A stretch of 64,000 nucleotides of DNA from Cristatella mucedo (lineage: Eukaryota > Bryozoa > Phylactolaemata > Cristatellidae). Shown here in pieces: positions 1 through 64,000 of the stretch. The stretch's first letter is position 1, and every line of letters begins with the position of its first letter. A program made the position numbers and the translations under genes. Below the pieces are notes generated by a model that worked only from the letters and a program-made list of their open reading frames with translations, ran no database searches and was not told the DNA's origin. The DNA is taken from the NCBI GenBank assembly GCA_009760855.2, contig WPIO01000007.1, forward strand, positions 12,083,501 to 12,147,500. The letters are read 5' to 3'.

Positions 1-665
1 TCAGAAAGGAGTGAGTTTATGGTAGGTACCACAGGCCCTACGTGGGGGGCCCTCCCAGTCGATGGCTCAGCAGAGCAGAGCATCCAACTTAAGAGCAGGA
101 GCTACTGAGGTAGGGGTTCGTGGCTGCAATCCACTTATCACCAGCAGCCGACAAATCGGTTCACCTCTAGCAGCAGCATGAGCGCATCTGGCGGAAGCAT
201 TGACCTGTACAGACGAGCCAGCGCTGACTGCACTTGAGTGGTGCAGCAGCACTGATGCTAGTGCCATCTGACGAAGAAGACAGCAGAGCTGCAGACAGGC
301 TTCAGGACGCTCGAAGGATGGGCACGTGAGCAGTGCGGAAGGCGTGCGATCACGTGATGGACTCGGGTCGTAAAGCTGGGCGCGCACAGAACGCTGCCCT
401 CATCGAGGCTGACCATGAGTAGTACAGCCGTAGGGCCGACTAAATACAAAGCACTCCACCCGGGTGCTATCCACCACTTGCTCGAGGGCAGAAATCACAC
501 GTTTTGATCACCCTCCTTCCACGTGCATCAGTAGGCATCGCCGAGTGGTGCCGCAAAGGAAGAAGGCACGACCGAGCATTCGCAGCCAATCGAAGAGGCT
601 TGCCCCATTTTGTTTTGAAAAAAGTACAAAGCAATTTGATCACAAGTAGCGAGCTAGCATGACCG

Positions 666-775
666 ATAATAATAATAATAATAATAATATTACACTTGAG
701 AAAGTGCCCTCAGAGAACTCAATCTCTTTCTAGGCACTTTACATTTGCTGCAAAGGAAACACGATCGAATGGTTC
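666..775 (-). mobile_element. LINE A 3' tail
   Basis: An (AAT)n tract followed by the reverse complement of the conserved tail hairpin (CCCTCAGAGAACTCAATCTC), then the CTGCAAAGG sequence typical of A. It is truncated after about 110 nt. Confidence 0.85.
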
Positions 776-849
776 GATAGGTTGGCATTTGGCGATAGCT
801 CAATCTCAGCAGACAAAAAAAAAACTGAAAAACTGACAGCAGGACAACA

Positions 850-2216
850 TTGACAAGTTTGCATATGGGGGATAAAAGAGATTCATTCTAACCAGCAAAA
901 AATGTATACTTGACCTTCCTTTAATAAAATCCTCCTCGGTCTTTATAATGGCGATAGCAGGCTGGCCAAACTCCTGTACCCATCCAAATGGTCATGCTGT
1001 AACCACTACATATAGACTCCGGACCCTTCTGACCATCATTCATTCGTAGGATCATGCCGCCAGATTCAATGGCTCTTGCGAATCTTTGCATAACCAAACG
1101 TAACAACACCCACAATTAGTGTACACAGTAAAGCGTAACTGATTCTGCTGCCAAAACCAGAGCAAACGAGCAATCTGAGAGGTCTACAAAGAAACAGTAG
1201 AAAAATAATGCTGTTAAGACCTAGAAAGGATCAACAATCCAAGCGTAAGACAAAACTTTGCCCTATGTGTTAGGCAAGGGGCAAGGGTGCTAATACCTCA
1301 CGATGCAAGGGTACGATGGGGACACGAGTCTTTCAGTGAGCAATTCTAGTTGCCTGTTGCAAGCACGATTACATCTCTTTAGGCTCTCCGACTGCCATGG
1401 TGCTGTGGCTCTCCTGAATGAGCTACCCCCAATCGCGCGCACACACACACACTCGCTCACTCACTCACACACACACGTGTGCGTGCATGTATGCATATAT
1501 ATATATATATATATATCCACAGCTGCCAAGCTATAAATTCGTTAGCGTAATAAGAGGGTTTTCAACGATGCCAGGCAAATTTTGTGAAGCATGTGAAAAT
1601 ATTTACTGTCAGCTCAAAAACAAGCAGGTAAGCTGTTGGTGTGTATGCTGTTGGCATTTATGCGTTTAGTTCGACCTCTTCCTACCATGATTATTTTCGA
1701 CTTCCCTTGTCTAGCCAAGCTATTCTATATGACTTCCCTTGTCTAGCCTGGCACAGAGACCACAAGCTTCTGCATTGTCTCTTCCACTGCTTCACATCTC
1801 ACAGAACATGTCTGCAACACCAAAAAATGTCGGTAACGGCCCCACAGCAGAGTATTTGAGCTTTGAAATCCAACTCGGTTGACCAAGAATTACTCGAGCA
1901 AAGTACTTTTTGACGAATCCTTGTTTCGTACCAGTCGATGAATTGGCCCAGCCAGTCGCTTCACTCGCACCACATAGAACGACTATCGAGCGATAACAAC
2001 AGGCGGCTGATGTGGTGTGCGGCCTAGACCAATGGCCGACCTTTACAGTAAAACTCGGGCTCCGTGGAATAGGCTGCAGCAGAAGAGACAACAAAGCAGC
2101 TTGTGGCCTCGATGCCAGGCAAGACAAGAGAGGTCATATAAAATCTTGCTGGGATGACGTGGCACTAAACGCTTACCTACCAATAGCAAGTGTTTGTTTT
2201 TGGGCTGTGTGTGTGT

Positions 2217-2315
<99 letters not shown>

Positions 2316-3079
2316 TGTAGATATTCACATGCTAAGCATAAATGTAGTGTGCCTGGCATTAAAGAAAACACTTATTACCCAAGCACATTTACAGCAACAG
2401 CAGCTGAAGCCTTTTTCAAAGTTTGGTACTTTCTCCATTTTTGCATTTGTCACGAAAACTTATATTTCAACTAGAAGTGCACTTCCCGTTTTCATTTGCA
2501 TTCGCATGGCTCTCTTCCCATTGGTCACCATCGGTTAGCAAATTGGCAGTGACTTTTGTTTAGGGGGACATACATACATACATTCAATATTATATAGTTA
2601 ATGACTTTGCACATCCTTGGAAATACAGCTGCACAGGCACTCGAATCTTATCTTATTCTGCTGTAAGCATCAGCACTGCTAGAACGCACATTTCTAGATT
2701 TGTGGTCGCAAAAGTTACAGTTCAGTCCGTGATAGTGTCAAACTAAATCAAGAACGCTCTGTGATGCTCGATCTGTCTATTTTTTGTCACAACAACCTCG
2801 AGCTCCTGATACCAATATCCTGATGGACAAAAAATTAGGTGGAAATCAGGATGGCCATGAAGCCGAAGAGTTTAACGATTGGTACAGTAAAAATAGCACC
2901 CTCGATTCGTCGGATTCACTCAGTGTAATGCATAGCAAAATGAAGGACAAGAGGCCATGATGCGAGCACGGGCCTCAGTAATTCAGCAGAGCCAGGTGGC
3001 ATTGTGAGATTGAGAGTGTGTGTGTACACACACACACACGCACGCACGCACGCACACACACACACACACACACACGAAC
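850..3079. other. Unassigned DNA with microsatellites
   Basis: No exon recognised. It holds CA/TA repeats at 1439-1516, a long TG tract at 2206-2318 and a CA tract at 3019-3075. A minus-strand open frame of 64 codons at 921-1115 has no recognised relative. Confidence 0.5.
2206..2318. repeat. (TG)n microsatellite
   Basis: About 110 nt of almost pure GT dinucleotides with one TCTCT interruption near 2216. Confidence 0.97.
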
Positions 3080-3231
3080 GTAATTCATTTGTATGGCATC
3101 CTAAGATAACTTAATCTCTATTCAGGCACTCCACATAAGCATCCGGGACTCGAGCCCACGACCTCGGCCATCAAATACATTCACCTTGACCTCGGTCAAG
3201 GCAAGCACCTCAACTATTGGGCCAAAGCAGC
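3080..3231 (-). repeat. SINE 1 (tRNA-derived)
   Basis: Reverse complement of the SINE 1 unit: tail TAATTCATTTGTATGGCATC, hairpin remnant, then the B-box region CGAGCCCACGACCTCGG and the A-box end CAACTATTGGGCCAAAGCAG. Confidence 0.85.
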
Positions 3232-5860
3232 ACAACGTGCACTTGGTGCACAACCATAAGCGCCTTTCGGCAAGCATACAGAAGCCAGCAGACTTCATCT
3301 CATGCAGCGAAGAGAAAGCAAATCGGTCTAGCCGAATCAGGAGAGCGGTCGGATATGAGCAAGTCGGCATAGAAGCAGCAGTGCACGATGACAGGCCAGA
3401 GATGTACCCGAGTTGACACCATGAGAGATAATGTAGCTCTGTAAGAATTGAAGTAAGCTGCTCATGCTAGGATCTGCTGAGCAAAAGCTTCTCCCCCAGC
3501 CGGCCCAAGAATGGTACAGCTAACACATTAACCTAAGAGGGCAGAAGAGAAGGAAGGAGGAAGCTGAAACGAAGCACCAGTTTAACTAGGTGTGAATGAG
3601 TTAAGCAATACACAGCTTTGATGGTCATTAAAATAATTTTGATCTCCAGTTGATCAACCGTGACCCATAGCAGCTCCTTTAGAAAATGACACATATTTCT
3701 TGGATTCAGAGACCGATCTGATGGCCACGTTCTTCACTAACTGCAGCAGTGTGATGGCTGCAGAATATTAACTTTTGCGTTCCCTTCATATAAGCCCAAG
3801 AGTTTGAAATGGCATAGGCCTATTGGAATGCACCTAAGCAGGCCTGAATGGCAGCTAAAATAAGTAGCTGAGACTGCTGCCTTGATTGAGAAGCACGAAT
3901 AGGCCTCCTATCGCCAACGGTAAGCAAGCAGACCGATTTCCTGGTCAGGCATTAGACCACACTCAGGTTGATGCTGAAGCTGCAAAGGGGAGGGAAGTTG
4001 TCTCTCAACTACTCAGAAGAGCATAGGAAACAGCACGCTCTGAGTCGACATTGCAAAGCCTTCATTTTTGTCTTGAACTTGGACCTGTTCAAGACGGCAG
4101 CAGCACCAGTTAGCTCAGCTATTGTAGCTGCTGACGTCGCTTGCACATTCTAGCTATCTGCAAGAGCACAATCCTGTTTACACTGGTTGGATGTATACAG
4201 AGGAACCTCTCTATAGGAATGCCCTCTGTTAAATTTCAATGAATATATAGGGGGTGCTTGTACAGACACACAGTTATTAAGAAAGTATACTCATGGGACC
4301 AGACTTGTCACGATTGCTCCAATTTATGTGTTCTCAATGCAATGACTGTGCAGGTATCGATAAGCAAATCCGAACCACATCTAAGAGGCTTTGGCAATGG
4401 GCAAAGGATTTCACTGGGCAGCCAGTACTTTTAAATCAGGCTACCAGCAGCCTCAACTTGGCAAAACGAGACAAGTACTTGACCCTGGACGGTTGGCCGG
4501 CAGTGCAGCGGAAACGATGCAGCCTGTCCCAGATGCTGAGCTCATGAGCTGGGGGCTTCTGAGCGAAGCTAAGCGTGTCTTTCTGACAGGTGAGATTATC
4601 CGGCACAAAGCATGGAAGCTTGCTGAGCAGCTGGGGGCTAAAGGTGGCCGACACTGTGCGGCCCGGTGGCACGGAAAGTTTTTAGGAAGCGCCATCAGTT
4701 ATAATATTAAAAAGTACATGGCATAGCGAGGGTGGGGGCTCCACTAACGTCGATTCAGCCGAGGCGCTGACGGCAACGTCAACGAATTTAGCAATAAAAT
4801 GATTGCAATATATAAAACACGGACGAGACAAGTGAATTGTACCGAATGGCCTCTAGAATAGGTCGACTGCTATAAGGCATGTAGTCGGCAGAAAAAAGGA
4901 CAAACTCTGATTGGCACTACCTGCTAAGGCTACCGGTGACTCTAGGCCTTAAAACCGAGGGCTATCTTAGCTAATGCGGAAGAATAGTGTGGATTTTCAA
5001 ACGGCTTTAGTGATAAAGCTGCAAAGAGTAAAGTTCTGCTTCACGAGCTGCTGAAAAATGGTCGACCGTGAAATGTGCAATGCTAACCCAGCCACACTAC
5101 TCCTCTTGATACTTAACCTACTCATCTTACGGACTAAATTTTGCCATCAAATATCGAGGTGACCGTTTTATGCTGCAATGACGTCAAAGCTGCAGCCACT
5201 TGATGCTAGCATCACTAATTCTTTCAGAGTGGCAATCCCACCTGCTTCTACGTGCAGACTGCTGCCGACTTACTCGAAGTGGCAGCATGATTGTTGACTA
5301 TAAGTGGAAGCTTTCATCGAAAGCTTACATGCTGCCTGTACCCTCATTGCATTTTGTCTGTAAAAACCAGCCTCGAGCCTGCAATGAACCACTCTTTTGC
5401 TTGTGAATGCGGCTCAGTATAAACAGCAAGCAATACTTGGGTGGCTCATTTCAGTTTCAGGAAGGCTCACTTATGGATGTCGTTTCAGTGTGGCCTCACG
5501 CCAAATCGCAGACCGTAGACCACGCCAGCAATTAATTGTATCATTGCATCTTTTTAGAAACTCCAGGGGTTTCCGTTACCACAAATAGACCTACACTTTA
5601 CCAGGTGGGTTATAAAGGACCCAGGTCTTCAAGCAAACTCACACTGTCTATCTTGCTTCGGTCCTGCTTCTGTCCACCTTCGGTCTTCTTTCTCGTAGGA
5701 AATTTACACGGTCGGGTTGCTTCCTTCTAGCCGTAGACTAGCTCCACCCCCAGTGGTCCTGGAGAAATCGCTTTCGTTATGCGATGCACCTCCAGATGAA
5801 TTTAAACACTCTCGCCATAGCCATTATTTCGTGCCGCCTCATGAATGATTCCTTTATTAA
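3232..5860. other. Unassigned DNA 3' of HIBADH exon 7
   Basis: The final HIBADH exon was sought here and not seen. Two overlapping plus frames at 4293-4726 are longer than average but match nothing recognised. Confidence 0.45.
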
Positions 5861-5950
5861 GTCGTGGGCTCTAGCCCTGCGGCATTTGTAAAGCACCTAC
5901 ATAGAGATTAAGTTCTCTTAGGGCAATATACAAACGAATGACATTGTTAT
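5861..5950 (+). repeat. SINE 1, 3' half
   Basis: GTCGTGGGCTCTAGCCCTG (B box) then ACATAGAGATTAAGTTCTCT and a GAATGA end. The 5' tRNA-like half is missing. Confidence 0.75.
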
Positions 5951-6249
5951 TTCATTTTTAAGAGCTTGCAGAATCCCACGAACAGTCTCTCGTGCAACCC
6001 ATCGCCAATTTTAACGAACCTTCATCATATGCCGATGGAGGATGCAGATAGAGAGGTTCTACTACATATTCAGCATGCCAGTTCTTATGTGAAAATCCCA
6101 ATAAAAAGGGAAAGGCTATTGCAGCAAGATTGTATAGGCAGCAAAACATGAAAGGCAAATGACACTATCTCGAACCACTAGTCATAGTTCGAAGATTACA
6201 TCAAAACATTAATTCAATTTAGCAGATTCAGACAGAACCCATAAAAATA

Positions 6250-6405
6250 ATAAATAACTATAATTCATTTATATAGTGTCCCATGAGAACTTAATCTCTA
6301 TTCAGGCGCTTCACATATGCCTCAAGGCTCGAGCCCACGACCTCAGTCAGACCTTGGTCTGGGCGAGCACCTTAATCGCTAGACTAAACCAGCTCGGCTG
6401 GTTAC
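6250..6405 (-). repeat. SINE 1, nearly full length
   Basis: ATAATTCATTTATATAGTGT, then TTAATCTCTATTCAGGCGCT, CTCGAGCCCACGACCTCAG and CTAGACTAAACCAGCTCGGC at the tRNA-like end. It lies between HIBADH exon 7 and the left edge. Confidence 0.88.
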
Positions 6406-6656
6406 TGTTAATTGGACGCTGAAATAGGTGGGTCATGTAAGCAAGTATACATATATCACATGCTGTAATTGTCCATTGGCAGGTCGTCGAATCAGGCTCC
6501 GGTATTTAAAATTAATGTCTTGGCTTTGAGAGTACCCAGTGCTGTACCAATGCACTATATGCGTGAGTGCAGCCATTTGCAGGGTCGTCATTTTACAGTT
6601 GATTGCAAGCTATTCCAGCATTCAAGAAAAGCACAGCACAGCAAGCAAGCTCATAC

Positions 6657-6813
6657 CTTGGCCATAAGTGCAGTGCCAAAGCCTCCCTTGTAGCCGTTGC
6701 TGGCCGGGACATTGTCCAGAACGCCCGGACATGGGTTGTAGACCTCGCTGGACCAGCAGCGACCTGAGCTAGTATTTATCACCTTGGCAAGGAGCTTAGG
6801 GTCCAAGCCCAAG
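6657..6813 (-). CDS. HIBADH: HIBADH exon 7 (second last)
   Basis: Encodes [39 protein letters not shown] and [13 protein letters not shown]. This is the best conserved stretch relative to human. The acceptor is CTTCTTGTGCAG|, and the donor AAG|GTATGA confirms that at least one more exon follows, encoding the DLGLAQ...FLREE end of the protein. That exon was searched for by eye in 1-6656 and not found. Confidence 0.95.
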
Positions 6814-7233
6814 CTGCACAAGAAGAATAAAAACAGCAGCATGCCCACATGCGTCTGGATCAGAAGATGAGTAACATCGAGCAGCAGTGGGCGCTACAGC
6901 AGCAGACACAGTAGGCAAATTAGACAACGGGTTAAGAAAGTGTTGAAGAAATAATTTCACGATTTTTCACGTTCTGGCTCACACAGCACTTACCGTTTAC
7001 CAAGATTCATCGTCTCAGAGACGCCGATCATCGAGATACCCAAGAGCATGTTGTTGCATATCTTGACAGCCTGTAAAAAAAATACAATAAAAGAAACCAG
7101 ATACAACACCTCTCTAGTGCACCAAGGGGGCCAAGCAAAAAACCTTCCGGGCGACAATTCAGTTCAGCAAAGAGTATATATGCCGATCTGTTTATCGATT
7201 TTCTCTCAATTCTGTCAGTCTCACTGTCAACTG

Positions 7234-7299
<66 letters not shown>

Positions 7300-10200
7300 C
7301 TCCCTCTCTCTCTCTCTCTCTCTAACTTTCTCTCTCCCTTTCTTTTATCCACTGCCCTCCAACCCTCACTGCCTATGATCAAAGTAATTTGGATCTGGAC
7401 ACGGTTCTACATTTCCTAATGTAATGCAACGTATTTCTGTCTGTAACTCACTAAACTACAAGGAGTAAGTGGGTGTTCCGAAGGAGAGTTTTCTATAGCC
7501 CACCGAAAGCCTTTGTGGCTTTCGGTACGGCACTCTGTAGCCAACAGACTTTATCTCACGAAACACGGAGAAAGTGAGAAGCCCAGCTGAGTTGGGAAGG
7601 CAGCTCAGGGAAGCTGGAAAGAATGTGCCACAGCCGGCAGCAGAAGACTAGGCATCATTACCTAAGAAGTGTGGAAGTGCATCCAACAGTCTAGGACCTA
7701 CTACAGAGCAAAAACTTCTGTTGTCAACGGTCTATAAGTGTATGCATGGAACACCTAATGTATTGTCAATAAAGGCGTTGAGAGCACGAAGAAGCTGAAA
7801 CTAGTGCAGCAGTTCAGCTAAGTAAGGAGCCAAGCCATGGCCGGCCTAGTGGGTCAGCGAATAATAATAATAATAATAATAATGCACTTGATAAAGCGCC
7901 CTCAGAAAACTCAATCTCTTCCTAAGCGCTACACATTTGCTGCAAAGGGAAACACGATTGAATCGTGAGTAATATCATGCTTGATAAACAACATGCATAA
8001 CGTGGTTAGGGGTGACATGCACAGGGTCAGCATGCAAATGTGGTTAGTGGCAGCATGCACAGTGTCAGCACGCATAAGCACAAGAAGAACGAATCACGGG
8101 GACCCACAAAATGCTGTCCTAAAGAGGTGGGTTTTGAAGTTCGTTTTAAATGTGGCCAAGTCAGGGGACGTTCTAACGCAAGTCGGGAGGGAGTTCCTGG
8201 CTTCGGGAGCATACGACTAAATGAACAGTCTCCAAAGGATTTGAGGCATGTACGAGGTAGTGGTAAACTGTTGGATTCCGAAAAGCGGGTGTTACGATGC
8301 TTGGCCAGGTGGGGGAGTAGATCTGAGAGATATGCTGGAGCCAAAGAATGAAGTGACTAAAAGTGAGCGACAAAACCTTGAAGTCGATCCGTTCTTGACT
8401 GGTAGCCAGTGCAGGTCGGCATGAAGTGGTGTGATGTGGCAACTGCGACGTTCACGACAGACAAGCCTACCTGCAGAGTTTTGCACCAGCTGCAATCACC
8501 TGATTACACATACCGATAGACCAGCAAGCAGCAAGTTACAGAAGTCAAGTCGGGATGCCACAAATGCATGGACCAACTTAGACGTGGTATCTTTATCTAA
8601 ACAAGCCCGAATTTTAGCAATACTATGTAGCTGAAAGTAGGCAGATTTGACTGTGGAGCTGATGTGGTCGTCAAACGAGAGGTCACTTTGGAACATGACA
8701 CCTAGATTTCGAGCTGATTCAACAGGAGATATGCTGCAGAGCCAATTTTGAGTGTCAGCCTTTCCAATTTCTGCATCACACTGGGTTTGCCCATAACTAG
8801 TAAGTTACATTTATTATCGTTTAGTTTTAGAAAATTTGCTGCCATCCATGTGCAGATGTCATCAAGAGTTGAGAGAATTCGAGGTGCTCGAAGGGTGGGA
8901 GGAATCAAAGCAAAGGTACAACTGAGTGTCATCAGCTTAAAAGTGAAAGCCTAGATTGTGCTTGGCAATCACATCAGCAAGAGGGAGAGTATAAACCAAG
9001 AAAAGAACCAGACCTAGCACGGACCGGACCAAGCACGGAGAAAAAACTTTATCGTGTATCCATTGATCAACCAGCACACATCCAAGGTCTTCCAGCAAAG
9101 GAGACGCATGGTGAAACCTCTGGGATTTGTAAACTAGCCTTGCAGCCATACTCATTACAAGCTACAGTGGCCAAATGGCCTTTTTTCGGTAGCCCAGCCA
9201 AAATGGAATTACAATAATCTAGCCGATACAAAACTAATAAACTAGTTAAATTGTTTGTATGCCACCGTGGAAGACAGTCCATAATCTTAGATAGGGATTG
9301 GTCGTGATGGCTAGCTGTGGAGGCACTCTTGCAATGAAGCTTTCAAAGTTTAGGCAGCTGTCATTGGTGACACTTGAATTCCGAATCCTTCATATGTTCG
9401 CTGAATTGGTTTGAGATCCATGAACAATTCAGGAGCGATGAATCAAAATCCTCACTCGAAGCAAAGGAGATGCAGCCCCCATTTCCTCACTACTTCAGCG
9501 TTTGCAGCCGTACAAGGACATGATAACTATGAAAGCCATTCAGGCTGAGGCATAAGCACACAGGTAAAAATGAGTTAAAGGCATTAACATGAGAAGGACT
9601 CTTTGAACAAGTACAGAGAAAGTAGTGGTGGCACACGTAGCAGCTTTTTTTGCTGCCACAGCAGGACAATTACACAAAAGAATTCAATGCAGATGAGGAG
9701 AGCAAACTCTTTAATCCATGGAACGATTGCCAATTGGAAAGCTGAGAAGGCAGTAAGTAGCAAGCATCTCAATTTACTGCCATGCCTAATCGTCCAAGCA
9801 ACTATTGAGCGGCCAGAATAGCGGGTAATTGTAAGTAAAATGTAAGGCTCGAGTAACGGTTCATAGCCATATAGACAGGGCCTTCTGGATTTGGGGGTTG
9901 GCAGTTGCTTGATAGCTGGCCTGACCATGCTTCTTTCTGTGGCTATCACGTTCGGCAGGCTGTTTACACTTTGCCAGAATTCAGAGGGGCTGATCGTTTT
10001 CCAAATAATTTGCAGATCCTCCCCAGAATTCAGTCTGAGACGACGAACCTAGGTCTTAGTCTCAGCAGACAGGCATCAGAGGTCGGGCAGGCCAGCAGAC
10101 CTGCTAGCCGATCGAGCTAAGGCTGACTGGAGCAATAGTGAGTCAGAGTAAGCTGACACTGGGTGCCGCCCCTCAAGGCATGAAGCTCACGCAGACAGCA

Positions 10201-11237
10201 GCTCAATTCCAAGCTTACACACTACTTGGATGCCAACGACAGCCCAATTCGCAAAAGGAGGAACCAGTGGCCGAACCCCACGAAGTGGAGACACTCGTAC
10301 CTGGCCTGATCCCACGTCACCACAGTGCACTATGTTCTTGCCCATAAGCGACAGCAGGGTCTTGGCAGCATCGAATTGGGAGCTTGGGCCACCGACCATG
10401 AAAGTCAAATTGGCATCACGGGCAGCATTGACACCTGCAAAAACAAAACGACAGACGTCTTCAAATTTAGAAGATGAGTGTAAACATTGCCAGTACACTC
10501 GCCATACAGGCTCAGCCTCATAATCGAGGCCAGGGAAAGCCTGACGGGCATTCATTTAGAAAATCTGGACTACAAACAGAGTCTCCACCAGATATAGTAT
10601 GCAGCAGACCGTGCAAATGAGAGAGGTGCAGAGAAACGGTGAGCAGTGCAGAAAGTGAGAGAGGAAGAGAGAGACAGAGAGTGAGAGAGACAGCGGGAGG
10701 AGAGACTGAGTGCAAAAGAAGCAGAGAGATCAACAGAAAAGTGCGGGAGGATGTGAGAGCAAGACAGGAAAGAGAGAGCAAGAAAAGCATGTAAAGACTG
10801 AGACAGAGCAACAGCACTTAGAACAAAAGAACCTACAGAAACACACATGTACACACATAAACACACACGAAACACTTGCAAGCACAAGCGGGCTTATTCG
10901 ATGCATCAATGCGGGGCAATGTTTACAGTCACGAAGAAACAAGCCAGTGAAATGTAGAAAAACATGCTCATGCTCCTTGTATAGTCAGAAAGGCCACAAG
11001 ACATCATTATCTCCAATTTTGATCGCTTGGCTGTGCCTCTAACCAGCCTGAAATCATTTGGAGAGAGCGCCTTCAGTTCCTATCCCCCTCAAAGCCTAGA
11101 AATTCAATCCCGACTGACACCTCGACACCCCCTGACTGGACGACATTGAAAAAGAAGCGGGAAATCCGAAACCCGCCTGCTCTGCACTGCTTTAGCTCTG
11201 TCCAAGAAATACATACATACATACATACATACATACA

Positions 11238-11292
<55 letters not shown>

Positions 11293-14063
11293 CTATAATT
11301 CATTTGTATAGCACCCTATGAGAACTTAATCTCTACCCAGGCGACTCACGTATACCGAAGGGCTCGAGCCCACGACCTTGGTTATCAAATGCATTCACCT
11401 TGACATCGGTCAGCAAAAGCAAAACCCTTAACTCACGGGCCAATTTGTGCGCTTGCTAATGGGTGCTGAAATCGCTGTGCATCTCATCACTAACCAATTG
11501 ACACGCTTCCTTTCCAGTATATATAATGTGCATAGAAAATGATGCCGCTCTCTAATGGTGCTACATAAATAGTTCAGCAGGCACAGCTGTGTGAGGTAAA
11601 ATGTTTGAATCATGCGCTATCACACAGGCTTCGACAGGACAGGATAAGCAGGGCAATGCAGTCGAGCACAGCTCCCTCACCTCTTTGCATCATCCACCTA
11701 AGGCCACTTCACTTTCTAGATGTTCGATGCTCATGTTCAAACCCATATACATCTAAATAGAAACCACAGCCTTGATCGAATTTGTTTCATGCGATTGCAA
11801 CCTTTCGACCCCTATCATCATCCCTTTCGGCACAACTGACCACACACAGATTTCATTCTCGTTGGAAAACGTTTACATTTCGACAACCAAAAATGGATGT
11901 GCCGAGATGCCTCTGGTCTCTTCACATTGATGCTTTCGGCAGCCGGCTTGCATACATCACCCTTCTACTTGACCCTTTCACCGACCTTCCATCATCGATG
12001 CATTACCACAGCTTGAAGCTATCCAGTGCTCTTAATGATTTTGCTCCTCAAGACTTCACGAGAGGGTCGTCCCAGCATAGGCACCCTCTAGTTTACAGCT
12101 GGCATAAACAAAGCAAGGACTCGTACACGAAGACTTGGGGTTATTGTACAAAATTTAAGGGACAAGAAGAGGAATCTCAGATAAATAACACATTGATGTT
12201 AATGTCCACAATCGACCATCTTCTTAACCACTCCCAAACCCAAAAAGTGATACTAACGGCAATTTAGCAGAGCACTTTTTCAAATTCTTCTTAGGTAAAA
12301 TACATCTTATGCAGGGCTCCATCTCTTCACACCCGTTTCAACCAGACTGCAACCCCTCGTTGATCTCCTGCTCTTTTATCTCTCTTCTCCTTCATGCATG
12401 TGATCAGCTTATAGAAAAGTTCGTCTCCCAGGCTAAAAAAACCTACTAGTCCTCCACACCCTACCTTACTAGTGCTTTTTATGAGGGGCATATACATATT
12501 GCTGATCACCACAACAAATGCCCCTGGTTATCGATGAAGTCCCTTCATCTCTGAAAACCACAATAATAATAATAATGCACTTGATAAAGCGCCCTCAGAT
12601 AACTCAATCTCTTCCTATACGCTTTACACTTGCTGCAAAGAGAAACGCGACCGAATGGTGAGTAATATCATGTTCGATAAACAACAAGAATAACACGGTT
12701 AGGGGTGACATGCACAGGGTCACCATGCAAGTGTGGTTAGTGGCAGCATGCACAGTGTCAGCACGCATAAGCACGTGAAGTTCTTTTTTAAATGCGGTCA
12801 AGTCAGGGGATGTTCTGATGCAAGTCGGGAGTGAGTTCCAGGCTTTGGGAGCATACGAACTAAATGCACGGTCTCCAAAGGATTTGAGGTCATTATCAGG
12901 TCACTCATTAAAACGCCTAAACAAGATCAAGAGAATTAAAGTGACCGTTGTCTGGTCTCCCTTCGGCAATTCTTATCCAAGTCACTAGAATGAGTGGTGA
13001 CTAAGCAACTAAACGATTACATCAATCAATTCATGAGCTCTTGGTAGCAAGCCTCAGTTAGATTTAGAGCTCATTATTCCATAGAAACCGATCTGGTCCG
13101 GGTTTATAATGATGCTCTGAACAATGCTGATCTGGAAAGGGCTCTCTCCTGGTACTCGTGGATCCATTATCAGTATTTGAACCTATTTACTAAGTGGTCC
13201 TTCTGGAGCATCTCTCGAAACGCCTACGTATCATTAGCACAGTGCTAAACTGGGTTAAGAGCTATTTGTGAGATATGTCAGTGTAAATCAAAATTGCATC
13301 GGTCATTCGGGAGACCGTTAAGTATGAGGTACCTCTGGGTCATAGGTCCCCCTTCTTTCAATCTCTATACTCTTCCTCTGGCCAATGTCATCTCCAAACA
13401 CAGCCTCGGCTGTCTTTCCCACGCATGATACCCAGCTCTACCTACGATTCGACGATCCTAAACCATTGCCCTCATCCGACTAGCTTAATTCCCCTGCAGT
13501 CAGCATAGAAGACAGTCACACCTGAATTGGCACTAACTTTCGAAAGCTTAACGATGGTAAGATCAACCTTAATAGTTATGGGCAAACCTAGCATAACCCG
13601 AGGGTTGACAGACTCACCCTAAAGTTTGGTTCATTTAGCATCATCCTGTTACATTAGTCTGTAATCTCGGTGTACTATTCTAACTTATAATTGGATGAGC
13701 ACATTTCTTTTACAGTCAAGTCGGTCTACTATCAGCTAAGGAACGATGCCTAAATCACGGCCTGCTTAGATTGGAGAACGACAGCCAAACTAGCTCACTC
13801 TTTTGTGAAATTGGGTCTTGGACTGTTGATATTCCTTTTATTCGGGACTCCGGCCTATGCACTTAATCGATCGAAACTGGTGCATAACTCACTAGCTCGT
13901 CTGGTCTGTCGTCGACGGTATAGCTGCCAGATCACACCCCTTCTACCTGAACTGTACTGGCTACTTATCAAGTATCGAATCAATTTCAAGATCCTCAGTC
14001 TGACTTAAATGTCACTTCATTTGCTTGTAGCAAGCAGTCTACTTATCCCATCTCCTTGCTCCT

Positions 14064-14142
<79 letters not shown>

Positions 14143-17100
14143 ATATATATGTATACATGTACAATTCATTTTTAAAGCACACTAAGAGAACTTAAATCTC
14201 CATCCAGCACCTCATACAAGCTTCAGGCTCGAGCCCACGACCTCGGTCGTCAAAGGCGAGCACCTTTACGCCAGGACCAAACCAGCCGTGCTTTCGAACC
14301 ACACACTCCTCTGCATCTAGTCATCTTACCGTTCCTCGCATTAAATTGAAATATTTTGATGATCGAGCCTTCAGCTTCCACTCACCGAAAGACAGGAACT
14401 CGGTTCCGGGTACAATCATTACTAAAAATTATCTAAAGCATCTTTTGAGTCCCTGCTAAAGGCGTATCTTTTACTGGTATCTTTTAGATAGCTACAACGC
14501 GACACTAGCTGACACGCTCGACGTGTTTGCACCTCTGACTAAGCACACTGTGCAGCCTCGCCCAGACGGCCTATATTTTACCACAGACGTTAAACTAGCC
14601 AGGTCTACTAAGCACAAGCTTGAAAAAGCATCCAAAGATCAGGACTGACTGTCCATCGACAGGCATATGAAGACTACTGTAGGTCGTACCAATCAATACT
14701 AGCAAAGGCCAAGTCTAGCCTCCATAAAAACACTGTTGAATCAAAGACGCACAATCCAAAAATGCTGATGTCGACGATCAACCATCTCCTCAACCGCTCC
14801 CAGATTAGCTCCTTAACTGATGATCATAGTGATGATGTAGCCGATCGCTTCTCTCGATTCTTTGTGCAGAAGATAGACAAGATCAGGGAGTCCATCCCTG
14901 CGATGACAACATCCCCCTTAGAATACTATTCCCTGATTCCTGGCTGCACCTCAATGTCTATGTTCAAGCAGGTCAATAGTGACCTCGTCCTAAAGTTCGT
15001 ATCCTAATCAAAGAAGACATCAAGTCCTCTGGACCCTATTCCTACTGTCCTGCTCCTACGTTGCATTGACCTGCTGCTGCAATGCATAACTAACATCATT
15101 AATATGTTATTAGCATCAGGTCATGTCCGAGCACCTTTCAAAAAAGCTGTAATCAGGCCACTTCTGAAGAAAGCGACACTAGACCAAGAGAACTTGAGCA
15201 ACTACTGCAAGTCTCCCTTCTACCATTCCTATCAAAGACACTGGAACGGGTCATGGCGGACCAACTGAACTCATTGAAAACATTGAAACTTCAAACCTTG
15301 CCAGTAAGTTCCAGTCTGGCTTTAGAGCTGTTCACTCCACAGAGTCAGCATTGCTTAGGGTGTACAACGACTTACTTCGGAATGCAGACATAGGTAGAGT
15401 GTCTCGAAGTTCTTCTAGAGCCCCTCCCATCTCGCCTGAGCATCACTGGCACTGCTCTGCAAGGGTTCAGGTCCTATCTCAGTGAGAGACTCCAGAGTAT
15501 TGACGTAAATGGAAAAAGATCATCTGAGGTACCTCTGAAATATGGGGTACCTCAGGGCTCCGTGCTAGGTCCGGTTCTTTTCACGGTTTATACTCTCCTT
15601 CTTGCCGATGTGACTGCCAAGCACAATCTAGGCTTTCACTTCTATGCAGATGACACTAAGTTGTACCTTTGCTAAGATCCCTCCCAGCCTTCGAGCATCT
15701 CGAATTCTCTCAACTCATGAGCAGCATGTATTGATGACATCCGCACATGGATGGCAGCAAATTTTCTTAGATTGAATGATGATAAAGCTAACTTACTAGT
15801 TATGGGCAAACCCAGTGTGATTCAGAAATTGGAAAGGCTGACGCTCAAAATTGGATCTGCCAGCATATCTCCTGTTGAATCAGCTCGAAATCTAGATGTC
15901 ATGTTCAGAAGTGACCTCTCGTTAGACGACCACATCAGCTCCAGTCAAATCTGCCTACTTTCAGCTACATAGTATTGCTAAAATTCGGGCTTGTTTAGAT
16001 AAAGATACCACGCCTAAGTTAGTCCATGCATTTGTGACATCCCGTCTCGACTTCTGTGACTCACTGCTTACTGGCCTACCGGCATGTGCAATCAGGCGAT
16101 TACAGCTGGTGCAAAACTCCAAAGCTAGGCTTGTCTGTCGTGAGCGTCGCAGTTGCCACATCACACCACTTCTCGCCGACTTGCACTGGTTACCAGTCAA
16201 GCAACGGATTGACTTCAAGGTTTTGTTGCTCACTTTTAGGTCACTTCATTCTTTGGCTCCAGCCTATCTCTCAAAGCTACTCCCCACCAGGCCAAGCATC
16301 GTACCACTCGCTTTTCGGAATCCAACAGTTTACCAATACCTCGTACAAACCTCAAATCCTTTGGAGACCGTGCATTTAGTTCGTATGCTCCCAAAGCTTG
16401 GAACTCACTCCCGACTTGTGTCAGAACATCCCCTGACTTGACCACATTTAAAAAGAACTTAAAACACACCTATTTAGGAGAGCATTTATCGGGTCCCTGC
16501 GATTCGTCCTTTATGTGCTTGTGTGTGCTGACACTGTTGCATGCTGCCACTAACCACACTTGCATGGTGACCCTGTGCATGTCACCCCTAACCGTGTTAT
16601 TCAAGTTGTTTATCAAGCATGATATCACTCACTATTCAATGGCGTTTCCGTTTGCAGCAAATGTAAAGCGCATAGAAAGAGATTGAGTTCTCTGAGGGCA
16701 CTTTATCAAGTGCATTATTATTATTATTATATCGTGTGTACTTCGCAAGCGTTTCTGTGCTAAATTCAGTGCATGTTATCAGCTAAACAACTTCCTGGCC
16801 AGTGGTAACTAACTTGTTGATAATTAGCCCACTTGACCCCCTACCTACTGTTCTTGTTTTGAGGTCGCTATATTTGTCTTCATGCATAACTAACATATGG
16901 AATTTCCCCAGCCTCCGGTTTTGTCCCAGCTTCTTTCACCAGACCAGGAGAGCTTTAGCAAGTTCCACCTAGCCTCTCCATTGCCTTTCCATCAAAGGCA
17001 CGAGAACCAGTGTACTACCAGATCAATGCAATTAATGAGACAAAAGCAATGGGCTACCTATCAAAACAGCCCGCAGCATCTTTGATTCTACACACCTAAC

Positions 17101-20100
17101 AAGCCGAGATAGCTCATCTTTGCCTGGGGAAGGAAGGAGACACTGCTGCTTCTAAAGCAGCACAGAGAATAAAAAGCTAAACAGCAAACCACTGACTGGC
17201 ACTCCTTTGCCAGAGAGCGGCCGATGTCAGAGCTCTGGTCGAAAGCAACTGAAGACAAGATGAAGATGATACTGAGCAGATGCTGCTAGCAGCCACAGCA
17301 GCAGCAGCAAGAAGCTGCCTTCCGATTGCCTCATCCTCCTGAATAACAGCTAGGTGGAAGTCGAGGATTAGCATATCAACCGTGCTCAGGCATTAACCAA
17401 TACTATTTTGAGTGAGCCGATTGCCGAACTGCCGTCTCGGCTTGCTCCAGCCACCGGAACGAAGCCACCTCGGGATTCCTACGACAGTTATCCCCAGAGC
17501 TGCCGTCAGGTCAGCATTAAAAAAAAGATGGATTTAGCTAGAGCTCCCCCTCCCTACCCTCTGCTCGAGGCCTTGTGATAGCAATCAGAGAGTTAGCAAT
17601 CACCAGCCAGAAGTCTAGGCCGGATTACAGCAGATGCTTACCAGCTGGCAGCGCTGACTCCAGCCAGACAACCACCATCACAGCACTGCCAATCAGGCCA
17701 GGCGAGCCAGGTTTTTTGGGGGGGGGGGGCTTGAGGAGGGGCAGAGGAGAAGAGAGAGGACCTGCAGCCTGCTGGGTAACTAGGATGCTATTAGCTCAGC
17801 AGCCACTGCCAATATCCCAGCAGCCAGTCTGAAGGCGACTGGAGGCAAATGCAAGTGTCGGAGAAGCTGCCATAGCCGAGCTAGTGTCACTAATTATTTG
17901 CCCCAGACTGCTGTGATAGGATATAGTGACTAGAGCAAATGCACTCCTAGGCACTACTGCCACAGACAGGTCTCAATAAACTTCCGGAAGGGCTGTTTTG
18001 TCCAACAGTTTCTGCCACAACGGCAAACATGGCATGCCATGTGAGGCAGCCTTGAGCTGTTCTTGAACCAGTCCCCATTCATGACTGAGATGAGCCAATA
18101 AAGAGACTGCTCCAACTGCAAAGAGCTAGGTCATTAACAATGTCTCTCCGGCTCTGGTTCTGCTCATGACTGATGAGCTAATCAATTCGTGATTATTAAC
18201 AAATGCTCGTCGAACAGCTGGGGAAGAGTGCAGGCTCAGATCAGAAGAGCAACTTCCCGGGTCTGGTGATGCTGCCTCACCACTGGTGGGTTGTTGAGCC
18301 TCGGCTTTAGGGCTTGAGAAGGCATCAGCTCTACCACTGACTGGGCTGTCATGCATGAGCCTTCACTGAGTAAGTAGCAGACAGCAGCAAAGGAAGACAT
18401 CGGAATGTCTCACCCAGTGCACCATGAAAGCTAATGCGATTAAGGGCCGGCATCGGTAACCCACAATTGACAGTCTTGTCACCAGCCTTGTCACCATTGA
18501 CTGGAGGTGAGCTCAATGCAAACTGCTTTCATTTAGGAGCCCAACTGAAGAAAAAAATATTGAAAGCCATAGTTTGAACCGACAGCCAGGTTGTTGTAGC
18601 ATTGTTGGAACTCCAAGGGCTTTGATTGCCTAAGCCAGGTAAGCGTACCGATGCTTTATCTTGCAGGATGTAAAAGTTGGCCCGGGGCTATTTCAACAGA
18701 AAATCTTTCCCCCTGGAATGCCGTGCATAGGACTAAACTCACGAACTGCAGGAAGTACTCGCTAGATGAGTAGGTAAGTAAAGCGCAGGATGCAGCCTCA
18801 CCGAATTGAAACATTTAAATGCTTCATGGTTTGCCTTCATGCTGTGGTTAGTCCTTAGGAACCCTTGTGTTCTGGTTTCTTGAAGCTGCCTAAACTGCAT
18901 CGAACTTCTGTTTTTGTCAGTCCAGCATATAACTCAGTGCAATAAAAAGGCGATATCACGATCTCTTTCAAGCAGAACATCTGCATACCACTTAGTTTTC
19001 TTTGCCTAGTTGAAATGGGTAGCTTTTTGGGATCTAATTAAAACGTTACAGATTCTCATGTTTCAAAGTAATGCTAAACTCGGTATGTCTAGTCAATTGT
19101 TATTCATGCGGTTTTCTTCCAACACTAAACCACAGAAGTTCCAAGTCACCAGTACACTACACAGGGGCTGCCGGTATGAACAAAATACAAGACACAGGTA
19201 GAAACTAATCCCAAAGCATCAGCCGAGGCTGTGGTGCCAAGTCCTACTGTCAGGACACTTTGATACCATACTGCAAAATCTTCCAATTAACAATGAGGCT
19301 TAAGTGCTGGCCTCCTTTAGTTTACTTTACTCCAGAAACCCGAAAGGACACTTGGATCTCATACCTCCCACCCACAATTAATCATAGATCTTCACGAGAA
19401 GCTGCAAGATGTGTCTATGCAGACACCTGGTGACTGATGCAGGCTTAACGGTGTATTGTTACTAACTTCAGCAGCAACAACATTCCTAAACACAAGGAGA
19501 TAAATATCAGCTACATTCCTAAACACATGGAGATAAACTATCGGCAATCTGTCATGCATATAGCCCCAAACAAAGAACCTCGGCAGCTCACAGACCTTCA
19601 GATAGTGACGTCAGTCCCCTTCAGCATTCTCCCATTGCAAGTTAAGAATTATAAATAAAGAATGTGACGACACAGCACACAATGCTCACGGGGCCCTCGG
19701 GGATCTGAGTCAATTGGTTGCTAAAGCACTGGTATATTCACCTAATAAAAACATAACCATTCGTTCAGGAGCGAACCAGGATTCGGCTCGAGAGCAAATG
19801 TGGTCGTTTAAAGCAAACACTTTAAACTGGCAGAGCCAATTTTGAGAGTCAGCCTTTCCAATCTCTGAATCACACTGGTTTTGCCCATAACTAGTAAGCT
19901 AGTTTTATCATCGTTTAGTTTTAGAAAATTTGCTGCCATTCATGTGCGGATGTCATCAATGCATGCAGCAATTGAGTTGAGAGAATTTGAGGTGCTCGAA
20001 GGCTGGGAGGGATCAAAGCAAAGGTACAACTGAGTGTCATCCGCATAGAAGTGAAAGCCTAGATTGTGCTTGGCAATCACATCAGCAAGAGGGAGAGTAT

Positions 20101-23100
20101 AAACCGTGAAAAGAACCGGACCTACCAGTGGGTCCCTGTGATTCGTCCTTGATGTGCTTATGCATGCTGACACTGTGCATGCTGCCACTAACCACATTTG
20201 CATGCTGACCTTGTGCATGTCACCCCTAACCATATTATTCATTTCGTTTGTTTTTCAAGCATGATTTTACTTACCATTCAATTGCATTTCCCTTTGCAGC
20301 AAATGTAAAGCGCCTAAAGAGAGATTGGGTTCTCTGGGGGCGCTTTATCAAGTGAATTATTATTATTATTATTACCACGGAGCCCTGAGGTACTCCATAT
20401 TTCAGAGGTACTTCAGATGATCTTTGTCCATTCACGTCAATACTCTGGAGTATAACACCTGCTTAGTTTTAGTGGCTTTGTGGAGTTACAGGTGGAGACA
20501 CATTACATTGCACAATGACTCCATCAGCTTCCCAACCACATGCCAGGCGATAGTGAGTTCAGCTGAGGCTCACATTATATATGTGCCCAATCTGATTTAC
20601 AGAATAGCCACCACAGCACAACCGCAGCATGTCGCAAGGATGAAAATTATACCTCACCTCCAGACACGGGGGCATCCATGAATACTGCATCCTTAGCTGT
20701 GGCAAGGGTAGCTATGTGCTTAGAAACAGACGGATCGATTGTACTGGAGTCGATGAGTAGGGTTCCCGGTTGAACAGTGCTATAACGTAACAGTGCAGCT
20801 GCTAGTTGCCCAGTGTGACAAGCCAGACTGTTAAAACAGGGTAAGAAGTACCAGTTCAAAGTATCAAAGAGAGATATTTCCTCATACTTAGGCTCAAAGA
20901 CAGAACTTTACTACAAGACCCCATAAGTGCAACAAAGTTCACCAGCTCTTACTAGGTACACGAATGATCGTAAACAATCGGCATGCAATAAGACGACCCT
21001 GCAGATCGTATGACAAAAGCCATCTTATGAGTCAGAGTAGATAATTTTTCGGATAAGCTGCCAAAAGGTGTCGCACACACCACAGGGTGAGTCACCCTCA
21101 AACCTGACACCAGCCGAGCAAAGTCAGATCCGAAGGGTAGGGATCTACAAAGACACCGAAAAAGGAACACACAAATCTTAGCAATCAGGGATAATTCAAG
21201 ACCTTCAAAACATAAAATCCCTTTTCAAAATACAGAGCCTGAAGGTTTTTTAATGGAGAACAGTGGGAAAAATTTAGCCAGACCTGGGGTCGAACAAGGT
21301 ATCTAAAGGGTCAAATAATAAAACCACTCATCTGCACTCTTACCCCTTCATCCAGAGGTGTAGGAAGGGGCAGTCGAGATGCAGCCCTTGTGAGCCGTGA
21401 TGGCACACTAGGTAAGGTGGTTGCTTTTATGACCTCGGTCCCAAGGTCGTGGGTTCGAATCCTGTGGTAGGCGATCCTTCATCGCCACTGCCAGAGGTGG
21501 TGATAGCCTTAAAGGCTCTTCTGTCGCTATACAAAAAGAGGCTGTTAAATCAGTTAGGATTTATTTATTTATTTATTCAGCCCCCTAACATTTGTAGGAT
21601 TGCTTTAAGGGGTGTGCATTATGAGCAGCATGGGTAAGATTAATGCTCAAACCCGCCTCCCCCCTGAAGATACGGTTATTCACATGTTTTGACGAATTCC
21701 GGGGTAGAAGTGGGTCGAGATTGCATAGGTAACGTATTGAAATCACCAAGACTAAAGGTCTCTACAGGAGTAAGAGCCACAGAATTTAGCATGCCTTTGG
21801 CCTCGATTTTGGCTGTAGAGCAGCCTTAAGAAATACAGGTCTAATAACATTAATAATAATATATTTCTGTAGCACCCTCAGTAAACTTATTCTCTTTCTA
21901 GGCAAGTTACATTTGCTTGAAACGAAGCATGATCGAATGGTTAATAGTAGCATGCTCGATGTCAAGAAGCATACCATGGTTAGAGGTGACATGCATAGCA
22001 TCAGCATGCAAATATGGCTGGTGGCAGTATGTGCCCAGTACCAGCAGGCATAAGCACGCCAAGGGATTATTACATGGACCCACTAAATACTGTGATCAAT
22101 TGACGTTTTTAGCTTCTTTTTAAATATGGCCAAGTCAGGGGATGATGTAACGCCCGTCCAAAAATGAGTTCTGGGCTTAAGGAGCATACGAACTAAATAA
22201 AGGCATGGTCTCCAGAGGATTTGAGGTTCGTATGAGTAGCTAAAGGTTTCGATACAGCAAAGTGGGTGGTACGCTGCTTAACCTGGTGGGGAGTAGATCT
22301 GATAAGAAGGCTGGAGCAAAAGAATGGAGGGACCTCAAAGTGAGTGACAGAACCATCAAATCGATGCACTGTTTGACATGGAAGCCAGTGCAGGTCAGCC
22401 AGGTTAATTTCTTTTTTAAGGTATCAAGTCAGGGGATGCCGTGACGCAAGTCGGGGAGTGAGTTCCAGGCTTTGGGGGCATACGAACTAAAGGCATGGTC
22501 TCCAAAGGATTTGAGGTTTGTACGAGGTATAGGTAAACAGTTGGGATTCCAAAAAGCTGGTGGTACGATGCTAAGCCTGGTGGGGCAGTAAATCTGATAG
22601 GCTGGAGCCAAAGAATGAAGTGACCTAAAAGTGAGCAACATAACCTTGAAGTCAATTCGTTGCTTGACTGGTAGCCAGTGCAGGTCGGCAAGAAATGGTG
22701 TGATATGGCAACTTCGACATTCACGACAGACAAGCATTGCTGCAGATTTTTTCACCAGCTGTAAGGCCTGATTGCACAGGCCGGTAGACCAGCAAGCAGT
22801 GAGTTACAGAAGTCGAGACGGGCTGTCACAAATGTATGGACCACTTTAGATGTGGTGCCCCTATCAAAGCAAGCACGAATTTTAGCAATGTTATGTGGTT
22901 GAAAGTAAGGAGACTTGATTGTGGTGCTGATGCGGTCGTCTATTGAAAGGTCTAGATTTCGTGCAGATTCAACAGGAGATATGCTGGCAGAGCCGAGTTT
23001 GAGCGTTGGGTCCAATTTTTGAATCACAGTTGGTTTGCCTATAACTAGCAAATGCTAAGAGGCGGCTTAAATCTCGATCCATCTGGACAGCACTTGCATG

Positions 23101-26100
23101 GCGTTGCAGTTGGGTAGGACCCATCTTTGTGAGAGATTTCAGAGTAAATACCTCACGAGTCATCCCGCAAGCCTTGGCAGTATGATGAAGACCCCATCCT
23201 TTGTGGGTTTATTATAGGTCCCGGTCTGTTTAGAATCTGGACTCTTAGTCTAACTGGTGCTATCATCAAGCACAATTTTAGCAATAAAGGCTAAGCTCAG
23301 CTTCAGCTGTGCTTTAATCTTGTCATACCTTCTAGTACAGCAGACCCTCTCACCTTTCTTGCAGCAATACACTACAATTTCAGCTTCCTTAAACTGAATG
23401 ATAAGATCGAACTAACAATTATGAACGCCATAGCCCAGAGGTAAGGCCTTGTTCAATCCGTGTCGTGTGGGGGTCAGGTCTCATCCACCAGACCAGTCAC
23501 CTGTGGAGAACCTAAAGGGTCCGACCTCAGTCATTTGCTGTTCTCCATTTATATTTACCTCTGGGAAAGGTGATTCGAGCCTATGGAATAGGCTATCACT
23601 TTTATGCTGACGATACTCAGCAGTATTTATCATTTAAACCGTCAAAATTTGCTGCAGCCACTGATAAACTGAATGCTTGCCTTGCAGACATTCGACCCTA
23701 GATGTCGGCAAATTTTCTTAAACTAAATGACGATGTAACAGAATTGCTGCTCATAGGACATCCCAAGCTGTAGCTGAACTAGAAGGCCTTGCTCTTCTAA
23801 TAGCTGCGACTGCTGTACGACCATCAACATGTGCTCGGAATTTAGGTGTCCTCGACAGCTGCCTACATTTTGAAAGCTTCGTTAAGAAGACTGCTTCGAC
23901 AGCTAGCCATCAAGTCTGATCCCTATCTAACATTACGAACTTTCTTCCACGGTGGCTTGCAAAACAGTTAACTAGTTCCTTAGTTCTGTATTGGCTAGAT
24001 TATTTGTAATTCCATTTTGACTGGGCTACCAAACAAAGCCACTGAGCTACTGCAGCTGGCGATGAATATGGCTGAAAGGCTAGTTGACTAATCCCACAGG
24101 TTTGATAATGTGTCTCCTTTGGTGAAAGAGCTTGGATGGCTGCCGGTTGATCAAAGGATACAGAGCAAAGCTCTTACGCTGACCCACAAGCCCGGCAATG
24201 GCTTGACTCCTTCACATCAAGCTGAACTGCTGCACTAGTTTCAGCCTCCTCGTGCCCTCAGGTCCTGCAAATTAGCTGTTCATGCCTCTTATCAAAGATC
24301 TTGATGACAGAAGCTTTTGCTCTGCAGGTCCTAGACTGTGGAACTCACTTCCAGAACTCTTAAGCAACGATAACTACTCTCCTTCTGCCGACTATGGCTC
24401 ATCCTTTTCAGCGGTCCTGAGTGCTATTTCCATGCTACTCACTACCTTAACTGCTCTACTCACTCAGCTATGCCTCCCACTTACTCATTGTTGCATGAGA
24501 TTAAGTCTGTCGGCTATCGAATGTGTACCGAAAGCCGCTTAGGCTGTGAGTGCACTATTCAAAACTCTTGTACACACCTACATAGTCTTGTGGCTTTGTG
24601 GAGTTATTGATGGAGATAATACATAAGGCGCTCTCACCCTAAGACTCAGATGGTGGGTTCGAGTCCTGCAGCCAACAATTCTAAATTGCCCAAAACAAAT
24701 GGAAGTGATACCGCCAACATTAATCAAGCCAGCATCAGTCCTACAGCCTCTGCACAGAAACTGGGCATCCTGTTCAAAACAAAATCTTGCTGGATGACCA
24801 CATTAGCTCACCAGTCAAGTTTATCCATTTTCAGTTGAACTATAAATCTTTGTGTGTGCTTAGATAATAGCAATAATAATGGGCCGTTTATGTAGGAAGA
24901 ACCAAATCCCTATCCAAGGGCTGTACAACTCACTGCAAGAGAGTCAACAACCAAGGGCTAATGATATATATACTGCTTCCCAGGCAAAACCCATCGGGAG
25001 GGGGAAGTAAAATAAAAAGAAAAAAGTGAAATTCGAATGAGCATTGGGGCAGATGACCGTTTGGCAATCTGAATTTAGCTGGACTAGAAGGCTGGCTGAA
25101 GGCCAGGCTTGGGGTGGCCCAGATCACACAAAGCAAGGTCAGCTGCTGCCTGGCCACGGACTGGTTTCTGACCCATAGCCATTTCCAGATAGTGGGTCTT
25201 GGCCTGTCGTTCCGGGCCTCAAAGTTCGTTCACATCTGAACGTGCTGCCAGTGGCTGCTGCTAGGAGTCAGATATGCCCTGGGACAGTTTCAGCTTCGGC
25301 CTATGCCGTGCGGAGGCAGACACCGTTTGCCACGTGCTGAGCCACTGCCGGCCGATGCTGCTTGCAATCACGGCCCGACACAACCTGGTTCTGGGCTGCC
25401 GGAATCGAAGCTCTTCCGGCCACCACATGCTCTTGCCTGTCGGCAGGTTACACCTTCCTACTCGCCGTGGGTCCGGTTCTCAAGTCAAACCTGGTCATCG
25501 ACAAAGCCCCAATGCGGTGCTAGTCGACACGATGGTGCCGTTTGACGGCAACCTTTGCGTTGGCGGCCCGGAAAAAGATTGACAAGTACAGGGACAAGTA
25601 CAAGTACAAGGACAAGTACAGCCAAAGCCCAGTCATTTCTGACCACTGGCTACCGGATGGCAGTGGTTCGAACTGAGCAGTCAGTCATAACACAAATGGC
25701 TGCTTGCCATGGGTTAATGAAGTGTCGGAAGCAAAAATTGATTCTCTCCGGAATGGTCGACCTTGAGCAGCTAATTATGGAAGGCCGGCAGCTTTATGAG
25801 TGGGATGCAATTAGAGAGTGTAAACTCAAGTGTCGCAAGTTAATACTGTGAGTTGGACATATACTTGTCTAGATGCCTAAAGCATACTGAACGAGCCGTT
25901 TGGTCAAATTGTGAGTACTCAAACTGATATCACAACAATAAGCAAGCGACCTAAGAGAGCTGAATCTCCATCCACGCATTGTACAACCAGCTGCTACCGA
26001 ATCAATAACCAAGAGTTAATGGCATACACGATATCATGGGTACACAAGCATGCATAAACACGCACGACATGCAAAAGCGCTGACACGCAAGGTGCTGCTT

Positions 26101-26809
26101 AGCAGGACCCCTGGTTAGTAACATCCACTAAATCATGCACGGGTAAGCAAGCAAAGCACATATGAACAAGAAAGACAAGTTTGCTGGGGCAAACCGAAAG
26201 CTGAGCAGACCAGATCCCTCTATCGCTGGAACAGATCCCTCTATAGCTGGAACAGATCCCTCTATAGCTGGAACAGATCCTTCTATAGCTGGAACAGATT
26301 CCTCTATAGCTGGAACAGATCCCTCTATAGCTTATTGCAACATCACACCACGTCTCACCGACCTGCATTGGCTCCCAGTCAAGCCGTGTAACGACTTCAA
26401 GGTTCTGTCACTCACTTTTAGGTCCCTTTATTCTCTGGCTCCCACCTACCTATCAGAACTACTCCCCCACCAGGCAAAGAATAGTACAACCTGCTGTTCT
26501 GACTCGAATCGTTTAGCTACACTGCATACGAACCTCAAATCCTCTGGAGACCATGCCTTTATTTAGTTTGTATGCTCACAAAGCCTGGAACTCACTACTA
26601 ATGCACGTCACAGCATCCCCTGACATGACTACATTTAAAAAGAAGCTGAACACGCACCTTTTTATTACAGCATTTGGTGGGTCTTTGCAATTCGTCCATT
26701 GTGTGCATGTACCTGCTTACTTGCGTGTGCCTGCTGCTCGGTGTGTGCTACTTGTGGATGTTACCGCCAACTATTTGGCAATGCTTTATATGCAGCATCT
26801 GCAAAGTGC

Positions 26810-26887
<78 letters not shown>

Positions 26888-29800
26888 AGACAGACTAATA
26901 TATTTGTATAGCGCCCCAGAGACAGTTCTCTGGGGCGCTATACAAATGTATTATTACTATTACTATTAGCTGAGTCTTGAATGATGCAAAGTATTGCAAG
27001 TAGTGACAAAAACCAGACGCGAGTTCAAGAGCATATAAACTGAAGGTCCGATCACCAAAAGATTTCAATTTCAAACGAGAAACGGCAAGACAACTGGAAG
27101 CCGAGGAGCAGTTCAAGAGAGTACTAGAGAAGAAAGGAGGTCGAATAGGTAGGCTGGCTGGTGCAAGCGCATGAAGAAGCTACCTACAGGCTAGAGAGAG
27201 GATCCTGAAGTTGATTGGATGCTCAACAGAAATGGCATGCTGCGGACGGTGCGCCCTTGCTGCTCGTCGTCTGCTAGTCGTTGCTACCACTGTTGCCTCC
27301 TGCCCACCTTCCTCTGGCATCGCTCGTGGTCTTTGCTCCACTCCTCTAATTTGCTAGCACTTCAAATCTCCAATTACCCACTCCATCGACCACAGGGCTA
27401 GCTTAACCTCAACTAGCTGCCAATCTACCACCCCAATCTCTCGAACTCTTTCCCCCTTTGCCGAGCCGGATAAAGCAACGTCACTGCAGGTCGGGGCACA
27501 ACACAACACAGCTAACGGGATGGGCACACCACGTAGCTAAGAAGTGAAGGAAATGGCTGCAGGCAAGGCAGACAGATGAGGAAATCAGCAGCATCAGATG
27601 GAAGTGCATCCTAGTCAAGGACTGGCAAGCAAAAACCGGCGTCGATCAGTGTCTTTGATAGAGTGAAAGCTGGTACTGCTGGTTTACCATTAAAACAGGG
27701 CCTGGGTGAGAGAGGAGGAGAATATTGTTGCTGCTGGTACTTTGGTGGTAGTTTGGCAGCATCGGCTTTGGCAGCCTCACCAAAGAGAAGAGTATCAACA
27801 GCCTCACTGCACCATCACTGTCGAGTAGCTAGTATGACACCGTAATACCCACCTTCGAGCCCTATCCCTCGCCTGCGTCCATATATGCACACACACAGAC
27901 ACACACACACACATATGCACACACGTACATATGCACACTCGCACATATGCACGAGCACAATAAGTTCCTTGTACTAGGTATGGTGTTGACGACAACTTCC
28001 TTAAACGTCTCGTCGTGAAACAGAGAAACTTTCGATAGCAAGACAAAGCATTTAACGAGATAGACGACTATTCACGGCAAAATTCACAAAGCTGCCGAAG
28101 CTTGCAAGGGTATCTGCGCTTGGTTATTAAAACCGACATAAAGCTAGCTTGAAATATGCAGACAAAGTGGACTCGGGCTTTCCACTGTCACCAATGAAGT
28201 GTCTAGAAAGAGATTGAGTTCTCTGAGGACATTACAGCAAATGTATTATTATTCTTACTATTATTTATTAATTAATGCCTTCCTCTTAATGGCAACACAT
28301 CCAACTGTTCAGCGTCTCTCAAAAGAAAGCATCCTGCCAGTGAAATCCCGGTTGTCACATGAACTTGACGCGAAAACGGATCACAAAAACAAAGAAACCT
28401 AGAATGTGGGTGTGGGTGTAAGCTGTGGGTGTAAAAAGAGCTGGGTGATATTGCAGTAAATATGCTCAGACACGAGAGGCTGTCCAGAATCAATCATCAA
28501 GCAGCCGTACGCCTCACTACCTCACTACCACACTACATGCACTATTAGGGGGATAGCCACATCAGTGGGAAGTACCGACAGCTAGGCGAGCGCCAGCGAT
28601 GGAGCTACAGTGATGTCGCAGAAGCACTCTGGGTGTGACACAGCCATGGTGGCGGTGTCACGCCGATGGCACTACCTGCAGTGACTACTTGTAACGACTG
28701 TTTTGAGAGAAGGTTCGTCACGCACATTGATTACACGTGCCAACTTGCAAACAAAGAAAAACTATCTGTACCAGCTCATCTCGCTGCCCGAATTACACAA
28801 CTGGAAGACTCGCTTTCAGCAGGCCATGGAGCAAGTTGCGCCAACGATTCCCTTTAAAGGGGTATGTCAAGAAAATGCTTATAAAATTTGTCCAACAATC
28901 GAATATGTGTTTACGGTACCTTTCGAAAGACAGACATGTTAAAAGAGAGATCGGAAGTTCTGACGACTATGCATGAAAGAAAAAATGGTTATACAAACCA
29001 TGTCTAACCCAGATGTAAACCGGAAGCAAAAAAATCTACAAATAAAAAGTTTACCGATCTCTGCATCATATGCGACTTGTATCCCAACTTGTCAAACCTT
29101 GGATGATCGAGATACACGTGTGAAGCTTGTTGAGGTGCATTCTTGTGACTTTTATACAGCTTCATTTAAAGTATAGGTTTGTGCCCTTCTAAAATCCATG
29201 ACTCAGCTAATACCTCAAACAAAGAGTGAAATTTGAAACACAATTTCAGTTCTGCTTGTTTTATACAATCCGGAAAAATTTCTCATTTCGGCTTGAAACA
29301 TTTTTGCTGCATGTGCCATCAAACATCCAGGAGCTTTATTTTCCAGAATCGTGGACATATAGAGCAAAATATATCCAGCCGAAATCAGAAACTTTTCCAG
29401 GCTCGTGTAAAACAAGCAGAGCTGAACTCGCATTTCAAATTTCACTCCGATAGGCGAAGTATCAGCCGAGTGATGGAATTTACAAGGCACCAACCATCCC
29501 TGGAAATGAAGCTGTTGACATTCCCCCTTACGATTGTTAGAAAATTCATACAACAGTGAACTGGCAATCGGAAAAGCACAAATGGAGTGATAACGCAGAG
29601 CAGAGACAGAGGAGCGCCGGGAGCACCGACGGTCAAAGCCAGTGCACTTTCGCCTACTCAACACGCCATATTTAAACAGGGAGCGGCAAACGTACGGAGC
29701 TGAGAAGTGGGGTCAACATGACAAGGGTTATAAGTCTCGCTTCGTCTTGAGCAAACCGGAACTTTGACATGCCATGCATTAAATAGATGAGGGGACACAC

Positions 29801-32800
29801 AAGTTACCGGGCTGACTTTGCGGTTACGGTGAGGCAAGGTGAACTCACAAAATGCAATTTACCAGCAGGTCGGAATTTGCGAGACCAAACTTAGACCTGC
29901 TGGAGACCGGTTAAATGCTGCGGCAGAGCAACGCAGCAAGCTCGAAGCAGTCACTAGCAGCAGACTGTGCCAGTATGAGGCCTGCCTGCATTGCACCTCC
30001 TTGGCTGCCCTGCGGAGGAATGGACGGTTGTATGAACCATGCAGTCCCTCGTTCGAATACAGCGCTAGCTAGCAAAGGCACTTCTGTCGGTCACACCTGA
30101 CATCAACCACAAGGCTGGGGGTGGAGTCATTAGTGCCCACGTGGCACTAGGGTAGACCTTTGCAGTGCTCCACAAATGCCATTGCCAGGCCATCCGGGCT
30201 ACGCAGATGCTACAATACGCACAGCGATGCTCTCGACAAGGTCCAGCAAGCGTCAATGCTCATCTTCAGACCAGACTTGAAAGAGCATTTGGAGTGTGTT
30301 AGAAAATGCACTTCAAACACAGCTTATGCAACTGAGGCAGGAAGGGGCAAAGGACGCTTTCTGGCATGGGTTGGCCAATAGCGAACGCAAAGCAACGAGA
30401 CACAGTGCCACATGTCACCACAAACCCGGGCCGACGGCATGCACTGGGAATGAATACAACGAACTGAGAGCCAAGCAGCACCTACAAAAGCACTGTTTGC
30501 ATGAGCTTTTCTCAGCTAAGACCTGCATTGGTGCATAATTTATTACCGTACTGTATCTAGATCAGTGAGCTCAGCTGCTGTCAAATCATGGCCTAGCCCA
30601 GGAGGTAAGGTACTCGCTCTTCACGACCGAGGTCGTGGGTGCGAATCCTGCAGGGGGCGATCCTCTATTGCCAACTGTAAGCGATGGTGACAGTCATCAA
30701 GGGTCTTCTGCCACTATAGAAAGGAGGCTGTTAAATCCCCTAAAGTTTATTTTATTATTTATTTATTTACCCATCCTTACCCATTGACTTTGTGTTGCTA
30801 TGTGTCAGTGTTGGTTCGGCGAGCTCTACCGGAGGTGAATCGGCTTTGCCTGGTAAGCGCGCACTTACCCAAGGATCCCTGCTGGACCGGTATACACCTG
30901 GGTGACATGAGGGTTTGATGGCAACATAGTCACGAGCTGCGAGACGCGCGAAGCCACTTCGGCAGCCGAGCTGGCTACACTGGCACCTAAAAAAATATGT
31001 TACACATTAGCTTTTAAACGAATGCAGCCCGTGCGGATGGTTAATGCAAAAGTAATAAGTATGCGATTAGCTGATTGGACAGCCTCATTTATACAGCCGC
31101 CAGATGAGCCGTGGCGGCCACGACACCCGCTCCCAGCAAGCAACACGGAATTGCCAGCTGCAGGAGTTGAGCACACCACCTAAAGGTGTAATGGTGCGAG
31201 CACCTTACCCCTAGGCTAAGACCCAGGGTGCACTGCTGAGGGGTGAATCAATGCAGGGGCAAATGATGCAGCAACAAGCAAGCAACACTACGACGCTTAA
31301 GCGCCCACTTCACCCAAGCACTGCTTCAGAATGCTAACAGCTAAGAAGACACCAGCCACCAGTGACAGCACACTAGCAGAGCGCACACTAGCATCAGCAG
31401 CTGCAGATGCAGAGAGACAGACAGACAGACAAACAAATATACCGACACACAAACAAACAGAGAGAGAGAGAGAGAGAGGAACTCGAGTCCAATCGCCCAA
31501 AAATGCGTAGCCCAACGCATCGGTCGAAAGCAGCCCTTACAGCTGCTCATACAAGGTAAACTGCAAAAGGTGAATTCTTGCTTAGGGGTGGCGCTGATGT
31601 CGAGAGTGGCGCTGACTGGTAAGGATTTGAGTCTGTACTCACAGCAGAAAAAAAAGGACGACACATAGTAGTCGAAAAGCAACGTGTGTCAAAAGTTACA
31701 GGCGAAGTACAGGCACATGCAGAAAAAGCTCACGCCTACCGCCCTTACAGGGCGTAGCAACAGACAGGCTGATGAGTTTGAATGATAATGAGTTACAAGG
31801 TACTGTACACTGTGCAGTCGCCAAAGACTCTCAGTATAGCAAAGTGAGAAGGACATCTGGGTGGCAGGACCTCGATAGCAGGAATGAAAGCTTCTGCGCT
31901 AGGCGACTTAGACGACAGCAGCGCAGCAGCCGATTGCTTTGCTTAGCTCGAGTGCGGCAAGATGGCCAGCAGCGTGATAGCGCCTCAAGCCAGCAGCCTC
32001 TGTCTGTCTGCCGCGAGTACGACAGTCATCTATGAGCACCCATCACAGGGCATTCGAAAAAGCCAAACAAAGTTGGTCTGTGTGGCTTTTGATGTCTCCG
32101 ACAGTGCTGGCTCTGAGCTCTAATTTGGCAGGCACACTAGCTCAAGCAGATTAAGTTTTGCATAAACTGAGAGGAATGAAGGCCAAGATTTGTGCTACCT
32201 CTCATTCATGCAGCATGGCAAAGAGGATGATGCTCGCACGGTGGCGGCCAGTGGCACGGCCACTGGCCGGGAGGTGCGCACGAATACGCAAAAGCCTCCG
32301 ACTGGGCCGAGCTGAACTGCCATTCTGGGCGAACGCCACCTACTGTTACGTAGCACTGGCTGGGGCCATGCTTCATGCTGTACCAAATGCAGGCAGCGCA
32401 GTGAGGCTGCGCCCTACCGGCTTGCTCCAGCTCCAGAAGGGCGCTCTTCGAGAGGTCAAACGCAACCACTGGGCACTTGTTCTTCAGCAAGTTGAGAGCC
32501 ATGTGCTTGCCCATGTTACCAAGGCCGATAAAGCCAACCACTTTGTAAGCACCCGGAGCCGAAGCTGCAGCAGGAGATGACATGTGACGTTCTCATGACT
32601 ATGGCAGGACAAGCATGCACGAGCAGCCAGAGTTGACAGAAATCTCTAAACTTAGCCGACAAGCTCGAGTCGTTCTCAGACATCAAAATTTTCAAACTTG
32701 TTTTCCCTGACGAAGCTGCATCCCATCACAAGCTATCAAGCTATCGAGCAAGCACACTTTGCACAACAAAGGAAACCACATGCCAGAGAGGCACAGCCGC

Positions 32801-35800
32801 GCATGCCTTTGTTGGGCGTTACAATACATTAAAAAACTATGGCAGTAACAAAATGAAATCAAATTATGCTGCTAGACCTACTTAAATACCAAGCCTCGTT
32901 TAGGAATAGCACATTTCCAGAACGAGGCAGATCTACTGGCACAAATTCGGTGGCATAGAGAGAACGGCACCAGAGCTACTGGAAAAGATGGCCACTAAGT
33001 TCCGGAATGTTTCTAAAAATGAATAAAAATCTATAAATCTACATCTAGCAAGAGTTTAGAAAAACCATCACCTCGTGGAATCTCCAGCATACGCAGGGTG
33101 GCCGAAGCACCGACCACAACAATAATCCTCAAATTCAAAAGAGAGATAGAGCTCAGTATCACCAGCATCAAAGTGACACCAAATCATAATCACAATAATA
33201 AGTCTTTTTTAAAGCGCAAAAAGATAACTTAATCTCTATTCAGCCACTTGAACACTTGCAGCAAGAGAAGCAATAACCAATTTTTAATGCAAATCAAGGT
33301 ATCTGCTAAGGCAAGCATGCAAAGCATACAATTCTTATTCTAAGACATGCATGCAAAATTACACAGAAAACTTCAGGCTGCTGGCAAGCAAGACCCCGGT
33401 TTGTAACACTCACTTAATTGCACACAGGCTCAGTGGAAAAAAGGCAGGTCACCCAGGATGCTATACAAAAGCATGTCGCGGTTGCCATTAGTCACTATGC
33501 CTAGTTTCATTGCTCACAGCCACATAAAAATCCATACCACTAGGACAGGCTGCGTGAAGCAGGTAAGATTTTGGATTCTTTTTTAAATTTCGTTGTCAGG
33601 GAATGACATAATGTCAGTCGGCAGTGAGTTCCAATCTACGGGAGCCTAGGAACTGATGGCGCGGTCTCGGGGATTTCGGCTAGCTAGAGGCATACGTTAT
33701 CACACAAGAGCCAGACGACCAGATGTATCGAGTGGAGGCCTGAAGGGAAATCAATTCAGAAAGGTAGGTCAGAGCAAGAGAATTAACGGACCAATGCGTG
33801 AGTTGTCAGGATCTAAAAGTCGATATTCCAGAATGATCCTGAAATGCCACGATGGTCCGGGATGTAATATGACAATTCTTATAGGCATGGCCAGCTTCAG
33901 CAGACATGTACATGATTGCCAATAGTCTTGGAGTCCTGGCTTAACGACTTAGCTTCGAAGGCAAATCTGCCTAGGCTCAATTAAATGGAATATAATCTAA
34001 TGTGTCTCCATCGGTAACTCCACAAAGACTATGTGGGTGTTACACAGGAGAGTTTATGTATAGCGCACTCACAGAATAAGCGGCTTTCGGTACGCTTTCG
34101 GTAGCCAACAGACTTCATCACAAGCACCAAAGAGAAAGTGGGAAGCATAACAGAGTTAGGGTAGCAGTTGAGGTAGTGAGTGGCATGGAAGTAGCAGCTC
34201 GGGACCACTGAAAAGGAGGAGCCATAGTCGGCAGCAGGTTGTAGCTGCATAAGAATCGTGGAAGCGAGCTCCACAGTTTAGGGCCTGCAGAGCTAAAGCT
34301 TCTGTTGCTAACGGTCTTTAAGTAGAGGAATGGAACAGCTAAATTATTGTCCGTACAGGACCTGAGGGCACGAGGAGGCTGAAACTGATGCAGCAGTTCA
34401 GCTAGTTATGGAGGAGCCAAGCCGTGGCATGCATTGTGGGTCAGCGTAAGAACTTTGCTCTGTAGCCTGTGATCAACCGGCAGCCATCCAAGCTCTTTTA
34501 GCTAAGGAGACACATAGTCAAACATTGAGCTAGTTAAATTTTTTTCCAGCCACCGTGGTAGATAGCTCCTTACAAGACCAAAAGAACTTAAGTAACTTCC
34601 CCCCAGTCTCTCTTCTGATGTTCTTATGAAAGAAACTGGAACGAGTTGTGGCAGAACTGCTGAACTCATATATCGAAACCTCACACCGTGCTAGCAAGTT
34701 CCAGACTGGCTTTAGAGCTAATCACTCCACAGAGTCAGCATTGCTTCGGGTATACAACGACCTACTTAGGAATGCAGACATGGGTAGAGTGTCTCTTCTT
34801 GTTTTGCTCGATCTTTCGGCAGCTTTTGATCCTATTGATCACAAAGTCCTTCTAGAGCGCCTCTCATCTTGCCTGGGCATCACTGGCACTGCTCTGCAGT
34901 GGTTCAGGTCCTATCTCAGTGGGAGACTCCAGAGTATCGATGTGAATGGACAAAGATCATCCGAGGTACCTATGAAATATGGGGTACCTCATAGATCCGT
35001 GCTTGGTCCGGTACTTTTCGCAGTCTGTACTCCCTCTTGTCGATGTGATTGCCAAGCACAATCTAGGCTTTCATTTCTCTGCAGATGACACTCAGTTGTA
35101 CCTTTGCTAAGGTCCCTCCCAGCCTTCGAGCACCTCAAATTCTCTTAACTCCCTTGCCCCATGTTTTGTTGACATCCACACATGGATGGCAGCAAATTTT
35201 CTTGAATTATATGATGATAAAACCAACTTAATAGTTATGGGCGAACCGACTATGAATCAGAAATTGGAAAGGCTAATGCTCAAAATCGGTTCTGCCAGCA
35301 TATCTCCTGTTGAATCTGCACAAAATCTAGGTATAATGTTCCAAAGTGACCTCTTGTTAGACGACCACATCGGCCCCACAATTAAGTCTGCCTACTTTCA
35401 GCTACAGAAAATTGCTAAAATTCGGGCTTGTTTAGATATGGATACCATATCTAAGTTGGTCCATGCATTTGTGCCACCCTGTCTTGACTTCTGTAACTCA
35501 TTGCTTGCTGGTCTGCCGGCCTGTGCAATCAGGTGCTTACAGCTGGTGCAAAACTCTGCAGCTAGGCTTGTCTGTCGTGAACATCGCAGTTGTCACATCA
35601 CACCACTTCTCGCCGATCTGCACTGGCTACCAGTCAAGCAACGACTCGACTTCAAGGTTTTGTTGCACACTTTTAGGTCCCTTCATTCTTTGGCTCCAGC
35701 CTACCTATCGGAGCTACTGCTCCACCAGGCTAAGCATCATACCACCCGCTTTTCGGAATCTAACTGTTTACCTATACCTCGTACAAACTTCAAATCCTTT

Positions 35801-38372
35801 GAAGGCCGTGCCTTTAGTTAGTATGCTTCCAAAGCTTGTGACTCACTCCGGACTTCCATCACGACATCCCCTGACTTGACCATATTTAAAAAGAAATTTA
35901 AAGCGCATCTATTTAGGACAGCATTTGGTGGGTCCGTGTGATTTGTCCGTTATGTGCTCATGCGTGCTGAGACTGTTGGATGCTGCCACTAACCACACTT
36001 GCATGCTGACCCTGTGCATGTCACCCCTAACCATGTTATTCAGTTTGTTAAACAAGCATGATTCCACTTGGCACATCTTTCAAAGTTTTTTCGTAATTTG
36101 AAATGAATCTCCACGACTCTGTACACGAATAGAATGTACGAGAGCATGCTTGTCAAGGGCACTCCTAAAGTGTCATATTCACTGCATCAGTGAGGGTATC
36201 GAGGCTGTCGGTAGAGTCTGGGTGCAGATCAAGAAGCACATCACAAACAGATTTCAAAAATATGTCCATGTCAATAGTTTTTAAATTACGTCACTGGACA
36301 CATTCGACATTACCCTGTACATACAAGGGAGCAGGAACAGTAAACGAGACCGAACAATGATCCGAGAGGGTCATTGGGGACACTACAAGGTCAGTGGGGC
36401 AGACATCCTTACTGATCACCAGATCTAGGACATGGCCACCAACGTGGGTGGTATGATTAACGTATTGGACCAAACCAAGATTCTCCTGACAGTCAAGAAA
36501 TGAGCAGACCTGGCAGTTGATTGGGTTGTCAATGTGAATACCTAAGTCGACCAACTCAACTGAGGCACGACAGATGGAAGCAAATGGACAACGAGCTTGT
36601 TAATTGTACTTCTATTATTCATCTGAAAACTGCAGCCATGCCTATCAAAGGTCAGGCTCCTATATATTTAAAACAAATAAATGGGCAGTCCAAATTCAAA
36701 TGTTATGGGAGCAGGTGATCCCCGGTTAGACCATCGTGAGCTGCTTAAATCCACTAAATCTTCTCAGATGTTCGCCTGCTTTCTAAGATACTCAGAAAGG
36801 CCGGTGGCATACGATGGGTCACCAAATTTGATCATCTCCTAAATGTGAGCCTAAGCTATGTGCATTAGAGATGGGCAAACAATTGATGACATTGCTGACA
36901 TGCTTAATTGCAGCAACCCTGTCTTATAGCTGAGATGCAAAGAGAAAACCACCAGGCCTCAGGTATACATGCAAAGTACACAGGAACAAAAATGACAGGT
37001 TCAAGGGAAAGCTAACCGGAATAAATGCAGCTTGAGCTGAGACTTTAAGATGCTAAGTCATTACAGGCAGTGACCATAACAGCAATCAAGTTCCAAACTT
37101 CTGATGCATGCACGCTGAAGGCTCGACCACCAGAAGATTTCTGGCCTGGTGGGGGAGTAGTTCTGATAAGCATGCTGGAGCCAGAGAATGAAGGGATCTA
37201 AAAGTGTTCAAGTGTGGCAGCAGGAGGAAAGCGCTGAGTTCGTGACGAGTTCACTGGCTACTCATATCTAACTAAGCATCCGTTTTGTAATCGCGAAAGA
37301 GGCTGGGAGCTCGCTACCAGACTGCATGCCGACCTACGGCCAAGCTGCACCACCACCAGGCTAGCATCAACCAGAACAATGGGTGTGGCAGCCGGCAATA
37401 CCAAACCGAAAGCATACCAATGACACTCCGCCTAGACAGAATCAAAACGGCAGAAAAAGAAGCGCGAGTCTGATAAACCAGTAAGCTATCAATCGTGATC
37501 ACTAGTTCTTAGGGAAGCTACATGTACTGTTCCTAGCTGAACTGCTGCATCAGTTTCAGCCTGTTCGCGCCCTCAGGTCCTGTGTGGACAATAAATTAGC
37601 TGTTCCATTCCTCCGCTTAAAGACCGTTGGTGACAAAAGCCTTAGCTCTGCAGGTCCTAGACTGTGGAACTCGCTTCCACAATTCTTACGCAACGACAAC
37701 TACTCTCCAACTGCCGACTATGGCTCATCCTTTTCAGCGGTCCTGAGCTGCTACTTCTATGCTACTCACTACCTCAACTGCTCTCCTGACTCGGCTATGC
37801 TTCCCACTTTCTCTTTGTTGCGTGAGACGAAGTCTGTTGGCTACCGAATGCGTACCGAAAGCCGCTTAGGCTGTGAGTGAGCTATACAAAACTCTCCTGC
37901 GTAACACCCACGTGGTCTTTAAGACTTTGTGGAGTTACAGACGGAGATACATTACATTACATTACTGCAACGGAGCTCTGTAAGCAGACTGTCATTCGCT
38001 TGCTTGCGAACGAACCTCAGTCGCTGAACCTCAGTCGCTACGGTTACGATTCGCAGTATCAGGGAGCCACACAGTAACGGCTATACAAATAGCGGAGAAG
38101 CAGAATTCAACTAATAGCTCAATCTCGGCGTTCAATGCGACGGGAGTCCGACTATCAAGAGGCCGAAATTCGGCAGCAGGCGGCAGGCTTCAGTGGTCGG
38201 CTCAGGCAAGAGCAGGTTTGCCATTAATAAACGCATGCTAGCAGGCGCAACATGAAAAGGAAACAATTGCATTACCCAAGTAGCGCCGAGATAACACGGC
38301 CGATTCATACTCCGAAGACCTTAGTCCAATGCTACGCGTAGCGACCCTTACACACCGATTGAGCAGCGCCAT
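6657..38372 (-). CDS. HIBADH: HIBADH gene, exons 1-7 of a spliced gene (3' end off the left edge)
   Basis: 3-hydroxyisobutyrate dehydrogenase is a mitochondrial matrix enzyme of valine breakdown that oxidises 3-hydroxyisobutyrate to methylmalonate semialdehyde with NAD+. Seven exons were found by reading the minus strand: 38372-38276, 32564-32418, 30986-30869, 20779-20658, 10434-10301, 7070-6994 and 6813-6657. Every junction has AG acceptor and GT donor, and the phases (1,1,2,1,0,2,0) join without a frame break. The sum is 852 nt, or 284 residues. Human HIBADH is 336 residues and its final exon supplies about 52, so the predicted total matches. Family motifs are present: Rossmann GFIGLGNMG, the acidic residue after beta-2 (AFDLSKS), substrate motif DAPVSGG, and catalytic [11 protein letters not shown]. 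Introns are 5.7, 1.4, 10.1, 10.2, 3.2 and 0.18 kb and are full of LINE and SINE copies. The terminal exon was not seen between 1 and 6656. Confidence 0.93.
6994..7070 (-). CDS. HIBADH: HIBADH exon 6: catalytic lysine helix
   Basis: The acceptor is TTTTTTTTACAG| and the donor is CG|GTAAGT. This 77-nt exon encodes [16 protein letters not shown] and [10 protein letters not shown]. The Lys and Asn of KxxxN (here K-I-C-N-N) are the catalytic residues of the beta-hydroxyacid dehydrogenase family. The downstream intron is only 180 nt. Confidence 0.95.
7235..7323. repeat. (CT)n microsatellite
   Basis: Nearly pure CT dinucleotides over ~90 nt, about 170 nt upstream of HIBADH exon 6 on its strand. As GA on the minus strand it is a purine tract in the pre-mRNA. 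Confidence 0.95.
7475..7857 (-). mobile_element. LINE B 3' part
   Basis: Reverse complement carries the B C-terminal frame and 3' end: CACCGAAAGCC, GGCTTTCGGTACGGC and GTAGCCAACAGACTT match the reverse complement of other B ends. It abuts LINE A at 7860. Confidence 0.78.
7859..9035 (-). mobile_element. LINE A, 3' 1.2 kb
   Basis: Starts with (AAT)n and the tail hairpin at its 3' end. Reading the minus strand gives RT thumb and C-terminal pieces [36 protein letters not shown] and [13 protein letters not shown], with frameshifts. 5' truncated in the RT domain near the PQGSVLGP position. Confidence 0.88.
9040..9390 (-). mobile_element. LINE B fragment
   Basis: The minus strand encodes a segment like [20 protein letters not shown] and [11 protein letters not shown], matching the B copies at 23.9 and 59.5 kb. 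It joins the LINE A 5' end without a spacer. Confidence 0.78.
9391..10300. other. HIBADH intron 5, no recognised feature
   Basis: No repeat or exon recognised by eye. Confidence 0.4.
10301..10434 (-). CDS. HIBADH: HIBADH exon 5
   Basis: The acceptor is TGTTTTTGCAG|. The exon encodes [15 protein letters not shown], then [20 protein letters not shown] and GDVGSGQ, matching human [14 protein letters not shown] and CGAVGTGQ. It ends at a codon boundary with donor CAG|GTACGA. GxxGxGQ leads directly into the catalytic helix of exon 6. Confidence 0.95.
10435..11205. other. HIBADH intron 4 start, purine-rich tract
   Basis: A GA-rich stretch at 10610-10800 (GAGAGA clusters) is the only notable element; open frames there are compositional. 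Confidence 0.5.
11209..11292. repeat. (ATAC)n-(AT)n microsatellite
   Basis: Tetranucleotide ATAC repeats to about 11265, then AT repeats. It joins the SINE 1 tail, so it probably grew from that tail. Confidence 0.95.
11293..11450 (-). repeat. SINE 1
   Basis: ATAATTCATTTGTATAGCAC, TTAATCTCTACCCAGGCGAC, CTCGAGCCCACGACCTTGG and the tRNA-like end, in reverse orientation. Confidence 0.85.
12562..12904 (-). mobile_element. LINE A 3' end nested in LINE C
   Basis: (AAT)n, tail hairpin and the conserved noncoding part (GGTTAGGGGTGACATGCACA), up to the ...GGATTTGAGGTCAT position. Confidence 0.85.
14065..14150. repeat. (AT)n microsatellite
   Basis: About 85 nt of alternating TA next to the SINE 1 tail. 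Confidence 0.95.
14158..14300 (-). repeat. SINE 1
   Basis: ACAATTCATTTTTAAAGCAC, CTCGAGCCCACGACCTCGG and the tRNA-like end, reversed. It sits in the C-terminal part of LINE C. Confidence 0.83.
14466..16735 (+). mobile_element. Longest LINE A copy (2.3 kb, inactive)
   Basis: Starts in the endonuclease-RT linker ([20 protein letters not shown]) and covers the RT with several frameshifts. Recognisable pieces are [31 protein letters not shown]-like near 15545, FYADDTK (catalytic YADD) near 15642, and [20 protein letters not shown]. It then has the C-terminal [20 protein letters not shown] and a 3' end with hairpin tail and (ATT)n at 16716-16731. The endonuclease is missing. Stops and shifts show it is dead. 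Confidence 0.9.
16740..19828. other. HIBADH intron 4, no recognised feature
   Basis: Mostly unique-looking sequence. A G10-11 run lies at ~17720. No exon or mobile element recognised. Confidence 0.4.
19829..20456 (-). mobile_element. LINE A RT fragment split by an opposite LINE A tail
   Basis: The minus strand encodes [20 protein letters not shown]-like (20456-20376), then, after the insertion, [38 protein letters not shown] and onward to 19829. It contains an intact YADD. Confidence 0.85.
20127..20375 (+). mobile_element. Short LINE A 3' end nested in LINE A
   Basis: Plus-strand noncoding 3' end, hairpin tail and (ATT)n at 20358-20373. It interrupts the host copy between GGGCTCCGTG and TAGGTCCGGT (host strand). 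No target duplication of useful length. Confidence 0.85.
20658..20779 (-). CDS. HIBADH: HIBADH exon 4: substrate-binding motif
   Basis: Encodes [20 protein letters not shown] through to [22 protein letters not shown] and DAPVSGG are near-invariant in the family; the latter lines the substrate pocket. The acceptor GTTACGTTATAG has a weak pyrimidine tract; the donor GGAG|GTGAGG is good. The final glycine codon is completed by exon 5. Confidence 0.94.
20780..21390. other. HIBADH intron 3 end, no recognised feature
   Basis: Sequence upstream of exon 4 on the gene strand; nothing recognised. Confidence 0.4.
21395..21585 (+). repeat. SINE 2 (tRNA-derived)
   Basis: tRNA-like head with A-box region TAGGTAAGGTGGTTGC and a good B box GGTTCGAATCC, a ~70-nt body, then GCTATACAAAAAGAGGCTG and a TTTATTTATT tail. 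It matches the copy at 30588. Confidence 0.8.
21846..22402 (-). mobile_element. LINE A-related 3' end (older)
   Basis: AAT-type tail, hairpin (CCCTCAGTAAACTTATTCTC) and the diverged noncoding and C-terminal parts, ending near GTGCAGGTCAGCC. It adjoins the next copy in the same orientation. Confidence 0.78.
22405..23055 (-). mobile_element. LINE A C-terminal and RT fragment
   Basis: Minus frames read [40 protein letters not shown] and SRLDF-like [20 protein letters not shown]. The 3' tail is missing because the copy starts inside the C-terminal region. Confidence 0.85.
23160..24640 (+). mobile_element. LINE C fragment followed by LINE B
   Basis: At 23160-23440 is a degraded RT piece ([17 protein letters not shown]). 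From about 23440 to 24640 is LINE B: an RT frame with [15 protein letters not shown]-like sequence at 23600, KPLSYCSWR-type thumb, then the C-terminal frame [20 protein letters not shown] and the 3' end GGCTTTGTGGAGTTATTGAT. Confidence 0.78.
24865..24975 (-). mobile_element. LINE 3' tail, diverged
   Basis: Reverse complement of a 3' end with CTTGCAGTGAGTTGTACAGC and a decayed hairpin; similar to tails at 25925 and 33190. Confidence 0.5.
25160..25665 (+). mobile_element. Remnant of a LINE with restriction-like endonuclease
   Basis: Across two frameshifts the plus strand reads [30 protein letters not shown], then [15 protein letters not shown] and ITARHN (zinc-knuckle-like C..CH..C..H), then [20 protein letters not shown] and [13 protein letters not shown]. 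This order (zinc knuckle, KPD-X12-14-D endonuclease core, A..K..KY) is that of R2/NeSL-type LINEs, whose C-terminal nuclease resembles restriction enzymes. The first catalytic Asp is lost (KPG), so it is dead. RT not seen here. Confidence 0.68.
25925..26110 (-). mobile_element. Diverged LINE 3' end (group C-like)
   Basis: Sequence with TTGTACAACCAGCTGCTACC and CAATAACCAAGAGTTAATGG resembles the tail region at 33250 (GCAATAACCAATTTTTAATG). Confidence 0.5.
26211..26333 (+). repeat. 21-bp minisatellite, ~6 units
   Basis: Unit CAGATCCCTCTATAGCTGGAA repeated about 5.9 times with few changes. Because 21 is a multiple of 3 it stays open in frame (DPSIAGT heptads on the plus strand). There are no unique spacers, so it is not a CRISPR-like array. 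Confidence 0.95.
26334..26812 (+). mobile_element. LINE A-related 3' part
   Basis: Starts immediately after the minisatellite with [20 protein letters not shown], continues through [20 protein letters not shown] and the noncoding 3' end to GCAAAGTGCCTATAGAGAGA, where the tail hairpin has turned into a GA microsatellite. Confidence 0.85.
26813..26885. repeat. (GA)n microsatellite
   Basis: About 70 nt of GA that begins at the AGAAAGAGA position of the LINE A tail hairpin. Confidence 0.95.
26902..26947. repeat. Perfect 21-bp inverted repeat, 4-nt loop
   Basis: ATTTGTATAGCGCCCCAGAG plus A, loop CAGT, then the exact reverse complement. It is the tail hairpin of LINE/SINE elements in perfected form. 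Confidence 0.93.
26948..27105 (-). mobile_element. LINE 3' end fragment
   Basis: The TTATTACTATTACTATTA tract and AACTGAAGGTCCGATCACC resemble the reverse complement of an L2-like C-terminal/3' region. Confidence 0.5.
27110..28190. other. HIBADH intron 3, no gene
   Basis: Contains a CA-rich stretch at 27880-27960. Nothing else recognised. Confidence 0.4.
28195..28266 (+). mobile_element. LINE A 3' tail
   Basis: AAGTGTCTAGAAAGAGATTG, AGTTCTCTGAGGACATT and a TATTATTATT end; about 70 nt only. Confidence 0.78.
28267..29150. other. HIBADH intron 3, no gene
   Basis: Unassigned; partly overlapping short frames at 28666-28976 are not recognised. Confidence 0.4.
29155..29520. repeat. Imperfect palindrome, arms of ~165-180 bp
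   Basis: Reading inward from both ends gives matching sequence: ACAGCTTCATTT, then GGTNNGTGCC, CTCRGCTRATACYTC, GTGAAATTTGAAA, TTCAGYTCTGCTTGTTTTA and ATTTCGGCT, with a short centre near 29337 (CCAGGAGCTTTATTTTCCAG). Arm identity by eye is roughly three quarters. The two strands therefore encode look-alike peptides. It resembles a MITE or a head-to-head dimer; no transposon family is recognised. It lies in HIBADH intron 3. Confidence 0.8.
29521..30587. other. HIBADH intron 3, no gene
   Basis: Unassigned DNA between the long palindrome and SINE 2. Confidence 0.4.
30588..30780 (+). repeat. SINE 2
   Basis: CATGGCCTAGCCCAGGAGGT, GGTCGTGGGTGCGAATCCTG (B box), a ~70-nt body, AAAGGAGGCTGTTAAATCCC and a TTATTTATTTATTT tail. 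It is about 90 nt downstream of HIBADH exon 3 in gene order. Confidence 0.82.
30869..30986 (-). CDS. HIBADH: HIBADH exon 3
   Basis: Flanked by TTTTTTTAG| and |GTAAGT. The exon reads [18 protein letters not shown] then [20 protein letters not shown]. This aligns without gaps to the human stretch with ...SSPADVAEKADRIITMLP... and ...YSGANGIL. The TMLP strand and the YxGxxGIL turn are hallmark positions. Divergence from human is high in this exon, which argues against a closely related vertebrate. Phase 1 in, phase 2 out. Confidence 0.92.
30987..32417. other. HIBADH intron 2
   Basis: 1.43 kb. GACA/GA-rich tract at 31410-31480. No mobile element recognised. Confidence 0.6.
32418..32564 (-). CDS. 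HIBADH: HIBADH exon 2: NAD-binding Rossmann motif
   Basis: This exon encodes [18 protein letters not shown] and continues to LLELEQAG. GxGxxG and the Asp at the end of beta-2 (VVAFDLSKS) mark the NAD-preferring Rossmann fold of the beta-hydroxyacid dehydrogenase family. The acceptor is CTCCTGCTGCAG; the donor is GCCG|GTAGGG (phase 1). An in-frame ATG lies 15-17 nt upstream of the acceptor boundary, so a short unspliced start is possible, but the pyrimidine-rich AG site argues for splicing. Confidence 0.93.
32565..33185. other. HIBADH intron 1, first part, no feature
   Basis: Nothing recognised. Confidence 0.4.
33186..33900 (-). mobile_element. Old L2-like LINE 3' end (group C-like)
   Basis: Tail with AATAATAAGTC and decayed hairpin (TAACTTAATCTCTATTCAG), then the A-like landmarks TTTTTTAAATTTCGTTGTCA, CAGTCGGCAGTGAGTTCCA and GGCGCGGTCTC in diverged form. 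Confidence 0.68.
34010..34555 (-). mobile_element. LINE B 3' part
   Basis: The 3' end TCCATCGGTAACTCCACAAA lies at 34010. The minus strand has the C-terminal landmarks (AGGACCTGAGGGCACGAGG, CCATCCAAGCTCTTTT) up to a 5' truncation that touches LINE A. Confidence 0.82.
34575..36075 (+). mobile_element. LINE A copy with longest open frames (tail missing)
   Basis: The RT frame from 34648 is open for 146 codons: [40 protein letters not shown] and [16 protein letters not shown] (PQG changed to PHR). YADD is altered to SADD near 35083. A second open frame from 35186 (211 codons) covers the thumb and C-terminus: [27 protein letters not shown]-like and [20 protein letters not shown]. It is truncated before the hairpin tail. 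Head-to-head with the B copy on its left. Confidence 0.9.
36290..36556 (-). mobile_element. LINE endonuclease-domain fragment
   Basis: The minus strand reads [48 protein letters not shown] and [10 protein letters not shown]. These are the FNIHxD, GHxLDLVI and SDH motifs of the APE-type endonuclease of L2/CR1 LINEs. It is the only clear endonuclease piece in the window. Confidence 0.83.
36870..37210 (-). mobile_element. Diverged LINE 3' end
   Basis: CAGTGACCATAACAGCAATC to AGCATGCTGGAGCCAGAGAA includes A-like landmarks (GGTGGGGGAGTAGTTCTGAT, GAGCCAGAGAATGAAGGGAT) in diverged form. Confidence 0.55.
37535..37972 (+). mobile_element. LINE B 3' end
   Basis: The frame [40 protein letters not shown] is intact to the stop; the 3' end is ACACCCACGTGGTC, GGAGTTACAGACGGAGATAC and an (ATTAC) tail at 37953-37970. 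Confidence 0.88.
38276..38372 (-). CDS. HIBADH: HIBADH exon 1: start codon and mitochondrial targeting peptide
   Basis: The exon opens with [17 protein letters not shown] and ends ...SRRYL plus one base before a donor GG|GTAATG. It encodes 32 residues plus 1 nt (phase 1), which is exactly what exon 2 needs; the junction codon becomes Ala, giving [15 protein letters not shown]. The peptide is rich in Arg and hydroxylated residues with few acids, as expected of a mitochondrial presequence, and human HIBADH has a comparable Arg-rich leader. Little sequence conservation is expected here, so the call rests on composition, phase, donor site and position. The alternative is that translation starts at the Met just upstream of the exon 2 acceptor ([11 protein letters not shown]), which would give a protein without a leader. 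Confidence 0.72.
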
Positions 38373-38704
38373 TTCTAACAAGGTCGTGTCGCTTCCGGAT
38401 AGAGTGTTGCTTACTTAGCTCGGCATCAGTAGAATGACATGATCGTATAGAAAAACCAGATAATAAGTTTCAAAACTTAATAATGAAAACTTACATCCCT
38501 GCAATTATGAGAGCAACGTTTTAGTCCCTATTGTAAGTCATTAGTGAAGCTACACTGCCTCCGCCCATTCAACTTGTTCTTTCCATGGCGGAAGCGAACT
38601 CGTGGATGTCATAAAAAAAACCTTTTCAGAATACCTAATTGAAACCGGCAATGCAGGCATCTTCAATTGTGCTGTTAATTTATTTCTGTGTACAATCTCC
38701 GGCT
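38373..38704. other. Upstream region of HIBADH exon 1
   Basis: Expected promoter and 5' leader of HIBADH on the minus strand. CpG density is moderate near the ATG; no TATA box or clear initiator recognised. Confidence 0.4.
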
Positions 38705-39130
38705 CGTTCTAGGTTAAAATCGACGGCACCTCTATATCTCCGTAACATCTGCACGAAATCTGCGTCACGGTTAGGAAGTGGCCCCTTTCGCTAGACGACC
38801 ACATACATTCATCACAAATTTTAACATTTTAGTCTGCCTAGATAGGAATATTAAATCCAAGTTGGTCTGTGCATTTGTGTCATCCCGTCTCGACTTCTGG
38901 AACTCACTGCATTCATGTCTTCCAGCCTATGCAACCAGGGGCTTGAAGTTAGTGCACAACTTCACAGCCAGGCTTTTCAGTCGTGAGCGTCGCAGTTTCC
39001 ACACTGTTGCACTTCTCACCGACCTGCACTGGCTCCCAGTCAAGCAACGCACCGACTTCAAGGCTCTGCCACTCACCTTTAGGTCCGTTCCTTCTCTGGC
39101 TCCATGTGTTCCGTTCTATCCTCCTTAAGT
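38705..39130 (+). mobile_element. Old L2-like LINE fragment
   Basis: LVCAFVSSRLDFWNSLHSCL, LKLVHNFTARLFSRERRSFH and [20 protein letters not shown] in one frame, then truncated. It lies about 330 nt upstream of HIBADH exon 1 in gene orientation. Confidence 0.8.
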
Positions 39131-39184
39131 TTAAGGAAATTTGGCGACATCGAGGATTAAATGCCTGCAAAGCAAGCATTTAGC

Positions 39185-39465
39185 TTATCTATCACTTCAG
39201 CAGATTATGGCGTTTGAGACGATAAATACAGCGAAGTATCATCAGCATAAAAAATAATAGCCTATTTATTCCATGGGCCCAAATCACTTTTCCGAGAAAT
39301 TGAGTAAAAAAATATAGAACAGCTAAGGACCGAGGATGGACCCTTGTGGGACTTCACCACGGGTGACTGATCTCGTGATTGAGACCTGACCTCCACACGA
39401 CACTGTTCTTAATCGTTCAAGGAGGATATCGTGATCTATTGTGCCGAAGGCAGCTGTATGTCTAC
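39185..39465 (-). mobile_element. LINE RT fragment (group B-like)
   Basis: The minus strand gives [46 protein letters not shown] and a YADDTSLYLS-like active site with one frameshift. Confidence 0.72.
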
Positions 39466-40190
39466 CACCTTCGCGCGTCTTCGATCATGCTACTCTTGCT
39501 AATGAGCGTGTCGTAAAAGCGAATGGATTAGACTTCCTGTTCAGATACGAAGTAACTTTGCTGTTCACTGCTTTTCGAAAGTCTGCCTTGGGGGATAGGC
39601 TCCGTTATGAGACCTGCTGCACCTAGCCTATCGTATCCCTCACACTTTAAAAGAGAAGTTATGGTAGACAAGACTAGATATTCTTTCAAATCCTGGAATA
39701 CGATAAGTTTCAGTTGAAATTGCACATTCGACGATGCAAGAGGCTTGGTCCTCTGCGTTGTGGGTGCACTGTTCGTGCGCTAGTTTGATATCATTTCAGG
39801 TACCTTTTGAGATCAAGGTAAAAGCGTTCACCGGTTTCCAGCCAAGCTAAGTGCTGTTACGCTTAATTTCAGAAGCTACAGCAACTGCTGAGAAGAAGGC
39901 GTCCAAAAATCCTTGGTAGTGACCTGTGTTAAAGCCCGACGAGGTTGCGGATTCGAAAGTTAAAAATTACTATGGAAGGTTATCCTATGTTTATTTATTA
40001 TTCCAGCAGAGGGCGCCCTTAATTTAAGTCGGTAGCTGTGAAACGTTGGCGTGTGAAATCGGCTAGATCGCGCAAGAGAATATTAGCGGCCCCTGAGCTA
40101 TAATTATAGGGAACAAGATATCTCATAATCTGTTATGAGATATCCGGGTTTGTCGGGGAGGGGGGCTTGTATGCAGACTCTACCCCTTGT
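39466..40190. other. Intergenic DNA, no feature
   Basis: Nothing recognised except the AT-rich hairpin just before the next LINE. Confidence 0.4.
40117..40144. repeat. Perfect 12-bp hairpin
   Basis: GATATCTCATAA, loop TCTG, TTATGAGATATC. Confidence 0.93.
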
Positions 40191-40475
40191 GGGTCTGAGT
40201 AAGAACTTTGCTCTACATCCATTGATTGGCCGGCAGCCATCCCAGCTCCTTCAGCAAAAGAATCACATGCCTAAACCTCTGTAATACTGTTTACTAGCCT
40301 TGCAGTCATATTAATCACCAGCCGCAGAGACTTCAGAGCTTTTTTATAGCCCAGGCAAAAGCGAACTGCATAATTCTACCCGAGACAGAATCAGGGAGCT
40401 AGTACGATTGCCCGCAAGCCATGCTGGTAGGCAGTCTTTAATTTTGGACGGGTATCGAACGTAATGACTTGTTGG
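40190..40475 (-). mobile_element. LINE B fragment
   Basis: TTTGCTCTACATCCATTGAT, CCATCCCAGCTCCTTCAGC and AGCCATGCTGGTAGGCAGTC are the reverse complement of B RT-thumb sequence. Confidence 0.75.
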
Positions 40476-41046
40476 TCTTCTGACTGAAACTTTTTAACAA
40501 GCACTCAAATTCAAGTTATCAAGTCAAGTGGTTGCCAATGAGTATGCCTGAATTATGAGCACATGATGACTCTCACGCTACAGCTTCACTAAGTAGAAGA
40601 GCAGTATCCTAGTCCAGCTTGGAGAATCCTACGTGTGGGAGATTGGTGTTGCCATTTTTAGTATAATGAAATATGCAGGCAATGACCGTGCTGTACCTAA
40701 TTTCAAACGACGTCCTCTATTAATTGGAGATGATTATAAAATAAATATTTCCAGCCTATAAATTTGGTAAAAAATTGTATAGCGTGGAAATTGACTTGGA
40801 AGCTTAGTAATTTTGGTTTAACAACGCCGTCATTAGCAACTTGCAGATAGTTTTAGTCTACATCGCGTGCCTGTAGTCTCTTGACCGATCGACATGTCGC
40901 CTTTTGAGCTAGACAGATTTTCGTTACGACTAACTCACAAAAACTGTCATTCGCCACGAGAGCGTGTCTTGTTTTAAAGACAACGCACTCGCTTTGCATG
41001 GATTCTCTGCCAGATTACATCACGTAGAACTCGTGTGTAAAACTCT

Positions 41047-41790
41047 TTCATAATAATAATAATAATAATATTTTGGAAATCGTCGTTAGAGAACTTAATC
41101 TCTTTCTAGGCACTTTACGTATGCGGCAGAAAAAGCAGGGTCAATGGTTGTGAGTAACAAGCGCAATGTCAACAAGCATCTAACATGGTTAGAGATGGCT
41201 TGCATAGAGTCAGCAAACAAATACGGTTAGTGGCATGAGCACAGTATGAGCACGCATAAGCACACATAGGAAGAATCACATGCACCCACTAAATGCTGTG
41301 ATAAATAGATGCGTTTTAGCTTTCTTTTAAATGTCAAGTCGGGGAACGTCGTGACGCCAGTAGTGAGTTTCAGGCTTTGGGAGCATGCGAACTTATGGCA
41401 CGGTCACCAAAGGATTTGAGCTTCGTACGACGTTTTACCTACGATTACATTAATAAAAGCAGGTGTTACGATACTTAGCCTGGTGAGGAAGTAGATCTGG
41501 TAGATAGGCTGGAGCCAAAGAATGAATAATGAATGTACCTAAAAATGAGTGACAGAACGTTGAAGTCGGTGAGTTGCTTGACTAGGTCCCAGTGCACGTC
41601 TGCAAGAAGTGCGCGTGTGTGTGCGTGCACGTGCGCGTGTGTGTGTGCGCGCGCGCGTGCGTGTTTGTTTGTGTGTGTGATGTGGCAATTGCGACGCTCA
41701 CGATAGACAAGCCTGGCTGCAGAGTTTTGCACCAACTGTAAGTGCCTTATTGCACAGGCCGACAGACCAGCAGACTCTGTCGCAGCGACG
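41047..41790 (-). mobile_element. LINE A-related 3' end with internal TG tract
   Basis: (AAT)n at 41051, tail hairpin (CGTTAGAGAACTTAATCTCT), the noncoding part, and C-terminal landmarks. A GTGTGCGCGC repeat (41605-41680) has expanded inside the RHITPLLAD codons. Confidence 0.82.
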
Positions 41791-41892
41791 CTAACTGCGC
41801 TCTTGCTGCCAATCCTGGCACATTCGCTCGAGACATGTACTGCTACTGCTTCTTTGTTCACTACTTTCTTTTCACTTTCTATTCTCAATTTA

Positions 41893-42042
41893 TCGTTGTT
41901 GCGTGAGACGAAGTCTTTGGCTACCGTTTTGGTACCGAAAGCCGCATAGGCAGTAAGTGCGCCGTATAAAACTCTTCTGCGTAATTCTCACTTAGTTTTG
42001 CAGCTTTGTGGAGTTACAGACGGAGATGGATACATTACACTT
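41893..42042 (+). mobile_element. LINE B 3' end
   Basis: GCGTGAGACGAAGTC, ACCGAAAGCCGCATAGGC and GGAGTTACAGACGGAGATGG. Confidence 0.83.
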
Positions 42043-42221
42043 TTGTGAAATACACTTCTGTGACAGCCCTCAGTACGACCTGTCGTCAGGCTGGGTAGTG
42101 CCACCGAGCAACAAGTTTCCTGGCTCAAGCACCAAGCACTTTCTTGTCAGAAGCCACACCGGCCGTGCCAGTCTACGCACTCTAGACAGTTGCACGCGTC
42201 GAGGGATCTAGCCCCACCATT

Positions 42222-43085
42222 CTTAATAAATAATAATAATAATGCACTTGATAAAGCGCCCTCAGATAACTCAATCTCTTCCTAGGCGCTTTACATTTGC
42301 TGCAAAGGGAAACGCGATTTAATGGTGAGTAAAATCATGCTTGATAAATAACATGAATAACATGGTTAGGGGTGACATGCACAGGGTCAGCATGCAAATG
42401 TGGTTAGTGGCAGCATGCACAGTGTCAGCACGCATAAGCACATGAACGAAAAATCACAGGGACCCACTAAATTCTGTCCTGAATAGGTATGTTTCTAAGT
42501 TCTTTTTAAATGTGGTCAAGTCAGGGGATGTTCTGACGCAAGTCGCGAGTGAGTTCCTGGCATTGGGAGCATACGAGCTTAATGCACGGTCTCCAAAGGA
42601 TTTGAGGTTTGTACGAGGTATTGGTAAACTGTTGGATTCCGAAAAGCGGGTGGTACGATGCTTGGCCTGGTGAGGGAGTAGATCAGAGAGTTAGGCTGAA
42701 GCCAAATAATGAAGTGACCTAAAAGTGAGCGACAAAACCTTGAAGTCGATCCGTTGCTTGCCTGGTAGCTAGGGCAGGTCGGCGAGAAGTGGTGTGATGT
42801 GGCAACTACGACGCTCACGACAGACAAGCCTAGCTGCGTCGTTTTACACCTGCTGTAATCGCCTGATTGCACATGCCGGTAGGCCAGCAAGCAGTGAGTT
42901 ACAGGAGTCAAGACGGGATGTCACAAATGCATGAACCAACTTATACGTGGTATCCAAATCTAAACAAGCCCGAATTTTAGCAATGTCTGAAAGTAGGCAG
43001 ACTTGACTGTGGAACTGATGTGGCCGTCTACCGAGAGGTCACTTTGGAACATGACACCTAGATTTCGAGCTGACTCTTCAGGCAG
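42222..43085 (-). mobile_element. LINE A 3' end (well preserved)
   Basis: (AAT)n, hairpin CCCTCAGATAACTCAATCTC, the noncoding part, then the minus frame with [20 protein letters not shown] and [20 protein letters not shown]. 5' truncated near GVMFQSDLS. Confidence 0.88.
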
Positions 43086-44715
43086 CGCTTATATTCCATG
43101 CATGGATAGCTTTAGCACTGTCGAGCCATCATTGTTCGTTCCTAACTGACCTGACAGCCGGCTGCAGTGCGTGGTATGCAGCCAATGCACGAATTTGTGC
43201 CGGACTTCCGAGTCATCCACCGAGAGCCATTAATTGCCCCTCAACCTCTCGAGAGCCTGCAGCCGCCCGCAGCGCTCACGAGTCATATGACCGACACGAC
43301 TTCGAGTCGAAATAAATAACAAGCTACGTTGGAAAACACTCGACAAAAACTATAGGAGATGATGGATAAATGCCAGTGAAAGATGTATTTCTTTCTTCGA
43401 GCTGATTTTGGGTTATCACTCCTGAAACCACACGAGGATGCTAGGGTTAGTGATATTGTGACCTATTTGCAATACTAAGAAAAAGAGCTGAACCACGGAA
43501 ATAAAAGTGGTCGAATTTTAACCGCTATTTTTTAACTTAGGTATGGCGCTATATTTTTATTTCTGCTCTCTACGATTATGCTATTTGCGATAAACTCGTC
43601 ATTTGTGCAGTCTCTTTCATTTCAAGCCGAATTTTATTTTACCGCGTGCTATAATTATTAGCATAGTAGTTACGTCTAGATTAGAAACAGTCAGCACCAG
43701 CCAGACAAAATCAAACCTAATGCTGTGCATCTATCGAACTGCCCATTTTAATGGTGCTTTCAATACCTATCTTAGCCGTGTCAGCTGAAAAAAACGGGGA
43801 TAATGGTTGCTTCATCAACTGCAAGGGTTTAAAGCTTCATTATTTTTAAGAAGTAATCTTTTTAAGCGAGCTCTAGCAGCCATCAAATAAGAGTTATGGT
43901 CAACCGAGCTACCAATTCAAGTGCCATCGTGCTTCCTCGTCACACATTCCTTAGATTTTATTTGCCAGCTGTTTTCTCCATGTTCTCCAAGGAAATCGGT
44001 GTTTTAACGAAGCCATGAAAAGCCACGCACCTTTTTGCTTGTTCTTCTTTTGTTTTCGCCTACATAGTTCTTGCATGGTGCTCACGGCGGCGCAGTTTTT
44101 GATCTCTCATTGCAGAGAATTCCTGTGCTAGGAGTCGTTAGTCATATTCGATGAGTGCTAAACCACGATCTGCACCTCATTTACATGTCAAGCAAATGAA
44201 AAACTCTAAACGACCCGAAATCCGCGCGCGGAGCCTCGAAGAAGTATTGATCTCCGCAGCTCTCATTAAGTTCCTTCTTGTCCAAATATCTGTTTGCCAT
44301 TTTTGACGAAAGCATTAGCTCTCAGTGCAAAACATACTATGCATCAGGGCCATATAGGGAGAGAAAATCATGTAAATATGATGAGCTGCTCCTCATTTTG
44401 ATAATACTCTTGATAATAATTTCATAATACTGATCATCAGTTTTCGTGAACGGACAAAATCATAATATGTTGCCGACTAATAATTAACGACCTGTTCAGT
44501 GTCACGCCACTCGACTGCACTACACTAAAGTATGTGTCACGGGACAAGTCACGCTGTCGCGCTGCAACTGCCTTCCAAAGCACACTGGGATGTTGATAGG
44601 TTATCGGGTGTACAATTAATAGCAAAAGGCCTGCGTGTAACGGAACAAATAAGATGTAATGAGAAAAACTAGGAACATGTTCGTCGAATTAAAAACCTGG
44701 AAACAAGCACAACAC
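43086..44715. other. Intergenic DNA, no feature
   Basis: AT-richer, no recognised repeat or exon. Confidence 0.4.
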
Positions 44716-44719
44716 TGGT

Positions 44720-44850
44720 GTAACAGCTTAGCAAGCAGCTCCGCAGTCTTGAACCTGCAGAGCTAAAGCAGAGGACACAAACATGGTGATGATGTATCAG
44801 CAATTCGATTGGGCCGGACGGACCTGAGGCACGGCTGGCCATATAGTTTA
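44720..44850 (-). mobile_element. Decayed LINE B fragment
   Basis: CAGCTCCGCAGTCTTGAACC, TGCAGAGCTAAAGC and a later CGGACCTGAGGCACG echo the B C-terminal region in reverse. Weak. Confidence 0.4.
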
Positions 44851-44854
44851 GAGA

Positions 44855-44996
44855 AGCCGAGCTAGTTTGGTCTAGCGGTTAAGGTGCTCGCCCCGACCAA
44901 GGTCTAACTGAGGTCGTGGGCTCGAGCCCCGAGGCATATGTGAAGCGCCTGAATAGAGATTAAGTTCTCTTGGGGCGCTATATAAATGAATTATAT
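44855..44996 (+). repeat. SINE 1, best-preserved copy
   Basis: tRNA-like head: AGCCGAGCTAGTTTGGTCTA then GCGGTTAAGGTGCTCGCC (A-box region), GGTCGTGGGCTCGAGCCCC (B box). A short link is followed by the 3' part GAAGCGCCTGAATAGAGATT, AAGTTCTCTTGGGGCGCTAT and AAATGAATTAT. The last ~50 nt are homologous to the LINE A tail. Confidence 0.9.
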
Positions 44997-44999
44997 TTA

Positions 45000-46255
45000 A
45001 ATTTAAAATGTTTTGTTGGATTAGCTGCATGACCTGGGGCAGCCGGAGGTCATTTGGTAATGGCGACGCGTTGATTAATTTATAGCATTTCGTAATTAAT
45101 CTCTAGCTCTGAAACTTCAGACGATTTAGCGAAGGATATCCTTGTCGGGGAAACCTGTTAGAAAGGCGTTTCTCTACTTCTGTTGCAGAAGCAAGTTTTC
45201 GTGACTGACAGTATCACACCGCTATCCAGATTGTCTCCTAGAAGGTGCAGATAAAGGCCAATAGATCCGACTCTGCCGTGCGACAGAGAGAGGGGTAGAG
45301 AGAGAGGCAGTGAGTGAGTAAGAGAGACAGTGAGATAGAGAGCGAGACAGACAGAGACAGACAGAGACAGACGGAGACAGACGGAGACAGACGGAGACAG
45401 ACAGAAGACAGACAGAAGACAGACAGAAGACAGACAGGAGACAGACAGAAGACAGACAGAAGACAGACGGAGACAGACAGAAGACAGAGCAGTACAGCAG
45501 GCGTATAGTGATCCCGCAGCCTCTTTTTTGACACCCAGTGCTCTACTGATGGATCCGCCCAAGAGACTCCGTTCTTCTGCTCACAACTCGAACGCTTAAA
45601 GCCTAAAAATGACTGCTCGGCGCACTCGAGACGAGTTTCAGTGCACTTCTCGATCGAATAATGTATCAACTTTTACTTAAAAGTAACCAAACACGGCTAC
45701 TAGTTTATCAACGGCGTCATTCGTTGCATAATGCATGAACAATAATGGGGCTGGGGGCAAAAATTCTGCCATACGCTCGATCGGGGATAATGACTTCTTT
45801 TGAGAATATTTAGAACTTTAACTTAAAAAATGGCTGACAGAATGCCGCTGTATGGCGCCGTGATAATTATAATTTCCAGAGACAATCTGCCATACGAGGA
45901 ATGCTGAACCGCTATGAGCTGAGAGGTAGTCGTTGCCGCATTTTTCCTATTTCAGTTCAAAATTCACTGCGAATCGTACAGCGGGAAAATGTGAGCAAAA
46001 CCTTCTAATGAATGCCATCAGATACCTTGGTGGATTCCTCAAGAAGACATAGCCTTTTGTGGCATGTTTTTTTAAAAAAATTAAATATCCTGTCAACCGC
46101 TGAACATCTTCAAGAAAGCGTTGGCCTGCCGTCAGGCTTAATTCGGTCACAGGCGAGGACGCGTTTCTCGACCATGTGGTATGATGACGGAACTTGTGGG
46201 ACATCGTTTCGGCTGTCATCTAGCGTTGTGCAAACCTAGCATTATATAGAAACTG
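45000..46255. other. Intergenic DNA with (CAGA)n-type repeat
   Basis: AGACAGACGG/AGACAGA repeats at 45335-45490; otherwise nothing recognised. Confidence 0.5.
45335..45490. repeat. Degenerate (GACA)n microsatellite
   Basis: AGACAGACGG and AGACAGACAGA units over ~155 nt. Confidence 0.93.
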
Positions 46256-46259
46256 GCAA

Positions 46260-47230
46260 AAATATCCCTTAAAATAGACTCGTCTAGCATATCTGCTATA
46301 GCATCTGCACGAAACATAGGAGTCCTGCTCCAGAATGATCTTTCACTGGACAACCCCATCAGCTTCGCAGTCAAGTGTACTTACTTTCCACTGCCTAAGA
46401 TTTCAAAAATTCTGGCCTACACAACAATAGATAGCACAGCCAAGCTAGTCCATGAATTTTCAATGTATCTCCGTCTGTAACTCCACAAAGCCATAAAGGC
46501 TATGTGGGTGTTACGCAGGAGAGTTTTGTATAGCGCACTCACAGCCTAAGCGGCTTTCGGTACGCATTCGGTAGCCAACAGACTTCGTCTCACGCAACAA
46601 AGAAAATTGGGAAATTTTTCTACACACATTCTCGATTTCTCTGTGACTCGTTGCTGGCAAGTCTTTCGTCCTGTGCATGCGGTGCTTTCTTTTGGTATAC
46701 AAATCTGCACCTTCTTTGTGCGACTGTATGACGTAAACGTTGGAACTGCCGCATTAAAACACTTCTCATCGACTTGCACCGGCTCTTCCAAAAAGAGGAG
46801 CATCGACTTCTAGGTTCTGTCATTCATTTTTAGGTGCCTTCATTCTCTTGCTCCGGCCTGTCTATCCGAACTACTTTCGAATCAGGCTATGCACCCTATA
46901 ACCCACTCTTCAGACTCAAGACGTCCAACTGTTCCTTGAACCAAGCTCAAAATCTAGGGAGATCACGCCAATAGATCGCATAACACCTAAGCCGTAAACT
47001 CACTCCCGACTGACGTACGACATCAGCAGACTTAAGGACATTTAAAATGAAGCTAAAACGCACCTGGTCCTCAAAAACTTTACTGGATCCTTGTGAAACG
47101 TCAATTGAGTGCTTTTGCGTAATGACACTGTGCACGCTTCCACTGAGTAATTGACGTGCATCATTTACAGTGAATGTAAAGTACCTAGGTAGATATTTAA
47201 TTCTCTTAAGATGCCATTCAAATTTCCTAT
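46260..47230 (+). mobile_element. Old L2-like LINE interrupted by LINE B
   Basis: ACTGGCAAAAATATCCC..., ARNIGVLLQNDLSLDNPISF and KLVHEF to 46460; resumes at about 46620 with a degraded C-terminal part (DLHRLFQ-like) and runs to GTACCTAGGTAGATATTTAA. More diverged than A copies. Confidence 0.7.
46461..46617 (-). mobile_element. LINE B 3' end nested in the old LINE
   Basis: CAATGTATCTCCGTCTGTAA, CACTCACAGCCTAAGCGGC and GACTTCGTCTCACGCAACAA: 157 nt, reverse orientation, dividing a VHEFVTSRLD-like position of the host. Confidence 0.85.
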
Positions 47231-47269
47231 TACTTTTGTTAATCATTGCCTTTCCTTGAGCTCAAATCT

Positions 47270-47535
47270 TTTTGGGACTGAAACTTTAGTTCACGTACTC
47301 TCAAAGCCTAAAACTCAATCCCGACTGACATCCTGATATCCCCTGATTTTGCGCCATTGAGCAGAAATTTAAAATGTACCTGTTCGTTGGCACTTTCTAG
47401 GTCCGAGTGTGAATTGATCCTCGTGTGGTTATGCGTGCTGACGCTGCACATGTTACGATCAACCATAGTTACACGAATTCTTCGCAGCATATGCAAAGAG
47501 CCTAGAAAGATGCTTAGCTGTCTATTATTATTAGG
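47270..47535 (+). mobile_element. Old L2-like LINE 3' end
   Basis: CTCAATCCCGACTGACATCC, CAGAAATTTAAAATGTACCT, then a tail GAGCCTAGAAAGATGCTTAG and TATTATTATT. A second partial 3' end in the same direction as its neighbour. Confidence 0.65.
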
Positions 47536-47834
47536 GTTAGTATAGGCTAGTATAAACTGAAAGATCACTGAAAACTCTACCACCATGAGTCAAGACTTTA
47601 GCTTTTTATAAGCTGGCCTCCCTGCTTTCTGCGTCCTGCTGAGTGTTTATACGCTACCGACTTAAACTTAAACTTAAACGGCAATATAGTCGTATGAGCG
47701 ATGGATGTGAGCCCGATGGCGGTAGCCCGGATTACCGAAGTTCCGCAAGTAGAATCGCACTTAATTATTTATTTTGTGGATAGCTGCTCTAACAAATATG
47801 GCTTTTCGAAGTAAAAAAAAAATGCCTTTGGCCT

Positions 47835-48496
47835 GATTCAGGAACAGCAACGTCAGGATCGTGTCGAAGCAATCTGGAGAACTATGTGCGCAAGAGCTCA
47901 ATGAAATGATGCACGCTATGGTTGGCTATAATGACGATATAAAAGATGTTAGCAATGATGTTCTTAACAACGCAATGGAACTGATGTGAAAGCTCTTGGA
48001 AACATCTCCCGGGAACTTCATTACCACCCGCTGGTCTGAAAAGATTATGCAGGAGGTCCGGAATCGCGGCGCCAGTGCTCGCCTGGATAGTATCGCTGAT
48101 AGTGAGGACGAAGATCCTGACAATATTGGCGCGCTGTTGACGGCGGCATCCGATGTGGCACAGACTCAAGGCAGAAAAAAAAGAGCATCGGCGCAGAAGG
48201 AGGCTGCTCCGGGCGTGCAGATACGCTCTGTGGGGCACCCGAAGAACGTACCAGCGGTTGTCTCAAATCAGCCATCAATCTTGAGTTATTTCTTGAAAAA
48301 ACTAGACTCAATTTTCGCGATCGAGCCCTGGATCCGGTCAGCCGCTTCGCACTTTCGTAATCGTTTTCGAAATCCCTGTCTTTCTGCTGACGAACAGAAC
48401 TCGACGAGCTCGACATTTTTTAGCCTATTTGCATGCAATTTGGACCAACATTCAGGTAGTTATCGCAGTCCGCGCGAACCCGGGTTACCATGGTAA
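47835..48496 (+). pseudogene. Decayed ORF inside the transposon
   Basis: The plus frame reads VSKQSGELCAQELNEMMHAM and YNDDIKDVSNDVLNNAMELM, then a stop (TGA 47987), then KLLETSPGNFITTRWSEKIM, DSIADSEDEDPDNIG, and a basic GRKKRASAQK stretch. Amphipathic helices followed by an acidic patch and a basic cluster look protein-like, but I do not recognise a transposase catalytic core. Open frames also exist on the minus strand, so coding on this strand is inferred. Confidence 0.4.
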
Positions 48497-48504
48497 CCCG
48501 GGTT
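48477..48504. repeat. Perfect 28-bp palindrome
   Basis: AACCCGGGTTACCA followed by its exact reverse complement, centred between 48490 and 48491. Its right half overlaps the right terminal repeat of the transposon. Confidence 0.95.
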
Positions 48505-49847
48505 ACCGCCATCGGGCTCATAAGTACGAAGTCTATTGGAGCACCAGTGCAGGTATTCATCGCGTCGACGGTGGCGTCGCGCGATCGCCGTCAGTCCGCG
48601 AAGGACCGCCAAAGGACATGACCTCGCTGTGGGTGAGAGAGCGGCACGCCCGGCGGCGGCCGGTCAAGTGGCGGCGAACTCTGGCCGCGAAGGCGGAGGC
48701 AGCTGCCCGGCGGCGGCGGCGGCGGGCGCTAGCGGGCGCTGGCGGATATCGCCGCGACCTCGGGCGGTGGTCTCTGAGCGCGTCCGCTCGGCGCGAGCGC
48801 TCAGCCGCACTCGACTCCGACCCGCTCGAGCGCACTAAGGGTAAATATATGCATGTATATAATTTGTGCCGTCTCATAATTTTAATCGATTTTCTTATTG
48901 TTCTCCGCCCATCCGACTAATGCGTCTTGTTTAATTTCTCTTTATGTCCGGCACGCGCGAAATCAATATTTCCACCCGCCGTCACCCGCACCGCACGCGC
49001 GGGCGCGCCTCGGAGGAAGCGGCGCTCGCTCCCGCCCGTCGTAGCCTAGGAATGCTGGGAGCGCTCGCCGGCGGTCGCACGCTCCGCCGCCGCCGCCACC
49101 GCCGCCGCATTGTTGATCGGTAAAGTGAGACGGACAGGACAGGCCGCGCGCGCGAGTGCGAGCGGGCGCACGCGCGATACCGCGCGCCGCCAGTCCGTAG
49201 CAGCGTGCCTCGCCGCCCGACAGCGGTCGGCGGTGCGAACCCATCCATGTTCGGAGCGTGACGCGCCCCGGCGTCGGCCAGCCGTCATCGCCGCCTCTGC
49301 CGTCGCTCGGCCGATGGCGAGACGCGGTCTCCTAGGACGCCGCATCTTGGCCGTCGCGGCGACGCTGCTGCTGCTGCCGCTTCGTCACGACTCCGCGGCG
49401 GACGTTTTGGATCTTAGCCGAACTTCGACGGCAATCGAGACGGACAGGTACGGCGTTCGCTGTCCTTGCGACCATGCAGAGATGCGGCGGCGGCGGCGGC
49501 GGCGGCGGCGACCTAAGGTCCTGGCGGGCCGGTAGCTCACGCGTTCCGTGGTGAGACGGACACTGCCGCAGCCAGTAGTCACCTGTACGGAACCCTGGCC
49601 TAGGCGGCAATGCAAAGCCGCGCGTACGGGATCGAGCGCTTGGAGAAACAGCGGAGTGAGAGAGCGAAAGAGAGCGAGAGAGCCAGAGCAAGAGAGAAAA
49701 AGAGAGAGATGTCTCGGCCCGCGGCGAACAGCCGTGGCGGCAGCCGCAGCGCCGAGGCCGCCGGCTAGACGCCACCCGTACGATGGCCTCGCGAAGTCCG
49801 TCCCCAGGCTCCAGCCTCACGCGGCGCCCGTCGAGGCGCCGGCCTCC

Positions 49848-49880
49848 CGGAGCGGAGCGCGCGCGGCGCGCTCCGCTCCG
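49848..49880. repeat. Perfect 14-bp hairpin in the CpG island
   Basis: Arms CGGAGCGGAGCGCG and CGCGCTCCGCTCCG flank a 5-nt loop, about 100 nt upstream of the favoured PGGHG start codon; in the mRNA it would lie in the 5' leader. Confidence 0.85.
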
Positions 49881-49979
49881 AGCGCCTGCTGCCGCGTCGA
49901 CGGCGTGGCTAGCGCTGCTTCACGCCGCGCGGCTCCCTCGCTTCGGGGTCTCTGGGCAGCGGAGGCTCGGGCCCGGGAG

Positions 49980-50187
49980 ATGGCAAAGTGGGTCACCCAT
50001 CGTTTGCATTCGCCGCCGCAGCCGCTGACAGCTGGCCGCATCCGCGGCTCGTCGCGCAGGTTGCCGCTAATGAACGCTGACAGGACGGTCGACTATCGCC
50101 GCATGGCCTCCGTGGGGAACGGGCACTTGGCCACGGTGGTGTACAGCGATTCCGTCTTCCTGAACGGCCTATACAGCGGGCGGCTAG
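49980..50187 (+). CDS. PGGHG: PGGHG/ATHL1-like first coding exon
   Basis: The exon reads MAKWVTHRLHS... then MNADRTVDYRRMASVGNGHL and ATVVYSDSVFLNGLYSGRL, ending at donor CTAG|GTAGGT (phase 1). From DYRR to LYSG it aligns without gaps over 30 residues with the N-terminus of protein-glucosylgalactosylhydroxylysine glucosidase (human DPRLLATVTNAYLG...VSGVYNG), about half identical. That family (GH65, acid-trehalase-like) removes the glucose of the Glc-Gal-hydroxylysine unit of collagen. I chose the ATG at 49980 because of its context (G at -3, G at +4); the ATG at 50070 has a poor context but cannot be excluded. The reading frame is open far upstream, but that part is CpG-island DNA with no homology. 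No further exon was seen in the remaining 13.8 kb. Confidence 0.72.
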
Positions 50188-50305
50188 GTAGGTTGGGCGA
50201 CCGCGCGGCGCCGCGCAACCGCGAGCCATCAGCTGTCAGCAGCGTCGGCGCTATCGGCAGCGTCAGAGCCAGCAGCAGCGTCTGAGGCGGCTCTGCAGCG
50301 GAGTA

Positions 50306-50420
50306 ATGGCGGCGGCGGCGGCGGGCGGCGGCGGCGGCGGCGGCGGCGGGCGGCGGCGGCGGCGGCGGCGGGAGGCAGCGGCGGCGGGAGGCAGCGGCGG
50401 CGGCGGCGGGAGGCTGCTGG
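50306..50420. repeat. (CGG)n / (GGC)n tract just after the exon 1 donor
   Basis: About 110 nt of near-continuous GGC/CGG triplets, starting ~120 nt into the putative first intron. Such tracts can form quadruplexes and vary in length. Confidence 0.9.
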
Positions 50421-50734
50421 CGACGCACGCGGCAGCGGCGGCGCCCGCCGTAGCCTTAAAAAGTAGTGGGAGGACGCGCTCGTTAGCTTTCCGATTCTCG
50501 TTGCCAATTCCTAATCTCCGAGGTAAATGAGGGTCTATTAAATTCCGTTCCGTCCTCCGCTGCCTTATCTCCGCCTAAGACGCGGCGACGGCCGATCGGT
50601 GTTCTGACTGGTCTGCCGCTCGAAGCCACTGGCTTACACCGGTCAGTGCGCAGCGGCGGCGGCATTGGCCGGCCGGCGCCGACCTCGATGTGAGTGCGTA
50701 CGATCAGGATGGGATACTCTACGGAGGTCAGAGG

Positions 50735-51290
50735 TTGAAGAGCTCGAGGCCCACAATCGGCTCTGCTAGCACATTTCCCGTAGCGTCTTCGCGAAATCTA
50801 TGTGTCCTATTCCAAAGGGATCTTTCACTAGATGACCACATTTGGTTTGAAGTCAAGTCGGCCTACTTTCTGCTACGTAAGATTGCTAAATTCGGACCTG
50901 CTTAGATAGGGATGCCACATACAAATTGTTCCTTGTATTTGCAACATCCCGTCTCGACATCTGTAATTCGCTGTTTCCTGGTCTACCTGCCTGTGCTATG
51001 AGGCGCTTGCACTTGGTGCGAAACTCTGCAGCCAGGCTCTTCTGTAGCGAGCGTAGCGTTTCGGATGCAGGCTGCTAACCCGCCTACCCCCGCCGTTGAT
51101 TGGCCAGGAGGGGCTGTGCTGTTTCTGGTAAGTAGGGGCGGTGCGAGCGACCTGAGATCGGACAGTTGCCATGCTGAGATGGGCTAAGTGCGAGTGTGCC
51201 GGAGTGACGCTGCGAGCTTTAGGGGAAACCATACGCTTGCTATAGCAAATGTTAAGGGCGTAGGAAGTGAGTAAGTTCTGTGAGGGCGCT
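50735..51290 (+). mobile_element. Old L2-like LINE fragment in the putative PGGHG intron 1
   Basis: [40 protein letters not shown] and SAYFLLRKIAKF, then CRLDIC and RRLHLVRNSAARLF-like. The last part (51060-51290) is only weakly LINE-like, with a tail echo GTTCTGTGAGGGCGCTAC. Confidence 0.72.
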
Positions 51291-51454
51291 ACACAACTGC
51301 ATGATTATTACTTCGACCGTCGAACGCATCCCTGAAATGGCGCCGAACGCATCGCGACTCGAGAGAGGCAGGCACGGCAATGGCGACTTGCAATGGCCAT
51401 CGAAGAGCGAAACGCCTTCGCTCACCAGTCTCGCCAACTCGGCAGTCTCTGGCT

Positions 51455-51635
51455 CTTGGTCCGCGGGTAAGGCGCTCACACGTCGATGCCCAGGACGCGG
51501 GTTCGATTACAACAGCGGGCCACTCTGCATTGCCAAATGCACGGTGCCCATTGCACACACAGCGGGAGTGACATCCGCCAAGTGTGGCCTTTTGCTGCGA
51601 TATATTTGATAACGACGCTGCTGGATCAGCTGACC
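51455..51635 (+). repeat. SINE 2-like element
   Basis: CGCGGGTAAGGCGCTCACAC, B-box-like GCGGGTTCGATTACAACAG, a body and GATAACGACGCTGCTGGATC, which matches the SINE 2 end (ACGCTGCTAAATCTGC). Confidence 0.65.
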
Positions 51636-51742
51636 TATTCTTTCTTACTCAACCCTCTGCGAGCTTTCGATCCAGGCTTCCGCTCAGGCTCAGAGTCGCT
51701 GCATTAGGTAGCAGCAAAGCTGCTGCAGCCATCGCCACGGGA

Positions 51743-51745
<3 letters not shown>

Positions 51746-51802
<57 letters not shown>

Positions 51803-51915
51803 TTCTCTCTCCCTGTCACTCACTCACTCTCTCTCGTTCTCTCTCTCGCTCTTTCTCACTCTCTCTCTCTCTCTCACTGGCACGCTCTCTCTTTCTCACT
51901 CGTGCGCTGTTTATC

Positions 51916-51998
<83 letters not shown>

Positions 51999-52022
51999 GA
52001 CGCTCTCTCTCTCTCTTTCTCG
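51746..52022. repeat. (CT)n microsatellite cluster
   Basis: Several CTCTCT tracts with short interruptions over ~275 nt. Confidence 0.95.
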
Positions 52023-53995
52023 CACCAGTAAGCGCCGGCGGCTCCCGTATGTGTGGCGGTCCTTTGCAGCTAGCCATTCGGCCGTCGTTTGGCTGATGCC
52101 ATGTCCTCAAGTTCGTTGCATTCCATCTTTTCGCACTGCCGACGCGGGCGTGCCTCCTCGCGCCTTTGGCGACGAGCCGTCGCCACCTTTTCCGATACAC
52201 GAGCCAGACGACCAGCAGGAGGCAATTAGGCCGGGGGCCGTCCGGGTGCGATCTAAGGCAGCTTAAGCCCGCTCGCCTCCATCCACCCAACTAACCACCC
52301 CCACCCCGCCAAGGCAGCAAGAGTCAAATGGCGGCGGCCGGCAAGCGCGGGTTCCGTCGTCACACCGCGCCAGGCTGTGAGGAGCCCTGCGTTTACCCTG
52401 TGCGGACCGCTGCTCGAAATATGTGAAGCGGCCTGGTCAGTTAGTGGGCATGAGCGAGAGCACCCATTATCCGTGCGAATTTAGACCTCACTCCATACGC
52501 GCTCAGCCATTGGTATTGCAGATATTTGTACGCGCCTAGGCAGGCTAAAATGTGAAAGCACGACTCGGCGATCTCACGGCAATGCGCGCGACGCATCCGT
52601 GAGACGAGTACACATTTTTCGGAAGAAACCTCAAAAATCCGGCAACCGTTAGTCGGCCAACCCCCATGTCGAACTAGAGGAAAAACTTACTTTGGCGCCA
52701 CGGATGATCCTATCCAACTATATCTCTGTATTTAAATCTCCGTAAGTCTGTCTCTCTCCTGTCTTCTTTAACTCTACCTGCCTCTTTCATTTCGCTCTCG
52801 CTCACTTGCTTTCTCCATTTTTCTCTTGCCTTACCGTCTCTCGCCTCTCTCTCTCTCTCTCTCTTTCTTTCTTGCTCTCTTGTTCACTCTATTTATCCCC
52901 CACCTACTACTCGTTTCGGCAGCGTAGGGCTGTGACTTTTGCAGAACTTTCTGGAAAAGGAAGGCATCGTGGTATGTCTACCTGTCTGTCTGTTCGTCTG
53001 TCCGTCTATCTCTCAGTCTAAAGGAGCTGAGGTAGCTCCAGGAGTCGGGAATACAAGCAACTATGACTCCACTGTGATCTGCAATGCCTATCGATGATTC
53101 TGCTCGATTCACATCGATCTTATCTTAAGCTTCGCTGCGGGCTCAGTACTAGCAGCCAGGTGCCCTCAGATCCACTCAGGACAAAGATTTCGCTTAAAGA
53201 TTCTTGCCTACAGTTGCTTTCGTTCCTAGAGCCCTATGCTGCGGCGCTCACGTCCGCTATACTTAGGCAACGACATCCTTTCCCCTCCTGCTGATTGCTG
53301 CACTTCGCTTGCTGCCATCATTCGCGGCTCCTTCTGATTGGCGCTTTCTTCTAAACTCTCCGCCTAACTCCGCCCGGCCTCGTGTGCTCGTGCGTCGTTT
53401 CGTGAGACGAATGCCATTGCTACGATTGCTGATTTGGCGTCGAGCGAAGCTTCGGACAGCTGTTCGGCGGAATTACCATCTACCACTGAGCCCAAACTGA
53501 ATGCAAGGGAAATTTGTCGCGACGACTGAAGTAGCTTCGGCCTCTCACTAGTCGTCGCTTAGCCGGTCCTGTCTCCCGAGCAGCAACTGCACTACGCCGG
53601 TCTCACTAGCTGCAGCCATCTTGTAGCTCCACGCAGGGAAGCTTTCACAGCTGCTCACAGTATTGTTATTACTCGGGAACTGGCGGCACGTGCCGCCACG
53701 AGCCGCGCGACGCTAAAGTAGTCGTTTCCTCGATGTGCTCGATATGCGCAGGTCGTACAATAAACCATTGACAATGCTGCCGTCGCAATGAAACAGGATG
53801 GAGATGATGAAGTGACGAATCAATCGAGCTCAGCTGCCAGCCTACGCCTAAGCGGATCCCAGGAGTGCTCAGGTGGATGAAAGAGGCTTGTATGACTAAT
53901 TGCTCTCGTGACACAGGGTAGCAAGGAAGAGATTATGATGAGACAGCAACAACTTTCGCCAAAGAAGACTTGAAACGAGGTCTCGTAGTAATTAC
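52023..53995. other. Putative intronic DNA, no exon seen
   Basis: Short CT-rich tracts near 52745-52900. No PGGHG exon 2 (expected to carry an SHRA-like motif) recognised. Confidence 0.4.
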
Positions 53996-54790
53996 GGGCA
54001 AACTTAGCACTGCTCAGAAACTCAATAGGCTCCAATTGACTCGGCCAGCATGTCTGCTGCGGCTTTTGTATGAAATGCGGGTGTCCTAATCCAAAATGAC
54101 TTTTCGCTAGATGACCGCATCAGTTTCGCGATCAAGCCTGCATTCTTTTACCTACGTAAGGGCAACACGTGAAAGCTGCTCTATGCATTCATAACATATT
54201 GACTATACTTGTGTATTACCTAACTACTCGCAGGTCTTGCTGAGTGCAAAATAAGACGCGTACTGAAGCCGGTGCAATATCTGGCAGCCAGGCTTGTCTG
54301 CTGCGCATGTACCAGCGGCCGCATTACAATTGTAATGTTTGGAAAGAAGACTTCTTTCCAATCTGTACTGGCTGCCCATTAAGCATCGTGTTGACTTGAA
54401 GATTATGTCACACATTATGTCTAGTTCCCTTCATTCCCTAGCTACGGCTCTACCCGTGTCAATTACTTTCTATTCACGCCTCCCGTTCCATCACCTGCTC
54501 ATCTGACTCCGATCATTTCGCTGTGCCTCTAAATTTAAATCCCCTGGAGAAGGTGCCTTCAGACAATTATACTCCCAGAGCCTTGAACTCTCCACCGAAT
54601 TACATCACGTCATAACCTGATTTGATGGCATTCAAAAATAAGCTAAACACTTACCGATTCCTTGCAGCTTTTTCCCTCCCCCGCGGGAAATGCTCTTTTC
54701 GTATCTGTGTATTTAAGATTAGGCTTTTTATGGCAAACCAAGTAACGGGTTTCTTATCCAGAACGTGTAAAGTGCCAAAAAAGCTTTGGT
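53996..54790 (+). mobile_element. Old L2-like LINE 3' half
   Basis: LVVITGKLSTAQKLNRLQ-like start, VLIQNDFSLDDRISFAIKPA, then C-terminal YWLPIKHRVDLKIMS-like sequence and a decayed 3' end. It contains an unusual pair of palindromes at 54317-54361. Confidence 0.7.
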
Positions 54791-54814
54791 TAGACCATGT
54801 TTCAGTGACCTCCA

Positions 54815-54925
54815 TCCTCGTCCTCGTCCTCGTCCTCGTTCTACCCTCCTTCTCCTCCTTCTCCTCCTCCTCCTCCTGCTGCTGCTCCTCCTCCTCCTCC
54901 TCATCATCATTATCATCACTTTGCC
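54815..54925. repeat. (TCC)n/(TCGTCC)n microsatellite
   Basis: CTCGTC hexamers, then TCC and TCA triplets; the resulting Leu/Ser or Glu/Arg repeat frames are compositional. Confidence 0.93.
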
Positions 54926-55067
54926 TCCTCATCCGGTGCACAAAAGACGTAAAACGATCGATCAGGCTCACCTTTCAGCTAGCTGTGGGCTCAAAGGTAC
55001 CGCAGCTCTAAACACACCACGACGACGCGTCGTTACTAGTGTGCTATCAGCTGCCCTCGACCACTGC

Positions 55068-55216
55068 GAAGGCTTATTCACCTTGTTTATCAAGCATGAT
55101 TTTACTCACCATTCAATTGCATTTCCCTTTGCAGCAAATGTAAAGCGCCTAGAAAGAGATTGAGCTCTCTGAGGGCGCTTTATCAAGTGCATTATTATTA
55201 TTATTAATATTATTAT
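55068..55216 (+). mobile_element. LINE A 3' tail
   Basis: TTGTTTATCAAGCATGATTT, TGTAAAGCGCCTAGAAAGAG, ATTGAGCTCTCTGAGGGCGC and (ATT)n. Confidence 0.88.
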
Positions 55217-55217
55217 T

Positions 55218-55760
55218 AACTCTGCTGCTAGGCTTGTCTATCATGAGAGTCGCAGTTGCCACATTACACCACTTATCGCCATCATCCACTGGCCTTTCAA
55301 TCAAGCAGAATATCCACTTCAAGGTTTTTTCATTCACTTTTAGGTCCTTTTATTTTCTTGATCCGGCCTATCTGTCTGAACTATTTCCAAATCAGGCAAG
55401 GTATCTTGCCAATCACTCTCATGATCCAAGTCTCTTAGCTGTGCCTCGAACCAACCTCAAATCCTTTGGATACCGTACCTTTACATCGTATGCTCTCAAA
55501 GACGGAAACTCAACCAAACTGACGTCACGACATCTAACTTCACGCATTTTTAAAAATAAGCTAAAATGCACATATTCTTCAAAGCATTTTCTAGATTCTT
55601 GTGAAATGTCGCCGGTGTGCTTATTCATACTGGCGCTGTGCAAGCTATCAGAATCCAGTTGACATGATTTACGTACAGCAATGTATAGTGCCCAGAAAGA
55701 TATTTATTTTTTTAGTTTTAGCAATGCAAATTTCTTCTCCTTACAACTATTCTTGTTATA
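55218..55760 (+). mobile_element. Old L2-like LINE 3' end
   Basis: [18 protein letters not shown]-like, HFKVFSFTFRSFYFLDPAYL and [20 protein letters not shown], then a decayed tail (GTGCCCAGAAAGATATTTA). Confidence 0.75.
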
Positions 55761-56313
55761 ATTATTGTTAGTATCAGTTAAATTAAAAAAATTCCAGGGA
55801 CGCGTTCTCAAAAATAGACTGAAGCTTACTTTTTGTACAGCCAGTAGATTATGGGCCTATAGGGTCGTACCAGCTTACGATCCATCCTAAATAGGCATGA
55901 TGTAGAAAAGTAATGATTGCGTAGGATGCAGCTTCATTTTTACACTGCATCCGCCGAATTGAAGAGCATTGCGGACGCACGTTATCGAGAAAATCACTTG
56001 CAAAGTTGAGCCGCAATCGCTAGCCTGCACCAGCCGCGAGCCATTTACGCTGACTCAAATTACATTTTCCAGGCAACGCGCTCGCGCATTGATTGAAATT
56101 TTGCTGATTCACCCCAGACATAATTATTTGGGCCTCGCTCAGTCGATTTGTATTCGATTGCGGCGGATCGCTGTAATACTCGCGGAAGCCTTTTATCTCG
56201 AGAAGCACGACCGCAAATAGCGCCAAGAACTGAGCCTGGGAACGCAGATTGAGCGACTGGCTGAACTCCTCGGCGGCGGGGGCGGCGGCGGCGGCGGCTT
56301 TCGATGCGGGAAG
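55761..56313. other. Left flank of the long inverted repeat
   Basis: AT-rich at first, then a GGC-rich run (56270-56300) just outside the left arm. No gene recognised. Confidence 0.4.
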
Positions 56314-57622
56314 GGACTCGACGAATTACCGCAATCCACTCTAATTAGTCCAACATCGACCAGACATTAGCGTTGCCGAGCTCACATTTTGCGCTGATAT
56401 TGTAGTGCACGTTCGATTTTATCTGTCCACTAAATTTCATGTCGCTGCTCGAACGGGCATTTATGCAAATGCGCTTTGACGCCGGACGCCTGTACCGCAA
56501 TCCATTCTAGTTCCCGTCAAATCCACCACGAATCAACTTCGCACAGCTCCAACAAGTTTGTAATATCAAACTATGCTACACTTTTGATGTTCCCAGAAAA
56601 GTTTGCGCGATTCCGCTCACGCGTTCTCACAAAGTCCACTGAAACAACATTGCAGTGGCCCGGCCAATACTGCATTCTACCGACCGCAATCCACTGCATT
56701 CCACCGTGCAAAGAAAAAAATTCTGGTCGAAAAGCTTTTTTGATTGCATATGACAGCACACTCTGCGACAATTGCACTTAAAAAATTTCACTTGCATTGG
56801 CACGGCCTATCTCGTGCAATCTGTTGCAATCGACTGCAGTAGCCCGGGCCAATACCACGAGCCATTTCAATCCACCGAATCCACGCATAAAATCGAACTA
56901 GATTGGGCCGAGCTCCAGTTTTTATTGTAAATTAAAGTTCATCTTGCTGTGTGCACAACCACGTAAAATAAAAAAATGTGCATCCTCACACTGTGGAAAT
57001 GGGCGGCAATCGCCTGAAATGACCTGGGAAAATACCGCAATCCACTCTATTCCACTGCAAATCATCCTCAAATCGCCATCGCCAAGCTCTAATTGACATT
57101 GCATATAGGACTAGACTCAGTTCAAAGTGCACCCACAGTTTCGCTTCATTGTGCACACGCGTTCTCATGCAAAGAATTGCAATCGGCTGCAACGGCCCGA
57201 TACCATACCGCAATCCACCCGAATCAGCCAAAATCCGCTGCAATCCACCGCACAGCGAACAGGACACATACACTAGAAGCTCTAATTATGATTGAACGGC
57301 GCTCTACTCTTCGGCTATTGTGTACTCGCATAACTTCACTGTAATTGCCTCGATCATTCTGCAGCAGTGCAATGCAATTGACTTTAATGGCCCGGGCCAA
57401 TACGGCAATCTACAGCAATCTGATGCAAAATGCCCTGAAATCGGTTTTGCAACGCTCCAATTTTGAATGCATGTTGCAAAGCACACTGGTTAAATAAAGT
57501 CAACCACATAATTTTAAGCAATTTAGCTCGTACAATCTCAGGCAACCCATGACAATCTACGGCAACGGCTCAGCTCGAAGCTGCAATCAACTACAATCCG
57601 TGGCAAGTCGACCCCAAATTGG
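56314..57622 (+). repeat. Left arm: tandem array of ~180-bp divergent monomers
   Basis: The shared core TGCAATCGACTGCANTGG is followed by CCCGGGCCAATACCGCAATC, with cores starting near 56658, 56842, 57022, 57194 and 57389 (spacing 184, 180, 172, 195). Monomers begin after AGCTCYAA with TTTTGATTGCAT-like sequence. Monomers differ greatly from one another, yet each matches its partner in the other arm closely. ORFs here are by-products of the array. Confidence 0.8.
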
Positions 57623-58036
57623 GAGGCTGAGGGCTGTGGAGTAAGTTTTCATGGGTGTGAACTTTCAGTTTCTAGGTCATTACAAAGCCATTTGGGACTT
57701 GTCAGTCGGACAAAGAAGCATTTTACATTAGGCATATTACGTTAGGTATAAAATTGTACTTTAAAAAAAAGTGCGATGTAATGCCTGATGTATACTTAAG
57801 CTTTGCACAGCCTAGGTGCATTTGATTTGCGACGGATTGTAGACGATTGCTGTGTTGGCATGGGTCATTGCCGTTTATTGCATTGCAGTGACCGAGAGCC
57901 AGCATTGGTCCCTGCCATTGCTGTCAATTGCCGTGCAGTGTCGAAAATTAACGTGCAAAATAGCTTGAACGTCCTACTGTTTCACGTTTAGCACAAAGAA
58001 ATGTGAAGTGCGATGACAATTAGCACTTCGTGCAAG
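57623..58036. repeat. Spacer of the long inverted repeat
   Basis: This stretch is partly AT-rich unique sequence (57623-57800) and partly further GCAATC/GATTGC monomer fragments in the inverted orientation (about 57810-57960). No transposase-like frame is present. Confidence 0.6.
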
Positions 58037-58609
58037 CCAATTTGGGGTCGACTTGCCACGGATTGTAGTTGATTGCTGCTTCTAGCCGAGCCGTTGCCGT
58101 AGATTGCCATGGATTGCCCGAGATCATACGAGCGAAATTGCTTAAAATTATGTAGTTGACTTTATTTAACCAGTGTGCTTTGCAACATGCATTCAAAATT
58201 GGAGCGTTGCAAAACCGATTTCAGGGTATTTTGCATCAGATTGCTGTAGATTGCCGTATTGGCCCGGGCCATTAAAGTCAATTGCAGTGCACTGCTGCAG
58301 AATGATTAAGGCAATTACAGTGAAGTTATGCGAGTACACAATAGCCGAGGAGTAGAGCGCCGTTCGATCATTATTAGAGCTTCTAGTGTATGTGTTCTGT
58401 TCGATGTGCGGTGGATTGCAGCGGATTTTGGCTGATTCGGGTGAATTTTGGTATGGTACCGGGCCGTTGCAGTCGATTGCAATTCTTTGCATGAGAACGC
58501 GTGAGCACAATGGAGCAAAATTTTGTGGGTGCACTTTGAACTAGGTCTAGTCCTATATGCAATGTCAATTAGAGCTTGGCGATGGCGATTTGAGGATGAT
58601 TTGCAGTGG
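58037..58609 (-). repeat. Right arm, first piece
   Basis: Inverted copy of 57050-57622, starting CCAATTTGGGGTCGACTTGC and ending GATGATTTGCAGTGGAA, where the LINE block begins. Confidence 0.85.
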
Positions 58610-60240
58610 AAGGGTCCGTACTCTGTCCCTTGCTGTTCTCTATGTTCCATTTTTTGTCGCTCACTTTTAGGTCACTTCATTATTTGGCTCCAGCCTATCT
58701 CTCAGATTTACTCCCTCACAAGGCGAATCATCGTACCACCCGCTTTTCATAAACCAACAGTTTACATATACCTCATACAAACCTTAAATCCTTTGGAAAC
58801 CGTGCATTTAGTTCGTATGCTCCCAAAGCCTAGAACTTCCTCCCGACCTGCGTCAGAGCATCCCCTGACTTGACCACATTTAAAAAGAACTTAAAGACAC
58901 ACCTATTTAGGACAGCATTTAGTGGGTCCCTGCGATTCGTCCTTCATGTGCTTATGCGTGCTGACACTGTCCATGCTGCCACTAACCACACTTGCATGCT
59001 GACTCTGTGCATGTCACCCCTAACCATGTTATTCATGTTATTCATCAAGCATTACATTACTCACCATTCAATCACGTTTCCCTTTACGGGCGTTTTATAA
59101 AGTGCATTATTATTATTATAATTATTATTTATACTCAACATCTGGGAAAAGTGATTAAAGCCCACGGAGTAGGATGTCACTTTTATGCTGACGATACTCA
59201 GCTGTATTTGGCATTCAAACCGTCGGAATCTGCTGCAGCAACTGAGAAACTGAATGCTTGCCTTGCCGACATTTGATCCTGGATGTCGGTAAACTTCTTG
59301 AAAGTAAATGAAGATAACACCGAACTGCTGCTCAAAGGACACGCAAAGCGTGTGACTGGATTAGAAGGCTTTGCTCTTCTTAATAGGTGATGCTGTTGTG
59401 CGACCATCACCACGTGCTCGAAATGTAGGTGTCGTTTTCAACATCTGCCTAAACTTTAAAAGCAAACTTTATTCAGAAGACTGCTTCTACAGCTAGTCAT
59501 TACGTCCGATCCCGATCCAAGATTAGGAGTTGTCTTCCACAGTGGCTTACAAAAAATTTAACTAGCTCCTTAGCTCTGTCTCGGCTTGATTATTGTAATT
59601 CCCTTTTGGCTGGGCTACCATAGAAACAAACTAGGCCATTGCAGCTGGCTATGAATATGGCTGCAATGCTAGTCTTCAACTCCCAGAGGTTTGAGCACGT
59701 GTCTCCTTTACTAAAGGAGCTAGGATGGCAGCCGGTTGATCAACGGATACAGAGAAAGTTCTTACGCTGACCCACAAGGTCCACCACTGCTTGGCTCCTT
59801 CGTACCTAGCTGAGCTGCTGCACCCGTTTCAGTCTCTTTGAGCCCTCGGGTCCTGTATGGACAATTAATTAGCTGTTCCATTCCTCTGCTTAAAGACCGC
59901 TGGCGACAGAACCTGTAGCTCTGCAGGTCCTAGACTGTGGAACTCGCTTCCACAATTCTTACGCAACGACAACTACTCTCCTGCGGCCGAGTATGGCTCA
60001 TTTTTTTCAGCCGTCCTGAGCTGCTACTTCCATGCTACTGACTACCTCAACTGCTCTCCTGACTCTGCTATGCTTCCCACTTTCTCTTTGTTGCGTGAGA
60101 CGAAGTCTGTTGGCCACCGAATGCGTACCGAAAGACTTTGAGTGGGCTTTTACAAAACTCTCCTGCGTAATACCCACATAGTTTTTGTGGCTTTTTTGTG
60201 GAGTTACAGATCGAGATATATTGCATTATATCAAGTTAAT
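58610..60240 (+). mobile_element. L2-like LINE B, interrupted by LINE A
   Basis: The first 42 bases encode GSVLCPLLFSMFH (RT motif [11 protein letters not shown]). The frame resumes after a nested LINE A with TQHLGKVIKAHGVGCHFYADD, containing the RT active-site YADD near 59183. It then continues through degraded RT and the C-terminal part (WLPVDQRIQ-like, [12 protein letters not shown]-like) to the 3' end GTGGAGTTACAGATCGAGAT. It is 5' truncated. It inserted into the right arm of the long inverted repeat. Confidence 0.8.
58653..59125 (+). mobile_element. LINE A copy nested in LINE B
   Basis: A 5'-truncated 3' end of LINE A: the SLLGHFIIWLQPISQIYS frame, then the noncoding 3' part and an ATT-type tail at 59105-59129. 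It splits the LINE B RT domain between LLFSMFH and TQHLGKV, so it is younger than that B copy. Confidence 0.82.
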
Positions 60241-60389
60241 GTAAAATGTAATGTATCTCAGCCTGTAACTAAGCAAAGCCGCAAAGACTATATGAGTGTT
60301 ACGTAGGAGAGTTTTGGATAGCCAAGTAAAAGCCTATGCAGCTTTTGGTACGCATTCGGTGGCCAACAGACTTCATCTCACACAACAAA
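60241..60389 (-). mobile_element. LINE B 3' end, inverted
   Basis: Begins ATGTATCTCAGCCTGTAACT and reads to CTTCATCTCACACAACAAAG: the reverse complement of the B terminus. It abuts the plus-strand B copy tail to tail. Confidence 0.8.
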
Positions 60390-60913
60390 GGCCTTGGCCG
60401 AGCGACGAGCGAGCGAGCCCGGCGGCTAATTCCAAAGCAGAGCGAGCGGAAGCGAAAGCCAGGGTCGTGGGTTCAAGCACTCTTGTAGGCAATGCTTCCG
60501 CTATACAAACGACGCTGCTAAATCTGCTAAACTTTAGTAATTTCGATTTAATTGTTAAGTGATTATCTACCGTGGGTGACTTGCGCCAGAGACTTCCATC
60601 AGACTGGCGGCTTGCGAAATATACGCGTGCGGTCCGCAATGCAGACGTCCTTGTCCGCACGTTTGGTGGTTCTACCATCGCTTATATCCACCCACGGGGC
60701 ACGTTTCCGACACATAATCCGACAATTACGAGTGCTTGTATTATACATTCATATACGTATATATATCTATGCATATACACTGACACACACACACACACAT
60801 ATACAGACACATACACATACACACATATATATGCGTATATATATATATATTCACGTATATGCATATGCACGTGTATAAATGAATGAATAAATAAATGAAC
60901 ATATATATATGTG

Positions 60914-60981
<68 letters not shown>

Positions 60982-61800
60982 TGTGTGTGTGTGTATACAC
61001 CCTCCTATAGCAGCTGGACCTCAAAAGTCAAGCATTTAATACGGCTTCCAGCCGCCGTAACAGTAGTACTACTCGCGAGGTCACTTGGTAGCGGAAGCGT
61101 CTCGCCGAGCGGACGCGCACGGCGTGTTACCACGCGCGTCTGAGCGCGAGCGCCCGCCGATCGAGCGGCACTTGGCGCGAATCGTCGTCGTTCCACTCTG
61201 AGGCCGCTTTCGGCGGCGAAGAGCGGCCATTGACCGACATGGCGGCGCTCCGCGCGTTAGTCACCCTGCCGTAAGCGAGCGGCGCTACAAGAGTTCGCAT
61301 TAGTGTGGCTGCGATGGCCATCAGCGGTCGGCCGGCCGAAGCGGCCGTCTAGCGCGTTGCGTCAATCGCCAGATACGAATATCTGCCAGATGCCGCGCCA
61401 GCGTAAACAAGACGGCGATGAGGGCTCAGCAGAGCGAAAGCAGATGGCAGAAAAGTGGTGTCACGCTAAGGCGATCTGACCCCGTGCGCTCCGCCTGCGT
61501 CGGCTTAAAAGCGCCGTGATGGAATACCTGCACTTACGATGGCCGCACACCTGGCCGCCGCGCAGGTACATAGCTGCGCTGCATTAGCTCGGCGTTTCGC
61601 CGCGCCGCTCGGAGGAGGTACCGCCGAGCGTGTTTGTTTGTACGGCGTTGGTCGCTCTGCCCTCCGCCCGCCGCTCTGTCGAACCGCCAAGACGCCGCGT
61701 CGGCGCTGTAGCGCGCGCGTGCGAGCGCTGAGTCGGCAGACCCATGCACACATTACTCGTGTATGCAGTTCCCACAAATCAGTTGGCTTTGTGTATATAG
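60390..61800. other. CpG-rich and microsatellite DNA between two LINE B ends
   Basis: Holds a SINE 2 fragment (60462-60545), AT/CA/GTGC microsatellites (60750-60997) and a CpG-dense block (61060-61740). No gene is recognised; the open frames in the CpG-dense part lack homology. Confidence 0.5.
60765..60997. repeat. Compound microsatellite (AT)n-(CA)n-(GTGC)n
   Basis: ATAT and CACA tracts at 60765-60860 and GT then GTGC repeats at 60905-60997. Confidence 0.9.
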
Positions 61801-62282
61801 ATCAACGGATACAGAGAAAGTTCTTACGCTGACCCACAAGGTCCACCACTGCTTGGTTCCTTCGTACCTAGCTGAGCTGCTGCACCCGTTTCAGTCTCTT
61901 TGAGCCATCGGGTTCTGTATGGACAATTAATTAGCTGTTCCATTCCTCTGCTTAAAGACCGCTGGCGACAGAAGCTGTAGCTCTGCAGGTCCTAGACTGT
62001 GGAACTCGCTTCCACAATTCTTACGCAACGACAACTACTCTCCTGCTGCCGAGTATGGCTCATCCTTTTCAGCGGTCCTGAGCTGCTACTTCCATGCTAC
62101 TGACTACCTCAACTGCTCTTCTGACTCTGCTATGCCTCCCACTTTCTCTTTGTTGCGTGAGACGAAGTCTGTTGGCTGCCGAAAGCCGCTTAGGCTGTGA
62201 GTGCGCTATACAAAAAAACTCTCCTGTGTAACACCCATATAGTCTTCATGGCTTTGTGGAGTTGCAGACGGAAATACATTAC
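61801..62282 (+). mobile_element. LINE B 3' end, near-identical to 59739-60235
   Basis: Starts ATCAACGGATACAGAGAAAG and ends GTTGCAGACGGAAATACATT, directly against the resumed right arm. It shares with the copy 2.06 kb upstream several changes not seen in other B copies (for example TCTCTTTGAGCC), so the two are duplicates of one insertion. Confidence 0.82.
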
Positions 62283-63040
62283 GATAGAGTGGATTGTGGT
62301 ATTTTCGCAGGTCATTTCAGGCGATTGCCGCCCATTGCCAGAGTATGAGAATGTATAATTTTTTTTATTTTACGTGGTTATGCACACAGCAAGGTGAACT
62401 TTAATATACAATAAAAACTGGAGCTCGGCGAAATCTTTTTCGATTTTTATGCGTGGATTTGGTGGATTGAATTGGATTGCGGTATTGGCCCGGGCTACTG
62501 CAGTCGATTGCAGCACATTGCACGAGAAAGGCCGTGCCAATGCAAGTGAAATTTTTTAAGTGCAATTGTCGTAGAGTGTGTGTCATATGCAATCAAAAAA
62601 GAAGCTTTTCGAACAGGATTTCTTTCATTGCACGGTGGAATGCATTGGATTGCGGTGGAATGCAGTATTGGCCTGGGCCATTGCATTGCTATTTCAGTGG
62701 AATTCGTGAGAACGCATGAGCGGAATCGCGCGAACTTTTCTGGGTACATTACACGTGTAGCGTAGTTTCATATCTCAAACTTTTTGGAGCTGTGCGAAGC
62801 TGATTTGTCGTGGATTTGACGGGAACTAGAATGGATTTCGGTGGATTGCGGTACAGGTATCCGGCGTCAAAGCTCATTTGCATAAGTGTGCATGCGCGCA
62901 GCGACATGCAATTTGATGGACAGATAAAATCGAACGTGTAATACGATATCAGTGCAAAAAGTGAGCTCGGCAACGCTAATGTCTGGTCGATGCTAGCCTA
63001 GAGTGGATTGCGAAGGATAGCGGTGGATTGCGGTTATTCG
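62283..63040 (-). repeat. Right arm, second piece
   Basis: Continues exactly where 58609 stops: it begins TAGAGTGGATTGTGGTATTT and is the inverted copy of 56314-57050. It carries about 20 extra bases near its outer end relative to the left arm (a duplicated ATCC..GCAATCCAC piece). Confidence 0.85.
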
Positions 63041-63369
63041 TCGAACCCGCGGAGAAGCTTCACCATTCGGACGTCGCGCGTAGCAAGCGTAACGGACAGA
63101 CAGCGCAGCTACGGTTTCAAGCTAGCACCGCTGCGTACGATCGCCGTTCCACTGCCAACGTTCGGCTCTCGCTTCCGACTCAGACGAGCTGCTGCATTGC
63201 TCTGTTGGGACGTAGCGAAAGCGGCGACCGGCGACCGGTGGAGCGGCCTGCCTCTGCGCACGCTCCCGCGCGGCACGCTCTCTGCCTGCTCAAAGCCACC
63301 GCGCTCGCGAACTCGCTCGCCTGAGCCGATTTCATCTTCCCGCTCCTGCTCGGCGGACTCGTGTCGACG

Positions 63370-63423
63370 TCGGAGGCGTGGCTGCACGAGCGGCGGCAGC
63401 CGCTCGTGCAGCCACGCCTCCGA
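63370..63423. repeat. Perfect 24-bp hairpin with 6-nt loop
   Basis: The arms 63370-63393 and 63400-63423 are exact reverse complements (starting TCGGAGGCGTGGCTGCACG), with loop CGGCAG. Strongly GC-rich. Confidence 0.92.
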
Positions 63424-63576
63424 ACCGCCGCCCGCCCGCCGCCGAACTCGCGGTCGTTCGGCGCCCGCTCGGCGCCGAGAGACCGCGAATCGTGCGCCTC
63501 GCCAGTCGTGGCCGGCTGAGCGCTCGCGCGCGCTATACTAACGAGTCCACTTCCGCCTAGTGAAGGCTAGGTGGGG

Positions 63577-63624
63577 GAGCGATGCGCCCACCCGGGAGCG
63601 TGCGAGCGGGCGGGCGCATCGCTC
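63577..63624. repeat. 18-bp inverted repeat with 12-nt loop
   Basis: Arms GAGCGATGCGCCCACCCG (63577-63594) and CGGGCGGGCGCATCGCTC (63607-63624) pair with a single mismatch (G-T in RNA). It lies in the same CpG-dense block as the 24-bp hairpin. Confidence 0.85.
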
Positions 63625-64000
63625 GCGCGCGGCGACGTCTCGCTCTCGCCCGCGGCGTATACCAGGGCTCGGCTCGCTCGCCATTTCCGGATGGCATCGA
63701 GCCTTCGCGCGCGCTCTCGCTCCAGGCCACGATGCCTGGCTCGCGGAGGAGCTTCGGGATAGAAGGGCCGCGGCGCAGAAGCCATCAGACTTGTTTGTCT
63801 CCGCTTCGCTTCCGCTCGGCGGAGCGCCGAGGCACTCGGGCGGATGGGAAGGAGGAGGCGCTCGATAGCCCGAGGGCTGCGGCGAGCTGCGTCCCGATGC
63901 AGCGTGCGTCGCGCGCCGCCGCATTGCCGGCAACTGCGGCCTTGGGCCGCCCACCAAAGAATTAGAACAAAAGCTGCACCGTCTCGGCAAACCGTCAGGG

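Follow-up and report, generated by a model that had tools for sequence, protein, structure and literature searches.

What is the long inverted repeat that occupies the last part of a 64,000-nucleotide stretch of the Cristatella mucedo genome (hereafter the window), and is it a mobile element? A preliminary description, made from the letters alone, had proposed a possible foldback transposon with satellite-like arms, non-autonomous or of a new type. We examined the structure of the repeat, its relatives elsewhere in the genome, the sequences flanking them and the history of its arms.

An inverted repeat with arms of ordered monomers

Self-alignment of the window bears out the reported inverted repeat with arms of about 1.3 kb, 87% identical in their outer and 94% in their inner parts: 57050-57622 pairs with 58611-58037 (94.4% over 575 columns, E-value 0), and 56330-57050 pairs with 63012-62284 (87.0% over 738 columns, E-value 0). 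In a gapped alignment of the rejoined arms the match reaches TCGACGAAT at either end, which puts the element termini at 56314 and 63048. The arm limits first given (56314-57622, and 58037-58609 plus 62283-63040) are therefore essentially right, except that the right terminus lies 8 bp farther out. Between the arms of this copy is a 414-bp spacer (57623-58036), whose length had been correctly described but of which roughly 57904-58034 belongs to the right-arm array, as an extra stretch on that side that adjoins the inner arm end in 18 of 20 other copies. The window copy has, as foldback elements do, long inverted ends and little unique centre (Table 1).

Table 1. Positions of the element's parts within the window
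Feature	Positions	Strand	Remarks
Left target-site duplication GCGGGAAG	56306..56313		One base short of the right copy; pairs with GCGGAGAAG with one 1-bp gap; ungapped 5/9
Left terminus GGACTCGACGAATTACCGCAATCCAC (family motif GGGTTCGACGAATTACCGCAATCC)	56314..56339	+	Genome motif matches
Left arm, 8 cores spaced 166-195 bp	56314..57622	+	About one monomer (~174 bp) fewer than the majority sequence
Central spacer	57623..57903		57823-57897 monomer-like, oriented as in the right arm
Right-arm array, inner continuation, no left-arm partner	57904..58036	-	18/20 copies; element 1119-1629 matches 58419-57904, 86.6%
Right arm, inner part	58037..58611	-	Inverted copy of 57050-57622, 94.4%
Right-arm interruption: LINE pieces, simple-repeat tract, GC-rich stretch	58612..62283		3,672 bp; window self-matches
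Right arm, outer part	62284..63048	-	Inverted copy of 56314-57050, 87%; terminus ...GCGGTTATTCGTCGAACCC
Right target-site duplication GCGGAGAAG	63049..63057		Pairs with GCGGGAAG (gapped)

The right arm is interrupted by a 3.67-kb insert (3,672 bp) of LINE debris, whose pieces we take to be L2-like. No target duplication is visible by eye at the ends of this insert (58612-62283); its segments 58652-59085 and 59127-60222 have matches at several further sites in the window, and 61800-62280 repeats 59738-60222 at 91%. The window as a whole contains many dispersed LINE-like repeats and, at 34633-35088, a reverse transcriptase domain. On the minus strand, a piece of a 3-hydroxyisobutyrate dehydrogenase lies at 32206-32592, and another fragment, whose NAD-binding domain is of the same kind, at 10187-10555; with the repeats and the reverse transcriptase domain, these indicate an animal genome. 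Scans of the window with Rfam (gathering scores) and for tRNAs (bacterial code) returned no matches.

The preliminary description had named an assembly artefact as a possible undoing of its reading, and one other copy (L061, on contig C332) does lie in a near-perfect palindrome that continues into the flanks at 99.5% identity, traced to about 1.3 kb from its centre, and could itself stem from a folded read. That a folded read produced the inverted arm in the window is nevertheless extremely improbable: its arms differ by 6-13% and by indels, the sequences outside them (55500-56313 and 63049-64000) do not match one another in inverted orientation, the element as a whole is flanked by a near-9-bp duplication, and inverted ends occur in other copies.

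Both arms are internally repetitive. Eight cores lie in the left arm, beginning at 56315, 56481, 56656, 56841, 57021, 57194, 57389 and 57567 (spacings 166-195), and nine in the right arm with its inner continuation, in keeping with the claim of at least six related but diverged monomers per arm. The majority sequence of 12 copies, 2,822 bp long, holds 16 diverged cores spaced 154-195 bp apart with one gap of 324, against a mean of 0.31 and a maximum of 2 in 100 shuffles; with 8 cores in the left arm and 16 in the majority sequence, the inverted ends consist internally of tandem repeats. Core order and spacing are similar across the five copies compared (L013, L014, L018, L019 and L026), at least one core in each of the last three being absent, displaced or under the threshold.

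When the monomers are set ungapped on the core (14 of 16, those at either end of the array being unusable), ten-column means of agreement are 0.77-0.85 at -20 to +19, fall to 0.58-0.69 across the shoulders (-40 to -21 and +20 to +39) and lie at 0.41-0.61 beyond them; positions 0 to 23 belong to the core search pattern, where agreement arises partly by selection, and -20 to -1 lies outside it. Each monomer of about 175 bp thus carries a conserved core of some 40 bp with weaker shoulders. The core resembles the element's own terminus, and because the first core coincides with that terminus (7 mismatches of 24), the element end can be read as a further repeat of the unit. A 48-nt core folds no better than its shuffles (z 0.76), and we discarded the idea of a hairpin-forming core. 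Partner monomers in opposite arms are 87-94% identical and non-partners mostly about 65-83% over short stretches, so the earlier observation that partners match better than neighbours holds.

A dispersed family with 9-bp target-site duplications

We then turned to the rest of the genome (572 Mb in 688 contigs). The left arm as query gave 1,746 candidates, of which 40 were scored, yielding 75 match rows with the window's own two arms included; among these 40, long matches outside the window are 80-86% identical to the left arm. The terminal motif GGGTTCGACGAATTACCGCAATCC has 847 matches at up to three mismatches, 422 forward and 425 reverse, whereas the reversed motif, as a control, has none in either orientation. 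Twenty copies were fetched with about 4 kb on each side. All 20 start with a recognizable left terminus, which is clear in most of them and weak in L017 and L026, and in 16 the same array continues for about 2.5-2.8 kb, whole or in pieces, stopping sooner in L009, L012, L024 and L025. The terminus recurs inverted at the other end in five (L016, L018, L019, L020 and L028); in the stretch read, no second terminus was found in the remaining 15, L012 offering one weak candidate, so most family copies may be broken or one-armed. Both ends are also present in the window copy, in L030 and in five facing pairs among 100 listed termini, whereas L029, fetched alongside L030, has only one end visible. 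The element is hence not single copy (single-copy occurrence would have spoken against mobility), and the same terminus stands at both ends of 12 elements, the repeated outer ends by which the preliminary description had proposed to recognize a mobile element.

These 12 (the window copy, L016, L018, L019, L020, L028, L030, L051, L053, L055, L057 and L059), chosen for their two visible ends and not at random, were used to look for target-site duplications. Mean flank match is 0.565 at 9 bp and 0.21-0.33 at 6, 7, 8, 10, 11 and 12 bp; at 9 bp the flanks agree in 61 of 108 positions, a total that none of 20,000 permutations reached (mean 29, maximum 52). Individually, the matches out of nine are 5 in the window, 7 in L016, 3 in L018, 5 in L019, 4 in L020, 8 in L028, 7 in L030, 7 in L051, 6 in L053, 2 in L055, 3 in L057 and 4 in L059. 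With one 1-bp gap permitted, the count rises to 8 of 9 in the window and in L019; the window duplication, which needs the gap, reads GCGG-GAAG / GCGGAGAAG. The duplication is accordingly convincing in seven of the 12 elements, five ungapped and two only with the gap, and no target duplication is seen in L018, L020, L055, L057 and L059. L055 sits within a larger palindrome. The family thus comprises dispersed copies with the same ends and target duplications, the latter being the second mark of mobility that had been proposed.

The nucleosome-like period and the monomer arrays are features that a satellite would share, and foldback arms can seed satellites, as the available text on the Drosophila virilis element Tetris describes (PMC4079207). 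Yet it is very unlikely that the repeat is a dispersed fragment of a ~175-bp tandem satellite, inverted and duplicated without transposition, given the fixed outer ends with 9-bp target duplications and monomers that are specific to their positions and stand in the same order from copy to copy. Allowing one mismatch at most, the core has 182 matches in the genome; among the 100 listed, no run exceeds two, and five pairs occur at spacings of 173-183 bp, each combining a AGCCCGGG with a GGCCCAGG variant. Among those 100 of 182 matches, homogeneous arrays are disfavoured in the assembled part of the genome, from which collapsed or unassembled arrays could be missing, and the satellite side of the preliminary description finds no support in these matches.

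The shared terminus at both ends, the long inverted arms built of monomers, the 9-bp duplication and the dispersed termini together lead us to conclude that the window element is, with high probability, a non-autonomous foldback DNA transposon that inserted here and is now decayed, which supports the foldback reading of the preliminary description. For this element we further infer a Mutator-like transposase, a role of the cores as extra binding sites and an origin of the arms by inverted duplication.

Candidate transposases and known relatives

A Mutator-like transposase is our best guess on three grounds: the target duplication, at about 9 bp across the 12 elements (seven of them convincing, two of these gapped), has the length expected of a MULE; the genome contains 59 MULE-domain matches; and inverted repeats, many of short tandem units, are present at 17 of the 20 MULE loci read. 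Membership of the MULE superfamily is probable rather than established. A Mutator-like transposase supplied by another element would act at the GGGTTCGACGAAT termini, and the cores, by analogy with what is reported for Galileo, would be putative extra transposase binding sites.

Neither arm nor terminus occurs within 1.5 kb on each side of the 20 of 59 MULE loci checked, and, as judged by eye, every one of the 59 domains is more than 50 kb from the 100 listed termini (out of 847). As candidate autonomous partners, loci L031-L050 were rejected since they carry other inverted ends, as was an inverted core pair 5.3 kb apart on contig C48, whose middle 1,201 bp (L066) is LINE-like and not a transposase; these 20 of 59 MULE loci and one core pair yielded no autonomous copy.

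The lack of a MULE linked to these ends at the 20 of 59 loci checked would also fit mobilization by some other transposase, for example of the Merlin, P/Galileo or hAT kind. Target duplications are 8 bp for P, 7 bp for Galileo, 8 bp for hAT and 8-9 bp for Merlin. The 9-bp duplication found here argues against P and Galileo, with their 7-8 bp; as to Merlin, its transposase domain (PF12762, IS1595-type) has three matches in the genome, all on contig C3, which we suspect to be a bacterial contaminant. According to the portions of the literature at hand, the foldback form has arisen with different transposases, Galileo being a P element (PMC3688188, PMC3169594), and the sharply defined 9 bp is a length that MULEs commonly make (PMC3169594). 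On balance we regard a non-MULE transposase as unlikely, though by a lesser degree than the satellite, and retain the Mutator-like one.

Elements of this construction have been described before, and the comparisons that follow draw on the parts of the published accounts available to us. Tetris, a foldback transposon of Drosophila virilis, has long inverted ends with tandem repeats of about 220 bp (PMC4079207). Like the present element it is apparently non-autonomous and of foldback form, with tandem repeats in its long inverted ends and a transposase source not found; its repeat is likewise partly common to the outermost domain, and rearranged forms occur. Its repeats, however, are about 94% alike, vary in number and grew into satellite-like arrays (PMC4079207), whereas ours are strongly differing monomers of about 175 bp in fixed order, 16 in the majority sequence. 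Tm1, a Mutator/Foldback family of the root-knot nematodes Meloidogyne with 9-bp duplications and a motif of mostly 14 bp (PMC3169594), shares the duplication length, composite inverted ends with tandem motifs and a preponderance of non-autonomous copies. It differs in its motif C, mostly 14 bp long, in the unlike motifs A1 and A2 at its ends (PMC3169594), and in that a copy coding for a Phantom-type MULE transposase is known (PMC3169594); the Cristatella element has a ~175-bp unit, the same motif at both ends and no transposase copy found.

Galileo, of the P superfamily, holds extra transposase binding sites in its arm repeats (PMC3688188) and also has long, internally repetitive inverted ends, but uses a P-type transposase; the Cristatella element makes a 9-bp duplication. 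Plant MULEs with multiple tandem TIRs exist and have been shown to amplify (PMC3310237); they resemble our element in their long TIRs and internal extra copies of the terminal sequence, and differ in having one or two extra TIRs, in occurring in plants and in carrying gene fragments in some cases (PMC3310237). A literature search by subject words, not by sequence, turned up no further animal family of such make-up. Since Tetris and Tm1 share this plan of construction, there is no need to suppose a new type: the element is of a known kind, and ordinary in kind.

Origin of the second arm

Trees of arms and copies bear on how the inverted structure formed. The two window arms are sisters in a tree of the outer 720 bp (99/96) and in one of the inner 190 bp (99/98), the bootstrap of the latter not having settled. 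In the outer tree the arms of L018 also pair as sisters (99/97) and those of L020 do not, so that sister arms are found in two of the three elements tested. The tree of copies is close to a star, good support being limited to 2 of 21 inner branches. Both window arms are shorter than the majority sequence by about one monomer (~174 bp), missing from the same position in each; L009 and L010 are also without about one, some 45 bp farther on in the alignment, and L012 and L025, tested alike, retain the monomer that the window arms lack. A single shared loss in the window arms and L009/L010 is likely rather than demonstrated; in the outer tree, though not in the inner one, L010 and L009 branch nearest to the window arms (86/85, 81/52).

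The inner junctions vary among copies: several pass into either of two continuations that copies share, L016 switches abruptly to an inverted arm and L028 has an inverted copy of its own inner part. Arm-specific gene conversion was considered for the rise in arm identity from 87% to 94% and rejected, as the inner part is also the more conserved against other copies, the window left arm being 79.6-83.5% identical to 20 copies in its outer part and 84.2-90.5% in the inner piece.

Branching order and branch lengths suggest that the second arm of a copy would be made from the first by inverted duplication, through template switching or fold-back repair, near insertion and shortly before or during a burst of transposition. 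Template switching in repetitive ends has been proposed for FB4, in the text of that study available to us (PMC8277862). The monomers may go back to an old tandem duplication of the terminal site followed by divergence. More speculatively, and with considerable doubt, the arm may be a fixed-order series of some 16 diverged copies of a terminal binding site at a nucleosome-like ~175 bp, a phased array onto which the transposase would load, with each copy's second arm renewed as an inverted duplicate of its first; such renewal would make the two arms of a copy sisters in a tree.

As a discovery the element is modest, its kind being already known. Foldback elements can cause inversions and seed satellites, and a family with hundreds of termini, ordered monomers in a long arm and separately datable arm pairs lends itself well to asking how foldback arms form and how they stay alike.

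A palindromic copy of the foldback family

A copy of the non-autonomous foldback family on contig C332 of the host genome assembly (G000) is a near-perfect palindrome around a 49-bp loop, its two sides differing by a single mismatch over 914 bp each, 20 bp of flank included. The symmetry continues past the element for ~390 bp on each side at 99.5%, the limit of the stretch read, indicating either a recent inverted duplication with the element at its centre or a fold in the assembly.

Features of the host assembly and the window
Feature	Location	Remarks
Palindromic family copy	G000:C332:10095600-10098230	L061, read with L062 and L063
LINE end pieces	window 59738-60222 and 61800-62280	91% identical
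GC-rich island	window 48001-52000	59-64% GC

Other features of the window

Within the insert that splits the right arm of the window copy, a LINE end piece is present twice; between the two occurrences lie a piece in inverted orientation, simple-repeat sequence and a stretch rich in GC. Elsewhere, a GC-rich island, perhaps a promoter, lies upstream of the minus-strand dehydrogenase pieces.

Transposase-bearing loci of the genome

The IS1595-type transposase has three matches in the whole genome, all on contig C3, possibly a bacterial contaminant. Inverted repeats occur in 17 of the 20 MULE loci read (L031-L050); many are built from short units in tandem, which come in at least two types (AGGACAAAATGTCCC-like and GGACAATTCGGAGC-like), and at several loci the left end differs from the right. 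These loci much resemble Tm1, the Mutator/Foldback family of Meloidogyne (PMC3169594).
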